Shown here: positions 1 to 64,000 of the stretch, piece by piece
Layout: every line of letters starts with the position of its first letter
How positions within the stretch are numbered: position 1 is the stretch's first letter
NCBI RefSeq assembly: GCF_004916975.1
Contig: NZ_STGQ01000003.1
Span: forward strand, 1-64,000
Length of the DNA stretch: 64,000 bases
Direction: 5' to 3'
Source of the DNA: Paenibacillus dokdonensis
GTDB lineage: Bacteria > Bacillota > Bacilli > Paenibacillales > Paenibacillaceae
Notes under the pieces: generated by a model
The model's input: the letters and a program-made list of their open reading frames with translations, nothing else
What the model was told of the DNA's origin: nothing
Databases searched by the model: none
Program-made: the position numbers and the translations under genes

Positions 1-91
1 TTCCCGAAGGAAGTGTAAGAGTCCGCTCGACTTGCATGTATTAGGCACGCCGCCAGCGTTCGTCCTGAGCCAGGATCAAACTCTCCAAGAA
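1..91 (-). rRNA. rrs: 16S ribosomal RNA, 5' end only
   Basis: The minus strand reads the universal 16S start, AGAGTTTGATCCTGGCTCAG, at about 65-84, followed by the conserved ACGAACGCTGGCGGCGTGCC and the AATACATGCAAGTCGA block. The gene continues past the left edge. The mature 5' end at 91 is placed by analogy with E. coli numbering, in which AGAGTTTG begins at base 8. Only the first ninety or so bases are present. Confidence 0.97.
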
Positions 92-325
92 AGTTGATAG
101 CTCATTTTGAAACTGACGAGATATAATGAAATTTTGAATTAAGCAATGCTAATCAAAATATTCATTAATGTTAATCTCATTTGTGCTCAATCATCGATTC
201 AGACAAGAAGTCTTGAACCCAATAATTTCGCGTTTCGGCTTTGCAAGCAAAGCCTGTATCTCACTCGTTGTTCAGTTTTCAAAGATCAAATTCTTTCTTT
301 CGTTCATCACCGCATCTCAGCGGCA
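92..325 (-). other. rRNA operon leader
   Basis: This is the transcribed spacer between the proximal rrn promoter and mature 16S. It contains a perfect hairpin at 237-254 (GGCTTTG, CTTG loop, CAAAGCC). It also contains GATCTTTGAAAACTGAAC at about 275-292 (minus strand), a motif that recurs in Firmicute rRNA leaders and spacers for processing and antitermination. A 103-codon plus-strand open frame across the leader is not a gene: it lies antisense to the leader and looks like no protein. Confidence 0.6.
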
Positions 326-333
326 ACTTTTAT

Positions 334-362
334 AATATATCATGGTTTTTCGAGAATTGCAA
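334..362 (-). promoter_or_regulatory. rrn promoter, proximal (P2-like)
   Basis: Minus strand: -35 TTGCAA (357-362), 17-bp spacer, -10 TATATT (334-339). It is followed by an AT-rich stretch and the rrn leader. The spacing is ideal for sigma-A. Confidence 0.6.
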
Positions 363-430
363 GCTTTTTTCGAACTTTTTTCATCTCTCAGAACCGTTCG
401 GCATTTAGTAGATTTCTTGGCCGGATTAAT

Positions 431-460
431 AATATAACATATGATTCAGTTAATTAGCAA
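431..460 (-). promoter_or_regulatory. rrn promoter, distal (P1-like)
   Basis: Minus strand: -35 TTGCTA (455-460), 18-bp spacer, -10 TATATT (431-436). It lies about 95 bp upstream of the proximal promoter. Two tandem promoters with the same -10 hexamer fit the arrangement usual for Bacillus rrn operons. Confidence 0.5.
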
Positions 461-511
461 GCTTATTTTTAAATTAATAAATGAAGAATCCATTTAATCA
501 TTACATACACG

Positions 512-542
512 AAAAACAGACATACAATGTATGTCTGTTTTT
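512..542 (-). terminator. Terminator after safA, probably bidirectional
   Basis: A 14-bp perfect inverted repeat (AAAAACAGACATAC / GTATGTCTGTTTTT) with a 3-nt loop has A/T tracts at both ends. It lies 22 bp after the safA stop and before the rrn promoters, so it should insulate the rrn operon from safA transcription. Confidence 0.8.
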
Positions 543-564
543 GTCTCCACCCTATACTTTTGGC

Positions 565-2451
565 TCAATCTCTAATCCAAGGATTCTTCCGTTTTGAAGA
601 AGAACCTTGTCTTTTGGATTTCTGGGATACATCTTTTTCACGAGAAGCTTTGGCGCTGTTCTTGGTGTTGCTAAGCGTTTTTACCTTTTTGGTGGATTCT
701 ACTTTAGCCTCTTCATTTGACTCCGCAGCTTCAAATGATGTACTTGAAGCTTGTGCCGAATTTACACTTGCTGTTGAAACTGGTTCAGGCTGAGTCATTT
801 GCGCTGGATACCCATATGACTGGGCACGGTCCCATTCTGGGTGGCCCATCCCTCCCCAACCTGGAAATTGCATATTCGGATCATGGAATTGCATATCCGG
901 ATCATGGCCATAAGCACCTAACTGAGCATTCGGCATCGCTCCATAATTGCCCATCATTGGAGCAGGATACGGATAGCACCATGCTGGATAGGCAAACTGC
1001 GGGCATCCTCCTGGGTAATTAAACATTGGATCCACATAACTCGGATTAGGTCCATGATAAGCTGGTGATACATCTGAACAACCACAAGGATTATAAGGAG
1101 CAGGTTCATAATACATAGGGGACACGTCGTTATGATGGTAAGGCTGGTTGGGTTGATTGCTTACCGGTGACTGCATATTCGGTTCATAGAACATAGGGGA
1201 CACGTCGTGATGATGGTAAGGCTGGTTGGGCTGATTGCTTACCGGTGATTGCATATTGGGTTCGTAGGATATCGGAGATACATGATTATGATGATAAGCA
1301 TGATTAGGCTGATTGCTTACTGGTGACTGCATATTGGGTTCATAAGCTATAGGTGATTGGTGATTTTCCCAATGATTCTCTCCCCATTGTCCTCCAACAG
1401 GCATATGAGAATACGGACTTACCCAAGATGGATTCGGCATGCAATCGTCATCTTGAGCACTCTCCACAATGCCTGGATAATTCGATGTCTTTCCTGGATA
1501 AGGCATGTTGTTGTAGTTATGTTCTCCAAGAACACCTTCATCACATGGCATATTGTAGAACGATCCTACTTCCTGGGCAGGCACTGGGAACTGCATAAAG
1601 GGATGCTGTGCTCCCCAATAATTATCCTCGCATCCGCAAGGCTCCTCATGAGCAGGCTTAACAGCCATCGGCTTATTTTCTGCAAGAGGCATTATATTAG
1701 GCATGACATTAGGGACTGTCATTTCAGGCATAACGTTTGGCGTCATATTAGGCATGACATTCGGCATGACATTTGGCATTGTCATCTCAGGCATAATATT
1801 CGGTGTCACATTCGGTTTTACCATTTCGGGCATAATGTTTGGCATCACATTCGGCACCGTCATTTCAGGCATAACGTTAGGTATGTTCGGCATGATATTG
1901 GGCACATTCGGAAGGGTCATTTCGGGCATAAGATTAGGAAGTGGAAGGTTAGGTATTTCAAGCTGCTGAGGCTGCACGTTGCTTGGAGCGGTAACCTCGG
2001 CCTTCGGTGCTGTTTCTTCTTTAGGGCCCGTATAAGCTTTGCCACCAGGAAGTATTTTGTCGTGATTTTCATTCGCATTCGCGTTTGTGTTTGAGTTTGT
2101 GGTTGCATTTGAATTCCCACTCGTTTTAGGAATGTTCACAACCTCTCCCACCAGCAAAGCATTCGGATTTTTGAGTTGGGGATTGGCATCGATCATTTCC
2201 TTTAGTGAAACACCCCATGCTTTCGACAGCTTCCAGAGACTATCCCCCTGTTTGACGACATGCTTATGGATAATTTGATCATTGCTGGGCACCTGCACCG
2301 GAACTGCAGGAATTTTCACCTTTTGTCCGATTTGCAGCTGATTGGGATCAGAAATTTGGGGATTAGCGTCGATGATTTTTTGCAAAGGAATATCATACTT
2401 TTTGGAAAGCTCATATAAAGTGTCGCCATTTTTTACAATGTGTATCTTCAC
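565..2451 (-). CDS. safA: SafA-like LysM spore coat assembly protein
   Basis: The 628-residue protein has two LysM domains at its N-terminus (about 2-48 and 63-109, each with GDTL/GDSL and an IDANPQ core). LysM binds peptidoglycan or related glycans. SafA directs inner spore-coat assembly at the cortex-coat boundary and partners with SpoVID, which is also in this window. After an Asn-rich linker comes a PN(V/I)MP-rich tract (about 165-260). Then come three 25-residue repeats rich in Tyr, Pro, His and Asn (about 371-445), a PYPAP- and Gly-rich tract, and a Lys/Ser-rich tail. The start is GTG, preceded by GGAGGT at nine bases. The low-complexity body is typical of coat morphogenetic proteins and varies between species. 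In B. subtilis safA lies elsewhere, so its place beside an rrn operon is lineage-specific. Confidence 0.85.
   Translation of the reverse strand: MKIHIVKNGDTLYELSKKYDIPLQKIIDANPQISDPNQLQIGQKVKIPAVPVQVPSNDQIIHKHVVKQGDSLWKLSKAWGVSLKEMIDANPQLKNPNALLVGEVVNIPKTSGNSNATTNSNTNANANENHDKILPGGKAYTGPKEETAPKAEVTAPSNVQPQQLEIPNLPLPNLMPEMTLPNVPNIMPNIPNVMPEMTVPNVMPNIMPEMVKPNVTPNIMPEMTMPNVMPNVMPNMTPNVMPEMTVPNVMPNIMPLAENKPMAVKPAHEEPCGCEDNYWGAQHPFMQFPVPAQEVGSFYNMPCDEGVLGEHNYNNMPYPGKTSNYPGIVESAQDDDCMPNPSWVSPYSHMPVGGQWGENHWENHQSPIAYEPNMQSPVSNQPNHAYHHNHVSPISYEPNMQSPVSNQPNQPYHHHDVSPMFYEPNMQSPVSNQPNQPYHHNDVSPMYYEPAPYNPCGCSDVSPAYHGPNPSYVDPMFNYPGGCPQFAYPAWCYPYPAPMMGNYGAMPNAQLGAYGHDPDMQFHDPNMQFPGWGGMGHPEWDRAQSYGYPAQMTQPEPVSTASVNSAQASSTSFEAAESNEEAKVESTKKVKTLSNTKNSAKASREKDVSQKSKRQGSSSKRKNPWIRD
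1115..1340 (-). repeat. Three tandem 75-bp repeats inside safA
   Basis: Three near-identical 75-bp units start at about 1115, 1190 and 1265. Each encodes a 25-residue block containing YEPNMQSPVSNQPN followed by a His/Tyr stretch. The period is an exact multiple of three, so unit gain or loss would keep the frame. Confidence 0.85.
1690..1950 (-). repeat. Short repeats in safA encoding PNVMP motifs
   Basis: A run of imperfect repeats based on CCTAATATGCCGA-like 12- to 15-bp units encodes alternating PNVMPNIMPEM modules at about residues 168-255. The units differ at third codon positions, so the tract is older than the 75-bp repeats further on. Confidence 0.75.
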
Positions 2452-2550
2452 GCGGCAAATACCTCCTAAACTCTTATAGGCGCATAAATCGTCCGCCTTC
2501 GTTACTACATCTTATGCACAGGATAGGCGGATGACATCCCTTATGACAAA

Positions 2551-2585
2551 AAAATCCTTTCATGAGCTTGTCATGAAAGGATTTT
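2551..2585 (-). terminator. Terminator of the pheB-ilvE operon
   Basis: A 15-bp perfect stem (AAAATCCTTTCATGA paired across a 5-nt loop) is followed on the minus strand by seven T's. It lies 33 bp after the ilvE stop and about 100 bp before safA, so it closes the amino-acid operon. Confidence 0.9.
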
Positions 2586-2618
2586 GGAGAACATGCACGC
2601 GTGAACCGGGCTAAATTT

Positions 2619-3503
2619 TTAAGCTTCCCAGACTTTATAGCCGTCCTGGGTTACCGCTTTACGGAATTCTTCGAGCAATTTCAGCGTTATTGGACCTGCA
2701 TGGCCTTCACCAATCACCCGTCCGTCAATTTCGCGGGCTGCGATAACCTCTGCGGCCGTACCTGTGAAGAATACCTCGTCTGCTATATACACATCATGCA
2801 TTGTGAACGGCTCTTCCTTCAGCTTGTAACCAAGCTTCTCGCACAACTCAATAATAGCCAAACGTGTAATACCTTCAAGAGCACCCAGATAGCATGGAGG
2901 CGTGTACACAACACCTTTTTTCACTAAGAAAATATTATCACCGGATCCTTCAGTCACATATCCCTGGGCATTTAGCATAATCGCCTCATCCGCTTCAGCC
3001 AGATTCGACTGAATTTTCACCAGGATATTGTTCAAATAGTTCAGGGATTTAATCTTCGGATTCAAAGCATCCGGGAGATTGCGGCGCTGGGATACCGAAA
3101 CGGCTCGCAATCCTTTCAAATAAGCTTCGTCCGAGTAAATGGCAAGCTGTTCAACGATAATGAGCACCGTCGGATTCGGGCAACGTCTTGGATCAAGACC
3201 CAAGTTGCCTACTCCACGAGACACAACCAGACGGATATAACCGTTTCTCATATCGTTACGGCGAATCGTTTCCGCCATGGCTTCGCGCATTGCCTCGAAT
3301 GACAATGGAATGACAAGATCAATGGATTTTGCAGAATCATAGAGACGCTCCAGATGTTCATCGCATTTAAAAATATTACCTTCATAAATGCGGATTCCCT
3401 CGAAAATTCCATCACCATATAAAAATCCATGGTCAAAAACGGATACTTTTGCGTTCTCCTTGGTTACAAATTCGCCATCCAAATAGATCCACTGCTCTGA
3501 CAT
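2619..3503 (-). CDS. ilvE: Branched-chain amino acid aminotransferase
   Basis: A PLP-dependent fold-type IV transaminase of 294 residues, the usual length for the short bacterial IlvE group. It interconverts Val, Leu and Ile with their 2-oxo acids, using 2-oxoglutarate/glutamate. The FDHGFLYGDGIFEG block near residue 23, the catalytic lysine in NPKIKSLNYLNN (K152), and the EGSGDNIFLV and FFTGTAAEV cofactor-binding blocks are all visible. It is the last gene of the operon, three bases after pheA, and its GGAGGTG ribosome site lies in the pheA end. A D-amino-acid transaminase of the same fold is the main alternative, but the GSGDN and TGTAAEV blocks fit IlvE better. Confidence 0.92.
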   Translation of the reverse strand: MSEQWIYLDGEFVTKENAKVSVFDHGFLYGDGIFEGIRIYEGNIFKCDEHLERLYDSAKSIDLVIPLSFEAMREAMAETIRRNDMRNGYIRLVVSRGVGNLGLDPRRCPNPTVLIIVEQLAIYSDEAYLKGLRAVSVSQRRNLPDALNPKIKSLNYLNNILVKIQSNLAEADEAIMLNAQGYVTEGSGDNIFLVKKGVVYTPPCYLGALEGITRLAIIELCEKLGYKLKEEPFTMHDVYIADEVFFTGTAAEVIAAREIDGRVIGEGHAGPITLKLLEEFRKAVTQDGYKVWEA

Positions 3504-3506
3504 TAA

Positions 3507-4397
3507 CTACAGCACCTCCGAAATTAATTCCTGATAAGTATAGCTTGGATAGGATCCAAGGACACGAACCTGACAGCCAAGTGCCTCGATTTCTTCAATC
3601 GCTGCGGTCAGTAGTACGGAATCCACCGATTCCAAGACATCGATATAAAAATAATAGCTGCCCAGCTTTTTCTTCGTAGGGCGCGATTCAATACGGGATA
3701 AGTTCAAACGTCTCCACGCAAAGGTAGCTAGAACCTGATGCAGCGCTCCGGCAAAATCCTCAGGAAGCGTAACCAGGACGCTTGTTTTCATTTGCTTAAC
3801 CGGCTGCGGAACCTGAGTCAGTTCCTCCTTGCCAATCAATATAAACCGGGTGTAATTGTTATCATGGTCAGTCACACGTTCAGCCAAAATATCCAACTGG
3901 TGCGTGGCAGCGCCGAGCGTCGTTCCAATGGCTGCCATTCCAATACCTGGATTATCCTTTACAATTCCGACAGCTTCCGTGGTGCTGCCTGCATTCACAA
4001 GCTCCGCTTGGGGAGCATGCTTGCGGATGAACTGCTGGCACTGCGCCATGGCTACAGGATGAGATAATATTTTCTGAATCCGGGTGTAATCCACCCCACC
4101 GGACTCCGCAATAAACTCTTCACGGTCACCGATCAAATTCTGGATCGACGGATAAACCCATTCAATCTGCATCGGAATATCCACTTCATTGACGAGCCAA
4201 TCCATATGAAGACTCACGGAGCCTTCAATGGTATTTTCAATAGGAATGACGCTGTAATCTGTTTTCCCATGCACCGTTGATAAAAACACGTCGGAGATCA
4301 GCTTATGGTACACCAGTTCTACTGGTTCATCCCCGAACAAGAGTACAACAGCTTCGTGTGACACCGACCCTTCAGGCAATAATGCTATACGCTTCAT
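3507..4397 (-). CDS. pheA: Prephenate dehydratase
   Basis: The 296-residue protein converts prephenate to phenylpyruvate in phenylalanine synthesis. The N-terminal dehydratase domain includes the VIPIENTIEGSV block around residue 54 and the later YTRF block (IENTIEGSV and NYTRF are family signatures). The C-terminal ACT domain (about 205-280) contains SRIESRPTKKKLGSYYFYID, the usual phenylalanine feedback site. There is no chorismate mutase domain, as is normal for Bacilli. Its start overlaps the thrB stop by four bases (ATGA), which implies translational coupling. In B. subtilis pheA pairs with pheB; here the two are separated by hom-thrC-thrB. Confidence 0.95.
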   Translation of the reverse strand: MKRIALLPEGSVSHEAVVLLFGDEPVELVYHKLISDVFLSTVHGKTDYSVIPIENTIEGSVSLHMDWLVNEVDIPMQIEWVYPSIQNLIGDREEFIAESGGVDYTRIQKILSHPVAMAQCQQFIRKHAPQAELVNAGSTTEAVGIVKDNPGIGMAAIGTTLGAATHQLDILAERVTDHDNNYTRFILIGKEELTQVPQPVKQMKTSVLVTLPEDFAGALHQVLATFAWRRLNLSRIESRPTKKKLGSYYFYIDVLESVDSVLLTAAIEEIEALGCQVRVLGSYPSYTYQELISEVL

Positions 4398-5362
4398 GCT
4401 TTTACTTCCCCTTTTATCATTTCCAAAAATGAGCCAGACGGCATACTGCCGATCAGCATTGCTCCTTCACGCGAAGGGCTCAGCCAGCTTGCAGAAGCAC
4501 GAATGCCCTCAGCCTTCATCGTATTCAGCAGATAAGTCTCCAGTTCCTTTTTGCGCTGTGATTGTCGTTCCACCAAAGCCAGCAATGTTGGACCCGCACC
4601 GCTAAGTGCAATGCCCAGCGCTCCATGGTCAACAGCATTTTTCAGGATCTCCGCCATACCAGGGACGAGCTCTGCACGGTAAGGCTGATGCAGACGGTCA
4701 GACATCGCACGGCTGATTAAATCCAATCTGCCTTGGGCCAAGGCGGCCACCAGCAACGAAGATCTGCTGATATTGTATACCGCGTCCTTCCGGCTGATCT
4801 GTTCAGGAAGTGCTTTTCTCGCCTCAGAGGTTGAGAGCTGGAAATCCGGAATGACGACAAGCACCTCCAACTCCTCATGCGGTTCCATGCGTATGTAGTC
4901 CGCATGCAGGCCGTCCCATATGGCTGTAATGAGCCCGCCGAACAACGAGGCTCCGACATTGTCAGGATGGTCCTCGATGGCTGTTGCCATATCAAAGAGC
5001 TTCGTTTCCGAAAGCGGCGACCCGATTAATTCATTCGCAGCGAACAACGCACCGACAATTGCGGATGCGCTGCTGCCCAGGCCCCGTGTCAGGGGAATAT
5101 CGGAGTACATGGATATCTCAAGCTCAGGTACCTGAACTCCCGCTTCGCGAAATACCATCTGGGCAACCTTGTACACCAGATTGCTTTTATCTGTCGGGAT
5201 CCCATCCATTTCGTCTCCATATAAATGAATGACCGTTTCCTTAGACCCTTTCATTCCAATCCATGAGTATATTGAAAGTGCCATACCAAGCGTATCAAAC
5301 CCCGGACCCAGATTCGCGGTGCTTGCAGGAATTCTCACACATACGCCTTCTGGTTTTATCAT
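4394..5362 (-). CDS. thrB: Homoserine kinase
   Basis: A GHMP-superfamily kinase of 322 residues that phosphorylates homoserine for threonine synthesis. The substrate block [20 protein letters not shown] lies near residue 9. The ATP-binding [12 protein letters not shown] is at about 90-101, and the C-terminal [17 protein letters not shown] motif is present. The start overlaps the thrC stop by four bases. Together with hom and thrC upstream it forms the full aspartate-semialdehyde to threonine branch. Confidence 0.96.
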
Positions 5363-6429
5363 GCTCCGGCCTCTTCCAGTTTAGCGATGGCCTCCATAAC
5401 GGCTGCTTCGGTGTCTGGCACTACAAGAGGATCAGCATTGACCGTTTTCAGCGCGACGTTTGGATCTTTAAGTCCATTCCCTGTCAAAACGCATACGACT
5501 GTTTCCCCGCCTTGGAAATAACCCTCTCGCTTGAGCTTAAGCACACCTGCAACGGAAGCCGCAGAAGCCGGCTCAGCAAAAATGCCTTCTCGGGATGCGA
5601 TCATCCGGTAAGCAGTCAGAATTTCATCATCCGTTACATAATTGATGAGTCCGTTTGACTCCTCAGCTGCAGCAACCGCTGTTTTCCAGCTTGCGGGATT
5701 ACCGATCCGGATTGCTGTAGCGATCGTTTCAGGCTCAAGAATCGGCTCGCCTTTCACAATGGCCATAGCGCCTTCAGCCTCAAAACCTACCATTTTCGGC
5801 AGCGAGGTTGCTTTACCTGCTTCATGGTACTCCTTGAAGCCCTTCCAGTAAGCCGAGATGTTGCCGGCATTACCGACAGGAATAGCCAGCACGTCTGGTG
5901 CTTTGCCCAACTGATCGACAACTTCAAATGCCGCCGTCTTTTGACCTTCAATGCGATACGGATTAACCGAGTTCACAAGTGTGATCGGATGCTTCGCCGT
6001 AATTTCGCGAACAATCTCCAAAGCCCGGTCAAAATTCCCCTCGATGGCAATTACTTTCGCTCCGTAGATCATAGCTTGAGCCAGCTTGCCGAGCGCGATA
6101 TTGTTGTTCGGGATAAGTACGATGCAATTCAACCCTGCTCTGGCGGCATATGCTGCTGCTGCTGCAGAAGTGTTACCGGTAGAGGCACACATAATGGTAC
6201 GGCTGCCTTCTTCGATTGCTTTGGCAACGGCCATGACCATGCCACGGTCCTTAAAAGATCCCGTTGGATTCAGTCCTTCATATTTGAAATACAGATCAAG
6301 TCCCAATTCCTCCGAAAGATTCTCCGCACGGATGAGCGGTGTGTTGCCTTCCTTTAATGTAAGCAAAGGCGTGTTTTCATTCACTGGCAGGTACGATTTG
6401 TAATTTTGAAGTAGTCCTTGGTATGACAT
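5359..6429 (-). CDS. thrC: Threonine synthase
   Basis: A PLP enzyme of 356 residues, the length of the short Bacillus-type threonine synthase. It converts O-phosphohomoserine to threonine. The cofactor lysine is K60 in [10 protein letters not shown]. The phosphate-binding [18 protein letters not shown] and the C-terminal [12 protein letters not shown] block are present. It follows hom by 41 bp and overlaps thrB by four bases. Confidence 0.97.
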
Positions 6430-6470
6430 GGGTATGGCTCCTTTTCTCTTTATAGATAAGGCAGAGGGAA

Positions 6471-7757
6471 TTATCCCTCCACGCGGTATACACTCTTGAT
6501 TTTACGGATGACTTGAAGTCCTTCGAAATGCTGCAGCACTTTGTCCATGCTCGATTTGGTGGCATTATGGGTGACGATGATGATTTCTGCTTCCGGATTC
6601 AATTCATTGGGCTGCTGGACCACCGATTCCAGGCTGACTCCAAATTCAGCGAACACCTGGGTGATTCTTGCCAGGACACCTGCCTTATCATCCACATGAA
6701 GCAAAATGAAATTTTTAAACGAGATTTGCTCATCGTTCTTCAGCTTCTTCGGCTTGTAAGGGACGATAGCCTTCAGACCGTTCACACCGAGCTTCAGATT
6801 CTTGATCACCGCGACCAGATCCGCCACAACCGAGGTGGCCGTTGGCATTTCGCCCGCACCAGCACCATAGAACATCGTCTCGCCTACGGCTTCACCATAC
6901 ACATAAACCGCGTTAAATACTCCGTTTACCGAAGCAATTGGATGTCCTTTACGTACCATGGTCGGCTGAACGCTGATACTCACATGATCATCTTCCCGGT
7001 CGGCAATGCCCAGCAGCTTCATCTCATATCCTAAACGCTTTGCATATGTGATATCCTCTTTTGATACTTGAGAGATACCGCGTACACTGACATCCTTCAG
7101 CTCCACATTGGTGCGGAAGCCCAGCGTACCGAGAATAGCCATTTTACGGGCTGCATCCAATCCTTCCACATCCGAGGTCGGGTCTGCTTCCGCATAACCA
7201 AGCTTCTGCGCCTCTTCGAGCACATCCTCGTACGAAGCGCCTTCCTGACTCATTTTTGTTAAAATAAAGTTCGTCGTCCCATTCACGATCCCCATGATTT
7301 TCAATATGCGGTCGGACGAGAAGCCCTCAATTAAAGTCCGTATAATTGGAATGCCGCCGGCAACGCTGGCCTCATAGAAAACATCACATTGCCTTTCTTG
7401 TGCCTTGGCCAAAATTTCCGATCCATGTAGAGCCATCAGATCCTTGTTCGCGGTCACGATATGCTTGCCGCGTTCCAAAGCTTCCAGAATATATGCCTTG
7501 GTATCTTCAACGCCGCCCATGACCTCAACGACCACATCAATTTCCGGATCACGGATGACTTCCCATGGATCTTCTGTCAGCTTGCTCTTGTCCACGTTGA
7601 TGCTGCGGATTTTGTCACTGTTCTTCACAGCGATTTTTTCAATGATAATTGGAGAACCGACCTGGCTGCTCAAATCTTCCTGATGTCCTTCCACAATCCT
7701 TACGACTCCCGTACCTACGGTGCCAAGTCCCAATAAACCCACTTTTACCGGCTTCAT
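6471..7757 (-). CDS. hom: Homoserine dehydrogenase
   Basis: Reduces aspartate semialdehyde to homoserine with NAD(P)H, the entry to threonine and methionine. The Rossmann motif [11 protein letters not shown] is near residue 7. The catalytic domain contains NGTTNFILT and the [17 protein letters not shown] block, and a C-terminal ACT domain begins near residue 355 ([12 protein letters not shown]). I placed the start at 7757 (428 residues) because AGGAGG stands seven bases before that ATG. The upstream in-frame ATG at 7787 has no such site and would add ten unrelated residues. Confidence 0.96.
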
Positions 7758-7804
7758 TCCTTTACCTCCTGTTTCATACGTTGTCATTCTATATTCATTT
7801 CATT

Positions 7805-8242
7805 CTAGCCTTGACCGATGAGATTTGCACGTTTGACACCAGCGCAATCCCGCAGGTTTTCCAGCATATCTCCGAGCTCATCGCTCATTCTGGAGACCTC
7901 AACGGATATCACAACATTCGCAATTCCCTGGAGCGGGATACTTTGGTGAATTGTCAGTACGTTCCCGCCAAAGCCAGCAACGAGACTTAATACTTTGGAC
8001 AGCATTCCAGAGCGGTGTTCCATGTCTATGGAGATTGTAACAATACGCTCTCTTTCCAGCTGGTTAATCAGATGGATACCGTCTTTATACTTGTAAAATG
8101 CACTGCGGCTCATTCCAACCTGTTCCACAGCTTCATGCACCGTCTTCGCGTCACCGGCCGCAAGCAGCTGCTTTACCTGCATGGTTTTAACCACGGCTTC
8201 AGGTAAAATATCTTCACGGACCAAATAATAGCGTTCTTTCAC
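7805..8242 (-). CDS. pheB: PheB-like ACT domain protein
   Basis: A 145-residue protein matching the B. subtilis PheB family (about 147 residues). It has a short helical N-terminus (YYLVREDILPEAVVKT), a helix-turn-helix-like segment (EAVEQVGMSRSAFYKYKDGI), and a C-terminal ACT domain (IVTISIDMEHRSGMLSKVLS). ACT domains sense amino acids, and PheB is thought to act in phenylalanine or aspartate-family regulation; its exact role is not settled. The start is GTG at 8242, with GAGGAG nine bases upstream. Longer readings to 8347 would begin upstream of the promoter at 8285-8313. It is the first gene of the amino-acid operon. Confidence 0.85.
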   Translation of the reverse strand: MKERYYLVREDILPEAVVKTMQVKQLLAAGDAKTVHEAVEQVGMSRSAFYKYKDGIHLINQLERERIVTISIDMEHRSGMLSKVLSLVAGFGGNVLTIHQSIPLQGIANVVISVEVSRMSDELGDMLENLRDCAGVKRANLIGQG

Positions 8243-8284
8243 GAACGTCCTCTCCTCAAAGACTGATGTTTTTATATAGTGGAC

Positions 8285-8313
8285 ATTATAAAGAATTGTT
8301 TCGGACGGGTCAA
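8285..8313 (-). promoter_or_regulatory. Promoter of the pheB-hom-thrCB-pheA-ilvE operon
   Basis: Minus strand: -35 TTGACC (8308-8313), 17-bp spacer, perfect -10 TATAAT (8285-8290). The start of transcription would fall near 8278, giving a leader of about 36 nt before the GTG start of pheB. The leader is too short for a riboswitch or T-box, so any control is likely at the promoter. Confidence 0.85.
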
Positions 8314-8346
8314 TAGATTTAAGCCTTTTTGTGTTGAAGAGTGTCA

Positions 8347-8360
8347 AGGAAGCGCTTACG
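8347..8360. promoter_or_regulatory. Possible CcpA (cre) site
   Basis: The minus-strand CGTAAGCGCTTCCT matches the cre consensus TGWAARCGYTWNCW at 13 of 14 positions. It is centred about 75 bp upstream of the inferred pheB start of transcription, a position where CcpA can activate, as it does at ilv-leu of B. subtilis. The function is an inference from sequence only. Confidence 0.4.
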
Positions 8361-8374
8361 TTTTATTTTTAAGA

Positions 8375-8404
8375 GACGGATTGTAATATGAAGTGCGACA
8401 CCTC
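8375..8404 (+). repeat. IS30 left inverted repeat
   Basis: Outer part GACGGATTGT and inner part AAGTGCGACACCTC match the right end in inverted orientation; only the middle five or six bases differ. Confidence 0.85.
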
Positions 8405-8492
8405 AAGCTAGGAAAAACAAAAATGGCCCATGCTGGTTTCGTGTAAAATGGAAGTCACCACAACTAAACCATTTATCACAGGAGAACCCAAC

Positions 8493-9449
8493 ATGAGCTA
8501 CTCCCATCTTAGCATAATTGAGCGCGGACAACTAGAAACGTTACATCGACTGGGCTGGTCCTGCCGGGAAATAGGGCGTGAACTGGGCCGTCATCCCTCT
8601 ACAATCGCACGTGAAGTTGTACGAGGCAGCCAGAAAGAAGAGTATGCGGCTCTACCCGCCCAACAGGCCTACCACGAGCGAAGAGCTTCATGTGTGCCTA
8701 ACGGGAAGTACAACACAGATCTTGCTGAGCAGATCAACCAGAAGCTGCTGGAGACGTGGTCTCCTGAGCAGATCGCGGAGAAGCGACGGGCGGAAGGGAA
8801 GCCTTTCGTTTGCTTCAAGACCATCTACAGATGGCTCTACAAAGGATGCCTTGCAGCTGGAGACGTCAAGGTTCTACGGCATAAAGGCAAGCGTCAGAAA
8901 CCGGTGGAAACGCGCGGTCGCTTCCTCGTTGGCACCCCAATTAGCAAGAGACCAAAAGAGGTTCGCAAACGCACGTCATTTGGCCATTGGGAGCTCGATA
9001 CTGTCGTCTCCAGCCGAGGGAATAGTAAAGCCTGTGCGGCTACCTTCATTGAACGGAAGACGCGTCTTTACGTGGCTGTGAAAATGCCAGATAGGACGGC
9101 TAACTCCATGGAAATCGCCTTCGGTGTCGTGGCCAGCCAATACCCACAAGGTGCCTTCCAAACGGCGACAACCGATCGAGGGAAAGAGTTCGCTTGCTAC
9201 GCGAATCTGGAAGCCTTTCACGATATCCAGGTCTATTTTGCAGATCCATATTCCTCTTGGCAGCGGGGCTCCAACGAGAATGGAAACGGCCTACTCCGAG
9301 AGTTCTTCCCCAAAGGGCATGACTTCGCTGCCATTACGGATGAACAACTTGCTGATGCGCTCCGGCTGATTAACAACCGCCCCCGAAAATGCCTAGATTG
9401 GAAGTCGGCTCACGAAGCCTTCATGGACGAGGTGTCGCACTTAGCTTGA
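8493..9449 (+). CDS. IS30-family transposase
   Basis: A 318-residue DDE transposase. The N-terminal helix-turn-helix reads HLSIIERGQLETLHRLGWSC followed by REIGRELGRHPSTIAREV, typical of IS30. The catalytic triad is visible as D in HWELDTVVS, D in TTDRGKEFA and E in NENGNGLLREFFPKG. The C-terminus has the family NNRPRKCLDWKSAHEAF. The start at 8493 is chosen for the AGGAG seven bases upstream and because it gives the family N-terminus; a longer reading from 8430 adds residues with no match. The gene end overlaps the right inverted repeat. It is one of the few plus-strand genes here. Confidence 0.93.
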   Translation: MSYSHLSIIERGQLETLHRLGWSCREIGRELGRHPSTIAREVVRGSQKEEYAALPAQQAYHERRASCVPNGKYNTDLAEQINQKLLETWSPEQIAEKRRAEGKPFVCFKTIYRWLYKGCLAAGDVKVLRHKGKRQKPVETRGRFLVGTPISKRPKEVRKRTSFGHWELDTVVSSRGNSKACAATFIERKTRLYVAVKMPDRTANSMEIAFGVVASQYPQGAFQTATTDRGKEFACYANLEAFHDIQVYFADPYSSWQRGSNENGNGLLREFFPKGHDFAAITDEQLADALRLINNRPRKCLDWKSAHEAFMDEVSHLA

Positions 9450-9458
9450 CAATCCGTC
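9429..9458 (+). repeat. IS30 right inverted repeat
   Basis: The inverted copy of the left end; it overlaps the last seven codons of the transposase. It is followed immediately by AAGA, the putative target duplication. Confidence 0.85.
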
Positions 9459-9462
9459 AAGA

Positions 9463-9505
9463 AAAAAAGCCGTCCAGGATGCTTATCGCACCTTAAACGG
9501 CTTCT
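9463..9505 (-). terminator. Terminator of the spo0B-obg transcript
   Basis: On the minus strand AAGCCGT...ACGGCTT forms the outer stem and AGGTGC...GCATCCT the inner stem, followed by TTTTTTT. The IS30 element begins at the end of the T-tract. Confidence 0.8.
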
Positions 9506-9509
9506 CATT

Positions 9510-10823
9510 TTAGTAGTAACTGCTGCCTTCCACGAACTCAAATTCGAAGTCGGCGATACGGACGATCGTTCCTTCAACCGCGCCGCGTTTACGCAGCTCA
9601 TCATCAATGCCCATATGACGCATCGTACGCGCAAGCTTTTGAATAGCTTCATGCGAATTCATCTGAATTCTCTTCAGCATCCCTTCAATCTTCACGCTGT
9701 GTACGACATATGCCTCATTATCCCTTGTGATGGTAAATGCATTGTTATCGTCTTTCTTATCCAGCTTGTATACTTTTCTTTCCGTAGTCTCGGCCACCTC
9801 TTCGATGTGAACCTCTTCCGGAATAGCATCAAGAATATCTGCCGTACGGTAAAGCAGCTCCTGAACACCTTGACGCGTAAGAGAAGAAATCGGCATGATT
9901 TCGATGTCAGGTCGCAGACTCTGAACCTGTTCACGAAACATTGCAAGGTTTTCCTCAGCTTCAGGCATGTCCATTTTATTCGCTGCCACGATCTGTGGAC
10001 GCTCTGCGAGAGCAGCATTGTACAGCTTAAGCTCATCATTGATTTTCACCCAGTCTTCGAATGGGTCACGGCCTTCGGATCCAGCCATATCAACGACATG
10101 GATAATGATTCGCGTACGTTCTACATGCCGCAGGAATTCATGTCCCAGACCTACACCTTCATGGGCACCTTCAATGAGTCCAGGCAAATCGGCCATGACA
10201 AAGCTCCGGCCATCTCCTGCTTCGACCATACCAAGATTCGGAGTGATCGTTGTGAAATGGTAAGCGCCGATTTTGGGCTCTGCAGCAGAAACCACAGACA
10301 GCAGGGTAGATTTCCCGACACTCGGGAAGCCTACGAGACCCACATCAGCCATGACCTTCAGTTCCATAACCAGATAACGCTCCTGGCCCTCTTCACCATT
10401 TTCAGCAATCTCTGGAGCTGGGTTGTTCGGTGTAGCGAAGCGGGTGTTACCGCGTCCACCGCGTCCACCGCGTGCTACAACGACCTGCTGGCCGTGGCGA
10501 ACCATATCCGCGAGCACCTCGCCTGTATCATCATCAATCAGCACGGTCCCTGGCGGAATCCGTACAATCATATTTTCAGCATTCGCACCATGCTGGCTCT
10601 TGTTCCGGCCTTTGACCCCGCGCTGGGCTTTAAAATGCCGCTGATAACGGAAATCCATCAGCGTACGCAGACCCTCATCAACGCGGAATATGATATCTCC
10701 GCCTCTACCACCGTCACCGCCGGCAGGTCCGCCTTCAGGGACGTATTTCTCCCGGCGAAAGGCCACTAGCCCGTCACCGCCGTCGCCGCCTTTAACGTAA
10801 ATCTTCGCTTTATCTACAAACAT
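9510..10823 (-). CDS. obg: Obg/CgtA ribosome-assembly GTPase
   Basis: An essential GTPase of 437 residues that binds the 50S subunit and links ribosome maturation to stress and sporulation signalling. The glycine-rich Obg fold is at about 1-158 ([20 protein letters not shown]). The G domain follows, with [30 protein letters not shown] and the later SS(L) motif. A C-terminal OCT domain runs from about 345. The start at 10823 has GGAAGG nearby and gives the family N-terminus [13 protein letters not shown]; the longer reading from 10856 would run into spo0B. It follows spo0B by 13 bp. Confidence 0.97.
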
Positions 10824-10836
10824 GACTTCACCTTCC

Positions 10837-11574
10837 TCATGACTCACACGGCACACGCAATTGAAACGAAGCCTGGGAGGGATGAAGCTGCTCCGCTTTC
10901 ATTTTTTTGCCTTGTACCACATTATAAATTTGCTGCTTCAGCATTTCCGGATCTCCCATAGATCCGTCTTCTTCAAAGCTTACGATAATATCCGCACCTT
11001 CCTGACGCAAACTCAAAAGCAGTTTACGGGTATCCCCCCAAGATACTCTTCCACTATATTGATAAGCGCGAATCGTCTGCATGATCACAGCAGCTAAGTC
11101 GACACCATCCTGCGGACTCAACTTATCCAGCTGCATATCGTGATCCACTGCAATCTCAAGCTCGAGATTACTGTTTGAAGTCCGGAACGATTGCAGATAA
11201 AAGACAAGTGACGGTATGCCAAGCTTTGAAATTTTGCTTTCTTGGTTCATCCGCTCTTTTATTCTTTCCACACAATGTACGGCTTTATCAATTTTCCCAA
11301 GCTGAATGTAACCGTACAATATCTGCAGGTCATTCATCCAGTCATGCCGATGGTGATTCAGCGTCCGTATAGCCGCCTCTTCAAAGCTTCGCAGCAATGC
11401 CTGCTGTTCTTGCTCATGACGGCGGATAATCAGCATGAAGCTTCCTGCAAGTACAGCCGCCACCCATATCACCAGCACAATGCTCCAGATGAGAGACTTG
11501 TCCTGTATAACGAAATATAATGGTATAGCTAAGGATATAGCGAATATAGCCAATAGAGTCTTCCAGGATTTCAA
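10837..11574 (-). CDS. spo0B: Spo0B sporulation phosphotransferase
   Basis: In the sporulation phosphorelay Spo0B moves phosphate from Spo0F to Spo0A. The 245-residue protein has two hydrophobic N-terminal segments (about 7-22 and 30-50). Then comes the four-helix-bundle dimerisation helix with [20 protein letters not shown], where the HDWMN histidine (about H77) is the expected phosphoryl site. The C-terminal domain is kinase-like but degenerate. The first-listed GTG at 11598 lacks a ribosome site; TTG at 11574 has GGGGAG six bases upstream, so I chose it. The N-terminal membrane segments are absent from B. subtilis Spo0B, which is cytoplasmic. Position before obg matches B. subtilis. Confidence 0.85.
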
Positions 11575-11795
11575 TAGCCTCTCCCCGTTCCTTATCACCG
11601 ATCATTCTTACATCAATTACCAGTATAACACAGCAATCCTTGATAGATCATCCATCAACTGCAAGAAAAAAACATTATCCGCTTGTCCCGCAGTCATAAA
11701 CATATCTCTTGATCGCCCGGAGAAAGGCCATATTCTGCTCAAAAGCGTTCTATTTGCAATATTGCCACAGCACTTATATTGACCTCATATATTTA

Positions 11796-11833
11796 AAAAA
11801 AGCCTTCGGCAAGCACTGCCGAAGGCTCTTCTC
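11796..11833 (-). terminator. Terminator after rpmA
   Basis: On the minus strand GAGCCTTCGGCAGTGC...GCCGAAGGC forms a strong stem followed by seven T's. It lies 30 bp after the rpmA stop and separates the ribosomal-protein operon from spo0B-obg. Confidence 0.88.
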
Positions 11834-11862
11834 GTTAATCCAACCCGTTTTGTGAAGACAAC

Positions 11863-12174
11863 TTACGCTTCCACTGCTGCCGCTACCGGAGCAACATCAA
11901 CAGGGTAGACGCTCACTTTTTTGCGATCGCGGCCCCAACGTTCGAATTTCACAACGCCGTCCACTTTTGCAAACAAAGTATCGTCTTTGCCGATGCCCAC
12001 GTTCGTACCAGGATGAATTTTAGTTCCGCGTTGACGAACCAAAATGCTTCCGCCAGTAACGGTTTGTCCGTCAGCACGCTTAACGCCGAGGCGTTTTGCT
12101 TGGCTGTCGCGTCCGTTCTTTGTGGAACCAACACCCTTTTTCGATGCGAACAATTGAAGATTCAACTTTAACAT
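11863..12174 (-). CDS. rpmA: 50S ribosomal protein L27
   Basis: A 103-residue L27 that reaches the peptidyl-transferase centre of the 50S subunit. The N-terminus is [20 protein letters not shown], the Firmicute form with a cleavable extension before the functional ASKKG tail. The body has [17 protein letters not shown] and [19 protein letters not shown]. The extension must be removed by Prp, encoded just upstream. Confidence 0.98.
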
Positions 12175-12179
12175 GTTGT

Positions 12180-12524
12180 CTACCTCCTTCTTTGAGTAAT
12201 AACTTCTTTTATTTGAATATACTTCCCGTATGATTCTGTAATCGAATTCAGCATAACTACCATAGACTCGAGCAGCAGCTGTGCTTGGCTTTCAGCATTT
12301 CCATTCCCGTCAACGGGAAGATAGGCGCTTAAAAAACCATCATTCATTCTGCTGTCCATTACGGTTCCGGTTAATGCTTCCAAAGAATTCACAGTTCCGA
12401 CCGTGACCGTCGATACGCCGGCGCACACAATATCTTCACCATGTTTCGCATAGTTCGCATGTCCCTTTACCTCAAAGCCATGGATGCTGCCATCCTCTTG
12501 ACGTAGTATGCGCACGTTAATCAA
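12180..12524 (-). CDS. prp: Ribosomal-processing cysteine protease Prp
   Basis: A 114-residue protein (YsxB family) that cleaves the N-terminal extension of L27. The catalytic pair characterised in Staphylococcus is seen as H22 in [12 protein letters not shown] and C34 in [13 protein letters not shown]. It lies between rplU and rpmA, as in all genomes with the extended L27. The start is TTG with AAGGTG seven bases upstream. Confidence 0.95.
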
Positions 12525-12538
12525 ATCAGTGCACCTTC

Positions 12539-12850
12539 TTACGCCTGGATTTTTTCGATGGTTACTTTAGTGTAAGGTTGACGATGGCCTTGTTTCTTGT
12601 GGTAGTTTTTCTTAGGTTTGTATTTGTATACTACAACCTTTGCACCTTTGCCATGTCTCTCCACTTTTGCGGTTACAGCTGCGCCGGAAACCAGTGGCGT
12701 ACCTGCTACCAAACCGTTGTCATTAGATACGGCCAATACACGATCGAAAGTCACGCTTTCGCCGTCGCCCGCATTCAATTTTTCGATGTACAATACGTCG
12801 CCCTCTTGAACTTTGTATTGTTTACCGCCAGTTTCGATAATTGCGTACAT
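12539..12850 (-). CDS. rplU: 50S ribosomal protein L21
   Basis: A 103-residue L21 with the family start [18 protein letters not shown] and a basic C-terminal [18 protein letters not shown] set the start at 12850, preceded by GAGGAGGTG. The reading from 12868 adds six residues and would overlap the ribosome site. First gene of rplU-prp-rpmA. Confidence 0.97.
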
Positions 12851-12855
12851 TTGCT

Positions 12856-12960
12856 TGCACCTCCTCATGTCTCAGACTCGCCTGATCCAGGTGGCTGCCC
12901 TAAAGCTGCACTTTTCAACCCGACCGGAGCGGTTACAGCATGTGACAAGCATAAATACCG
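12856..12960 (-). ncRNA. Probable L21 leader (ribosomal protein autoregulatory RNA)
   Basis: The roughly 120-nt 5' leader of rplU contains CCGCTCCGG, GTTGAAAAGTGCA and GGGCAGCCACCTGGAT, which resemble the conserved core of the Firmicute L21 leader family as I remember it. A covariance-model search (Rfam L21_leader) would be decisive. Position and length fit. Confidence 0.55.
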
Positions 12961-12975
12961 GACACATACTCATAG

Positions 12976-13005
12976 ATATTAACATAACCCAGGTATCCGA
13001 GTCAA
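12976..13005 (-). promoter_or_regulatory. rplU promoter
   Basis: Minus strand: -35 TTGACT (13000-13005), 18-bp spacer, -10 TAATAT (12976-12981). It overlaps the last codons of rng, so the ribosomal operon can be transcribed independently of the spoIVF-rng genes. Confidence 0.65.
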
Positions 13006-14246
13006 TGGATGCCTAGTAGGTTTATTTTACCCGTACCTTCACATGTATCACAAGGCTTCGTGAACAGCATGGCTGTATCATCACGCACCTTTTTGCGTGT
13101 CAACTCCAACAGACCCAGCTTGGTCCACCCGACGACATGGCTTTTCGTACGATCTTTACTCATACCTGCCTCCAGCCTGTCCACCACATCCTGACGATGC
13201 TGGTCCTGCTCCATATCAATAAAATCGACAATAATAATGCCGCCTACATCACGGAGTCTGATCAGCCTGGCGATCTCTTCCGCAGCTAGTAAATTGGTAC
13301 GCGTTACTGTATCCTCAAGGCTGTCCCCGCCAATATACTTGCCTGTATTCACATCAACGACCGTAAGAGCCTCCGTTTGGTCCCAAACGATCGAGCCACC
13401 GCTTTCCAGAATGACCTTGCGCGAGAAATCCCGCTCCATCTGCTCCTGGATGCCAAAGCTTCTGAAAATATGCTCTTGTCCTTGGTACACTTTAACAGGT
13501 AAATGACTGCCGTGGGCAATTTCCTCCAGGAACATTTCCGCTTCCCTGGCCCCTTTGGCGCTGTCGATTTGCAATTCATCCTGCTGCGGGTCAAACACAT
13601 CCCGGATAAACCGCTGTACAATACTTAGATCCTGATGCAAAAGTGAGGGAGCCACGCTGGCGTCTGCACGTTTTTGAATCATCCGCCACTGCTCACGAAG
13701 CAAATCAAGATCCCCTGCAATTGCGCACGGATTCTCTTCTTCGGAGACCGTTCTCATGATGATGCCTTCCCCTTCACGCCGGATTTCTTCCCCCAGCATT
13801 TTCAGGCGGCTGCGTTCATGCTCTTTGCTGACCTTTTTGGAAACCGCAACATAATCGGCATTCGGCATATACACAACCCATCTTCCTGGGAGTGAGTAAT
13901 GTGTGGTCACTCTCGGACCCTTGCTACCAAGCGGCTCCTTCATGACCTGTACAACCACTTCCTGCCCGACGCGGAGCAGATTCTCAATCGACGGTTTCTC
14001 TTTAGGCTGCTTATCCAGATGCGGATGCAGCACATCGTCCACATACAAAAAAGCATTCTTTTTATGACCGATATCCACAAAAGCCGCCTGCATGCCCGGA
14101 AGCACATTGACGACACGTCCTTTATAAAAGCTCCCTACCAGACTGTGATTATGGCTGCGTTCAATCGCAAACTCTACCAGTTTGCCTTCTTCCACGAGGG
14201 CCATCTGCGTCTGCTTCGATTCACAATGAACAATCATTTGTTTCAT
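13002..14246 (-). CDS. rng: Ribonuclease E/G family protein
   Basis: A 414-residue RNase G-like endoribonuclease. The N-terminal S1 domain (about 35-115) includes GSFYKGRVVNVLPGMQAAFV. The catalytic DNase I-like part has the metal-binding aspartates in TVVDVNTGKYIG and VDFIDM. The C-terminus CDTCEGTG is the Zn-link. It lacks the long RNase E scaffold. Start at 14246: AGGGGTGG precedes this ATG, while the longer reading from 14276 does not match the family. B. subtilis itself lacks RNase E/G, but many other Firmicutes have it beside rplU. Confidence 0.93.
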   Translation of the reverse strand: MKQMIVHCESKQTQMALVEEGKLVEFAIERSHNHSLVGSFYKGRVVNVLPGMQAAFVDIGHKKNAFLYVDDVLHPHLDKQPKEKPSIENLLRVGQEVVVQVMKEPLGSKGPRVTTHYSLPGRWVVYMPNADYVAVSKKVSKEHERSRLKMLGEEIRREGEGIIMRTVSEEENPCAIAGDLDLLREQWRMIQKRADASVAPSLLHQDLSIVQRFIRDVFDPQQDELQIDSAKGAREAEMFLEEIAHGSHLPVKVYQGQEHIFRSFGIQEQMERDFSRKVILESGGSIVWDQTEALTVVDVNTGKYIGGDSLEDTVTRTNLLAAEEIARLIRLRDVGGIIIVDFIDMEQDQHRQDVVDRLEAGMSKDRTKSHVVGWTKLGLLELTRKKVRDDTAMLFTKPCDTCEGTGKINLLGIH

Positions 14247-14351
14247 GGCTCCACCCCTGCTAGAAGACATTTCCATTCCATTTTACCATGAAATCCCCTT
14301 TTTTTAGCTTATAGCTTAAATTCAATTTTGATCTCATTTCATTTATTAATT

Positions 14352-15206
14352 TTATATGTGGAGCCCGGCGAAATAAGCCGAAATCAGGCGCTGCTCCGGA
14401 AGCATAGCAATAAGGCTGCCCTGCTTGTTAATCACATAAATGACATGATAATTCTCTCTTTTAAATAGACGCAAAATACTGTCCAAATGTTTCGCCTGAT
14501 CCACAATGATCGGCTGTTCCAACACCCTTGCCCGGGCCTCACTGCCAAATCTATTTTCCCTGTTCATGAGAAATCTGGAAAACCGGTAGGGTACATGCCG
14601 ATAATCTATCCAGTTGGAGTACAGTAGAAAAATACCGATAAGCAGCAGGTTCAGCTGTATCCGCCCTTCTCCCTGAAGGAACGGCAAAACCGAGAAGAAA
14701 ACCACGCCCATACTGCATGCAACGCTGATTCTTGAAGACCAGAGCAGCGTTGGGTGATAGGGAAAAAGCAGACTGGCGGCAGCATGCACAACCTTGCCCC
14801 CATCCAAAGGGAGAACTGGAAGAAGATTGAATAACGCGATCATGGCGTTCCCATAAATTACATAGTTCAAAAAGGCTCCGTCCCCCGGGATTATCTCACG
14901 CAGAAGCAGCGCCGCACCGATCATCAGAACATTTTGAAACGGGCCGGCGAGCGCGATGCCGATCTCTTTCCACGCGGTCAGCTGCCCGTGATCCTCCATC
15001 TCCACTACACCGCCAAACGGAAGCAGCTGGACTGAGCGGATACGCACGCCAAAAAGCAGAGCGGCTGTCATATGCCCAAGTTCATGGATAAACACAATAG
15101 AAAATAAAACGATCAGTTCTAAAAAATGACCGGTAATGACGGAAAACAGCATTAGGATAACGAAAAAAGGATGCAGTGACAGCTTGATCCCCCGAATATT
15201 AATCAA
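14352..15206 (-). CDS. spoIVFB: SpoIVFB intramembrane metalloprotease
   Basis: A site-2-protease (M50) that cleaves pro-sigma-K in the mother cell. The 284-residue protein is strongly hydrophobic. The zinc motif HELGH is at 41-45 and the third ligand is in LLPVLPLDGGK (D135). A C-terminal single CBS-like segment (about 225-284) binds ATP in B. subtilis. The TTG start overlaps the spoIVFA stop by eight bases, implying coupled translation with its inhibitor. Confidence 0.93.
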   Translation of the reverse strand: MINIRGIKLSLHPFFVILMLFSVITGHFLELIVLFSIVFIHELGHMTAALLFGVRIRSVQLLPFGGVVEMEDHGQLTAWKEIGIALAGPFQNVLMIGAALLLREIIPGDGAFLNYVIYGNAMIALFNLLPVLPLDGGKVVHAAASLLFPYHPTLLWSSRISVACSMGVVFFSVLPFLQGEGRIQLNLLLIGIFLLYSNWIDYRHVPYRFSRFLMNRENRFGSEARARVLEQPIIVDQAKHLDSILRLFKRENYHVIYVINKQGSLIAMLPEQRLISAYFAGLHI

Positions 15207-16038
15207 TAGGGATCACGCCCGCCGGGTCCACGTAATCACCGTCCTCTTTCAAGGAAAAAAATAAGGTCGGTGTCTCTCCCTCCGCTGCGGCCTTCAGCTG
15301 ACCAACCGCATCACCGCCTTCAACCCAGTCATTTTTTTGCAGACGGGTGTCTGCCAAATGACCATAGGCGGCCACAAGCTTTCCGGTATGCTGAATGGTA
15401 ACGGTTATACCCGTCTCCGCATTGCCTGAAACATCAATGACACGTCCTGTTTCTACACTCTTCACCTCAAGCGGAACATTTGAAACCTTACTCGGGGCAA
15501 TTTCAACACCTTTCAAGTCCACTGCGAAAGCCTGGACGATCTCGCCCTCGATCGGTGGATACAGTGATTTGGAGGCATTTACTTTAAGCGGAGATATCTG
15601 ATTTTGCCTGAAAATCGGTATGAATGCCGGGGCCTTGCCGAAATGGGACTCGTACCATGCCTCAGCTGCCTGAAAATCCATTTCACGGTTCAGCGACTGC
15701 ATCACATAATCCTGCGCCTTGATGCTCCAAGGCTGAGGAAATTTAAACAGACCCCAGATGAGAGCAAATATAATCGCGCTGAAAAATAACCGCCACATAA
15801 ATCCTGAAACGAAACGTGTTTTATGACGAAAGGGGCCGTGTCCTTTTGAATTTTCTTTTTTCCACATTTTCTCCGGATCTGGCTCCGGCATCAGTGATTC
15901 AGGCAATCTGCCTTTATTCCAGAGTTGGGGCGTGTCCGAAATAGGCTGCGGCATCGGCTTGACGACTGGATCCTCACTTAGCAAAAGATCCCTGATTCTC
16001 TCTTCCCTGCGCTGTTTGATTGAGGATTTCGTATCCAT
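15199..16038 (-). CDS. spoIVFA: SpoIVFA, regulator of pro-sigma-K processing
   Basis: A 279-residue protein with a basic cytoplasmic N-terminus, one membrane segment at about 80-98, and a C-terminal LytM/M23-like domain at about 205-275 (HTGKLVAAYGHLADTRLQKN). The zinc ligands of active M23 enzymes are incomplete, as expected for the non-enzymatic SpoIVFA. It holds SpoIVFB inactive in the outer forespore membrane until signalling from the forespore. Position directly before spoIVFB supports the call. Confidence 0.88.
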   Translation of the reverse strand: MDTKSSIKQRREERIRDLLLSEDPVVKPMPQPISDTPQLWNKGRLPESLMPEPDPEKMWKKENSKGHGPFRHKTRFVSGFMWRLFFSAIIFALIWGLFKFPQPWSIKAQDYVMQSLNREMDFQAAEAWYESHFGKAPAFIPIFRQNQISPLKVNASKSLYPPIEGEIVQAFAVDLKGVEIAPSKVSNVPLEVKSVETGRVIDVSGNAETGITVTIQHTGKLVAAYGHLADTRLQKNDWVEGGDAVGQLKAAAEGETPTLFFSLKEDGDYVDPAGVIPID

Positions 16039-16149
16039 TGAGTGATCCCCTTTCGAGGCTTGTTTTTAATCTATTTTATGAGGGGATGTCCCTGTTTTAG
16101 AACAAGCCTGAGCTTGTCGCATGAATAAGCAGCAAGGGGAAATAGACAA

Positions 16150-16186
16150 AAAAAAGGCCCCCATCATCATGAAGAGGGCCTTTGAA
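16150..16186 (-). terminator. Terminator of the opuC operon
   Basis: AAAGGCCC and GGGCCTTT pair across a 15-nt loop (16153-16183), followed on the minus strand by a T-rich run. It lies 13 bp after the last transporter gene. Confidence 0.85.
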
Positions 16187-16196
16187 CCGAATATTT

Positions 16197-16895
16197 CTAA
16201 AGAATTTTTTGCACTTTGGTTGGAGCTGGAGCAGCGCCGGACTTTCGTTTCGTCAAATCCATTTTACGCTGCAATATCCCAAGTACGATATCCGCCACGA
16301 TAGCGAGCAAAGCTGCCGGTATCGCACCCGCGAAGATCCGAAGTGAGTTGTTGCTGTTCAATCCAGCGTATATTTCCCGGCCAAGCCCGCCTCCGCCGAC
16401 AAGAGGTGCGATCGTTACGACCCCAATTGCGATGACAGCCGCAATGCGCAATCCCGACATGATATACGTCAAGGACAACGGAAACCGAACTTTGATGAGC
16501 AGCTGAAAGGCGCTCATACCGATTCCTTTTCCGGATTCGAGATAGCTTGGGTCAACCTGCTTCAAACCGACGTAAGTGTTTCGCGCAATGGGGTTCAATG
16601 AATACAGGAAAAGTCCCACCATGACGGTTTTCGTTCCAAGCCCCATCCACAGCATGAGCACGACCAGCATGGCCAGGCTCGGTACTACCTGAAGAATGTT
16701 CGTAATGAACAAAATGACCTTGGCGGCCCATTTGTTTTTGGAGCAAAGGATACCCAGCGGCACCCCAACGATCACCGCGAGGCCGAGCCCGATAACCACC
16801 ATCGTAAGATGCTGGATGAAATATTCCCACAGCATGCCGCTGTTACGGGAAACATAAGACAAAAAGTCTGAAAATGTTAAATGTTTACTTTCCAT
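16197..16895 (-). CDS. opuCD: Osmoprotectant ABC transporter permease (OpuCD-like)
   Basis: A 232-residue inner-membrane permease with five or six hydrophobic segments and the EAA-type loop GLKQVDPSYLESGKGIGMSA near the middle. It is the second permease of a four-gene set that imports glycine betaine, carnitine or choline. The AIGVVTIAPLVGGGGLGREI segment is typical of OpuC/OpuB permeases. It follows the binding protein by 13 bp. Confidence 0.85.
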   Translation of the reverse strand: MESKHLTFSDFLSYVSRNSGMLWEYFIQHLTMVVIGLGLAVIVGVPLGILCSKNKWAAKVILFITNILQVVPSLAMLVVLMLWMGLGTKTVMVGLFLYSLNPIARNTYVGLKQVDPSYLESGKGIGMSAFQLLIKVRFPLSLTYIMSGLRIAAVIAIGVVTIAPLVGGGGLGREIYAGLNSNNSLRIFAGAIPAALLAIVADIVLGILQRKMDLTKRKSGAAPAPTKVQKIL

Positions 16896-16908
16896 TGCTT
16901 ACCCTCCT

Positions 16909-17811
16909 TTAGCCTTTCAAGAGGCCCTTTTGCTTCAAGTACGCATTGGCAACCTCACGCTCGCTTTTCTTCTCGATGTCCACCTGATAATTGAGAGATA
17001 TCATTGTATCCGCATTCAGATGGCCGATTAAAGGCGCTATGGCATCCTTAATTTCGGGATGCTTTTTCAGAAGATCCGAACGCAGCACCGGGCTGGCATC
17101 ATACGGAGGGAAGAATTGCTTGTCATCCTGCAGTGTCTGCAAATTATAAGCTTTCAGACGTGAGTCTGTTGAATAGGCCAGTACAATGTCGACCTGCTTG
17201 TTGGCAACGGCGCTGTACACCAGACTGATTTCCATAGGGAATATCTGGCCAAACTTGATTCCATACGCCTTGGAAAATGCAGGATATCCATCCGTACTTC
17301 TTTCCAGCCACGTTGTATCCACACCAAGCTTCATATTAGCCATATCTTTCTTGACATCGGATATCTTGGTATAGCCTTTGGATTCTGCAAGCTCTTTTCT
17401 TATTGTGAATGCATAAGTATTTTCAAATCCCAGAGGCTCCATCCAAGTGAATTGATAATGCTTCTGAAAGCCCTCCTGGGCTTCCTTCAAAACCTCTTTG
17501 CGGTCTTTAGTACCGCTGATCGGAAAATGGTTATTGAAAATTTCACCTGTATATAAAGTCGCCATCTGTACATCGTCTCTTTTCATCGCATTGATGACCA
17601 GGGAGCTCGATGCCAGATCCGGAATGATGTCCACGTTCAGATTGGTACGGTCTTCGATAAGAGCCTTGTACATCTCGGCAAGAATCTTAGTTTCGGTATA
17701 GGTTTGTGTACCGATTGTGACTTCGCTTTTTATACCACAGGCGGAAGTTAAACCGGTAAAAATGATTGCACAGACCAGCATCGGTATCCATTTGAGCTTA
17801 TTCAGTTTCAT
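16909..17811 (-). CDS. opuCC: Osmoprotectant-binding lipoprotein (OpuCC-like)
   Basis: A 300-residue substrate-binding lipoprotein. The signal peptide ends in the lipobox LTSAC, which gives a lipidated N-terminal Cys. The mature part starts with VTIGTQTYTETKILAEMYKA, characteristic of the OpuAC/OsmX family. The start at 17811 has GGGAGG upstream; the reading from 17862 would put 17 extra residues before the signal peptide. The substrate cannot be told from sequence. Confidence 0.87.
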   Translation of the reverse strand: MKLNKLKWIPMLVCAIIFTGLTSACGIKSEVTIGTQTYTETKILAEMYKALIEDRTNLNVDIIPDLASSSLVINAMKRDDVQMATLYTGEIFNNHFPISGTKDRKEVLKEAQEGFQKHYQFTWMEPLGFENTYAFTIRKELAESKGYTKISDVKKDMANMKLGVDTTWLERSTDGYPAFSKAYGIKFGQIFPMEISLVYSAVANKQVDIVLAYSTDSRLKAYNLQTLQDDKQFFPPYDASPVLRSDLLKKHPEIKDAIAPLIGHLNADTMISLNYQVDIEKKSEREVANAYLKQKGLLKG

Positions 17812-17858
17812 CACGCCTCCCTTGTTCAGTCTGGGTCGCTGGTTCCATAATATCCTAC

Positions 17859-18527
17859 TCATATGGCAGCATCCCGTATCTGATGATAACGTCTGCTGAG
17901 CCAGCCCTCTAGGAGTCCGAGCAAACCGTCAGCTACGAGAGCAAGCAGGATGGCGCCAATGCCGCCGATAAATATCATCTCCGGCTTATTAACACCAAGC
18001 CCCGATACGATGAGCTGGCCCAGACCTCCAGCACCAATCAGGGAGGCGAGTGTTGCCCAGCTGATGATATAAACGGTGGTAATTCGGATTCCCGACATAA
18101 TGTAGGGCAGCGATAAAGGAAGCTGAATTCGTAAAATCGTCTGTGCCGTACTGTACCCCATGCCTCTGGCGGAATTCAGCACACCTTCATCGACGGAATG
18201 AAAACCATCATAGGTGTTCCGCAGGATTGGCATCAGGGAATATAGCAGCAGCGCCAAAATGGCAGGCTTCATGCCGATACCGAGCAGCGGAATCAGAATG
18301 GCCAGAAGCGCCAGGCTTGGAATCGTTTGAAACAAATTGGCTATAAAAAATACAACACTGTTTATCCAGCCCACCCGGCTGTATACCAGCAAAATACCGA
18401 CCGGCACGGCAATAATCGTACCCAGGATCACTGCAGAGAACGACAAGACGAGATGTTCCTGCAGAGCCTTCAGAATATCCGGATAACGTTCCGTGATAAA
18501 GCTCCAGAATGCATTCATATCACTCAT
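17859..18527 (-). CDS. opuCB: Osmoprotectant ABC transporter permease (OpuCB-like)
   Basis: A 222-residue permease with an EAA loop (YDGFHSVDEGVLNSARGMG) and the family segment SWATLASLIGAGGLGQLIVSG. It overlaps the end of the ATPase gene by eight bases, so the two are probably translationally coupled. It should pair with the other permease gene as the transmembrane heterodimer. Confidence 0.85.
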   Translation of the reverse strand: MSDMNAFWSFITERYPDILKALQEHLVLSFSAVILGTIIAVPVGILLVYSRVGWINSVVFFIANLFQTIPSLALLAILIPLLGIGMKPAILALLLYSLMPILRNTYDGFHSVDEGVLNSARGMGYSTAQTILRIQLPLSLPYIMSGIRITTVYIISWATLASLIGAGGLGQLIVSGLGVNKPEMIFIGGIGAILLALVADGLLGLLEGWLSRRYHQIRDAAI

Positions 18528-19683
18528 CCTCTCCGTTCAGCAGCGGAGGGACCATGGTAGGATATACTTCGGCCAAATGTTTAACTACACTGCCTCTTGT
18601 AATTAACCCGAGGAATCGGTTATTACTGTCTATTACAGGGAGATTACTCAGCTGGTGGCTATCCATAATTTCGATCGCCTGCGGAAGCGTGCTTCCGGAA
18701 GCAACGGAATAACGAACCGGATGCATAACATCCGCCACGGTTTTGCCTTCCTCACCGTATTGGTCAAGTACTCGATAGATAGAAACCGCTCCCTGCAACT
18801 GTTTATTGCGGTCCACAATCAGCAGTGAATCAACCCGCTTCATCTCCATCATTTTGATGGCTTCCGCAAGTCCCCTGCCCGGGAAAGCAGTTACCGGGTT
18901 GGTAATCATCACTTCATCCACAAGCGGGATTTCATAGATGCTTTCATTCTCGTTCTCCAGACGCTTGGAACCGATAAAGTTACGGACAAAATCATTGGCC
19001 GGATGACGCAAAATGGTGTCCGGTTTACCGGTTTGTACCACTTCGCCATCTTTCATCAAAATGATAGTATCCGCAATCTTGATGGCTTCATCCATATCAT
19101 GCGTAACAAAGATAATTGTTTTATGAAGGTCCTGCTGAAGCCGGATCAGCTCATCCTGCAGCTGCTCGCGGCTGATGGGATCCAATGCGGAGAACGGCTC
19201 GTCCATCAGTATGATGTCAGGATCAGCCGCCAGTGCGCGTGCAACGCCCACACGCTGCTGCTGTCCACCGCTAAGCTCCGATGGATAACGGTTGCTGTAT
19301 ATGGTATGATCCAGACCAACCATATCCAGCAATTCATTGACTTTTTGATCGATTTTGTCTTTATCCCACTTTTTCAGACGCGGAACAACGCCCACGTTTT
19401 TGGAGATATTCATATGCGGAAACAAGCCGACACTTTGAATGACATAGCCGATATTGCGCCGCAGTTCAACCGGATTCAATCCAGAGATATCCTTACCATC
19501 GATCAGCACTTTGCCTGATGAGGATGAATTGAGCGCGTTAATCAGCTTCATCGTTGTCGATTTGCCGCAGCCGCTTGGCCCAATAAGGACAGTAATTTCC
19601 CCCTCTTTGAATTCGAGATTAATGTCTTTCAATGCATGAAAGCCATTATCATAAACCTTGTTCACATGCTCCAGTACTATCAT
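18520..19683 (-). CDS. opuCA: Osmoprotectant ABC transporter ATPase with CBS domains (OpuCA-like)
   Basis: A 387-residue ATPase: Walker A GPSGCGKST (35-43), signature LSGGQQQRVG (about 136-145), Walker B IILMDEPFSALD, H-loop THD. Two C-terminal CBS modules (about 255-375) end in PVIDSNNRFLGLITRGSVV. In OpuCA-type ATPases the CBS pair acts as an ionic-strength or c-di-AMP sensor. First gene of ATPase-permease-binding protein-permease, the OpuC/OpuB order. The ribosome site AAAGGGG stands seven bases before ATG. Confidence 0.9.
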   Translation of the reverse strand: MIVLEHVNKVYDNGFHALKDINLEFKEGEITVLIGPSGCGKSTTMKLINALNSSSSGKVLIDGKDISGLNPVELRRNIGYVIQSVGLFPHMNISKNVGVVPRLKKWDKDKIDQKVNELLDMVGLDHTIYSNRYPSELSGGQQQRVGVARALAADPDIILMDEPFSALDPISREQLQDELIRLQQDLHKTIIFVTHDMDEAIKIADTIILMKDGEVVQTGKPDTILRHPANDFVRNFIGSKRLENENESIYEIPLVDEVMITNPVTAFPGRGLAEAIKMMEMKRVDSLLIVDRNKQLQGAVSIYRVLDQYGEEGKTVADVMHPVRYSVASGSTLPQAIEIMDSHQLSNLPVIDSNNRFLGLITRGSVVKHLAEVYPTMVPPLLNGEDE

Positions 19684-20298
19684 TCAATCGCCCCTTTGCA
19701 AGCAGTATCCATATTATGCGGAGCATTTGGCAAATCATCCATCGGGGAACCAAAAAACTGCTGAAAGAAATTTGTGATGCCAGGGTCAAGGGAAGGCGAC
19801 AGCCTTGTTATGTAGGAACGGAAATAAAGCTAAGTAAGATGGCTCTCAAAGATTAATGGAATGGGATTAAGCGCATTGATAAGGGTTGGAAAAACGATCA
19901 AAGAGGAAGGCCTGAGGGTATTAACAAATTCAAGTCAAAAATCTTCGTTACGGCATTAACTTACATACCTTAAATTCCACCTTAATATGCATTGTAGCTT
20001 TCCAAACTGTGCAATCACCCTATAATATCCATGCCATCCATCCGAAACATTCCAAGCCTGTAAGCCCATGTTCATATACAAGTAAGTATGCGCTCTCATG
20101 CGCAAACACCCCGTTCTTGTATATCTAGGAGAAATCATGCTGCAGCCCTTTTGGAAGCCTTCAGCTGCTTCTCCTAGCCCAAATGGATAATATGCAAAAT
20201 GCGTATGCAGGCAACAAACCCTTTTAGCCTAGGACTGTATACCTGCAATAATATGTTTTATACATTTACCCATTTTGCCTAGGGATGAAACACAAATA
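19684..20298. other. Intergenic region between yebE and opuCA
   Basis: 615 bp with no convincing gene. It should hold the opuCA promoter; a CATAAT hexamer lies 30-35 bp before the start but has no good -35. I looked for a ydaO/c-di-AMP riboswitch, which would suit an osmolyte transporter, and saw no recognisable core. A hairpin at 20125-20177 is listed separately. Two GCCTAGG heptamers lie at about 20227 and 20277. Confidence 0.5.
20125..20177. other. Hairpin of unknown role
   Basis: CTAGGAGAA (20125-20133) and TTCTCCTAG (20169-20177) form a perfect 9-bp outer stem. An inner GCAGC/GCTGC pair sits off-centre. There is no T-tract on either strand, so it is not a standard terminator. It lies over 400 bp upstream of opuCA and about 120 bp after yebE. 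Confidence 0.45.
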
Positions 20299-20814
20299 TT
20301 ATTTTTTAGTTCCGCGGGTCCAAAATCCTCCATGAAGCTGGACCGGCTCTGTGACAACGATAAAGGCCTTTGGATCCAGCTCGAGAATCATGTTGTACAG
20401 CTTTTTCTGATTTTTACGCTTCGCCAAAACCTCGAACACCAGTCGATGACCATCTCGGCCACTCCCAATCCATGAGGTAACCCCATATCCATTATCGCGC
20501 AAAACATTGGCCATACCACTCTCCGGATCATTTAGAATAACCTTCATAGTGATGTATCCAAGCGCGATCCGCCCCTCAATCCAAGAACCAACCAAAACCC
20601 CTAACCCATAGCCGACGGCATAAACCACAAGGCTGATCGGCTGATTCACATATTTAAGGACGATACTGAGACCGAGTACATATATGGTTATTTCAAACAT
20701 GCTGAGAACCGCAGCCAGATACTTCTGACCTTTCAACGTCAAGATCATACGCAGTGTAAAAAAAGAGACATATACAATTTGAATAATAAAAATGGATGCA
20801 AGTATTCCAAGCAT
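20299..20814 (-). CDS. UPF0316 (YebE-type) membrane protein
   Basis: A 171-residue protein with three N-terminal hydrophobic segments (about 2-22, 32-52 and 58-80) and a soluble C-terminal DUF2179 domain (about 88-165) with VLRDNGYGVTSWIGSGRDG. It matches the YebE/UPF0316 family of Bacilli. Function unknown; the DUF2179 fold in related proteins resembles small-molecule sensors. A TATAAT at 20916-20921 (minus strand) is a promoter candidate, though its -35 is weak. Confidence 0.8.
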   Translation of the reverse strand: MLGILASIFIIQIVYVSFFTLRMILTLKGQKYLAAVLSMFEITIYVLGLSIVLKYVNQPISLVVYAVGYGLGVLVGSWIEGRIALGYITMKVILNDPESGMANVLRDNGYGVTSWIGSGRDGHRLVFEVLAKRKNQKKLYNMILELDPKAFIVVTEPVQLHGGFWTRGTKK

Positions 20815-20959
20815 TCCGGATCACTCCTTTGTCAGTCTGAGATGAGTAACGGCGTTTACGGCTGTGCCGGACAAAAATTTTCTGTATGATGTAACTTAAC
20901 CTGATTTGAAGCCCTATTATACAGGTCCACTGAAAACTTATAATTCTACAATCTAAAAA

Positions 20960-20983
20960 AGCCGCTGCTAGATCGCAGCGGCT
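20960..20983 (-). terminator. Terminator of the mre-min operon
   Basis: A stem of AGCCGCTGC paired with GCAGCGGCT is followed on the minus strand by TTTTTT. It lies 14 bp after the minD stop. Confidence 0.9.
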
Positions 20984-20996
20984 TCGGGCATTTAGG

Positions 20997-21791
20997 TCAA
21001 CCCATGCCAAATAGCTTTTTGAATTTCGAGAACATGCCCTTCTTCTGATCCAAATGCATCAGAGGCACCGTATCTCCCAGGATACGACGGGCAATATTGC
21101 GGTATGCGATGGCTGCCCGCGAGTCGGGATTCATCACCGTTGGCTCTCCGCTGTTTGCGGCTTTAATAACATACTCGTCGTCAGGTACGATACCGATCAG
21201 ATCAATATTCAGAACCTGGAGCACATCTTCAATATCCAGCATATCCCCCGTTTTCACCATATTCGGACGGATACGATTAACGACCAGCTTCGGAGATTCC
21301 ACGGAGGAGCTTTCCAGTAGACCGATAATCCGGTCGGCATCACGAACAGCCGCATTTTCAGGCGTTGTCACGACAATAGCCTTGTCCGCGCCGGCGATGG
21401 CATTCTTGAATCCTTGCTCGATCCCGGCCGGGCAGTCGATAATTACATACTCATACTCTTTTTTCAGTTCAAGTATAATGTCTCTGACCTGCTCTGGCGA
21501 CACGGCGTTTTTATCCTTCGTCTGGGCGGCCGGCAGCATATACAGCTCATCGAAACGTTTGTCTTTTACAAGCGCCTGATTCAAACGGCAGCGTCCTTCC
21601 GCAACATCACATAAATCGTAGATGATCCGATTTTCCAGACCCATGACCACATCCAAATTGCGCAGGCCAATGTCCGTATCCACCAGACAGACCTTCTTGC
21701 CAAGCAGCGCAAGCGCAGTCCCGATATTCGCCGATGTGGTGGTTTTCCCAACTCCGCCTTTACCGGAAGTAACGACAATAGCCTCTCCCAT
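20997..21791 (-). CDS. minD: Septum site-determining ATPase MinD
   Basis: A ParA/MinD-type ATPase of 264 residues that recruits MinC to the membrane and keeps division away from the poles. The deviant Walker A SGKGGVGKTTTSANIG is at about 9-24 and VDTDIGLRNLD follows. The C-terminus KKGMFSKFKKLFGMG is the amphipathic membrane-targeting helix. It is three bases from minC. Confidence 0.97.
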   Translation of the reverse strand: MGEAIVVTSGKGGVGKTTTSANIGTALALLGKKVCLVDTDIGLRNLDVVMGLENRIIYDLCDVAEGRCRLNQALVKDKRFDELYMLPAAQTKDKNAVSPEQVRDIILELKKEYEYVIIDCPAGIEQGFKNAIAGADKAIVVTTPENAAVRDADRIIGLLESSSVESPKLVVNRIRPNMVKTGDMLDIEDVLQVLNIDLIGIVPDDEYVIKAANSGEPTVMNPDSRAAIAYRNIARRILGDTVPLMHLDQKKGMFSKFKKLFGMG

Positions 21792-21794
21792 GTG

Positions 21795-22451
21795 CTACAC
21801 CCCTTTAAACACGTTAAAATCACGCCGTATCCTTACAATGTTGCTGATCTTGTCGATTTGCATGGCTCCATTCTGCAAAAATGCAAATTCCATACTGGTT
21901 TCACGCGTTTCCCATTCATCGGGCGGACGGCTTATTTGTTCTGCAATCCGAAGCTGTGTCGGGGCAAAATGGGATGCAGCGATAATGGCTTCTTCATTGC
22001 CTTCAAACCCTGCATGCACCATCCCCCGCAGAGCACCCAGTATATAAATGTCACCCGTGCATAGAATGCTGCCTCCCGGGTTCACGTCTCCCAAAAAAAG
22101 CAAATCTCCATTATGGCGCAGCACTTGTCCGGAGCGCACCATACCACTCATAATCGCATAGACGGGAGCCTGCTCCGGCTCCGATTCAGGAAATTCGACA
22201 GAGCGGATGAGCAAATTCCCCTTTTGTTTTAAAATATCGAGCATGTTTTGCTTCTGATCTTCCGTAATGCGCCTTGAACCCATCTTTACATCCACATGAA
22301 TAATGGGGCCGGTCAAAATATTTTGATGGCTGTGCTCCAATTTGTACCGAAGCTCACTCAACAGTTCATCATATTCACATTCATCGTCAAGCAGGAATAC
22401 CAGGCCATCTTTGATGCCCTTGATCGTGACATGATTCGATTTCACTGCCAT
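21795..22451 (-). CDS. minC: Septum site-determining protein MinC
   Basis: A 218-residue FtsZ inhibitor. The N-terminal domain begins VTIKGIKDGLVFLLDD. The C-terminal beta-helix (about 108-215) shows GMVRSGQVLRHNGDLLFLGD and DIYILGALRGMVHAG, the face that binds MinD and FtsZ. The start at 22451 is preceded by GGGGGGAC; the open frame reaches 22592 but those 47 residues are Arg-rich and unlike MinC. Confidence 0.95.
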   Translation of the reverse strand: MAVKSNHVTIKGIKDGLVFLLDDECEYDELLSELRYKLEHSHQNILTGPIIHVDVKMGSRRITEDQKQNMLDILKQKGNLLIRSVEFPESEPEQAPVYAIMSGMVRSGQVLRHNGDLLFLGDVNPGGSILCTGDIYILGALRGMVHAGFEGNEEAIIAASHFAPTQLRIAEQISRPPDEWETRETSMEFAFLQNGAMQIDKISNIVRIRRDFNVFKGV

Positions 22452-22527
22452 GCCTGTCCCCCCTATCTCATTACATTTCGTCTTCGGATGGCGAAGTTCC
22501 TGCTGGAAAAGAAAAATGGCGGTGAGA

Positions 22528-23058
22528 TTACGCCGCCTTCTCTTTTTTCTCCCGTCTTGCAATCTTTTCAAGCTGCTTACGGAGAGGAACATAGATTATA
22601 AGCCCGAACACAAAATGGACAACGAGATCGGGTAAGATATGATGCAGGAGATTCCAGTCATAGGAGACCTGCGTTAACGAAAACACCCGGTAAATGGCAA
22701 ACAGCATGCTATCAAATAGCAGGCTTCCCAGAATGACCACCGTCATCATCAGCGGCATGGGAGCCCGGGGAGCACGAAAGATAAAGCCCATGATATAAGT
22801 GGAAAATCCCATCACCAGGGAATAAGTGCCGATCATTTCCCCATAAAAAACAACATCATGGAGCATACCGAATATAATGCCGAGAACGAGTGCTGTATGT
22901 CGATGATGATATACGGATACAAATAACAAAACGATAAAAACCAGATTCGGCATGATGACATTTTGCCAGGAGACGGGCAGCAGCCATGGAATGATTGTCC
23001 CTTCAATAATAAACAGAAGGAACAGCAGCAGGACTAGAACTTGCTTGCGCACCATCAT
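22528..23058 (-). CDS. mreD: Rod shape-determining protein MreD
   Basis: A 176-residue integral membrane protein with five or six hydrophobic helices, the usual size for MreD. It is part of the elongasome with MreB, MreC, RodA and PBPs. The ATG overlaps the mreC stop by one base (TAATG). The C-terminus is basic (KQLEKIARREKKEKAA). Confidence 0.92.
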   Translation of the reverse strand: MMVRKQVLVLLLFLLFIIEGTIIPWLLPVSWQNVIMPNLVFIVLLFVSVYHHRHTALVLGIIFGMLHDVVFYGEMIGTYSLVMGFSTYIMGFIFRAPRAPMPLMMTVVILGSLLFDSMLFAIYRVFSLTQVSYDWNLLHHILPDLVVHFVFGLIIYVPLRKQLEKIARREKKEKAA

Positions 23059-23930
23059 TACTGCTGAACCTCCGGAGTAAAGACGACGAACAGCTGCTTC
23101 CAGTCCTGGAATTCCGCCTCAGGCTCAATCGTTGCTGTCTTCGTTTTACCGAATTTGCTCTCCTGAACACTTTTCACCTTGCCGATAATCAAACCGCGTG
23201 GATACTTATCCGTATCCCCTAATGACACGATCATGTCGTCCTTTTTAATCGGGTCTGTTTGCTTGATTTGGGTCATTAAGAGCATCTGGGTTGCATCGTC
23301 ATAGCTCTCTATAATACCAAAGGTCTGATGATTATTCATCGATGTCGCTGCAATTCCGTTGGAGTTCGGGTCCTTCGCATCCATCGTCGTAATCAGCTTT
23401 ACTGTAGATGTAAAATTGCTGACATGACTGATTACACCCACAAGTCCTTTAATAGAAATCACCGACTGGCCGACCTTAACACCATCACGTTCACCAAGGT
23501 CGATCACCAGAGAACGGTTCACGGTGTCCGAATTCACACTGATGACCTGCGCAATATGATAGCTGTAATCGAACTTCTCCATTTGGGCTTTCGTGAAGTG
23601 AAGTGACTCCTTGAGCGACTTATTTTCTTCTTCCATGAAATTATAATTGGCCTTTTCACGTGTATACTGAGCCAACGCAACTTTCAGCTTCTCATTTTCC
23701 TTGTATGTCTCGCGCATATTGCCGATATCTTTAAACAAGCCCGCTACATAGCCAGCGGGCTTATAAAATATATTCTGGGCAAAGCCGACAGTGTCTCTGA
23801 GAAACTTCTCGGGCCAGGATAGTGTTGCCCTGGGACCGAGCGTGAAACCCATCAGCGCGATAAACATGACAAGGGCTATTAAAATCACAAATAAGCGTTT
23901 GTTGCCAAGCAGCTTAAACAGTTTCAACAC
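23058..23930 (-). CDS. mreC: Rod shape-determining protein MreC
   Basis: A 290-residue bitopic protein: N-terminal membrane anchor at about 11-31, a coiled coil at about 68-110 (YKENEKLKVALAQYTREKAN), then the double beta-barrel domain with ISVNSDTVNRSLVIDLGERD and GLVGVISHVSNFTSTVKLIT. It scaffolds the cell-wall elongation complex outside the membrane. The start codon is GTG, with a TTG directly after it, so either may be used. Confidence 0.95.
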   Translation of the reverse strand: MLKLFKLLGNKRLFVILIALVMFIALMGFTLGPRATLSWPEKFLRDTVGFAQNIFYKPAGYVAGLFKDIGNMRETYKENEKLKVALAQYTREKANYNFMEEENKSLKESLHFTKAQMEKFDYSYHIAQVISVNSDTVNRSLVIDLGERDGVKVGQSVISIKGLVGVISHVSNFTSTVKLITTMDAKDPNSNGIAATSMNNHQTFGIIESYDDATQMLLMTQIKQTDPIKKDDMIVSLGDTDKYPRGLIIGKVKSVQESKFGKTKTATIEPEAEFQDWKQLFVVFTPEVQQ

Positions 23931-23988
23931 CCTCTAACTCTACTGATTTCTCTCCCATTATCAGGGGTTGACCCACAATATATCAGCC

Positions 23989-25023
23989 TTAGCGTTTGGA
24001 GCGTACGGCCGAGCTGCTGCGGGATTTAAACAGATGAATGTTCTCAAGCGCCTTACCTGTACCGATTGCAACACAGTCAAGTGGATTCTCAGCCACAATG
24101 ACAGGCATGCCTGTTTCTTCGGCAAGCAGCTTGTCCAGATTGCGCAGCAGAGCTCCGCCGCCTGTAAGTACGATACCACGGTCCATAATATCTGCCGCCA
24201 GTTCCGGTGGACATTTCTCCAACGTAACCTTTACAGCTTCCACAATGGCATTAACGGTGTCAGAAAGTGCTTCACTGATTTCATCAGATGTGATCGTAAT
24301 GGTCTTTGGCAATCCTGTCACCAGGTCACGACCGCGAATTTCACTGGTCTCCACCTGTTCCAAAGGAAGTGCGGAGCCAATCTCCATTTTAAGCGATTCC
24401 GAGGTTCTTTCACCAATCATCAGGTTATACTGGCGTTTGATGTATTGAATGATCGATTCATCCATTTCATCACCGGCTACCCGAACGGAGCGGCTGGTTA
24501 CAATTCCTCCAAGAGAAATAACGGCAACTTCTGTTGTACCGCCACCGATATCTACCACCATACTGCCTGTAGGTTCCCATACCGGCAAATCAGCACCAAT
24601 GGCTGCTGCGAATGGTTCTTCGATAGTATAGGCTTCACGTGCACCAGCCTGTTTGGTTGCATCTTCAACTGCGCGCTGTTCAACGGCCGTAATACCGGAA
24701 GGTACACATACCATTACATTCGGATGGCGTTGAAACATCGAACGCTGCTTCTGTGCCTGACGGATAAAATATTTAATCATTGTTGCCGTCGTGTCGAAGT
24801 CAGCAATAACGCCGTCCTTCATCGGACGGATGGCACGGATGTTGCCCGGCGTACGTCCGATCATTTTCTTGGCGGACTCACCTACAGCCTCAATGGTTTT
24901 CGTATCCGTACGGATCGCAACAACAGAAGGTTCTCTAACAACAATTCCTTTTCCACGGACATAGACAAGCGTGTTTGCTGTCCCCAAATCAATTCCCAAG
25001 TCTTTCGTGAAACTTCCTAACAT
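23989..25023 (-). CDS. mreB: Cell shape protein MreB
   Basis: A bacterial actin of 344 residues. The phosphate-1 loop [11 protein letters not shown] lies near residue 10, phosphate-2 [18 protein letters not shown] at about 160, and the adenosine motif [18 protein letters not shown] at about 285. It forms membrane filaments that steer peptidoglycan synthesis. First gene of mreBCD-minCD, 39 bp after radC, as in B. subtilis. Confidence 0.98.
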
Positions 25024-25062
25024 GCTGTAATCTCCCTTTCTTCGTCAATCTCAACTATTATA

Positions 25063-25752
25063 TTACATCAAGCCTTGCTCCTTCAAACTGACGAATTCCC
25101 CGTCACCGATAATCAGATGATCCAGCACCTCTATGCCCACAATTTCTCCTGCTTCCTTCAAACGGGAAGTAAGGGAAATATCTTCTGGACTTGGCGTGGG
25201 ATCTCCACTCGGATGGTTATGTGCGCAGACAAGCGATGCACTGCTGCACTTGATGGCTGCACGAAACACCTCGCGCGGATGTACGATGGAGGCGTTCAGA
25301 CTGCCAATCGAAAGCGTCTCTTGAGCAATAATGTGATTTTTCGTATTTAGAAATAAACAAACAAAATGTTCTTTTTGCAGATAACGCAGCTGTTCCATAA
25401 GTACTTCGGCCGCATCTCGCGGACTGCGGATAATCACCGGCTCATCCATTCGGGTACGGACAAGCCGCTGCCCAAGCTCGATTCCAGCTTTGAGTTGAAC
25501 GGCTTTGGCACTGCCGATGCCTTTAATGGCCATTAATTCCTCAATGCTCATATCCACAAGCTGGCGCATACTGCCGACCTGCTTCAAAATGCGCTGGGCC
25601 AGATGCACGGCGGATTCCCGCTGTGTACCCGTCCGAAGTAAAATAGCCAACAATTCAGCGTGGCTCAAGGCGCCCGCCCCATACTGCAGCATGCGTTCTC
25701 TGGGTCTTTCCTGATGGGGGATGTCGCGCAGCATATACGTTTGCGGCTCCAT
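25063..25752 (-). CDS. radC: RadC/JAB-domain protein
   Basis: A 229-residue UPF0758 protein. The N-terminal helix-hairpin-helix region contains IEELMAIKGIGSAKAVQLKA at about 65-84. The C-terminal JAMM metal site is VCAHNHPSGDPTPSPED near residue 175. The name comes from an old repair phenotype since questioned; a recombination or replication role is possible. The gene lies between maf and mreB as in B. subtilis. Confidence 0.95.
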   Translation of the reverse strand: MEPQTYMLRDIPHQERPRERMLQYGAGALSHAELLAILLRTGTQRESAVHLAQRILKQVGSMRQLVDMSIEELMAIKGIGSAKAVQLKAGIELGQRLVRTRMDEPVIIRSPRDAAEVLMEQLRYLQKEHFVCLFLNTKNHIIAQETLSIGSLNASIVHPREVFRAAIKCSSASLVCAHNHPSGDPTPSPEDISLTSRLKEAGEIVGIEVLDHLIIGDGEFVSLKEQGLM

Positions 25753-25791
25753 AGTTCCCCTACTTTCCCTTCACTCAAATCTCATCCACGC

Positions 25792-26394
25792 TCAGAGGAT
25801 GTCTATCCCAAATTCCGACAACATGTCGGAAAGTAACGAAACAGGCAATCCAACGACGGTAAAATAACAGCCCTCAATCCGTTCCACCAAAGTGGCGCCA
25901 AGTCCTTGAATACCATATGCGCCAGCTTTGTCGCCGGGCTCGCCGCTTTTTACGTAAGCATCTATTTTCGAATCCGAAAGCTCCTTCATGGTTACCTTGG
26001 TTGATCGATGACGCACAAGCGTTTGACCATTGGCCGCATCAATACATGCAATTCCCGTGTATACATGATGGGTGTTACCCTGCAGAGAATTCAGCATCCG
26101 AAAGGCGTCTCTATCATCCACGGGTTTTCCAAGAACCTGATTCCCCAGAACAACGATGGTGTCACTGCCAATAATAACGGCATTTTTCTCCGGATCCGCA
26201 ATAAGAGAGTATACAGCTTGCGCTTTGCGCAGCGCCAAACCTTCAACAATCTGCTGGGGAGTCCAGTCGTCTGGAGTATGTTCATCCGCATGGCTGGGAT
26301 GGATCTCGTACGGTATATGTAGAGAAGCAACCAGCTCCTGCCTTCTGGGTGAGGTCGATGCCAGTACGATACGGCGTGAATGGTTTGATTTCAA
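25792..26394 (-). CDS. maf: Maf nucleotide pyrophosphatase
   Basis: A house-cleaning enzyme that hydrolyses dTTP, UTP or modified nucleotides. Family motifs: IVLASTSPRRQEL at the N-terminus, SDTIVVLGNQVLGKP in the middle, EPGDKAGAYGIQG and the C-terminal NV/VVGLP-type segment (YFTVVGLPVSLL). I chose TTG at 26394 (200 residues) because AGGAG stands nine bases upstream. It gives the usual short N-terminus and clears the upstream gene, which the longer reading from 26442 would overlap. The TTG call is an inference. Confidence 0.93.
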   Translation of the reverse strand: MKSNHSRRIVLASTSPRRQELVASLHIPYEIHPSHADEHTPDDWTPQQIVEGLALRKAQAVYSLIADPEKNAVIIGSDTIVVLGNQVLGKPVDDRDAFRMLNSLQGNTHHVYTGIACIDAANGQTLVRHRSTKVTMKELSDSKIDAYVKSGEPGDKAGAYGIQGLGATLVERIEGCYFTVVGLPVSLLSDMLSEFGIDIL

Positions 26395-26420
26395 TGAAAG
26401 GATCTCCTTTGACTCTGTAG

Positions 26421-26663
26421 TTACAGCCTGCGATACAGCCACACGGAGACAATGATGCCGATCAAACTTAGCAGGCTCAAATTCATTTGAATGGTGATGT
26501 CGTAGCTGATAATGTCTAAATTAGCTTGCGGTGACCACTTAATCAGTGTTGATGCAGTCAGAAAAGAAAGGGCTTGTACAGGTTCCAGGGCCTTTGCGAT
26601 CCAAGCACCAGCCAGCCAGCCAAGCAGCAAAAACAAGAGCAGTATTCCTACGTTCTTTTTCAT
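26421..26663 (-). CDS. DUF4321 small membrane protein
   Basis: An 80-residue protein with two hydrophobic segments (about 4-23 and 58-76) around a short polar region. The sequence MKKNVGILLLFLLLGWLAGA and the final IGIIVSVWLYRRL fit the DUF4321 family often found next to maf in Firmicutes. Function unknown. Start chosen at the ATG with GAGGGAAGAGAAGG upstream. Confidence 0.7.
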   Translation of the reverse strand: MKKNVGILLLFLLLGWLAGAWIAKALEPVQALSFLTASTLIKWSPQANLDIISYDITIQMNLSLLSLIGIIVSVWLYRRL

Positions 26664-26735
26664 CCTTCTCTTCCCTCGCCATATTTTGACACCCAATTTA
26701 TTATACGGTTATTTGGACATCAATACAAACACAAA

Positions 26736-26771
26736 TCCGGTATGGGGAACTATTTCCAGTTCCATACCGGA
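26736..26771 (-). terminator. Probable terminator after spoIIB
   Basis: TCCGGTATGG and CCATACCGGA pair (10 bp) with further pairing inside, followed on the minus strand by TTTGTGTTTGT. The T-tract is interrupted, so efficiency is uncertain. Confidence 0.55.
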
Positions 26772-26831
26772 CCCGCTTTGTTATATGAATTGAACTCCGG
26801 TATATGCTTACCTACAGTTCATTTTATAGGA

Positions 26832-28085
26832 CTATGCTTTTTCCAGTTTTGAGATCAATTCCTTCTGCTCCGAGATATACTGCATCATGCTGGACTGCAC
26901 TTCCCATAAATGTCCTTTGGAACGGTTCCGATTGTATTCCGTAATTGCTGATACCGCGCTATTCATGGTTTGCTCCATTTGTCTGCCGAGTTCTTCCTCG
27001 CCTGTTCCAAGTCCGGTTTGGAGCGATTTCATCGCCTCCATCCAGCGGCTGTGCAGGTCAGTCAGAGCGGCGGTGTTCTCGGCATTCAGAGCAGCTGGGC
27101 TTTCTTGGCCGAGCAGTGCCGCCGATAGCTGACTAAGATTCGACACAAGTTCAGAGCTCACAGCAAAATATTGATTAACAATATCTGCTTCCCCACCAAA
27201 TTCCATCGTACTGGCCGCAGGCAGCGTGATTTCTTTGACATACAACTCCAGACCTTGAGCTTTCAACTGATTACTGAGGAGCTTGGCCTGTTCACGGTCC
27301 GTCGACATGCCTGCATACACGCGGTTTTCCTGTTCAGAATCCGTACCTGCAGCAATACCATACTGCTGAAGCTCTTTTTGAGCCTGCTCCACTCGTTCCT
27401 TACTGCTGAACACCCCGTATTGTAGCATATAATACGATTGCCCCTGCACCTTTACAGCCACGGGAGCCGCTTTACCCGTTTCTGTCTGCGCCTGAGACAC
27501 ACTTTCCGTACTTGGCTTCACTGGGATTATAGAGCCCTCGGAACCGTCCTTGAAGAAGGACAGCACCACAAATCCGAACAGGGCTCCAGTCACAATCGCA
27601 CCCGTGACGGTACCGATTACCTTCCACAGAGAGGCTGGTCGTCTCGGACGATAAGATGCATCGCCCAGTTCCGGATATACCGAGTCTGCAAGGTCCCTCC
27701 ATTCATCCTTATGATCCGATACTCCGGTGTCATATGGATCAAGATCATACCCATCATTTCGGTTAAACCCCTCTTCAACCTGATAGGGCTGTTCGCCTGA
27801 CAGCATCTCGCTCCAGGGATCATCTTTGTGAAAAGGATCCGTCCAGCCCTGCATAGGACCCGGGATCACAGTCAGAGATTTCCGATTTTTTTGAACTGAT
27901 TCCTCTGTATGTTCACGCCGCGGGGCATGGCTGCTATCAGAATGCTCCAGTCCCGGTATATCCTGAATGGACATCTTCTCTTCAGATGTATGCTTGGCGG
28001 CTTTCTGTTCCTCCTGCACAACTTTAAGCTTATGGGAGCTTTCCTCATTAAAGCGGAAAGTCATTCTCGCTTTGTTCAATGTCAT
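26832..28085 (-). CDS. spoIIB: SPOR-domain protein, probable SpoIIB
   Basis: A 417-residue protein with an acidic, unstructured cytoplasmic N-terminus and one membrane segment at about 154-178. The periplasmic SPOR domain runs from about 215 to 285 (QSYYMLQYGVFSSKERVEQA) and is followed by a helical tail. SPOR domains bind denuded septal glycan. In B. subtilis SpoIIB has this layout, guides septal thinning in engulfment and lies between comC/folC and maf. The position here, between murC/folC and maf, makes this the ortholog despite low apparent similarity outside SPOR. Start at 28085 is the family-like MTLNKARMTFRFNEE; an adjacent TTG six bases on is also possible. Confidence 0.75.
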   Translation of the reverse strand: MTLNKARMTFRFNEESSHKLKVVQEEQKAAKHTSEEKMSIQDIPGLEHSDSSHAPRREHTEESVQKNRKSLTVIPGPMQGWTDPFHKDDPWSEMLSGEQPYQVEEGFNRNDGYDLDPYDTGVSDHKDEWRDLADSVYPELGDASYRPRRPASLWKVIGTVTGAIVTGALFGFVVLSFFKDGSEGSIIPVKPSTESVSQAQTETGKAAPVAVKVQGQSYYMLQYGVFSSKERVEQAQKELQQYGIAAGTDSEQENRVYAGMSTDREQAKLLSNQLKAQGLELYVKEITLPAASTMEFGGEADIVNQYFAVSSELVSNLSQLSAALLGQESPAALNAENTAALTDLHSRWMEAMKSLQTGLGTGEEELGRQMEQTMNSAVSAITEYNRNRSKGHLWEVQSSMMQYISEQKELISKLEKA

Positions 28086-28172
28086 ACACCTCACCCTTGT
28101 CTCATTACAAAGTATATATGACAGATTGTCCGAAGATATGCTGCATAAAAGAAAGTCAACCTTAGAATACAA

Positions 28173-28224
28173 AAAAAGAGACTGCCCCGATCCGCGGTAA
28201 TCAGCGGATGAGGCAGTCTCTCAG
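28173..28224 (-). terminator. Terminator after murC
   Basis: GAGACTGCC...GGCAGTCTC forms the outer stem with an inner GATCCGCGG/CGCGGATC-like stem, followed on the minus strand by seven T's. It lies 28 bp after the murC stop. Confidence 0.88.
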
Positions 28225-28251
28225 CTATGTAAGCAGCAGCCCTAAAAAGGC

Positions 28252-29613
28252 CTATAGCTCCTTCGCCAGCTCGTAACCAACTTTCCATATATCACCGGCG
28301 CCCATTGTAATCACAAGCGTCCCCGGCTGTATTCTCTGCTTCAAATCAGACAGCACATCTTCCTTCGTCGGAAGATATCTGGCTCCGGCATTACTGTTCT
28401 GTACGATTAATTCAACCAGCTTGGAAGAATGCACGCCTTCAATCTGCTTTTCTCCTGCAGGCGAATAAATATCGGTGATAATCACTTCGTCTGCCTCACT
28501 AAATGCTCTACTAAAGGCATCCAGCAGGAAAAAAGTGCGCGAGTAACGCTGCGGCTGGAACACGGCAATGATCTTTTTACCGGTCGCCTTAGCAGCACTG
28601 ATCGTCGCTTCGATCTCCGTTGGATGATGTGCATAATCATCGATGATGAGAATATCGTTTTTCTCGCCCAGCACCTGGAAGCGGCGCTTGGCACCATGAA
28701 ACTTGGAGATTCCCTCAACGATTTGCTCAAACGGAATACCTGCTTTCAGGCAGGAAATGACAGTGGCCATCGCATTGTAAACGTTATGGCGTCCCGGTAC
28801 CGACAATTCCACTTTTCCGAGAGATTGGCCTTTATGATTCATGGTAAAGGATACATGCCGGTCGCCAAGCACCATATCGGTTGCTGTATATTCCGCGTCC
28901 GTATCAATGCCGTAAGTGGCTACCTGACAGCGAATGCCTGGAATAATGGCCTGAATGTTGACATCATCCCCGCAAACCACAGCCGTTCCGTCTTCACGGA
29001 TTTGATTCAAAAACTGAACATAAGCTTTCTTCAGCTTCTCAAAGTCCCCGTCATAGTTTTCCAGATGGTCGGCTTCGATATTGGTCACAATACCCAGCCA
29101 TGGATGATACTGCAGGAACGAGCCATCGCTTTCATCCGCTTCGGCAACGACAAAGTCTCCTTTACCGGCCTTCGCGTTCGTTCCCACATTCATAATTTCC
29201 CCACCGATAATGTAGGTCGGGTCAACGCCGCATTCTTCCATCACCAAAGCGACCATGGAGGATGTGGTTGTCTTGCCGTGAGCGCCAGCAACCGCTACGC
29301 CTTTGCGCTCATTCAGCAGTCTTGCAAGCATCTGTGATCGATGCAGAATCGGAATGTTAAGCTGTTCCGCTTCCACTCTCTCCACATTGTCTTGGGACAA
29401 AGCCGTCGAATACACAACCAAATCTGCTCCGTGTACCTGCTCTGCCGTATGTCCGATATAAATTTTGGCACCTTTGGCAGCCAATTTTTCCGTTAATTCC
29501 TGGGAAGCCACATCCGAACCCGTGACCTTATATCCCATTTCCAGCATAACCCTAGCAATGGCGCTCATCCCGTAGCCACCAATACCGATAAAATGAACAT
29601 GTTCAGAATTCAA
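28252..29613 (-). CDS. murC: UDP-N-acetylmuramate-L-alanine ligase
   Basis: Adds the first L-alanine of the peptidoglycan stem peptide in the cytoplasm. About 453 residues with the UDP-binding GIGGYGMSAIARVM, the ATP loop GAHGKTTTSSMVAL, EADESDGSFLQYHP and DDYAHHPTEIEATISAA. The start is set at TTG 29613, which comes directly after the folC stop and gives the family N-terminus. The longer reading from 29670 lies inside folC. B. subtilis has comC here instead, so murC is a lineage difference. Confidence 0.95.
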   Translation of the reverse strand: MNSEHVHFIGIGGYGMSAIARVMLEMGYKVTGSDVASQELTEKLAAKGAKIYIGHTAEQVHGADLVVYSTALSQDNVERVEAEQLNIPILHRSQMLARLLNERKGVAVAGAHGKTTTSSMVALVMEECGVDPTYIIGGEIMNVGTNAKAGKGDFVVAEADESDGSFLQYHPWLGIVTNIEADHLENYDGDFEKLKKAYVQFLNQIREDGTAVVCGDDVNIQAIIPGIRCQVATYGIDTDAEYTATDMVLGDRHVSFTMNHKGQSLGKVELSVPGRHNVYNAMATVISCLKAGIPFEQIVEGISKFHGAKRRFQVLGEKNDILIIDDYAHHPTEIEATISAAKATGKKIIAVFQPQRYSRTFFLLDAFSRAFSEADEVIITDIYSPAGEKQIEGVHSSKLVELIVQNSNAGARYLPTKEDVLSDLKQRIQPGTLVITMGAGDIWKVGYELAKEL

Positions 29614-29620
29614 CAGATTT

Positions 29621-30991
29621 TCACCAACCTTTTTCAGAATCGGTCTGACCCAGCAGAGCGGCCCGCACATCCGATATTAAATAAAGCGTGCCGGATACCA
29701 CCGCCAAATCCTCCGCTTCTGTCCGTGACTTAAGTAGTTCTAGCGCGTTTTTCCAATCCGGTTCTACGATGATCTGCAAACCTGGTTTGCCATAGGAATG
29801 CATTAGCCCCTCCGCAAGTTCATGCAGCGCTGCAGCGTCCATTTTTTTCCGGAAGTCCGGCTCGGTCAGGATAAGCGTATCCACTATAGGAAGTATATGC
29901 TTCAAATAGGATTCATGATGCTTATTCGACAGCATTCCCATCATCAAAATTAAACGTTCATGCGGATAGTGCCTTTCAATGCTCTTCCGTAAGGATTCCG
30001 CACCCTCCGGATTATGGGCTCCATCCAGGACGATGCGGGGCGCAGAGGATACTTCTTCCATCCGCCCTGCCCACACCGTTTCGCGGAATCCTTTTAAAAT
30101 ATCCTCTTCATCCATAACAAAAGCCATGTACTGACGCAAAATCTCCAAAGCCATTAGCGCTCCGGCCGCATTGGCAACCTGGTGCACACCCTTCATGCCG
30201 ATTTCAACATCATATTCACGAAATGGCCCCTTGAAATGAAAGGTTTGATACGGACCCTGTTCACCCGTATATTCATAGCTGAATTTTTCGCCTGCCAAAT
30301 ACAGTGTTGTCCGGCATTCCTCCGCTTTTGTCCGCAGTACTTCAACAACTCCCGGCTGCTCCACGCAGCTGACCACAGGCACGCCCGATTTAATAATGCC
30401 CGCTTTTTCGAAAGCAATCTGCTCTACGGTATCGCCGAGTACATCGGTATGGTCCATGCCCACATTGGTAATGACCGAAATCACCGGAAATACAATATTT
30501 GTTACATCCAGCCTTCCCCCAAGTCCCGTCTCCCATACGACAATATCCGGCACGCATTCCTCCGCATAATACAAAATCGCGAGAGCCGTCGAAACCTCGA
30601 ACATGGTGGGCGAACCCAGCTCGGTTGCTGCGATCTCCTCCACAATCGGATATAGACGATTCGCAAACGCCAAAAGGGTTTCCTCGGGAATATCCTCACC
30701 GTTATATTGAAAACGGTTCGTGAATTTGGTGATAAAGGGGGACGTGAATGTTCCCACCGAATAGCCGCTTTGCAAGAGAACCCGAGTCAAATACGCACAG
30801 GTAGAGCCTTTGCCGTTCGTTCCTGCAATATGAATGAATTTAAGGCGCCGATGAGGGTTATTAAGCATCTCCATCATCTTTTCAATTCTTGACATACCGG
30901 GGCGGATCCCGAAAGGAATCAGCCCGTTAATCCAGTCTACAGCTTCTGTATATGTGTGCAGGTACGCAGAGGCTTCAAATTGATCTCCCAT
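29621..30991 (-). CDS. folC: Folylpolyglutamate/dihydrofolate synthase
   Basis: A Mur-ligase-fold enzyme of 456 residues that adds glutamate to folates. Motifs: HIAGTNGKGSTCAYLTRVLL near residue 55, VVWETGLGGRLDVTNI and VLDGAHNPEGAESL. It lies 70 bp after valS in the same order as B. subtilis. Confidence 0.96.
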   Translation of the reverse strand: MGDQFEASAYLHTYTEAVDWINGLIPFGIRPGMSRIEKMMEMLNNPHRRLKFIHIAGTNGKGSTCAYLTRVLLQSGYSVGTFTSPFITKFTNRFQYNGEDIPEETLLAFANRLYPIVEEIAATELGSPTMFEVSTALAILYYAEECVPDIVVWETGLGGRLDVTNIVFPVISVITNVGMDHTDVLGDTVEQIAFEKAGIIKSGVPVVSCVEQPGVVEVLRTKAEECRTTLYLAGEKFSYEYTGEQGPYQTFHFKGPFREYDVEIGMKGVHQVANAAGALMALEILRQYMAFVMDEEDILKGFRETVWAGRMEEVSSAPRIVLDGAHNPEGAESLRKSIERHYPHERLILMMGMLSNKHHESYLKHILPIVDTLILTEPDFRKKMDAAALHELAEGLMHSYGKPGLQIIVEPDWKNALELLKSRTEAEDLAVVSGTLYLISDVRAALLGQTDSEKGW

Positions 30992-31061
30992 TTACCATTT
31001 CACCTTCTGAATTTATTTGTCCAGGATACTGCATGCTCCCCAGTGAATCGTTTTTCTAAAA

Positions 31062-33731
31062 TCAGCCCTTCAGTTCTTCAATCCGTGCAATAACCTTGCT
31101 CCGCTTATCAGAGTAATCAGCCATTTTCGCCTTTTCCTCTTCAATGACTTTCGCAGGTGCCTTGGATACAAAGCCCTCATTACCTAGCTTCTTCTCAACG
31201 CGCAGTACTTCATTGTTCAAGTTCTGCAGCTCTTTTTCTAGACGCGCAATTTCCTGATCAATATCGATCAGACCCGCAAGCGGCAGATACAGCTCAGCGC
31301 CTGTAACAATCGCGGTCATCGCTTTATCCGGACTCTCAAGTCCCAGACTTGCCGTAAAACTTGAAGTATTGCAGAAGCGCTGCACATAAATTTCATTGCG
31401 AGTTACGATTTGAAGCACCTGATCATCTCCGGCCTTCAGCATAAGCTCAACCTTTTTGCTCATCGGCACGTTTACTTCGGCACGGATATTTCGTACTGCT
31501 CGGATGATATCCATCAGCAGTGACATTTCACGCGCAGCTCCTTCATTTTCAAGAGCAGCATCAAATTCCGGCCAAGCAGCCAGTGTAATGGACTCGCCTT
31601 GATGCGGAAGATGCTGCCAGATCTCTTCGGAAATGAACGGCATAAACGGATGCATCATGCGCAGCGTACGGTCAAGCACGTAGGCAAGTACTGATTTTGT
31701 CGTATTCTTCGCTGTCTCGTTTTCCCCGTACAGGGACAGTTTGGAGAATTCGATATACCAGTCGCAGAGGTCATCCCAGATGAAGTTATACAGCAGGCGG
31801 CCAGTCTCACCAAATTCATAGGCATCTATTAGACGCGTGATATCACGGGAAGTTTCGTTCAGGCGATGCAGAATCCAGCGATCAGCCGTACTGAGTTCAC
31901 CGCTTATGTCAATGTCGTCATAAGTGAAGCCCTCTAGGTTCATCAAGGCAAAACGTGATGCATTCCAGATCTTGTTGGCAAAATTCCGGGCCTGTTCCAC
32001 GCGCTCCCAGCGGAAGCGGAGATCCTGCCCAGGCGTGCTGCTGGTGGAGATCATATAGCGCATCGCATCCGCGCCGTACTGTTCGATGACTTCCAGCGGA
32101 TCCACACCGTTGCCAAGCGACTTGGACATCTTCTTGCCTTCCGGATCACGAACCAGACCATGCATCAGTACGTCCTTGAATGGAATCTCACCGGTAAATT
32201 CAAGTGCAGTAAAGATCATGCGGGCAACCCAGAAATAGATGATATCATATCCGGTAACCAAAACGTCTGTCGGATAGTAACGCTTCAGATCCTCCGTTTG
32301 GTCAGGCCAGCCAAGGGTCGAGAACGGCCACAGGGCGGAGCTGAACCAGGTGTCCAGAACGTCTTCATCTTGACGGAGATCGGTGCTGCCGCACTTGGAG
32401 CATTTTGTCACATCATCGTGAGCAACATGAATCTCGCCGCAGGCTTCGCAGTACCATGCCGGAATGCGGTGACCCCACCAGAGCTGGCGGGAAATACACC
32501 AGTCACGCACGTTTTCGATCCAGTTCAGATAAGTTTTTTCAAAACGGTCCGGTACAAAGTTTACGCCTTTGCCTGATTTCTGCGCCTCTATGGCCACTTC
32601 GGCCAGCGGCTGCATCTTAACGAACCACTGTGTGGACAGGTAAGGCTCAACGACAGCGCCCGTACGTTCACTATGTCCAACCTGATGAAGATGGTCATCG
32701 ATTTTGATCAGGACGCCTTGCTCCTTCAAATCCTGAACGATTTGCTTACGGCAGTCGCTGCGGTCCATGCCCTGGTATTTGCCAGCCAGTTCATTCATTG
32801 TACCCGTTTCATCCATAACCGTAATTTGCGGCAGGTCATGGCGAAGTCCTACCTCGAAATCGTTCGGATCATGGGAAGGTGTAATTTTAACAGCGCCGCT
32901 TCCGAATTCCTTATCAACGTACTCATCTGCAATGACCGGAATTTCACGGCCAACAATCGGCAGAACGAGCATTTTTCCGATCATATCCTTATAGCGCTCA
33001 TCCTTTGGATGAACGGCTACAGCCGAATCCCCAAGCATGGTTTCCGGACGTGTGGTGGCTACCGTGATATGCCCGCTTCCATCCTTCAAAGGATAGGAGA
33101 GGTGATACAGATGCCCTTGAACCTCTTTGTATTCAACTTCAATATCAGAGAGGGCCGTACGAGCAGCCGGATCCCAGTTGATGATACGTTTGCCGCGGTA
33201 GATCAGACCTTTTTCATGAAGCTTTACAAAAACCTCGCGTACGGCTTTGGACAGGCCCTCATCCAGCGTAAAACGTTCTCTGGAGTAATCAAGGGAAAAG
33301 CCCATTTTCGACCACTGCTCATGGATGGTTTCAGCGTATTTGTCTTTCCACTCCCATACCTTTTCCAGGAACTTCTCCCGGCCCAGATCATAGCGAGTAA
33401 CGCCTTCTTCGCGAAGCTTTTGCTCCACTTTCGTCTGGGTGGCGATACCGGCGTGGTCCGAGCCTGGAAGCCAAAGGGCGTCATAGCCCTGCATCCGTTT
33501 GGTGCGGATCAGGATATCCTGCAGCGTAAAGTCGAGCGCATGCCCGATGTGAAGCATGCCTGTAACATTCGGAGGGGGAATGACAATCGTATAAGGCTTC
33601 GCGTCTTTGCGCTGTCCAGCCTTGAAAAACTCCCCTTCCATCCAGTATTTATACCATTTTTCTTCGGCTGCCTTCGGATCATAGGTCGTCGGCATTTCTG
33701 TCGTCAGTTTGTTGTCCTGCTCTGTCATCAT
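31062..33731 (-). CDS. valS: Valyl-tRNA synthetase
   Basis: A class I synthetase of 889 residues. HIGH motif in [16 protein letters not shown] (about 53-68). A zinc ribbon runs through [11 protein letters not shown] and [15 protein letters not shown] is in [14 protein letters not shown] near residue 530, and a C-terminal coiled-coil arm ends the protein (about 825-889). The editing domain carries [10 protein letters not shown]. The start ATG at 33731 has GGAGGAATG upstream. Expression is under a T-box, described separately. Confidence 0.98.
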
Positions 33732-33772
33732 TGCATTCCTCCATCACAAGATCAGCTTTGTGCTAAAAAAAC

Positions 33773-34090
33773 AAAAAAGCCCCTCGTCCTCAAAGGACGA
33801 AAGGCTGTTCTTTCGCGGTACCACCTTTGTTTCGCGTATGCCTAATGCAAATACATCTCACCTTAGACATGGCAGACTGCTCTCAAGCAAATGCCTTCAA
33901 GTACGCGACACTTCATGCAGATAACGGCTGCAGCCGGTCTGCTCTAACCCGAGAAATCGGCTCAAACAGACAACTCCCGGGCGACTTCGGTTGAATGCAT
34001 CCTGCGGAATCTCACAGCGCAGCAAAGCAATTCCACTCTCTGAAGGGCATATCATCCTACTCTTCCCGATCATCGTTCTTGACAAAATAT
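33773..34090 (-). ncRNA. Valine T-box leader of valS
   Basis: The minus strand has the T-box sequence AAAGGTGGTACCGCG at 33814-33828. Next come competing structures ending in the terminator AGCCTTTCGTCC...GGACGAGGGGCT with six T's (33773-33806). Upstream is a long stem I with distal AGAG and GAAT-type loops. In the specifier loop the minus strand reads GAAGTCG at about 33981-33987, giving codon GUC (33983-33985), a valine codon. TGGT in the bulge would pair with ACCA of tRNA-Val. Low charged tRNA-Val should favour the antiterminator and valS expression. Confidence 0.95.
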
Positions 34091-34096
34091 AAGAAT

Positions 34097-34125
34097 ATCA
34101 TAACTTGGTTGTCGACTTAAGTCAA
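34097..34125 (-). promoter_or_regulatory. valS promoter
   Basis: Minus strand: -35 TTGACT (34120-34125), 17-bp spacer, -10 TATGAT (34097-34102). It lies just upstream of the T-box leader. Confidence 0.8.
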
Positions 34126-34218
34126 CATAGAGCGTGCTGCTGTCCAGGCGTCGTTTCACGCTATAGAATTATTATTAACTTATGTATGAATCTTAAACAA
34201 GGGTACCGGGCAATAACA

Positions 34219-34259
34219 CAAAAAAGCGCCCGGCCTTTTCTTCCAGTACCGGACGCCCT
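34219..34259 (-). terminator. Terminator after spoVID
   Basis: The minus strand has GCGTCCGG...CCGGGCGC (one mismatch) followed by TTTTTT. It lies 25 bp after the spoVID stop. Confidence 0.8.
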
Positions 34260-34284
34260 TCTTATGATTTTCATCATGCCATTC

Positions 34285-35601
34285 CTACGGAATGTATAAA
34301 ATTTGGCCTTCCTCAACCGTTTGCTCGGCCAGCCGGTTATGGAGCAGGATTTCGCGGGCGGTGAGCTGATAGCGGTTAGCAATCGTCTCCAGCGTTTCCT
34401 CCCGCTGAACAATGCATAGCCGCACTTTACGGAATTGATTTTTTTCCGAGCTGCTTCCCAGAAACAGATTCTGCCACTGAATATCATCGCTGCCGTTCGC
34501 TTCCCGTTCCGTTTCTTCACGCTGAGGCTCTTCCAATACAGCCTGCTGCTCCTGCTCTTTCAGTGAACGGCTCGAAGCCAGAATTGAGGAAAAACCGATG
34601 GATTCCTTGTCATCCCTTTGCGCATCTTTTTTGCTACCAAGAGCGATTCGCATTTCCCGTTCATCCGTAGGTTCTTCCTTGGGTACCGATTCCTGCTGGA
34701 AGGCACTGAACGGAAATGCCGGCTCGTGAATAGATTCCTGATCAACAGACGTCAGGTAGATATTCGTCTCTTGATCCTCTTCCGCCGGAATCGCGGTATT
34801 TTCTGGGTGTAACAGTTCCGATTCATCTTCATGCTCAAAATGCCAGACGTTCGAAGATGCCTTATTCCCGCTGCGTTCCGGGGATTCCTTGTCCGTATGT
34901 AACGCGGTGGGAGCGGGTACTTCTTCAGGCTCCGACGTCTCCTCAGGGGTCCGCTGCTGGGAATAAGTTTCGGCAGCCGTTTCGGCCTGCGGCAGGATTT
35001 CGGTGAAATCTGATGCTTCAAAGCCTTCAGGGACGGTAAAGCTCTCCGCTGCATATGCCGGCGCTTGGTTATCCGCTGAATACGATGCATCGTTCGTTTC
35101 CCTGATCTCCGCCTCATCCGCGCTGCCCTCCTCTTCCTCCAAAAAAGCAGCCAGTACTGCATCCTCAGCAGGATCATCTGACGCATGTATGACCGTAAAT
35201 TCATCAGCATTCCATGCAGGTGCCGGGTCGCTTACAGCGGTTTCGATTCCGCGTAGGGACAACACACCCGTGATGTTCAAGCTGCGTTTGGACAAGAGAT
35301 CTACATCAAAATTTTCAATTTCAACGGCAATCTCGTCCAGCGAAGACACACGATTTGTAGGTACGGTGATTTCCACAGGAATAAAATGCTCAAGACGCTG
35401 TGTACCGTCCTCCTCCCCATCGCCTCTGTACAGCCCGCTTAAAAGCAAGTGGCCACGAAGTGCGACCTGCTCCCCCTGGCTGATGACCTGAATATGAGGC
35501 AGCAGCTCGATTTCTTCCAGCTCGGCAATTCCAGACACATCTTCCGATAGATGAATTCGCTCATAAATATCAAAACGCAAACCGTAGGACTGGTCAAACA
35601 C
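34285..35601 (-). CDS. spoVID: SpoVID-like LysM spore coat protein
   Basis: A 438-residue protein with a beta-rich N-terminal domain (about 1-120, resembling the SpoVID/SPOCS domain), an acidic central region full of Glu, Ser, Ala and Pro, and one C-terminal LysM domain (about 394-438: REETLETIANRYQLTAREIL). SpoVID drives spore-coat encasement and binds SafA. Its position between valS and hemL matches B. subtilis. The start is GTG with AAAGGAGG eight bases upstream. No membrane segment is seen. Confidence 0.88.
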   Translation of the reverse strand: MFDQSYGLRFDIYERIHLSEDVSGIAELEEIELLPHIQVISQGEQVALRGHLLLSGLYRGDGEEDGTQRLEHFIPVEITVPTNRVSSLDEIAVEIENFDVDLLSKRSLNITGVLSLRGIETAVSDPAPAWNADEFTVIHASDDPAEDAVLAAFLEEEEGSADEAEIRETNDASYSADNQAPAYAAESFTVPEGFEASDFTEILPQAETAAETYSQQRTPEETSEPEEVPAPTALHTDKESPERSGNKASSNVWHFEHEDESELLHPENTAIPAEEDQETNIYLTSVDQESIHEPAFPFSAFQQESVPKEEPTDEREMRIALGSKKDAQRDDKESIGFSSILASSRSLKEQEQQAVLEEPQREETEREANGSDDIQWQNLFLGSSSEKNQFRKVRLCIVQREETLETIANRYQLTAREILLHNRLAEQTVEEGQILYIP

Positions 35602-35792
35602 AGAATTGTCCTCCTTTCGGCATATTTCTAACCATGAGTCTGCTCACGGCATGAGCCCCAAAATGCGTTACTCATTCTATCTATATGCTCCAAATATAAG
35701 GGCATTCCAGTTTTGCACCAGTCCGGCAGTTTGCGCCGATATTTTCTGGACATTATGCGAATTCTTCGCTTTTTGCCAAGAATCATATGTGC

Positions 35793-36695
35793 TTATTTTA
35801 TATTGCACAGCTTCTCATGCAGCTGCTGCAGATCAATGGGCCAAGGATCGGCAATATCAATTCGTTCTCCAGTGAAAGGATGGGTGAACCCAAGCTGTTC
35901 GCCGTGCAGCGCCTGCCTTCCAATCAAGGCCGTACTTCCGCCATAAAGCGAGTCGCCCAGCAGCGGATGCCCCAAATGGCTGAGATGAACACGGATTTGA
36001 TGCGTACGGCCTGTCTCCAGCTCAAGATGTACGAGAGAGGAATTCTTGAACAACTCGCCTACACGTATGCGCGTTACTGCGTTTTGACCGGATGGAGAGA
36101 CCCGTCTTCGCTGCTTATGGTGGCGATCCTTGCCGATTGGCAGATCAATTACTGACAGCTCGGCCGATACCTTGCCCTGCACGAAGGCTGCATAGCTCCG
36201 CGCAATGCGCTTGTGGCGCATATCCTCATCCAGCTTAAGCTGAGCCCACTCATTTTTGGCATATAGAACAGGTCCGGTCGTACATTGGTCAAGCCTATGA
36301 ATATGCCGTACGGCTACTTCCTCGCCCTGCATCTGAAAATACGCTGCAACCGCATGATCGAGTGTCGGCTCTGCGTTGCCTTTGCTGCCATCAGGATGAA
36401 TATTCATGCCTGCAGGCTTATGCACAACCAGACAGAAATCATCTTCATACAGGATATCAAGCTCATGCCATATTGGTTCAATTCCCGCTGCTTGAACGGG
36501 AAAGAGGGCCAGCCGCAGCCGGTCCCCTTTCCATTCTATCGCCTTATTTGCGTGCAGCTGCTTCATAAGCTTTTCCGGCATTCCCAGTGTCTCCAGCAGC
36601 CAAGCTGGTGTAGCTTCGTCCCGGTTTGCAGCCCCGCTCAAGCTTTTCCCGGGAATCAGCTCCAGCCATTGACCGCGGCGAGTCCATGTTCTCAC
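35793..36695 (-). CDS. RluA-family RNA pseudouridine synthase
   Basis: A 300-residue pseudouridine synthase. The catalytic Asp is in [17 protein letters not shown] (around residue 137), and [11 protein letters not shown] and [20 protein letters not shown] are family blocks. The N-terminus carries a short S4-like remnant. The target site, in rRNA or tRNA, cannot be told from sequence. The start overlaps the hemL stop by four bases, so it is co-expressed with the haem genes; this coupling is not part of the B. subtilis arrangement as I know it. Confidence 0.9.
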
Positions 36696-37993
36696 AGGTT
36701 TTTCAAGGCGTTGTAGTTGGCTTCAATCGTAGCATCGATATCCTCTATGCTGTGCGCAGCCGATACAAACATCCCCTCGAACTGGGAAGGAGCCACACTG
36801 ACGCCCTCTTCTACCAGATTGGCAAAATACTTGGTAAAGCGCTGAAGATCGCTAGCTTTGGCTGTATCATAGTTCACCACAGGTCCTTCCGTGAAGAACG
36901 GACAAACCATGGAACCGACACGGTTCAAGGTCACAGGAACGCCTAACTGCCTGGCATTTTTCTCAAAACCTGCCGCAAGGCGCGAAGCGCGCTCCTCGAG
37001 CTGCTCGTACACCTCAGGTGTCAGCAATTTAAGCGTCGTATATCCGGCAACCATTGCCAGCGGGTTACCACTTAACGTTCCCGCCTGGTAAATTGGTCCG
37101 GATGGGGCGATCTGCTCCATAATTTCGCGTTTACCGCCATAAGCGCCCACTGGAAGGCCACCGCCGATGACCTTGCCAAGACAAGTCAGATCAGGTGTAA
37201 TGCCCAACAGGCCCTGCGCACAGTTGATGTTCACACGGAAACCCGTCATCACCTCATCAAAAATCAAAAGGCTGCCATAACGTGTTGTAATCTCACGAAG
37301 ACCTTGCAGGAAACCTGGAAGCGGAGGCACAACCCCCATATTGCCGGCAATCGGCTCGACAATGACGCAGGCGATCTCCTCGCCAAAACGTTCAAAGGCC
37401 ACTTTTACGGACTCGAGATCATTATAGGCTACTGTAATCGTGCTCGATGCAACACTTTCAGGTACGCCAGGGCTGTCAGGCAGACCAAGCGTAGCTACGC
37501 CTGAACCCGCTTTGATCAGCAGGCTGTCCGCATGTCCGTGGTAGGAGCCTTCAAATTTCAAAATTTTGCCCCGCCCTGTATACCCGCGTGCAAGACGGAT
37601 TGCACTCATCGTTGCTTCCGTTCCCGAGTTCACCATCCGCACAACATCAATCGAAGGAACACGTTCACAGACCAGTTTGGCCATTTCCGTTTCGATAAGG
37701 GTTGGAGCGCCAAAGCTTGTGCCTTTTGATGCCGTTTCCTGAATGGCCGAGATAACCTCCGGATGGGCATGTCCCATAATAAGCGGGCCCCAGGAGCCGA
37801 TATAATCAATAAAACTGTTGCCATCGATGTCATAGATCCGTGAGCCCTTGGCATGATCCACATAAATGGGTGTCAGGCCAACTGATTTAAAAGCCCGCAC
37901 AGGACTGTTAACCCCGCCGGGAAGATAATGCTTGGCTTCTTCAAACGCCGTGCGGGAAGCCTCTTCTTTACGTTTTCCAGACATATTGCTCAT
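36692..37993 (-). CDS. hemL: Glutamate-1-semialdehyde 2,1-aminomutase
   Basis: A PLP enzyme of 433 residues that makes 5-aminolevulinate from glutamate-1-semialdehyde. The cofactor lysine is in [29 protein letters not shown] and [20 protein letters not shown] are present. The start at 37993 has GGGAG eight bases upstream. Last step of the C5 pathway begun by hemA in the same operon. Confidence 0.97.
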
Positions 37994-38017
37994 GAAAGTC
38001 ACTCCCGTGTCGTTATT

Positions 38018-39019
38018 TTAATGCTCCTGCATCCAGCGGGCGGCATCTTTTGCGAAATAAGTGATAATGATATCGGCTCCAGCGCGCTTCATGCCTGTCA
38101 GCATTTCCTGCACAATCGCCTTTTCATTGATCCATCCCTGCATTGCTGCAGCCTTCACCATGGAATATTCGCCGCTCACGTTATAGGCAACCAGCGGCAG
38201 ATCGAACTGATCTTTCAGCATCCGAATGACATCCATGTACGCCAGTGCTGGTTTAACCATCAGCATATCTGCACCTTCGAGTACATCCGTTTCGGCTTCG
38301 CGAAGAGCTTCGCGTACGTTGGCCGGATCCATCTGATAGGTTTTGCGGTCGCCAAACTGCGGAGCGGAATCAGCCGCTTCACGGAAAGGTCCGTAGAAGG
38401 CAGAAGCGTATTTAACCGAATAAGACATAATCGGCACATGTTCAAATCCGGCTTCATCAAGGCCCGCACGGATCGCCTGTACAAATCCGTCCATCATATT
38501 GGACGGCGCAATAATATCCGCTCCGGCCTTGGCCTGGGATACGGCAGTTTTCGTAAGCAGCTCAAGCGATTCATCATTCATCACATCACCATGTATCTGA
38601 CCGTCGACTTCAAAGGTATGAACCATACCGCAGTGACCATGATCGGTAAATTCGCATAAGCAGGTATCTGCTACAACGAGCAGATCAGGGTACCAGCCTT
38701 TGATCAGGCGGGTCGCTTCTTGAACAATACCGTCTTCTGCAAAACCGGATGTGCCTACGCTGTCTTTCGTCTCCGGAATACCAAACAGCAGTACGGCAGG
38801 GATGCCAAGTGCCACAATTTCGTCTACTTCAGACTTCAGGGTATCGAGCGAAAAATGATACACGCCAGGCATCGAGGAAATTTCATTTTTAACTCCTTTT
38901 CCGTAGGTAACGAAAATCGGCATAATCAAGTCGTTAACATGAAGTACGGTTTCACGCACTAAATTACGCATGCCTGCGGATTGGCGCAAACGCCGGTGTC
39001 TTACAATTGGAAAACTCAT
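38018..39019 (-). CDS. hemB: Porphobilinogen synthase
   Basis: A 333-residue 5-aminolevulinate dehydratase that condenses two ALA into porphobilinogen. The zinc-site block [14 protein letters not shown] has three cysteines, marking the zinc-dependent class. The Schiff-base lysines are in [15 protein letters not shown] and [10 protein letters not shown]. Confidence 0.97.
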
Positions 39020-39041
39020 ATCTATTACCTCCTGTATCGCT

Positions 39042-40595
39042 TTATTTCACTTGTTGATGATCCTTTTTCATGTATGAACAGAGCGATTCCATCAGCCCTT
39101 CAATCGTCGATTGCTCGGCAACCATACTCACACGCAGTCCGGCATCCCGGGCTGTCTGGGCTGTCACTTCTCCAATGCAGGCGGCTTCGACTGTACTGAG
39201 CAGCTGCACCGGATCCTGAACGCCCATCTGCTTCAGCTTCCCGATTAGATGCGAGACTGTCGAGGAGCTGGTAAAGGTGACGATATGAATCGCATGATCC
39301 TCAAGCAGCCTGATGAGCTCGTGGTCTTCATCCTGGCTCATCACCGTCTGGTAGGTATCAATAGCAGTGACATCCAGCCCTAGTTCTTCCAGTTTTTCAG
39401 GCATCCAAGTTCTTGCCAGGTTACCGCGAGGCAGAAGTACCCTCTGACCAGGCTTGAGCTGGCTGCCAAGTGTTTCAATCAGCCCCTCAGCCTGAAAACG
39501 CTCTGGAAGCTCGACCGGCACAATCCCGCGTTCTATTAACGCTTGTGCAGTCGCCGGACCTACAGCGGCGATCTTGGCCCCGTAAAGGCTGCGAACATCC
39601 TGACCTTGCTCTGCCAGATGCCGGTAGAAATATTCAACGCCATTAACGCTGGTAAAAAACACCCAATCATAGGTATTAAGCTGAGAAAGTGAGTCCTGTA
39701 TCCGGACAAGTTTATCCCGATCCTGCGGATAGACGGTTTCAATGACCGGGAATTCATAGGACTCACCGCCAAGCTCATCAATCCGGTTTACAAGCTCCGA
39801 GGCCTGGGACTTTGCACGAGTGACCAGGATGCGCTTGCCGAAAAGAGGAAGGAACTCCGCCCACTTCAGCTGCTCTCTCTGGAGCACCACGTCGCCAACC
39901 ACAATAACAGCTGGCGGCTGAAAATTAGCAGCTATTACACGCTGCTCAATATCCGCTAGAGTTCCTGTCAGTGTATCTTGTTCAGCGCGGGTCCCCCACC
40001 GAACAAGAGCCACCGGCGTGTGACCGGGACGGCCATGCTCCATGAGCTGATCCGCAATATATCCAATTTTGGACACACCCATCATGAAAATAAGTGTACC
40101 TGTCGCATTCGTAACCTTCTCCCAATCAATCATCCGGTCAAGCTTGTCCGGACTTTCATGCCCGGTAATAATCGAAAGCGAAGATGCCATCTCCCGGTGA
40201 GTGACAGGAATACCGGCATAAGCGGGAACGCTGATGGCGGCCGTTACACCGGGTACAATCTCGTAAGTAATACCATTCTTCTTAAGCAATCCGGCTTCTT
40301 CACCGACGCGGCCGAAAATGGTAGGATCGCCGCCTTTTAACCGGACAACCACATTGCCTTCCAGAGCCAGATCGACCAGAAGCTGATTGATTTCTTCCTG
40401 CTTCATTGTATGTCGGTCTGGCAGCTTGCCAACATATATTTTACGTGTACCCGGCTTCACAGCCCCAAGAAGCTGCGGGGCCGCAAGACGGTCGTAGACA
40501 ACCACATCCGCTTTTTGCAGACATTCCAGACCTTTCACAGTAATTAACTTGGCATGGCCTGGGCCTGCACCAACCAGATATACTTTTCCCGCCAT
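39042..40595 (-). CDS. CobA-HemD fusion: uroporphyrinogen-III methyltransferase and synthase
   Basis: One 517-residue chain. The N-terminal SAM-dependent methyltransferase (about 1-245) shows [19 protein letters not shown] and [19 protein letters not shown]. The C-terminal HemD domain (about 253-510) begins [20 protein letters not shown]. HemD closes hydroxymethylbilane to uroporphyrinogen III; CobA methylates that product to precorrin-2. In B. subtilis the two are separate genes. The fusion channels the branch-point intermediate towards sirohaem, with the dehydrogenase gene two genes upstream. Confidence 0.95.
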
Positions 40596-40607
40596 CTCCC
40601 CATCCCC

Positions 40608-41564
40608 TTATTCCCTGACTTGTTCGAGAATTTTCTCCGCTCCCCGCTCAATCAGCATTCCGGCTACATCTTCACCAAGCTTCACCGGATCCGTGCCGAG
40701 CAGTGTTTCCTTAAGGATTACATCCCCATCCGGAGAACCAACCATTCCTGTCAATTGTATAACGTTTTGCCCCGCAAGGGAATGTCCCTCCGGTGCCTCG
40801 ACCAGTACGGCATAGGCTCCGATGGGAACCTGGCAGCCGCCATTTAGCACGCCCAGAAATTTACGTTCAGCAGTGACCGTCAGCTCCGATTCTTTGTCGT
40901 TATATAAGGAAAGCACCTTCAGCAGCTCTGCATCATCTTGACGGCATTCAATGCCAAGTGCACCTTGTCCAACTGCAGGCAAACAGGTTTCAACCGGAAG
41001 ATAAGCAGTTATTCTGTCTTCCCAGCCCATCCGGTAAAGACCAGCAGCTGCCAATAGAATCGCCTGAAACCCTTCTGTTTCAAGCTTCTTCAGACGTGAA
41101 TCAATATTGCCGCGAACTGGCTCAAGTTCCAGATCAGGGCGGTATGCCTTGAGCTGGCTGGAACGGCGGAGACTACTAGTCCCTACTTTAGCTCCATGCG
41201 GCAGATCATCAAGGCTTTTTCCTTCGAGCGTAATCAGACAATCCCGGGGGTCCACTCGGCGGGGCACTGCGCCATTCACCAGACCCTCCTGCAGTACGGA
41301 AGGCATGTCCTTCATGCTATGTACCGCCATGTCTATCTCGCCGTCCATCAAAGCCTGCTCGATTTCTTTGACAAACAATCCCTTGCCTCCCACCTTAGAG
41401 AGGGTCACATCCAGTATGCGGTCACCTTTGGTGACGATTTTCTTCACTTCAAAATCGAAATCAAAGCCATGCTCTTTGCAAAGCCGTTTCAGGTCATCGA
41501 TGACCTGGCCTGTCTGTGTCAGTGCCAGCGCACTTTGTCTGCTTCCCACTACGATTGTCCGCAT
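40608..41564 (-). CDS. hemC: Hydroxymethylbilane synthase
   Basis: A 318-residue porphobilinogen deaminase. [19 protein letters not shown] is at the N-terminus and [11 protein letters not shown] and [12 protein letters not shown] are in the middle. The dipyrromethane cofactor Cys is in [13 protein letters not shown]. Of two nearby ATGs I chose 41564, which is seven bases from AGGAGG; the one at 41570 is only one base away. Earlier readings up to 41666 overlap the upstream gene. Confidence 0.96.
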
Positions 41565-41566
41565 TC

Positions 41567-42214
41567 TCATTCCTCCTGATTGTCGTTGATCCACTGCCTG
41601 ATTTCCTCCGGACTCCAGAGTCTGAAGGTACCCTGCCGCAGCGATTCCAGCATATCCGGTCCACATGCCTTCCTTAGCAATTTTTGCCGGACTGCCGGAT
41701 CGCTAACCTGTTCTTGGATCATCTTCCGCATATCATATAAACTATCGAGATATTCCTCGTATTCCGTTCCGAAATCATCTTCCAGCTTCCTCCGGATGGC
41801 TCTCGCAGCGAGAGGACCCGCACCCGAGGTAGAAACGGCTATCAGAAGACGGCCGCGCCGGAGGACACTGGGATGTATAAAACTGCCAAGAGCCGGTTGG
41901 TCAGTCACATTGGCAATAATCCCTCTCGCCTTGGCTTCTTCCGCTACCCGTCTGTTCACTTCCGGATCATCTGCGGCGGCATGAACCATAAACGCCCCTT
42001 CCAGATCCCCTTCAGCATACTTACGGGGCAGCCAGTTCAGCTTGCCTTGATCATGATATTGCCGGAGGGCCACTGTTATCGAAGGGCTGATAACGGTCAC
42101 GTTCGCAGCACCCGTGAGCAGCTCCTTGATCTTTCTTTCGGCGACCTGCCCTCCTCCAATGACCATGCAGATCCTATTTTCACAATCCAGCATGATAGGT
42201 ATATATGTAGGCAA
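41567..42214 (-). CDS. Precorrin-2 dehydrogenase (SirC-like)
   Basis: A protein of about 215 residues that oxidises precorrin-2 to sirohydrochlorin on the sirohaem route. The N-terminus [20 protein letters not shown] followed by [10 protein letters not shown] is the NAD-binding motif of the Met8/SirC family. [21 protein letters not shown] is the second family block. Start: TTG at 42214 lies seven bases past the hemX stop with GGGGAG upstream and would give [10 protein letters not shown]; an ATG at 42232 would add six residues. It is longer than B. subtilis YlnF (162 residues). Whether it also chelates iron is not clear. Confidence 0.88.
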
Positions 42215-42221
42215 GCCGTCA

Positions 42222-43049
42222 TCACTCCCCATTCCAGCCGTGAAAGTCAGACCATGTATTGAGCACAAAAATGATGATTATAAAAACATACCCTGTCAGA
42301 ATCCATTTAGCCATAAGTGAGCCGGTATGCTGATGAGAGCGTTTCTTGAACAGATAGAAATAATAGAATCCCAGTCCCGCCAAGGTAGCCAGCACCTTCA
42401 AATCCAAAAGCAGATTCAGCCTTCCCTCCGAGATGACTGATAAAGCCGCTACGATAAAGGAAACCGTCAGCATCGGTGTACCGATAAATGCCAGAGAATA
42501 GGCGTATTTATCCAGCATTTCAAGACTCGGCAAACGCCGTACCGTATCCGTCCATTTCTTTCCTTTCAATTTTCGGTGAAGAAAAAGATACATCCCCGCG
42601 AAAACCGCGGCAACCGTATAGATGACAAAGCTGAGATTGGCCAGCGTGATATGGAGCACAAGCAGCCCATGAACCGTCTCCCAATGCCGAAGCGGATTGT
42701 TCCCCGGTGAAAACCAGAGCCTGTTCAAAATCTGGATGCTGAATCCTACAATACCTAAAAGTAAAACGGCAAATTCCGCCCGCTGCAGCAAATTGATAAT
42801 CAGGGAAGCAACGACAAGACTAAACGCAAGCAGGAGCAGAAAATCAAACGGCGTAAAAATAGGAAGCGCCCGTTCCTCCATAGCCCGGATAAACAGGGCG
42901 CCCGCCTGCAAGACCGCAACTACAGCAAGAAGCCCTGTGCCCATCCGCTTCGCGCTCCGATTGCGTCGAATGCAATCCGAGATAAAAAACAGAAGGCTCA
43001 GGGCAAAGATATAAATACCGGCATCATAAAATCCAGTGAGCATGTCCAC
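42222..43049 (-). CDS. hemX: HemX/CcsA-type cytochrome c assembly membrane protein
   Basis: A 275-residue membrane protein with about eight hydrophobic segments and the conserved ETVHGLLVLHITLANLSFVI stretch; conserved His residues are usual haem ligands in this family. HemX lowers HemA levels in B. subtilis. It sits right after hemA, as expected. Confidence 0.9.
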   Translation of the reverse strand: MDMLTGFYDAGIYIFALSLLFFISDCIRRNRSAKRMGTGLLAVVAVLQAGALFIRAMEERALPIFTPFDFLLLLAFSLVVASLIINLLQRAEFAVLLLGIVGFSIQILNRLWFSPGNNPLRHWETVHGLLVLHITLANLSFVIYTVAAVFAGMYLFLHRKLKGKKWTDTVRRLPSLEMLDKYAYSLAFIGTPMLTVSFIVAALSVISEGRLNLLLDLKVLATLAGLGFYYFYLFKKRSHQHTGSLMAKWILTGYVFIIIIFVLNTWSDFHGWNGE

Positions 43050-43064
43050 TCCCCCTGACGGCCA

Positions 43065-44459
43065 TTAAAGGCCTGCTGGTGTCAGCGAACCTTTGAAGGC
43101 AAACGGTTTGTTTTCATGCTTTTCTCGGTTGAGTTCACTTTTGACCGTACTTGACTGCTGCAGGTTACTCGCGTCCTGCCCGGCTTCATCCAAATCCTCT
43201 TCCAAAGCAAAAATCTGTGTGAAGTAATCCAGCGCTTCATTCCCGTTCTTTGCTGCCGTCATTTCTTTGATTCGGTTAATCGGATCATGCATCATCTGAT
43301 TGACGATGCTCTTCGTCAGACGGCGGATGACTTTACGCTGATGCTCATCCAGCTCTGGTAGCTTGTTAAACAAGCTTTGCAGAGTCTCTTCATGGATATT
43401 GGAGGACTTTTCCTGCAGTGCCCGAATCGCCGGTCTAACACCCAGTGTCTTCAGCCATTGATGGAACTCGTCCATTTCTTCTTTGATCATCACTTCAATT
43501 TTAGCCGCCTCGGCTCTGCGCATCTCCAGATTGCTCTCGACAATCCCTTCAAGATCATCAATATCATACAGGAAGACGTTGTTCAGTTCGGCAATCGCCG
43601 GATCAATATCCCGTGGTACGGCAATATCAATAATGAACAGAGGACGGGATTGGCGTTTCTTCATGCTTTCACTGACCTGGGCGCGGTCCAGGACATAATC
43701 CTTGGCTCCTGTGGAGCTGATCAGGATATCCACCTCATGCAGCCGCTCCAGGGCCTTTTCCATCGTACAAGGCGTCCCCTTGAATTTGCTTGCAAGCTCT
43801 TCCGCACGGGCCAGCGTACGGTTAGCCACAATAACCTCTTCCGCACCATTTGCGTACAAGTGCTTCACCGTGAGCTCGCTCATTTTACCGGCACCGAGAA
43901 TCAGCACCTTTTTATCATCAAACATGCCAAAAATCCGTTTGCCCAGCTCTACAGCAGCATAGCTGACGGAAACGGCGCTTTCGCCGATCGAGGTTTCAGA
44001 ATGCGCTCTTTTGCCAAGTGTTACAGCTTGTTTAAACAACATATTAAACCATGTACCCGTCGCTTTTTCCTGCTGACTTTGCAAAAATGCTGTACGGACC
44101 TGGCCTAAGATTTGCGTTTCTCCAATCACCATGGAATCCAGTCCGCAAGTTACACGGAACAAGTGGGAGATTGCCTGCTCATCTTCATATATATATAAAT
44201 GCTGGGTAAATTCCTCGCGAGGAATATCAAACCACTGTTCCATAAAACTGCGGATGAAGTATCCACACATATGCAAACGGTCCACCACAACATAAATTTC
44301 CGTACGGTTACATGTCGCAACGACGACGCCTTCCATCACGCTTTTGGTCAGCATCAGCTGGCTGAGCGCTTCCGGCAATTCATTCTGTTCAAACGTAAAA
44401 CGTTCCCTTACTTCTACAGGCGCTGTGCGATAGTTCAATCCGACAACGACGATGTGCAT
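43065..44459 (-). CDS. hemA: Glutamyl-tRNA reductase
   Basis: A 464-residue enzyme that starts haem synthesis by reducing glutamyl-tRNA. The catalytic Cys50 is in VVATCNRTEIYVV. GLDSMVIGETQILGQVR and the NADPH motif LILGAGKMSELTVKHL are present. The C-terminal dimerisation helices carry a long polar tail (about 425-464). Start at 44459 with AGGTG nine bases upstream; a GTG four codons earlier is possible. First gene of the hem operon. A TATAAT lies at 44549-44554 but no good -35 matches it. Confidence 0.97.
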   Translation of the reverse strand: MHIVVVGLNYRTAPVEVRERFTFEQNELPEALSQLMLTKSVMEGVVVATCNRTEIYVVVDRLHMCGYFIRSFMEQWFDIPREEFTQHLYIYEDEQAISHLFRVTCGLDSMVIGETQILGQVRTAFLQSQQEKATGTWFNMLFKQAVTLGKRAHSETSIGESAVSVSYAAVELGKRIFGMFDDKKVLILGAGKMSELTVKHLYANGAEEVIVANRTLARAEELASKFKGTPCTMEKALERLHEVDILISSTGAKDYVLDRAQVSESMKKRQSRPLFIIDIAVPRDIDPAIAELNNVFLYDIDDLEGIVESNLEMRRAEAAKIEVMIKEEMDEFHQWLKTLGVRPAIRALQEKSSNIHEETLQSLFNKLPELDEHQRKVIRRLTKSIVNQMMHDPINRIKEMTAAKNGNEALDYFTQIFALEEDLDEAGQDASNLQQSSTVKSELNREKHENKPFAFKGSLTPAGL

Positions 44460-44715
44460 TTTGATGTTCACCTGCCTAAGTTTCGTTTCAAAAAAAAAGA
44501 TCCAATTTAGGATAATTTTTTTGGCTTCTATTCATTTTCACTATGTTAATTATATCACAGTTGTAAAGTGTCCCCTGAATTATTTTATGAAATGTTTATG
44601 AAAATACTTCGATTGAGCTAAAGCCTGATTACCTTTAGTTCATTCTGTTTGTTCAGGAGGTTTTTACTATCTTGCCATAAATGGCAGCAGTTTATACTGT
44701 CTTATTAACCATCAT

Positions 44716-45240
44716 CTATTTACCTTTAATCAGAGCTGCAAGCTGCTTGCCCGTTTTTTCAAGCTCATCGTTTTTCGAAGATATCACATGTCCACTTTCG
44801 CTGAGGAGCTGTTGATAGGACGGAACGACACCTAAAAAGAGCTCACTGTATTTAACAAGAAGCTCCCTCTCCATTTCACTCAGCGGTCTATTTCCGCCGA
44901 TTTGCCAAGTGGTCAGAGTATCTACGAGGTCCCCTATTGCTGAAAAAGTGTAAACCTTATCCTTACCAAGCGAGTTCACCAGCCGGTCATGGGCGAAAGC
45001 AGCCGAATATGCCGCCAGCTTCAGAGCATTCAATTGACTTGTGTTTTCACTGTCCGACGCGTCCATGAGCGAGGTGTTCAGCACCTGCATCTGAAAAAGA
45101 GATACCTCGTACAGCATTTTCTCCGCATCCGCATGCCCTGCCTGCGGCCGCATCATTCGGTACCCCTGGTACACGAGAATTGTAAGCAGCAACAGGATCA
45201 GGCTCGCAAAAAGTAGATCTCTAGATCTTCGTCTTCTCAT
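44716..45240 (-). CDS. Unrecognised membrane-anchored protein
   Basis: A 174-residue protein with a basic start (MRRRRSRD), one hydrophobic segment at about 9-25, then a helical extracytoplasmic part (about 30-170) rich in Leu, Ser, Glu and Lys. I do not recognise a family. The layout suggests a secreted or membrane-tethered helical domain. It lies about 250 bp upstream of hemA and 140 bp after speH, with no overlap. A good ribosome site is not obvious (AGGGGGCTG precedes it). Confidence 0.65.
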   Translation of the reverse strand: MRRRRSRDLLFASLILLLLTILVYQGYRMMRPQAGHADAEKMLYEVSLFQMQVLNTSLMDASDSENTSQLNALKLAAYSAAFAHDRLVNSLGKDKVYTFSAIGDLVDTLTTWQIGGNRPLSEMERELLVKYSELFLGVVPSYQQLLSESGHVISSKNDELEKTGKQLAALIKGK

Positions 45241-45322
45241 TTAAACCAGCCCCCTAAAGCTTCGTTCATGAGCTTTTAGCTTGTTCCATAACTACAGTAT
45301 ATGGGGCCTTCTGAAAACAAAT

Positions 45323-45348
45323 AACCATGGAGAGCGATCTCCATGGTT
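45323..45348 (-). terminator. Terminator after speH
   Basis: An 11-bp perfect stem (AACCATGGAGA) with a 4-nt loop, followed on the minus strand by ATTTGTTTTC. It lies 31 bp after the speH stop. Confidence 0.75.
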
Positions 45349-45379
45349 ATGAATCATTATCATTATAAGCGTCCAGCCT

Positions 45380-45778
45380 CTATACCAGCTCGACTTGTTT
45401 CATTTCCGGTGTTTCCACCTTCAACTCGCCCAAACCGCGTACAAGCTTCTTCGCATACGTTTTTTCAGGCTTCAATACGGATACCAGGTAATCGATTGCC
45501 AGTTGTGGATCGACTGTTTCGCCACAGGTGTAGCAATCAATCGCTGCAAATCCTCTCTCGGGATAAGTATGAATCGAGAGGTGGCTTTCTGACAGCAGAA
45601 CAAGCACTGTCGCTCCTTGAGGTTCAAACTGCTTGGATTGTACCGACATTACTGTAGCACCACATGCTTCTGCAGCCTCAACCATTTGAGCTTGCAAAAA
45701 TTCCGCGTCGTTCAGCATATCAAAGTCGACTCCCCAAGTGTCAACAGCAACGTGTCTTCCGAAAGTTAAGTATTCCAT
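45380..45778 (-). CDS. speH: S-adenosylmethionine decarboxylase proenzyme
   Basis: A 132-residue class 1B AdoMetDC that makes decarboxylated SAM for spermidine. The self-cleavage site is in LLSESHLSIHTYPE: the chain should break between E64 and S65, and S65 becomes the pyruvoyl group. The conserved Cys of the proton relay is in AAIDCYTCG. The short prokaryotic form lacks a regulatory domain. No spermidine synthase is next to it here. Confidence 0.95.
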   Translation of the reverse strand: MEYLTFGRHVAVDTWGVDFDMLNDAEFLQAQMVEAAEACGATVMSVQSKQFEPQGATVLVLLSESHLSIHTYPERGFAAIDCYTCGETVDPQLAIDYLVSVLKPEKTYAKKLVRGLGELKVETPEMKQVELV

Positions 45779-45829
45779 CTTCCGGTTTCCCCCTTCCTAG
45801 GAATAAAATGTTTGAAAATTTCATCCGCT

Positions 45830-45893
45830 AGGACCTACGTCATTCACTTCCCGAGGGAATAATCTCTCGCAACATTCAATGTCCTGAGTGAAT
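45830..45893 (-). other. Structured 5' leader of speH (possible pseudoknot)
   Basis: On the minus strand ATTCACT (45893-45887) pairs with AGTGAAT (45848-45842), and CGAG/CTCG pair inside. AGGAC (45885-45881), within that loop, is complementary to GTCCT (45834-45830) outside it, so the pairings cross. This could be a pseudoknotted regulatory leader. The pairs are short, so chance is not excluded. Confidence 0.35.
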
Positions 45894-45927
45894 CCTGGTT
45901 CCTAATATATTCTTTTCAACGAGATTA

Positions 45928-45956
45928 AAAATAACATCTATCAGGGCGAATTGCAA
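45928..45956 (-). promoter_or_regulatory. speH promoter candidate
   Basis: Minus strand: -35 TTGCAA (45951-45956), 17-bp spacer, -10 TATTTT (45928-45933). It predicts a leader of about 145 nt before speH. Confidence 0.5.
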
Positions 45957-46073
45957 TACTTTTTTTGAATATCCTCTGCGTTTTATTTTTCCACAATTGT
46001 CCCAGTCAAAATGCGGATAAATACATGTTGAATATGCTTTTGCTTAGCGGCGCAAGCACATGATTTCCAACAA

Positions 46074-46108
46074 AAAAGGAACTCCCTCGTAGCGAAGGAG
46101 TTCCTCTT
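46074..46108 (-). terminator. Terminator after the unrecognised gene at 46123
   Basis: AGGAACTCC and GGAGTTCCT form a 9-bp stem followed on the minus strand by TTTTTTG. It lies 15 bp after the stop codon. Confidence 0.88.
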
Positions 46109-46122
46109 GTCAATGTATGGGT

Positions 46123-46710
46123 TTAAGCCTCTAATGCAAACCATTTAGCGGTGCCCTGCCGCAGTTTTTCATCAATGCGGGCAATTTGTTCACTGGTTTT
46201 CGCTTTATTTCGTTCATCAAGCCAGTAGTTAATATTTTGATAAAGACGCGAGATCTCCTGTTCAACAGAATCCAGCTGATACACACGCTGCAGTTCACCT
46301 GCAGTATGTTTGTACTCATACACCAGCTTGCTCTGAGAAGGGGTTACTTCCGCAATTTTTCGAACGGAGCCGTTTTCATAATAATACATCATTGTGAATC
46401 CATGATAAATCCGGTTAACAATGCCTTCGCCCTTGCAGGCGATAAAAAGCTTGCGTACCAGGTTGGTCATACGAGGGTTCACCAAGCGGCATGACAACTC
46501 ACAGAAGTACAAGCCATTCTTACTTTCAAGAGGAAAATGAACCTCCTCACCGCTTTCGTCTTCCAGCACAATCTCTTGTCCTCCGCTGTCCAGCACCTTA
46601 ACAATCGCTTGCATGTGACAGCATTCAGCCGAATGCATAAACTGGTTCAATTGAAGCTCCGTCATTTGAAAAGTGGCTTTAACATACTCTGTGGCTAACC
46701 GCTGAGCCAT
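46123..46710 (-). CDS. Unrecognised conserved-looking cytoplasmic protein
   Basis: A 195-residue soluble protein with no signal or membrane segment. It has a Cys/His cluster (SAECCHMQAI) near residue 28, a beta-rich first half, and a helical end (QEISRLYQNINYWLDERNKA). I do not recognise a family. A clear ribosome site, GAGGAG, stands seven bases before ATG. It has its own terminator and a TATAAT-containing promoter region (46814-46819), so it is a single-gene unit. Codon use resembles its neighbours. Confidence 0.75.
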   Translation of the reverse strand: MAQRLATEYVKATFQMTELQLNQFMHSAECCHMQAIVKVLDSGGQEIVLEDESGEEVHFPLESKNGLYFCELSCRLVNPRMTNLVRKLFIACKGEGIVNRIYHGFTMMYYYENGSVRKIAEVTPSQSKLVYEYKHTAGELQRVYQLDSVEQEISRLYQNINYWLDERNKAKTSEQIARIDEKLRQGTAKWFALEA

Positions 46711-46735
46711 AAAAATCTCCTCAATTCTTTTTTAT

Positions 46736-46784
46736 GATTATAGAACGTATAAGTTTTCAGCGGTGCTGAAATGATTCTATAATC
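46736..46784 (-). other. Double hairpin in the leader of the 46123 gene
   Basis: GATTATAGAA (46736-46745) and TTCTATAATC (46775-46784) form a 10-bp outer stem. TTCAGC/GCTGAA (46756-46770) form a 6-bp inner stem with a 3-nt loop. The structure ends about 15 bp before the ribosome site, so it could affect translation or mRNA stability, or it may be a dyad for a DNA-binding protein. Confidence 0.5.
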
Positions 46785-47003
46785 GCAAGAAAAATTTCCG
46801 AATCCTTAGTATTATTATACAGCACAACTTAAAACGATTGCTTGCGGACGAAACCATGATTTTTCTTCATATTTCATAAAAAAACGGATTAAAACGGATT
46901 TTTGAGCAAACTTTTTACGGGATGCTCACTTTCCTGCCGGATAAAGTCTGAATCCCTACGCGATACGCTGAAATTTTATGCAATTTCCGTTTCGTGTTCT
47001 CCC

Positions 47004-47636
47004 TTATTCAGCCGTTTGCTCTGGATCAGGTTGATCGTTCTCTTCCTGGTTCAGACCCGCTATGGATTCAATATGAGCCCATAACTCATCTTTACCCACT
47101 CCGGTCTCCGATGAATACATGACGAAAGAATCTGTTTTACGCATCAGGAGACCTTCCTTCATCTGCTTCACATGCTTTTGCCAGCGGCTCTTCGGAATCT
47201 TGTCCGCCTTGGTGGCCACCACGCAGATCGGAATCTCATAATGTTTCAGCCAATCATACATCAACTCATCATCCTTGGATGGTGGATGACGCAGGTCGAC
47301 GATCAGAAGTACCATTTTAAGCGTCTCACGCTCAAGCAGGTATCTTTCGATCATTTTGCCCCATACCTGCCGCTGGGTCTTAGACACCTTTGCGTAGCCG
47401 TATCCGGGAAAATCGACGAAATACAATTCCTCATTAATGCGGTAATAGTTGAGATGCTGGGTCTTACCGGGTGTAGAACTGGTTCTGGCCAAATTCTTAC
47501 GATTGATCATACGGTTAATTAATGATGACTTGCCTACATTGGAACGCCCTGCCAGAGCAATCTCCGGCAAGGCGTCCTCAGGATATTGGTCAGGGCCAAC
47601 GGCACTGATTACAAATTCCGCTTGGGTTACTTTCAT
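47004..47636 (-). CDS. engB: Ribosome-biogenesis GTPase EngB/YsxC
   Basis: A 210-residue GTPase essential for 50S assembly. G1 is [12 protein letters not shown] near residue 31, G3 is [10 protein letters not shown] and G4 is ATKADKIP. It has an acidic, Gln-rich tail. It starts 15 bp after lonA, as in B. subtilis. Confidence 0.97.
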
Positions 47637-47651
47637 GTCAATGTGTCCTCT

Positions 47652-49988
47652 CTAATGCACTCCCGCCTGTTCCACAAGCGCATGCTTCAGCACTTGGTCC
47701 ATATGGGACACCGGAACAAACTCCACTTCATTTTTAACACTGTCGGGAATGTCGCGCAGATCCCGCTCGTTGTCTTTCGGGAGCAATATTTTCTTGTAGC
47801 CTGCACGGTGCGCCGCTAGTGATTTTTCCTTCAGGCCGCCAATGGGAAGCACCCGTCCGCGCAGTGTAATTTCGCCGGTCATCGCCACATGCTTGGATAC
47901 ATGCTTTTTGGTAAGAGCCGAAATAAGAGCGGTCGCAATCGTAATTCCGGCCGATGGGCCGTCTTTTGGAATAGCACCTTCAGGAATATGAATATGAATA
48001 TCATTCTTCTCATGGAAGTCGGGCATGATGCCGAGCTCTTCAGCCTTGCTGCGTGTATAACTGAATGCAGCCTGGGCAGATTCCTTCATCACATCTCCGA
48101 GCTTTCCGGTTAATGTGAGCTTGCCTGAGCCCGGTACGACAGTTACCTCAATCATCAGCGTTTCACCGCCAACCTCTGTCCAGGCAAGGCCTGTAACCGT
48201 ACCAATCTGGTCCTCGAGATCAGCCACGCCATGACGGAACTTGGCAGCGCCCAGATATTCTTTAATATCATCGGGTTCCATCGTAATGGATTCCGTTCCA
48301 TCCGAAACAATTTGTTTGGCAGCTTTGCGGCACAGCGCCGCTACCTGCTGCTCCAAGTTGCGGACTCCAGACTCGCGCGTGTACTCCCGGACTACTTTAA
48401 GCAGTGCCTCTTCTCCAATGTGAAGCTGCTCCTCCAAGAGACCATGCTCTCTTTTCTGCTTTGGCAGAAGATAGCGCTTGGCAATTTGCAGTTTCTCCAG
48501 CTCCGTGTAGCCTGGAATATTGAGTACTTCCATCCGGTCCAGTAAAGGCCGAGGTATATTGTGAATTGCATTCGCAGTCGTAATAAACATAACCTGTGAC
48601 AGATCAAATGGAATTTCAATAAAATGATCGCTGAACGTGTTATTTTGTTCAGGATCGAGCACTTCCAGCAGTGCGGAAGAAGGGTCACCACGGAAATCGG
48701 ATGCCATCTTATCGATCTCATCCAGGAGAAACACAGGATTCAAAGCCCCGGCGTTTTTCATCCCTTGGATAATGCGTCCCGGCATCGCCCCCACATAGGT
48801 ACGTCGGTGACCACGAATTTCGGCTTCATCACGGACTCCGCCAAGCGAAATGCGGACGAACTTCCGGTTCAGCGATCTGGCAATGGAACGTGCGAGCGAG
48901 GTTTTACCCACGCCTGGAGGGCCAACCAGACACAGAATGGGCCCCTTCATCTTTTTAACGAGCTTCTGTACCGCCAAATACTCCAGTACACGCTCTTTCG
49001 GTTTATCCAGACTGTAATGGTCTTCGTCCAGCACCTGTTCGGCTTTATGGATATCCAGGTCATCTTCTGTTTTGTTACTCCATGGAAGGGCCAGCAGCCA
49101 GTCCAGATAGTTGCGGATTACACCGCCCTCAGCAGAACTGGAAGGCATTTTTTCCAGACGGTCTATTTCCTTTTCGACCTTCTCCTTCACCTTCTCCGGA
49201 AGCTCCTGCTTCTCCATAAGATCACGCAGTTCTTCAACTTCCCCGGTGCGTCCTTCTTTCTCGCCAAGCTCCTTCTGGATTGCCTTCATCTGCTCACGCA
49301 GATAGTATTCCTTCTGGGTTTTCTCCATCTGCTTCTTCACACGCTGGTTGATCTTGCGTTCCAGCTCCAGTACTTCGCGCTCATTATTCAGGATATCCAG
49401 CAGCTTTTCGAGACGTTTGCCGACATCGACCGTTTCGAGAATCTCCTGTTTATCCTTGATTTTAAGTGACAAGTGACTGGTAATGACATCTGCGAGACGT
49501 CCGGGCTCCTCAATATCAGATACCGCAGCAAGCGTCTCGGGAGTGACCTTTTTGGATAAATTGATATAATGCTCAAACTGGCTCAGAACTGTACGCATCA
49601 GCGCATCCACTTCAGGATTGTCGCTGTCCTCTTCATGCAGTTCCCGGGCGAGGACTTCATAATACTCCTCGTTGTCCGTATACTGTATAATTTCGGCGCG
49701 TTCCATCCCTTCCACTAGGACACGGATGGTGCCGTTTGGAAGCTTAAGCATTTGTCTCACGTTGGCTACTGTGCCAATACGGAAAATATCTTCTTGCGTC
49801 GGTTCTTCTATGTTCACCTCAGATTGAGAACAAAGGAGAATCAGGTTATCTTCCACCATTGCTTTTTCCAGAGCCTTGACCGATTTCTCCCGGCCTACAT
49901 CGAGATGCAGTACCATGCTCGGGTAGACTAGAAGGCCTCTCAAAGGCAATAACGGAAAACGGCGGCCTTTCGCTTTACTCAGCCCCAT
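47652..49988 (-). CDS. lonA: ATP-dependent protease LonA
   Basis: A 778-residue Lon: N-terminal substrate domain (about 10-200), coiled coil (about 200-260), AAA+ module with [18 protein letters not shown] near residue 354, and the C-terminal protease with the serine in [12 protein letters not shown] and lysine further on. It degrades misfolded and regulatory proteins in the cytoplasm. GGAGGT stands nine bases before ATG. Confidence 0.98.
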
Positions 49989-50076
49989 CGCTTTCGCACC
50001 TCCAGCCGTTCTCAGGTTATAACATCTGGTTATATTTTAGCAAATGTTCACAGAAAACACCAATAATTAAGCTGCT

Positions 50077-51843
50077 TCAACATGTCCCTGCATCGGTAAT
50101 TTGTCCGGAACGGCCAGGCTTCGCCTGTAAAAATGGAGCAGCAGGCCCCTGTGGAAAGATTTCCGGAGCCGCACTCTTATCCATCGCATCATTCAAATCC
50201 TCATGCATTTGAACATCAAGCGCTGGCTCCAGTTCAATTCCAAAGACATGCAGGAATACCTCTTGCACATTTTCCACTGGAATAACCCTCAGACCATCCA
50301 GGTCCTCGAACAGGGTTTGCCAGTTTTCCTTCGGAATAATCACCGTGGTGGCCCCCGCCTGGAATGCAGCTTCGACCTTGGCGATGACGCCGCCAATTGG
50401 CTTCACCCGTCCATGGATACTGATTTCTCCTGTCATGGCGATCTGGTTATCAACGGGAAGACCCCTGACTGCCGACATAATGGCTGTAGCCATGGCAATC
50501 CCTGCAGAAGGTCCGTCGATTGGCGTTCCTCCTGGAAAGTTGATATGCAGATCATAATCACTTGGTTTAAGCCCCAGGGAACGGAGTACGGTAAGTACAT
50601 TTTCAACCGAACCCTTAGCCATGCTTTTACGACGCAGCGTTCTGCTGCTACCGCCGATTTCTTCTTCCTCTACCACACCCGTAATATTGTATTTGCCTTG
50701 CCCTGCTGCAACCGGTACCGCGGTCACTTCAATTTCGAGCAGAGTCCCCATATTCGGTCCATAAACCGCCAGACCGTTTACGAATCCCACCTGTGGGCGG
50801 TCTGGAATTTTGCGGTCCGGACGCGGCTGAAGCTGACTGCTGCTGGCAACCCACTCCACATCGGAAGCTGCAAGCGAATCCCTTTTCTCCGTCAGAGCGA
50901 GCCCGGCTGCAAGCTGGATGATGTTTACGGCTTCGCGTCCGTTAGTCGCATACTGTTTTACAACATCAACGGCTTCGGGGCAGGGTTTGAGTCCAATTTT
51001 CTGAATGGCATCCTCAGCAATCCTTCCGATCTCATCCGGCAGTAGGGGACGGAAATAAATTTCCATGCAGCGGGAACGCAGAGCAGGAGGTAATTCCTGC
51101 GGGGAACGCGTTGTGGCTCCCACAAGACGGAAATCCGCGGGCAGCCCGTTCTGGAAAATATCATGGACATACGCAGGCGTATTGTTGTCTTCTGAATTGT
51201 AGTATGCACTCTCGAGCAAAACTTTACGGTCTTCCAGTACTTTTAACAACTTATTCATCTGAATCGGATGCAATTCCCCAATTTCGTCCACAAACAACAT
51301 TCCGCCATGCGCTTTTGTGACAGCACCCGGTTTAGGCTGTGGAATGCCGGCAACGCCCATAGAGCCTGCGCCTTGATATATTGGATCATGTACGGAACCA
51401 ATTAATGGATCGGCAATACCGCGCTCGTCAAAACGAGCAGTCGTCGCATCAATCTCCGTAAACTTGGCATCGGCTTTAAAAGGAGAAGCAGGATTTCGTT
51501 TCGCTTCTTCCATCACGACACGAGCGGCAGCGGTTTTCCCTACCCCCGGTGGTCCATAAATAATGACATGCTGCGGGTTACCGCTGCACAGTGCGGCCTT
51601 CAACGCTCTTAAGCCGTCTTTCTGGCCTACGATATCCTGAAGTGATTGCGGCCTCGTTTTCTCTGCTAACGGCTTCGTCAGCGAGATGGAGCGAAGCTTC
51701 CGCAACTTGTCCATTTCTTTTCGGGACTCCCGGTCCACAGCAGTACGGTTGGTTTTCTGACCGCGAAGCAAATTCCAAAAATAGATGCCGATGATGACGG
51801 CAAAGAAAAATTGAATCAACATCATAACCATGCTTAAGTTCAT
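50077..51843 (-). CDS. lonB: Membrane-anchored Lon-like protease LonB
   Basis: A 588-residue LonB. The N-terminus has one membrane segment (about 3-22). The AAA+ module shows [15 protein letters not shown] and MLFVDEIGELHPIQMN. The protease domain has the catalytic Ser in GTPIDGPSAGIAMA. In B. subtilis LonB is forespore-expressed. Start at 51843 (GGAGGG eight bases upstream) rather than 51867. Confidence 0.95.
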   Translation of the reverse strand: MNLSMVMMLIQFFFAVIIGIYFWNLLRGQKTNRTAVDRESRKEMDKLRKLRSISLTKPLAEKTRPQSLQDIVGQKDGLRALKAALCSGNPQHVIIYGPPGVGKTAAARVVMEEAKRNPASPFKADAKFTEIDATTARFDERGIADPLIGSVHDPIYQGAGSMGVAGIPQPKPGAVTKAHGGMLFVDEIGELHPIQMNKLLKVLEDRKVLLESAYYNSEDNNTPAYVHDIFQNGLPADFRLVGATTRSPQELPPALRSRCMEIYFRPLLPDEIGRIAEDAIQKIGLKPCPEAVDVVKQYATNGREAVNIIQLAAGLALTEKRDSLAASDVEWVASSSQLQPRPDRKIPDRPQVGFVNGLAVYGPNMGTLLEIEVTAVPVAAGQGKYNITGVVEEEEIGGSSRTLRRKSMAKGSVENVLTVLRSLGLKPSDYDLHINFPGGTPIDGPSAGIAMATAIMSAVRGLPVDNQIAMTGEISIHGRVKPIGGVIAKVEAAFQAGATTVIIPKENWQTLFEDLDGLRVIPVENVQEVFLHVFGIELEPALDVQMHEDLNDAMDKSAAPEIFPQGPAAPFLQAKPGRSGQITDAGTC

Positions 51844-52056
51844 TTCATAAACCCTCCCGTTTCTCATGAGTGGCCAGTTTCCCCTTCAATTCTACTTTGC
51901 TTTTTACGGGTTGGCCTGATACATGGTAGTATAGCCGTTTCACAACCAGGTAAACGCCCGAAGCATGATTTAAGGACACAATTTTCAAAAATACTGCACA
52001 AAAAAAGCTGCATGCCCTTTAGAAAGCAAAAGGCAATGCAGCTTGTTTTTACTTGA

Positions 52057-53154
52057 TTAATGCTTACGGCCCGGAATTTCCCCGGTTTCTTCATATACTT
52101 TGACGATGGAGTCAATTTCTTTCTTCAGTTCGACCACCATTTCTGCTTCTGGTACCTTGCGGATCATTTCTCCGTAGCGGAACAGCAGACCTTCACCACG
52201 TCCACCGGCAATACCGATGTCTGCCTCACGCGCTTCACCCGGTCCATTAACAGCGCAGCCCAAAACCGATACCTTAATTGGCACTTTCAGTTTTGAAATG
52301 TATTCCTCAACCTCGTTTGCAATCGAGAACAAATCGATATCAAGACGTCCGCAGGTCGGGCAGGATACCAGCGTAGCTGCATTGGAAATAAGACCGAAGG
52401 TTTTCAAGAGCTCACGTGCCACCTTAATCTCTTCAACCGGATCCGCACTCAGCGAGATGCGCAGCGTACTGCCAATCCCCATAGACAGCAGCGCACCAAT
52501 GCCCGCCGAGCTCTTGATCGTACCCGAGAACAATGTTCCGGATTCAGTAATCCCGAGATGAAGCGGATAAGGTATGACTTCCGCCGCTTTGCGGTAAGCT
52601 TCTATCGCCATTGGCACATCAGATGCCTTCAGTGACACGATAATATCGTGAAAATCCAGCTCTTCCAAAATATTAATGTGGAACAAGGCACTCTCTACCA
52701 TCGCTTCCGGAGTCGGATATCCGTATTTCTCGAGCAGATGGCTTTCCAGTGAGCCCGCATTCACACCAATACGAATAGGAATGCCGCGCTCCTTACATGC
52801 TTTGACAACCGCTTCGACTTTGTCACGGCTGCCGATGTTTCCTGGATTAATCCGAACTTTATCGATGCCATTCTCAATCGCCTTTAGGGCAAGCTGATAG
52901 TTAAAATGAATATCCGCAACCAGCGGTATATGAATGCGTTTTTTGATTTCCTTGATCGCTTCAGCAGCTTCCTTGTTATTCACCGTCACGCGAACCAGCT
53001 GACAACCGGCTTCCTCCAAACGAAGGATTTCAACTACAGTCGCTTCCACATCTGCGGTTTTCGTCGTACACATGCTTTGAATGATGACTTCATTGCTTCC
53101 GCCGATCGTCAAATTACCGACTTTAACAGGTCTTGTGTCTTTTCTCAAAAACAT
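52057..53154 (-). CDS. ispG: 4-hydroxy-3-methylbut-2-enyl-diphosphate synthase
   Basis: An iron-sulphur enzyme of the MEP isoprenoid pathway (GcpE), 365 residues from the chosen start. N-terminal TIM barrel ([20 protein letters not shown]). The [4Fe-4S] cysteines are in [11 protein letters not shown] and [15 protein letters not shown] at 53181 with AGGGG upstream is an alternative start adding nine residues. The gene is not in this neighbourhood in B. subtilis. Confidence 0.96.
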
Positions 53155-53197
53155 GATCTTTTTTCTCTCCCATAACGCCAAGACTCCACCCCTGCCC

Positions 53198-53224
53198 CTC
53201 TAAAAAGGCCTTCGGCCAGAGGGG
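53198..53224 (-). terminator. Terminator after clpX
   Basis: GGCC-GAA-GGCC followed on the minus strand by TTTTT (53202-53217), with CTCT/AGAG flanking. It lies between clpX and ispG. Confidence 0.65.
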
Positions 53225-53281
53225 AGAAGTGGAGAACCGGCAATGAATTTCCGAAAGAAGCCTTACCTTCCAAAGAAAGGA

Positions 53282-54538
53282 TTAGGCACTTTCTTCCTGT
53301 TTATTCTCTTTCTTGCTGATCAATTCCGGCACGATCTTTTCCTTTACAACCTGCTCTGTAATGACGCAGTCCTTGATATCATCGCGGGAAGGAACTTCAT
53401 ACATCACATCGAGCATGATGCCTTCGATAATCGCTCTCAGACCGCGGGCGCCGGTATTGCGCTTAATCGCTTCTCTCGCGATAGCCTCAAGAGCATCCGG
53501 CTCGAATTTCAGTGCGACATTATCCATCTCAAGCAGCTTTTGATACTGCTTTGTCAGCGCATTTTTCGGCTCGGAAAGGATGCGCACGAGTGTCTTTTCA
53601 TCCAACGGCTCCAGTGTGGAGATGATTGGAAGACGCCCTACGAATTCCGGAATCAGACCGAATTTCAGCAGATCCTCCGGAAGCACCAAACCAAGGTATT
53701 CACCTGGTTTAAGGTCCTTTTGGTTTTCGCCACCGGCATTAAAGCCAATCACTTTTTTGCCGATCCGGCGTTTGATCATTTGTTCGAGGCCGTCAAAGGC
53801 ACCGCCGCAAATGAACAGAACGTTGGTCGTATCGATTTGGATAAATTCCTGATGAGGGTGTTTGCGTCCGCCTTGTGGTGGAACAGAAGCAACCGTTCCT
53901 TCAAGAATTTTCAGAAGCGCCTGCTGCACACCTTCCCCGGAAACGTCACGTGTAATCGACGGATTCTCGGATTTGCGGGCTACTTTATCAATCTCATCAA
54001 TATAAATAATGCCGCGTTCGGCTTTTTCCACGTCATAATCTGCAGCCTGGATCAGCTTCAGCAAAATATTCTCAACGTCTTCACCGACATAGCCGGCCTC
54101 CGTCAGAGAAGTTGCATCCGCAATCGCAAATGGCACGTTCAAAATTTTAGCCATGGTTTGAGCCAGCAGCGTCTTACCTGAACCGGTAGGACCCAAGAGT
54201 AGAATGTTACTCTTTTGCAGCTCCACATCTTCAATTTTGCTGCCTGTGTTGATCCGTTTATAGTGGTTATAAACAGCCACTGAGAGCGATTTCTTCGCTT
54301 GCTCCTGGCCGATGATGTATTGATCCAGAATATCGCAGATTTCCTTAGGCTTCGGAATATCTTTGAGATCCAGCTCTTCGTCATGACCGAGCTCTTCCTC
54401 TACAATCTCCGTGCAGAGTTCAATACATTCATCGCATATATAAACTCCGGGACCGGCAACAAGCTTACGCACTTGTTCCTGTGATTTCCCGCAAAAAGAG
54501 CATTTCAGCTGCCCTTTTTCATCGTTAAATTTAAACAT
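53282..54538 (-). CDS. clpX: ClpX unfoldase
   Basis: A AAA+ protein of 418 residues that feeds substrates to ClpP. The N-terminal C4 zinc domain has C13, C16, C35 and C38 (CSFCGKSQ and ICDECIELC). Walker A is [13 protein letters not shown], Walker B is [11 protein letters not shown], and the IGF-like ClpP-docking loop is probably [15 protein letters not shown]. It follows clpP by 12 bp. Confidence 0.98.
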
Positions 54539-54550
54539 GTAAACACCCCT

Positions 54551-55141
54551 TTAAGATATAATCGGTGAAGTGAGAACCTGGTCGATAATGCCGTAAGCCT
54601 TCGCTTCCTCCGCGCTCATGAAAAAGTCACGATCTGTATCGCGTTCAATTTTTTCAAGGGGCTGACCTGTGCGTTCCACATATATTTGATTGAGCTTTTC
54701 TCTTGTCTTAATGATCCAGCTCGCATGGATCTGGATGTCGGCTGCCTGCCCCTGAACTCCTCCCAGCGGTTGATGGATCATCACTTCGCTGTTGGTTAGC
54801 GCAAATCGTTTACCGGGTGCTCCAGCTGTCAGCAAAAGTGAGCCCATACTTGCCGCCATGCCCACGCAGATGGTTGATACATCCGGTTTAATGTACTGCA
54901 TTGTATCATATATCCCCATCCCTGCCGTTACAGAGCCACCAGGAGAATTGATATATAAATGGATATCCTTCTCGGGATCCTCTGCAGCAAGGAACAATAA
55001 CTGTGCTATGACGAGATTGGCGACATCATCGTCGATTGCGCTGCTGAGAAAAATAATGCGGTCCTTCAATAATCTGGAGTAGATATCGTAAGATCTCTCT
55101 CCTCGACTTGTTTGCTCTACAACCATAGGTATCAGACTCAT
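54551..55141 (-). CDS. clpP: ClpP protease subunit
   Basis: A 196-residue serine peptidase that forms the tetradecamer used by ClpX and other Clp ATPases. The triad is S98 ([11 protein letters not shown]), H123 ([10 protein letters not shown]) and D172 (IERDTDRDF). The start at 55141 has AGAGG eight bases upstream; the reading from 55186 adds 15 unrelated residues. In B. subtilis clpP is elsewhere; the tig-clpP-clpX order is common in other bacteria. Confidence 0.97.
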
Positions 55142-55198
55142 GTGTCCAACCTCTTTTCCATTCAAAGATGTAATGCGTTCCATCAATCTTACAGCATT

Positions 55199-55227
55199 AT
55201 TTTAACATGTTCAAAGCATGATGTCAT
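55199..55227 (-). promoter_or_regulatory. clpP promoter
   Basis: Minus strand: -35 ATGACA (55222-55227), 17-bp spacer, -10 TAAAAT (55199-55204). I saw no CtsR heptad repeat (GGTCAAA) near it. Confidence 0.65.
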
Positions 55228-55380
55228 TTTTCACTTTATACCCCGCAATACAGTGTATGAACCCGGCCCAGAAATATAGCCTGCACGAAACCTGACACCT
55301 TTATAAGATATCAGAAACATAAGCTTCAAGGCAGGATGTACATCGATAAACGTTTTTCTTATGTATGGAAGAGAGAATTT

Positions 55381-55417
55381 TATCCATTTTATACTTTAAT
55401 TAGGAATAAAATGGATA
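55381..55417. other. 12-bp inverted repeat between tig and clpP
   Basis: TATCCATTTTAT (55381-55392) and ATAAAATGGATA (55406-55417) pair perfectly around 13 bases. There is no T-tract typical of a terminator. It lies just upstream of the tig terminator hairpin in the clpP 5' region; role unknown. Confidence 0.5.
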
Positions 55418-55428
55418 CTCCCAGTTAA

Positions 55429-55464
55429 AAATAAGGCACGCAATGGAATATACGTGCCTTATCT
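55429..55464 (-). terminator. Terminator after tig
   Basis: ATAAGGCACG and CGTGCCTTAT pair (10 bp) around 12 bases, followed on the minus strand by TTTTTAAC. It lies about 70 bp after the tig stop. Confidence 0.85.
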
Positions 55465-55535
55465 CTCTATAGATTCATATGATAGGCATCACTTACGTCA
55501 TGCCTGCAATTGAATTCTCAATGATCTTCCGTTTA

Positions 55536-56861
55536 TTATTCAGCTGTTTCTTCAGCAGCTTCTTCGCTACCTTCAACTTCCTTGCTGCTTTCAAGGAGAA
55601 GTTCTACGGTTTTACGAAGGGAAATTTCGTCACGCAGGCTTGCAAGCGATCCGTTTGCTGCCAAAATGTTGCGAATTTCGTCAGTGGAACGTTTGTAGGC
55701 TTCAGCCATTGTTTCGAGTTCCTTGTTGATGTCTTCTTCAGTTACTTCAATGTTTTCTTCTTTAGCGATTTGCTCAAGAACGAGGTTGTTACGAACGCGT
55801 TTTTCAGCGTCGTCCTTCATTTGCTCTTGCAGATCAGCCGTTGTTTGTCCGGAGAAGCTCAGGAACATTTCAAGGTTCATGCCTTGGCCGCGCAGACGGT
55901 TGTCAAAGTCACGCATCATGTTTTCGATTTCGCCGTCGATCATCGCTTGTGGAATTTCCACTTCAGCATTTTCAGAAACCTTGTCTACAACAGCGGATTC
56001 TTTTTTGCCTTTAGCTTCTTGTCCCTTGCGAGCCAGAAGTTCTTTTTTCAGATCTTCCTTGTATTCGTTCAGCGTTTCAAATTCACTTACGTCTTTTGCA
56101 AATTCGTCATCCAGCTCAGGCAGCTGTTTGCGTTTGATTTCGTGAACTTTGACTTTGAAGATCGCTTGCTTGTTAGCCAGCTCTTCCGCATGGTAAGTCT
56201 CAGGGAATGTCACTTCAACATCTTTGAAGTCGCCTGTTGCCAGGCCGACAACCTGCTCTTCGAAACCAGGGATGAATGTGCCGCTTCCAAGTTCAAGGGA
56301 GTAACGTTCTGCTTTGCCGCCTTCAAAAGGAGCACCGTCTACATAGCCGTCAAAGTCAATAACCGCGATGTCGCCGTCTTGAGCTGCACCTTCGTCGATG
56401 ACAGCAAGCTCAGCATGACGCTCTTGCAGACGACCCAATTCTTCGTTCACTTCTTCTTCGGATACTTCCACTTTTTGTGTAGTTACTTCTACGCCTTTGT
56501 AATCGCCAAGAGTAACTTCAGGCTTAACCGTTACTTTTGCTTTGAATTTAAAGGCTTGTCCTTTTTCGAATTGATCAATTTCAACTTCAGGACGGTCTAC
56601 AGGAAAGATGTCCGTTTCGTTAACGGCTTCTGAATATACCTCTGGAAGCAAAATATCAATGGCGTCTTGGTACAGAGCTTCTACTCCGTAACGAGCTTCA
56701 AAAATCGGACGAGGTACTTTACCTTTACGGAATCCAGGTACACTCGCCTTTTTAACTACTTTATTAAAGGCCTTATCAAGCGCATCAGACACACGATCCG
56801 CTTCTACTTCAACATCAAGAACGCCAAGGTTCTTCTCTATTTTTTCCCAAGTTGCTTTCAT
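55536..56861 (-). CDS. tig: Trigger factor chaperone
   Basis: A 441-residue ribosome-bound chaperone. The ribosome-docking signature GFRKGKVP is at about residue 43. The FKBP-type prolyl isomerase domain runs about 160-245 (GAAQDGDIAVIDFDGYVDG). The C-terminal substrate-cradle is helical and acidic. Start at 56861 (MKATWEKIEKN) fits the family; the reading to 56915 does not. Same neighbours as B. subtilis except clpP. Confidence 0.97.
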   Translation of the reverse strand: MKATWEKIEKNLGVLDVEVEADRVSDALDKAFNKVVKKASVPGFRKGKVPRPIFEARYGVEALYQDAIDILLPEVYSEAVNETDIFPVDRPEVEIDQFEKGQAFKFKAKVTVKPEVTLGDYKGVEVTTQKVEVSEEEVNEELGRLQERHAELAVIDEGAAQDGDIAVIDFDGYVDGAPFEGGKAERYSLELGSGTFIPGFEEQVVGLATGDFKDVEVTFPETYHAEELANKQAIFKVKVHEIKRKQLPELDDEFAKDVSEFETLNEYKEDLKKELLARKGQEAKGKKESAVVDKVSENAEVEIPQAMIDGEIENMMRDFDNRLRGQGMNLEMFLSFSGQTTADLQEQMKDDAEKRVRNNLVLEQIAKEENIEVTEEDINKELETMAEAYKRSTDEIRNILAANGSLASLRDEISLRKTVELLLESSKEVEGSEEAAEETAE

Positions 56862-56929
56862 TTTATGCCTTCCCCTCCAAAAATATTTCACATGGTCATT
56901 AGTTTTAACACGCACAGAATAACCACTAT

Positions 56930-56958
56930 AGTATAAACAAGATCGTCCCCTTTTTCAA
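56930..56958 (-). promoter_or_regulatory. tig promoter
   Basis: Minus strand: -35 TTGAAA (56953-56958), 17-bp spacer, -10 TATACT (56930-56935). It predicts a leader of about 60 nt. Confidence 0.7.
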
Positions 56959-57002
56959 GGGCAACCCTCTAGCAAGTCCTCAGGTAGAACTTCCCGTTTT
57001 TT

Positions 57003-57932
57003 CTATACATTCGTCCCCGCGGCAACAAACTGCTTCATCGTGCGGTACGCCTGCTCAAAAATAAAGCGCATCGTGTCCGTTACTCCGTACATGTATCTGA
57101 TCTCTTCATCGCTGCGGCTGCCCGTCAGACTCTCTGAAACAATCTGGTGCAGAGATGCTGCCCAGATGTCGATCGTCTCATCATTTTCATCCACTATGGA
57201 AAAGTAATCATCCGTACCGTAAATAGCCATGATAAATTGTGTCCACAGCTCCTGCGCAAAGTAAAAAAGCGTAGGCTCCTGAACCTCTGTCTGCCCGGCT
57301 ACCCGTTCTGTAACCAGACCGACCTGCGTTGGAAATTCATCCGGGCTCAGCGGTACTGCTTCTACATCGATCCTGGCACGTTCCTGACCCCGAAGCAGTT
57401 CTATGTTCCCCTGCATTCCACGTTTGCGAAGCGTCTGCAAGACTCTGAATTGAAGCAGTGGATGGAGCTCCTGGCTTTGCAGCCATTGTACAAGCTCCTC
57501 ATCGATGGCAGCACCTTCGAGATAAGACAACTGCTCCAGTGCGAGCATATTTTGTTCACTTAGCGGTTCCTGCATGGCCGTCTGCAGCAGCTTATCGGCA
57601 TAGAAGCTATCCTCTGCCAGCTTGGCGTGGACATTCTGACGTTTCATCTCATCCTCGTTTGGCTCACTCTCTTCTGCCTCCCCAAAATGCTCACCGTCCG
57701 CATTGCTGTGATTATATTGGGGAAACGCAGCTTCCAGCCATTCAAGAAGCGCATGCCACTCATCATAATGCCGCTGATCCTGTCCTTGGCACTGCAGCAA
57801 AAAACGCAGAAGCTCCATTGCTTCCCCGTATCGTTCATTTTCCAGCATGACTGTCAGCTGAATCTGATAGAAGTCGAGTGTCTTTGGAAAGAGGACTAAG
57901 TTGTCTTTCGCTGGGGAATTGGAATCATTAAT
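57003..57932 (-). CDS. ysoA: YsoA-like TPR protein, apparent AUU start
   Basis: A helical protein of about 309 residues. Its position directly upstream of tig and its helical-repeat look match B. subtilis YsoA, a TPR protein of unknown role. An N-terminal helix pair (LDFYQIQLTVMLENERYGEA), an acidic linker (SEPNEDEMKR) and a helical C-terminus are visible. The first ATG (57848) has no ribosome site and falls inside the first helix. The frame stays open upstream for 28 more codons to an ATT at 57930-57932, exactly eight bases from a perfect AAAGGAGG (57941-57948). No ATG, GTG or TTG occurs between. I therefore infer initiation at AUU, which is rare (known in infC). A sequencing error at this codon is the alternative. 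Confidence 0.75.
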   Translation of the reverse strand: MNDSNSPAKDNLVLFPKTLDFYQIQLTVMLENERYGEAMELLRFLLQCQGQDQRHYDEWHALLEWLEAAFPQYNHSNADGEHFGEAEESEPNEDEMKRQNVHAKLAEDSFYADKLLQTAMQEPLSEQNMLALEQLSYLEGAAIDEELVQWLQSQELHPLLQFRVLQTLRKRGMQGNIELLRGQERARIDVEAVPLSPDEFPTQVGLVTERVAGQTEVQEPTLFYFAQELWTQFIMAIYGTDDYFSIVDENDETIDIWAASLHQIVSESLTGSRSDEEIRYMYGVTDTMRFIFEQAYRTMKQFVAAGTNV

Positions 57933-57976
57933 AGGGGGTTCCTCCTTTCGGTCCGGGTAAGGTCAATTAATTGTTG

Positions 57977-58006
57977 ATTATAGCATACCCGCTTTGCACA
58001 TGAAAA
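57977..58006 (-). promoter_or_regulatory. ysoA promoter candidate
   Basis: Minus strand: a perfect -10 TATAAT at 57977-57982, with TTTTCA 18 bp upstream as a weak -35. It predicts a leader of about 38 nt to the AUU codon. Confidence 0.5.
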
Positions 58007-58218
58007 AAAACTGCATGCATATGTACATGTCTCTTTCGAATATTTAACTAGTATGGGGCGTGAAATCAGATACAGAAAATATTAATGAATTATGAAGCAC
58101 TTGAAACAGTCTTCCAGTATATTTTTAGGCTGTACAACCCGTTATAATTAATAATATTAATTTGTTGTTGTAAAATGTTTATCCGTATGATATGATATTT
58201 CTTGCTTGAATTTTTTAT

Positions 58219-58292
<74 letters not shown>

Positions 58293-58297
58293 TACAT

Positions 58298-58326
58298 AAA
58301 AGCCACTCTTCGGAGGGGCTTTTTGC
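58298..58326 (+). terminator. Terminator after tRNA-Arg
   Basis: AAAGCC-ACTC-TTCG-GAGG-GGCTTTTT: a GC-rich stem closed by a TTCG tetraloop with a T-tract, seven bases after the tRNA. Confidence 0.85.
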
Positions 58327-58639
58327 TTTATGGAGGGATGAGAACCCATCAGGGTTCGTCGGAGCATAAGCTTCGTTAGCATCTGCTTCGCAGTCAGCCC
58401 GAAGGGCTGTATCCCTCTGAGGAGTATTTGTGTGAGCTAAGCGCTCCGCATACGAATCATTCCTCCGATCGCTGTTGCCCCCGAGTTTATTGAATAATCC
58501 AAGTTGGTGTAAACTCGAGGACAACGTTAATGCTTCTGATGCTAGCTTTCCTTCGGAAAGCTTTTAGGCGACTGCTTCGCTTCTTCGGAATTGATTCGTC
58601 CGCTCCGCTACTTTGGAGTAAAACCTAGCATACTAAGTC

Positions 58640-58668
58640 ACTCGGTAGAGAGTGTCTTTTTATTTTCT
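58640..58668 (+). terminator. Terminator-like hairpin ending repeat copy 1
   Basis: CACTC and GAGTG form a short stem around six bases, followed by TCTTTTTATTTT. The same structure ends copy 2. Confidence 0.6.
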
Positions 58669-58973
58669 CGAGGGACTAGCCATTTGGGCACGTCGGAGCA
58701 TAAACATCGTTAGCATCTACTTCGCAGTCAGCCCAAAGCGCTGTATCCCTCTGAGGAGTATTTTTTTGAGCTAAGCGCTCCGCATACGAATCATTCCTCC
58801 GATCGCTGTTGCCACCGAGTTTATTGAATAATCCAAGTTGATGTAAACTCGGGGACATAGGTTATGCTTCCGATGTAGCTTTCCTTCTGGAAAGCTTTTA
58901 GGCGACCACTTCGCTTCTTCCGAATTGATTCGTCCGCTCCGCTGCTTTGGAGTAAAACCTAGTTTACTAAGTC

Positions 58974-59001
58974 ACTCAGTAGAGAGTGTTTTTTTATTTC
59001 C
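58974..59001 (+). terminator. Terminator-like hairpin ending repeat copy 2
   Basis: CACTC and GAGTG pair around a six-base loop that differs by one base from copy 1, followed by a longer T-tract (TTTTTTTATTTC). Confidence 0.6.
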
Positions 59002-59066
59002 TCGGAGGGACGGCGCCCCATCAGGGTTCGTCGGAGCATATGCTTCGTTAGCATCTGCATCCAGAA

Positions 59067-59161
59067 ATGAATCTCTATATCCGGGAGGGCAGTACCGTTC
59101 CAGAAGGAACTGAGGCGCTCTGTTTTTTGTCATAATTTATGTTGTTATGGCTAAATTTAAT
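59067..59161. other. Short spacer between the repeat and the TetR gene
   Basis: No gene seen. It contains GTTCC-AGAA-GGAAC at about 59097-59110 followed by a run of T's at 59123, possibly a terminator serving the TetR gene from the other side or the end of the repeat region. Confidence 0.3.
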
Positions 59162-59725
59162 TTAACCTATCTTCAATGGGATCAGCTGATTCATCTCCAG
59201 AAGGCTCCATAACCGGTCCGTCAATTCTTCCGTAGAACATGGCATGGATTGATTGAACCACCACTCAATCACACCGACAATCGCCGAACTCATGAATTGC
59301 GCATATATCGATTTGCTCAGGTCATCTACGCTTAAATTGGTTTCGTCCATCTGTTCCATGATCTGTTTATTGATCATGCTGTTCAGATGAATCCTGAAGG
59401 AAGAAACGTCTTTAATGCTCAACAAGGTCTTATATAATGCAGCGTTTTGCTTGATTTCTTTAATCGTATGGTGCAAGAAAGTCTTCGTTGGAATTTCCGT
59501 CGCATCCACGGAGTAACAGATGTTCATCAAATGAGTCAGTTGGGCTTCTATGAACTTATCCAATAGATCGTATTTGTCCGAGTAATGCGAATACACGGTG
59601 CCTCGATTGACGTCGGCACGCTCCGCGATATCGTTGATCGTTATTTTCTCGAATTCTTTCTCCGCTATCAGTTGCATTAAGGCATTCATTATGGCTGCTT
59701 GATTTTTTTTGATTCTTCTATCCAC
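59162..59725 (-). CDS. TetR-family transcriptional regulator
   Basis: A 187-residue repressor. The N-terminal HTH (about 20-55) reads KITINDIAERADVNRGTVYS followed by HYSDKYDLLDKF. The C-terminal ligand and dimer domain resembles the TetR_C group of YxaF/KstR-like proteins only loosely. It is divergent from the ketopantoate-reductase-like gene, with 150 bp between, which is the usual layout for a TetR regulator and its target. The ligand is unknown. Confidence 0.9.
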   Translation of the reverse strand: MDRRIKKNQAAIMNALMQLIAEKEFEKITINDIAERADVNRGTVYSHYSDKYDLLDKFIEAQLTHLMNICYSVDATEIPTKTFLHHTIKEIKQNAALYKTLLSIKDVSSFRIHLNSMINKQIMEQMDETNLSVDDLSKSIYAQFMSSAIVGVIEWWFNQSMPCSTEELTDRLWSLLEMNQLIPLKIG

Positions 59726-59875
59726 GAAGAGCCCACCTTTTTAAACAATTCATATTAATCTGTTGAAAAACCAACAAAACCGCTTAATCTAGCGATTGCT
59801 GCCGGTTAGTGTGACTGCTATCCTTACTTTATTCAATGAATGGTCAAAAATCAACAAATGTTCAATAAAGGGGAT

Positions 59876-60818
59876 ATGAAGGTGAGGATATTGGTTTACG
59901 GAGCGGGCGTTCTGGGCAGTTATCTTGCTCATGTATTGGTCCGCGGAGGGAATGAGGTTACCGTGCTGGCAAGAGGCAAGAGAGCCGTGCAACTGAAGAC
60001 GAATGGGCTTGTTATCCGACATTACTTTCAGCGTCGCAACACAGTCGATGAAGTAAACGTCATTCAAGAGCTTACTACCGACGATCTCTACGATCTCATT
60101 TTTGTTGTTATGAAATACAATGATTTCCCATCCGTTCTATCTATACTAGCCGAGAATCAGTCTTCCAATATCGTTCTCGTCGGGAATAATGCGGATGCCC
60201 TCGGGATGCGGAATGAAAATTCAAGAAAAAAGTAAGGAGAAGAAAAACGTCATTTTCGGCTTTCAGATTAGCGTCGGAATCCGGGAGGAGAACGGACGCA
60301 TGATATGCATCCGCGGAGGCGGGCAAATGATATTAGGCAGCTTAGACGGAGAGATCACAATAAAGCCTCTCCTAGAGAGCGCATTTAAGAAAGTGAAGTA
60401 TAAATTAGCTTATCATGAGGATATCGACGCCTGGCTTAAAAGCCATATCGTCACGATCGTTGCCTTGAACTCGGTTAGTTATCTTTACGACGGCGATTTA
60501 AAGAAAGCAACGAAGGACAAGAAACTCTTTAACCAAGCCATTTCCGCAATGGACGAGGGGTTTCGTCTATTGGAGAAGCTAAATTACACGATCACACCTG
60601 CCAGTCAGGTTATCCTTATTCGTAAGCATAGATGGATCACATACCTGGGTCTAATCTTCGTTCACAAATTGTCGTTTATGAAATTGATAGATGGTTCTTT
60701 CAGTGAAATTGCCGCTTTGTTCGAATCCTTCAAAAAGCTGAAAAAACATATAAATATCGAGACTCCTAATTGGGATGAGTTGGAGAAGCGAACGATGTCC
60801 AAGTTTGTTAGCCGCTAA
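59876..60818 (+). pseudogene. Ketopantoate-reductase-like gene with a frameshift
   Basis: The 5' part (59876-60235) encodes MKVRILVYGAGVLGSYLAHV with the GxGxxG NADPH motif. The 3' part, in the +1 frame and open from about 60189 to 60818, continues with IQEKSKEKKNVIFGFQISVG and a helical C-terminus. Together they give one ApbA/PanE-like protein of about 310 residues. The shift lies between about 60203 and 60235, where the first frame ends at TAA (60233). Deleting one T in GGAATGAAA would restore a single frame. It may be a pseudogene, a sequencing error, or two coupled chains (an ATG in the second frame sits at 60213). It is divergent from the TetR gene. Whether it acts on ketopantoate is unknown; many such genes next to TetR regulators are not PanE. 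Confidence 0.75.
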
Positions 60819-60898
60819 ACTCCCGAATCTCATTCCATCCAACTCATTAAAGCCATATTGCCTTTTCTAAAACATACCCCACTCGAACCACTACTAAA

Positions 60899-60938
60899 TA
60901 AAGCAGCAGCCACCATATGCAATGGTGGCTGCTGCTGT
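60899..60938 (-). terminator. Terminator after the ABC exporter genes
   Basis: AGCAGCAGCCACCAT and ATGGTGGCTGCTGCT form a 15-bp stem with a short loop, followed on the minus strand by TTTATTTAG. It is 34 bp after the last exporter gene. Confidence 0.85.
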
Positions 60939-60971
60939 CATTAGTTCTCTTTAAAACAAATGCATGCACGT

Positions 60972-62792
60972 CTATTCCTCTTCCGACGCCTGCCGCGCAT
61001 GAGTGTACAGCTGCTCATAGTAGCCATGCATGGCAATCAGCTCATCATGCGTACCCTCCTCGACCGCTCTCCCATCTTTCATGACCAGAATGCGGTCAGC
61101 ATGCATCACCGTCGATAAACGATGGGCAATGATGAGTGTCGTCCGTCCTTCGGATACGGTTTGCAGGGCGCTTTGCACCAGCTGCTCCGTCTGCGAGTCC
61201 AGATGCGCCGTTGCTTCGTCGAGAATCAGAATCCTAGGCTCGAATACCATAATACGCGCAAAGGAGATCAGCTGGCGTTCACCTGCGGACAATCCGCTTC
61301 CTCGTTCGGACAGCAGAGAGTCGTAGCCCTGCGGCATGCGCATGATCATATCATGTACGCCGACATGCCGGCATGCCTCCATGACCCGTTCACGGGTAAT
61401 ACTGTCTTGAAAGAGTCTGACGTTGTCCAGCACGCTCCCTGAGAACAGATACGGCTCCTGCTGGATCAGCCCGACAAGGCGGTGGAGCTGCTGTTGGGGA
61501 ATGTCGCGGATATCGATTCCATCTATCCGAATACTGCCCCTATTCACATCATAAAAACGGTTTAGCAGGCTGATCAGCGTGCTTTTACCAGCCCCCGTTG
61601 TACCCACAATACCGACCATCTCCCCTGCATCCAGATGCAGATCAAGATGTGGGATAACGGGTTTAGATGGTGCATATCCGAAGGTAATATGATCAAAATC
61701 CACTTTACCCAGGGCTTCATCCGCCTTCAGAACAGTCTTGTGATCAGGCAGTGGATCCTTTACGTCCGGCTCGGTGCTGAGTATTTTCCAAATGCGGTCC
61801 ATGGAAACCATCGTTGACTGAAACGTGTTCCACTGCATCGTGATCTGGTTGATCGGTTGGAAAAACTGGCGGATGTAGCTGGTAAAAGCGTATAGAACGC
61901 CAACCTCCATGCTTTTATGGAATACAGCCATCCCACCAAGCCAAACGACCAACACCAGAGCCAGGTTTCCTAAAATATCAAAGGTCCGGTTGAATAAAAC
62001 ATTGGCACGAACCTCTCGCATATTCCCTTCCCAATAACTTTCATTATGCTCATTAAACCGACGGGTCTGTTCTTCCTCCTGACGGAAAGTCTGAATCAGT
62101 CCCATGCCGGAGAGATTTTCTGCGATGAAGCCAATCAGCCGCGAAAGCCGGCTCCGGGTCACTTGGTAAGCCTCCCGCAGATAACGCCGGAACATGAAAG
62201 CGACCAGACCGATGACAGGCAAAATAATCAGCGAATACCATGCCAGTGTCGTATCCAGACGGAACATGAAATAAACGATGAGGACCAAGGTCATCCCGTC
62301 ACGAATCAGGCTCAAGAGCACCTGGGTAAAGAACTGGCTGATAGTCTCCGTGTCGCTCGATACATTCGTGACCAGGCTTCCGCGATGGACCCTGTCAAAA
62401 TATGACATTGATAGTTTGGAGATATGATGAAATAAGTCCTTACGGATTTTTGCCACAATGCCCTGACCGGCATACTGAAGCAAATTATTTTGAACATATG
62501 TGAACACAAAGCTTATAACAGAGATTCCCAAATAGATGCCCGCCATCATGGCGATAAAACCAATTTGAGCATTCCCTTTGGCCAGATGATCATCAATGAC
62601 GATTTTGACCAGATAAGGCTGGAGCAAATCCGCTGAAATCCCGAGCAGAGCACAGAAAAAAATGGCTGTAAACGTAAGCTTATGCGGTTTGGCATACTTT
62701 AATATATTTTTAAATGCTTCAAATGACTTTCCTTTGCTTCCGTCTGATGACTTCTTGCCCGCTAGAGCAGCGGCTGTTGAAGAATTAGGCAT
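60972..62792 (-). CDS. ABC exporter half-transporter (BmrD/YheH-like)
   Basis: A 606-residue half-transporter with six N-terminal membrane helices (about 35-325) and a C-terminal ATPase. Walker A is GTTGAGKSTLISLLN, signature LSAGERQLISFAR, Walker B ILILDEATAHLD with the catalytic Glu, and H-loop IIAHRLSTV. It overlaps the upstream half-transporter by eight bases. Its canonical Walker B, paired with a degenerate one in the partner, fits the BmrD role. It is shorter than B. subtilis BmrD (673). Substrates may be drugs or lipids. Confidence 0.88.
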   Translation of the reverse strand: MPNSSTAAALAGKKSSDGSKGKSFEAFKNILKYAKPHKLTFTAIFFCALLGISADLLQPYLVKIVIDDHLAKGNAQIGFIAMMAGIYLGISVISFVFTYVQNNLLQYAGQGIVAKIRKDLFHHISKLSMSYFDRVHRGSLVTNVSSDTETISQFFTQVLLSLIRDGMTLVLIVYFMFRLDTTLAWYSLIILPVIGLVAFMFRRYLREAYQVTRSRLSRLIGFIAENLSGMGLIQTFRQEEEQTRRFNEHNESYWEGNMREVRANVLFNRTFDILGNLALVLVVWLGGMAVFHKSMEVGVLYAFTSYIRQFFQPINQITMQWNTFQSTMVSMDRIWKILSTEPDVKDPLPDHKTVLKADEALGKVDFDHITFGYAPSKPVIPHLDLHLDAGEMVGIVGTTGAGKSTLISLLNRFYDVNRGSIRIDGIDIRDIPQQQLHRLVGLIQQEPYLFSGSVLDNVRLFQDSITRERVMEACRHVGVHDMIMRMPQGYDSLLSERGSGLSAGERQLISFARIMVFEPRILILDEATAHLDSQTEQLVQSALQTVSEGRTTLIIAHRLSTVMHADRILVMKDGRAVEEGTHDELIAMHGYYEQLYTHARQASEEE

Positions 62793-64000
62793 GCTGCAAT
62801 CCCTCCTGTTGAATCCGGTACAAAGAAGCGTATAAACCGTCTCTGCGTGCCATTAATTGCTCATGGTTGCCGCGCTGCACAATTCGGCCCTCATCCAGAA
62901 CGATGATCTCATTGGCATGCTGCACGCTGCTGATCCGATGGGCAATGATCAGTGTGGTTTTACCTTGCCTTTCTTTGACGAGATTGCTCAAGATCCCTGA
63001 TTCCGTCAGTGTATCCACCGCGCTCATACTGTCATCGAGGATAAGCAGCTCCGGTCTTTTCATCAGCCCCCTCGCCAAACTGGCACGCTGCCTTTGTCCG
63101 CCTGAAAGCGTAAGTCCGCGTTCTCCCAGTTTGGTTTGAAAGCCTTCCTTGAATGTATTCACGCTGTCCAGCAGTAAAGCCTGATCCGCTGCGTTTCGTA
63201 TCTGCTGCATGTTCGCCGACCGATCACTAAAAGCGATATTATCAGCAATGTCCGTACTGAATAAAAACCCATCCTGCGGTACATAGCCGATTTTCCTGCG
63301 CAGCGTTTCCAGAGATACTTCTGTGATGTCTTCCCCGCTTACACGTATGCTGCCGGCCGGAGGCTCGTAGACCCGAAGCAGCAGCTTCGCCAAGGTGGAT
63401 TTCCCGCTGCCCGTGCGTCCGATTAAGCCGATGGTTTGACCTTTCCGAATAGAAAAGCTAACATCTTCAAGCGCTTTTTCCGAAGCACCCGGATAAGAAA
63501 AATTCAGATGATTGATTTCAATATCTCCAACAGAACTCAGCTCGATGGCCGATTCATTGTCCCTCACGCTTGGCACTTCAGCCAGCAGACGGTTCACCCG
63601 CTCCAGGGATGCGCCCGAACGCTGCATCATATTGATAACGTTGCCAATTTGCTGGAGAGGTCCGGTCAGCATCCGCAGATAAAAGGTTAAGGCAACGAAG
63701 CTGCCGAGAGACAGATGATGCTGAATCGTCATGTAACCGCCAACAAGTAGCGAAACCACCAGCGACAAAGCCCCGAGAAAAGGCAGGATAGCCTGGAAAA
63801 GAGAAGACATCCGCACCAGGCGGAGCTGTGCTCCCCGGACGCCGTCAACGGTGCTGTCAAATCGCTGCTGGGCCGTTTCTTCCATGGCAAACGTCTTCGT
63901 CACGCGGATACCGCCAATTTGTTCATCCGCCGATTCCGTCATATTGGCCAGATTCTCCTGCACCTGCATGGATCTTTCGCGAATTCGCGGACCGAAGAAA
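62785..64000 (-). CDS. ABC exporter half-transporter (BmrC/YheI-like), 5' end outside window
   Basis: The frame stays open to the right edge, so the N-terminus and first membrane helices are missing; about 405 residues are seen. Visible parts: the coupling segment RIRERSMQVQENLANMTE, a conserved cytoplasmic helix (QIGGIRVTKTF), the last membrane helices, Walker A GRTGSGKSTLAKLLL, signature LSGGQRQRASLARG and Walker B LLILDDSMSAVD. In Walker B the catalytic Glu is replaced by Asp, as in BmrC of B. subtilis. It is expected to form a heterodimer with the downstream gene, one ATP site being degenerate. Confidence 0.88.
   Translation of the reverse strand, partial: FFGPRIRERSMQVQENLANMTESADEQIGGIRVTKTFAMEETAQQRFDSTVDGVRGAQLRLVRMSSLFQAILPFLGALSLVVSLLVGGYMTIQHHLSLGSFVALTFYLRMLTGPLQQIGNVINMMQRSGASLERVNRLLAEVPSVRDNESAIELSSVGDIEINHLNFSYPGASEKALEDVSFSIRKGQTIGLIGRTGSGKSTLAKLLLRVYEPPAGSIRVSGEDITEVSLETLRRKIGYVPQDGFLFSTDIADNIAFSDRSANMQQIRNAADQALLLDSVNTFKEGFQTKLGERGLTLSGGQRQRASLARGLMKRPELLILDDSMSAVDTLTESGILSNLVKERQGKTTLIIAHRISSVQHANEIIVLDEGRIVQRGNHEQLMARRDGLYASLYRIQQEGLQHA

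Follow-up and report, generated by a model that had tools for sequence, protein, structure and literature searches.

The window analysed here covers the opening 64 kb of contig C3 in a genome of 6.48 Mb. It begins within a 16S rRNA gene (1-91), which is ordinary, as are an L21 and a T-box leader found among positions 12864-12944 and 33790-34082. A tRNA-Arg(TCT) gene was placed on the plus strand at 58218-58293 by ARAGORN and matched Rfam RF00005 at 70.6 bits. It is followed on the same strand by a terminator-like hairpin with a T run at about 58300-58325, recognised by reading the sequence and absent from the two sites returned by a terminator scan. Directly behind the gene and this hairpin, where an earlier note on this DNA had placed it, lies a tandem plus-strand array. 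In the first unit, an element termed here element A occupies 58332-58417 (best match to the covariance model R1 described below, 98.6 bits at 58328-58417), and reads in order GGAGGGAT-GAG-AACCC, GGGTTCG, CGGAGCAT...CGCAGTC, a last hairpin and GTATCCCTC. Element B, a hairpin repeat with approximate ends, follows at 58442-58614, and the unit closes with a terminator-like hairpin and T run at 58639-58664 (hairpin 58639-58654). The second unit contains a diverged element A at 58669-58751 (R1, 67.7 bits at 58665-58751), element B at 58776-58948 with approximate ends (the unit aligned by BLAST at 91% over 58680-59010), and a closing hairpin with T run at 58973-58998 (hairpin 58973-58988). A truncated third element A is present at 59004-59061, where 58 nt are retained at 88% identity and R1 gives a weak match of 34 bits (58999-59100).

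The starts of the two unit copies lie 334 bp apart, and the ungapped identity of the copies over 300 nt is 88% (91% by BLAST). The two copies and third fragment reported in the earlier note are therefore present, with a period of 334 rather than 336 bp and a fragment of 58 nt rather than 60 bp. Its description of a terminator-like hairpin at the end of each copy holds for copies 1 and 2 but not for the third fragment (59004-59061), where the same scan gave no such site; moreover, the two sites found in the scan compare with 1.5 expected by chance, a count not above chance. The folding energy of the two copies was matched by none of 100 dinucleotide shuffles in either case (z of -4.4 and -3.5). 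A protein-coding reading, through a 144-residue minus-strand frame at 58090-58524, was rejected, the frame having no Pfam match.

Matches elsewhere, for which the earlier note had suggested a search, were found: a search with the 334-bp unit gave 28 matches in its own genome, and matches in at least 32 of 40 genomes, the own genome included. Away from the window locus the matches fell mainly into two groups, one at query positions 1-79 (element A) and the other spanning all or part of roughly 103-275 (element B), and among the matches listed A and B were joined solely at the window locus. Since the two modules match separately among the matches listed, the unit was rejected as a single element, and the window repeat is a composite of a tRNA-linked element A of about 86 bp, a dispersed element B and a terminator-like tail. 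Treatment of the repeat as one unit, as in the earlier note, therefore fails: element B contains the AGCTTTCC and CGAGTTT stems, the tRNA-linked signal resides in element A, and the copied tRNA 3' end described below had been overlooked. The named stems can be read in both copies, and in copy 2 the CGAGTTT stem has the additional outer C-G pair.

Element B measures about 175 bp, and in the folded copy 1 one of its ends pairs with the other. BLAST matches place it at further sites in the own genome and across many genomes of the genus, and apart from the window instances it was identified in loci L004-L007, L029-L036 and L042; two rows of its alignment (L006, L030) were entered in the wrong orientation. 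In one genome (G020), a preliminary look gave 146 candidates for the unit as a whole. In the window, a dispersed hairpin repeat of this kind would have inserted into a unit, which would then have been duplicated in its enlarged form.

The distribution of element A was surveyed with R1, a covariance model made from 21 author-chosen elements of the first loci. Matches were obtained in 45 of the 60 genomes of a set of relatives (own genome included). Among 299 genomes of the class, 25 gave matches, and all but two of the 25 belong to the window's family. A core-pattern search in named genomes gave 105 stretches, and the 80 listed were all from Paenibacillus or Chengkuizengella. From the R1 matches listed, 91 stretches were fetched, omitting matches in loci already collected and a single match by the edge of a contig, and these were combined with nine earlier loci to give 100 alignment sources; loci L037-L041 and L043, in each of which a tRNA-Arg gene precedes the element, were left out. 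R1 gave 169 matches in the 100 stretches, and the best 150 of the 169 were aligned and analysed. A tRNA gene on the same strand was present no more than 449 nt upstream of 147 of these 150 elements, and the other three share a single tRNA-free stretch at the end of a contig. The 147 elements belong to 114 tRNA genes, namely Glu-TTC (40), Asp-GTC (31), Arg-TCT (24), Ser-GCT (10), Ser-GGA (4), Ser-CGA (3) and Ser-TGA (2), and the first copy of each array begins, at the model start, 0-58 nt beyond the tRNA. Two or more copies occur behind 26 of the 114 genes, with a spacing of 109-162 nt in model coordinates and the window, at 337, as the exception.

Several further observations were made at tRNA loci. 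In one genome (G018), the five tRNA-Glu genes, which have ATCCCA in the T-arm (L381, L388, L394, L397, L400), are without an element, and a full element lies behind 17 of the 21 tRNA-Glu genes in the other six genomes compared with it. The ATCCCA letter alone is not decisive for this absence, because 13 elements elsewhere do trail ATCCCA tRNA-Glu genes. In the genome of the window, a tRNA-like remnant missed by ARAGORN lies between tRNA-Ala and tRNA-Glu (L009:1316-1393), with ten N further on. An isolated 44-nt 3' piece of tRNA-Glu at L401 (G014:C1:743498-743541) is possibly the attachment site of an integrated element. In two genomes, a common end sequence, GTGAAGTGCACCCCTTAGAATAGACATTGG, followed by an apparent transposase start, is found at or shortly past the end of the tRNA-trailing array (L018 from about 1611, L043 from about 1845).

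The 3'-terminal 13 nt of element A repeat the upstream tRNA over the 3' strand of its T-stem, its acceptor strand and its discriminator. Across 146 elements (one of the 147 was dropped, its tRNA being cut by a contig end), this tail had a mean identity of 11.70/13 with its own tRNA and was perfect in 102, compared with 6.56/13, and at most 10, when set against tRNAs for different amino acids. At the window locus ATCCCTC alone remains of the tRNA tail, ahead of element B. Within a single anticodon the own variant fitted best for 42 of 45 Glu tails and 30 of 34 Asp tails; for Arg it was best in 21 of 41, with a different variant better in 13, and for Ser-CGA in two of four, with a different one better in two, while each remaining Ser type had a single variant in this comparison. 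In G071, a member of the class where tRNA-Arg has a different T-stem (gggagTTCGAATctctc), the element reads AGTTCG and ATCTCTC, and therefore follows its host tRNA there too. Repetition extends into the tRNA trailer, the 20 nt beyond the tail (11.8/20 vs 6.5 for shuffled sequence, n=145), and the repeating unit is thus tail plus trailer plus core. In Paenibacillus and its relatives, element A is tied to certain tRNA genes and carries a copy of the 3' end of its host tRNA.

The anatomy of the element also recalls the T-arm. The 5' arm, GGGAT-GAG-AACCC, is similar to the reverse complement of a T-arm, with a mean identity of 11.36/17 to the own T-arm, where positions drawn at random from those loci give 4.17; the gain over the T-arms of other hosts (10.77/17) is small, so that the arm is hardly specific for its own. 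A T-arm-like GGGUUCG follows the 5' arm, then comes the inserted domain, which consists of a conserved CGGAGCAU...CWUCG...CWUCGCAGUC and then a variable last hairpin, and GUAUCCC and the acceptor strand stand last. The GGUUCG segment and the final AUCCC with the acceptor strand are copies of the tRNA T-arm and 3' end, split by a variable hairpin insert. In the inner part of the third helix, GGAG has two CWUC segments as possible partners.

Covariation was assessed in 145 distinct sequences, each of at least 80 nt, against an author-made null of 100 alignments simulated on the tree. Proposed pairs were formed in 90-97% of the sequences for P1 and in 74-100% for P2. Two pairs exceeded the simulated null: pair 67-83 (UA 90, AU 31, GC 13, CG 8; 0 expected per simulated alignment) and pair 32-64 (CG 86, UA 51, UG 5; 0.01 expected per simulated alignment). 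None of the other proposed pairs rose above the null in these 145 sequences, many being nearly invariant; column pair 69-81 was top-ranked, yet paired in 41% only, and RNAalifold recovered the last stem alone from the gap-trimmed alignment. Each of the three readings that the earlier note had offered suits a different part of the repeat. A structured RNA fits the 5' module, element A, which is conserved, tied to tRNAs and has two covarying pairs; a bacterial interspersed element fits the middle part, which is a dispersed hairpin repeat; and a recombination by-product at a tRNA accords with the tandem copies, of the kind expected if repeated tRNA tails recombine.

A tree of the core was built without the tail from 79 columns. 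With so few columns, and with 86 of 140 inner branches open, clustering alone is meaningful. Changes of tRNA type on this tree numbered 18, compared with 77.6 when shuffled and 63.9 when labels were permuted inside genomes, and changes of genome numbered 74, compared with 120.6 when shuffled. Core lineages thus track tRNA type more tightly than genome, although genome clusters too. Elements have mostly remained with their own tRNA type, and the lineage pattern counts against frequent moves between types. Orthologous loci of two genomes differ by whole units, with one unit at L362 and a stub at L363, and with a difference of the same sort between L352 and L353.

A known element with which element A can be compared is RtT RNA, described chiefly in the tyrT operon of E. 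coli and its relatives (PMC4986893, PMC2965389). Its release from tRNA transcripts and a tie to the stringent response are described (PMC4986893), and a covarying tandem-GA pair in RtT is reported (PMC7657543). The best explanation of the observations as a whole, with a probability of roughly 0.55, is an RtT-like trailer element that acts as a processed RNA and has its copy number set by recombination. Transcription would run on from the tRNA into the trailer, reading through any terminator between them, the copied T-stem and acceptor end would let tRNA-processing enzymes cut there, and a folded RtT-like trailer RNA would be freed during tRNA maturation. Recombination between the tail of the tRNA and that of the element would alter copy number while sparing the tRNA, and the same exchange would keep the element tail matched to the tRNA. 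That element A has a function at the RNA level is a proposition with chances slightly below even. The main difficulty for a trailer RNA is the terminator-like hairpin ahead of Arg, Ser-GCT and Ser-CGA elements. Among 113 elements no more than 60 nt from the tRNA, a hairpin with TTTT stands between tRNA and first element at 14/24 Arg, 4/10 Ser-GCT and 2/3 Ser-CGA genes, where read-through would therefore be needed, compared with 2/31 Asp, 0/39 Glu, 0/4 Ser-GGA and 0/2 Ser-TGA genes. At the Arg loci concerned, this hairpin argues against routine transcription of the element.

The setting-off of many Arg elements from the tRNA by a terminator-like hairpin would be easier to understand if element A were a selfish or integrative DNA element, with the tRNA T-arm as attachment site, the tail as a restored or duplicated site, and the conserved hairpins serving as single-stranded or cruciform DNA bound by a recombinase. 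Copying of the T-arm and 3' end, and an inserted domain that varies from family to family, are consistent with such an origin, but core lineages track tRNA type rather than hopping between types, and the trailer within the unit is the local one rather than an imported one; this origin is judged possible but rather unlikely. Neutral local duplication, in which a functionless tail-trailer-core unit grows and shrinks by recombination, would account for loci that differ by whole units, for truncated last copies and for the presence of two or more copies at 26 of the 114 tRNA genes. It is nevertheless improbable, as the core is kept across families, pairs covary, and the tie to the same tRNA types is long, though direct repeats should favour loss. 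Least probable is a folding switch in which the second tail copy rivals the first for the 5' acceptor strand, since, although in thermodynamic folding of 84 distinct transcripts (first copies with a perfect 13-nt tail) that strand paired with the distal copy at a mean probability of 0.88 and with its own at 0.02, against 0.98 native pairing for the tRNA by itself, distal pairing was still 0.89 with the sequence between the tails shuffled, so that the core contributes nothing specific to the competition; native pairing was 0.56 with just the distal tail removed and 0.22 with the tail shuffled, so that the energy model is unsteady here, and the tRNA, being transcribed ahead of the element, should also be the first to fold.

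The plan of element A recurs in other families. A pattern of the shared motifs matched in 32 of 398 phylum genomes, and of the 31 pattern stretches inspected, 30 of them from this search, six contain a tRNA, directly upstream every time, placing the motif behind tRNAs in further families; the other 25 are without a tRNA and look like background. Three of the six tRNA-linked stretches are from outside the window's family (L314/G081, L325/G592, L331/G710), and the copied tail is present in L325 and L314, while L331 is truncated ahead of the tail. Elements lie behind Arg-ACG, Arg-TCT, Glu, Ser-CGA, Ser-GCT and Ser-TGA genes in G071, behind Ser-GCT, with a tail, in G710, and behind Ser-TGA, cut at the stretch end, in G753. 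In the order of G710 the pattern occurred in 3 of 25 genomes, and two pattern stretches from that order (L408, L409) contained no tRNA. Four families that do not belong to the window's order contain relatives, and the plan is shared by G071, G081, G592 and G710. Searches of open-licence papers gave none on these Bacillota elements.

A large same-plan set in another phylum, with 114 occupied tRNA genes, provides comparative material on whether trailers are functional RNAs and on which tRNAs need them. The arrays of element A show that repeats adjacent to a tRNA can expand and contract without harm to the tRNA, and an element tail that keeps step with its tRNA is a clean case of concerted evolution. 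More speculatively, RtT-like tRNA-trailing elements could form one old and widespread bacterial class, in Bacillota and enterobacteria, built of an inverted T-arm and a T-arm split by a variable insert, staying matched to the tRNA and kept by selection because a released or competing trailer RNA controls the maturation or supply of certain tRNAs (Glu, Asp, Arg, Ser, Tyr).

Comparison with known systems separates the two modules. Element B resembles REP/BIME and similar hairpin repeats, being likewise dispersed, hairpin-forming and present in several to many copies per genome, whereas element A is not dispersed in that way. Bacillaceae-1 RNA (RF01690) is also found among tRNA genes, but element A gave no RF01690 match in Rfam searches. 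In one genome that also has tRNA-trailing elements, a Bacillaceae-1 RNA (L202:2013-2080, 47.4 bits) lies between tRNA-Met and tRNA-Val. Rfam searches also ruled out a known Rfam family for the repeat. As a positive control, RF00391, the RtT model, recovered three RtT copies behind E. coli tyrV (137.5, 134.2 and 133.8 bits), whereas it gave no match in the own genome (E up to 10) or in the window stretch and related loci searched (E up to 1 or 0.5), and R1 in turn gave no match at the E. coli RtT locus. Element A does not reach the RF00391 gathering score and is therefore called RtT-like rather than a demonstrated member of RtT. The inserted domain differs between the two, as do the hosts, which are tRNA-Tyr in E. 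coli and tRNAs for Glu, Asp, Arg and Ser for element A. Nevertheless, each E. coli copy reads GGGGAAGGAUGAGAAGC...GGUUCG...GAGUAAUCCUUCCCCCACCACCA, on the plan of element A with another tRNA. Both lie directly 3' of a tRNA gene, in tandem units that include the tRNA 3' end, and in both an outer stem is closed by the tRNA tail, GGAUGAGAA is followed by GGUUCG, and GAGUA stands ahead of the tail, features that the alignments and pair counts support for element A. From these likenesses in sequence, element A and RtT are likely to share descent, and element A is very probably a branch, in Paenibacillus and its relatives, of the RtT-like tRNA-trailer elements.
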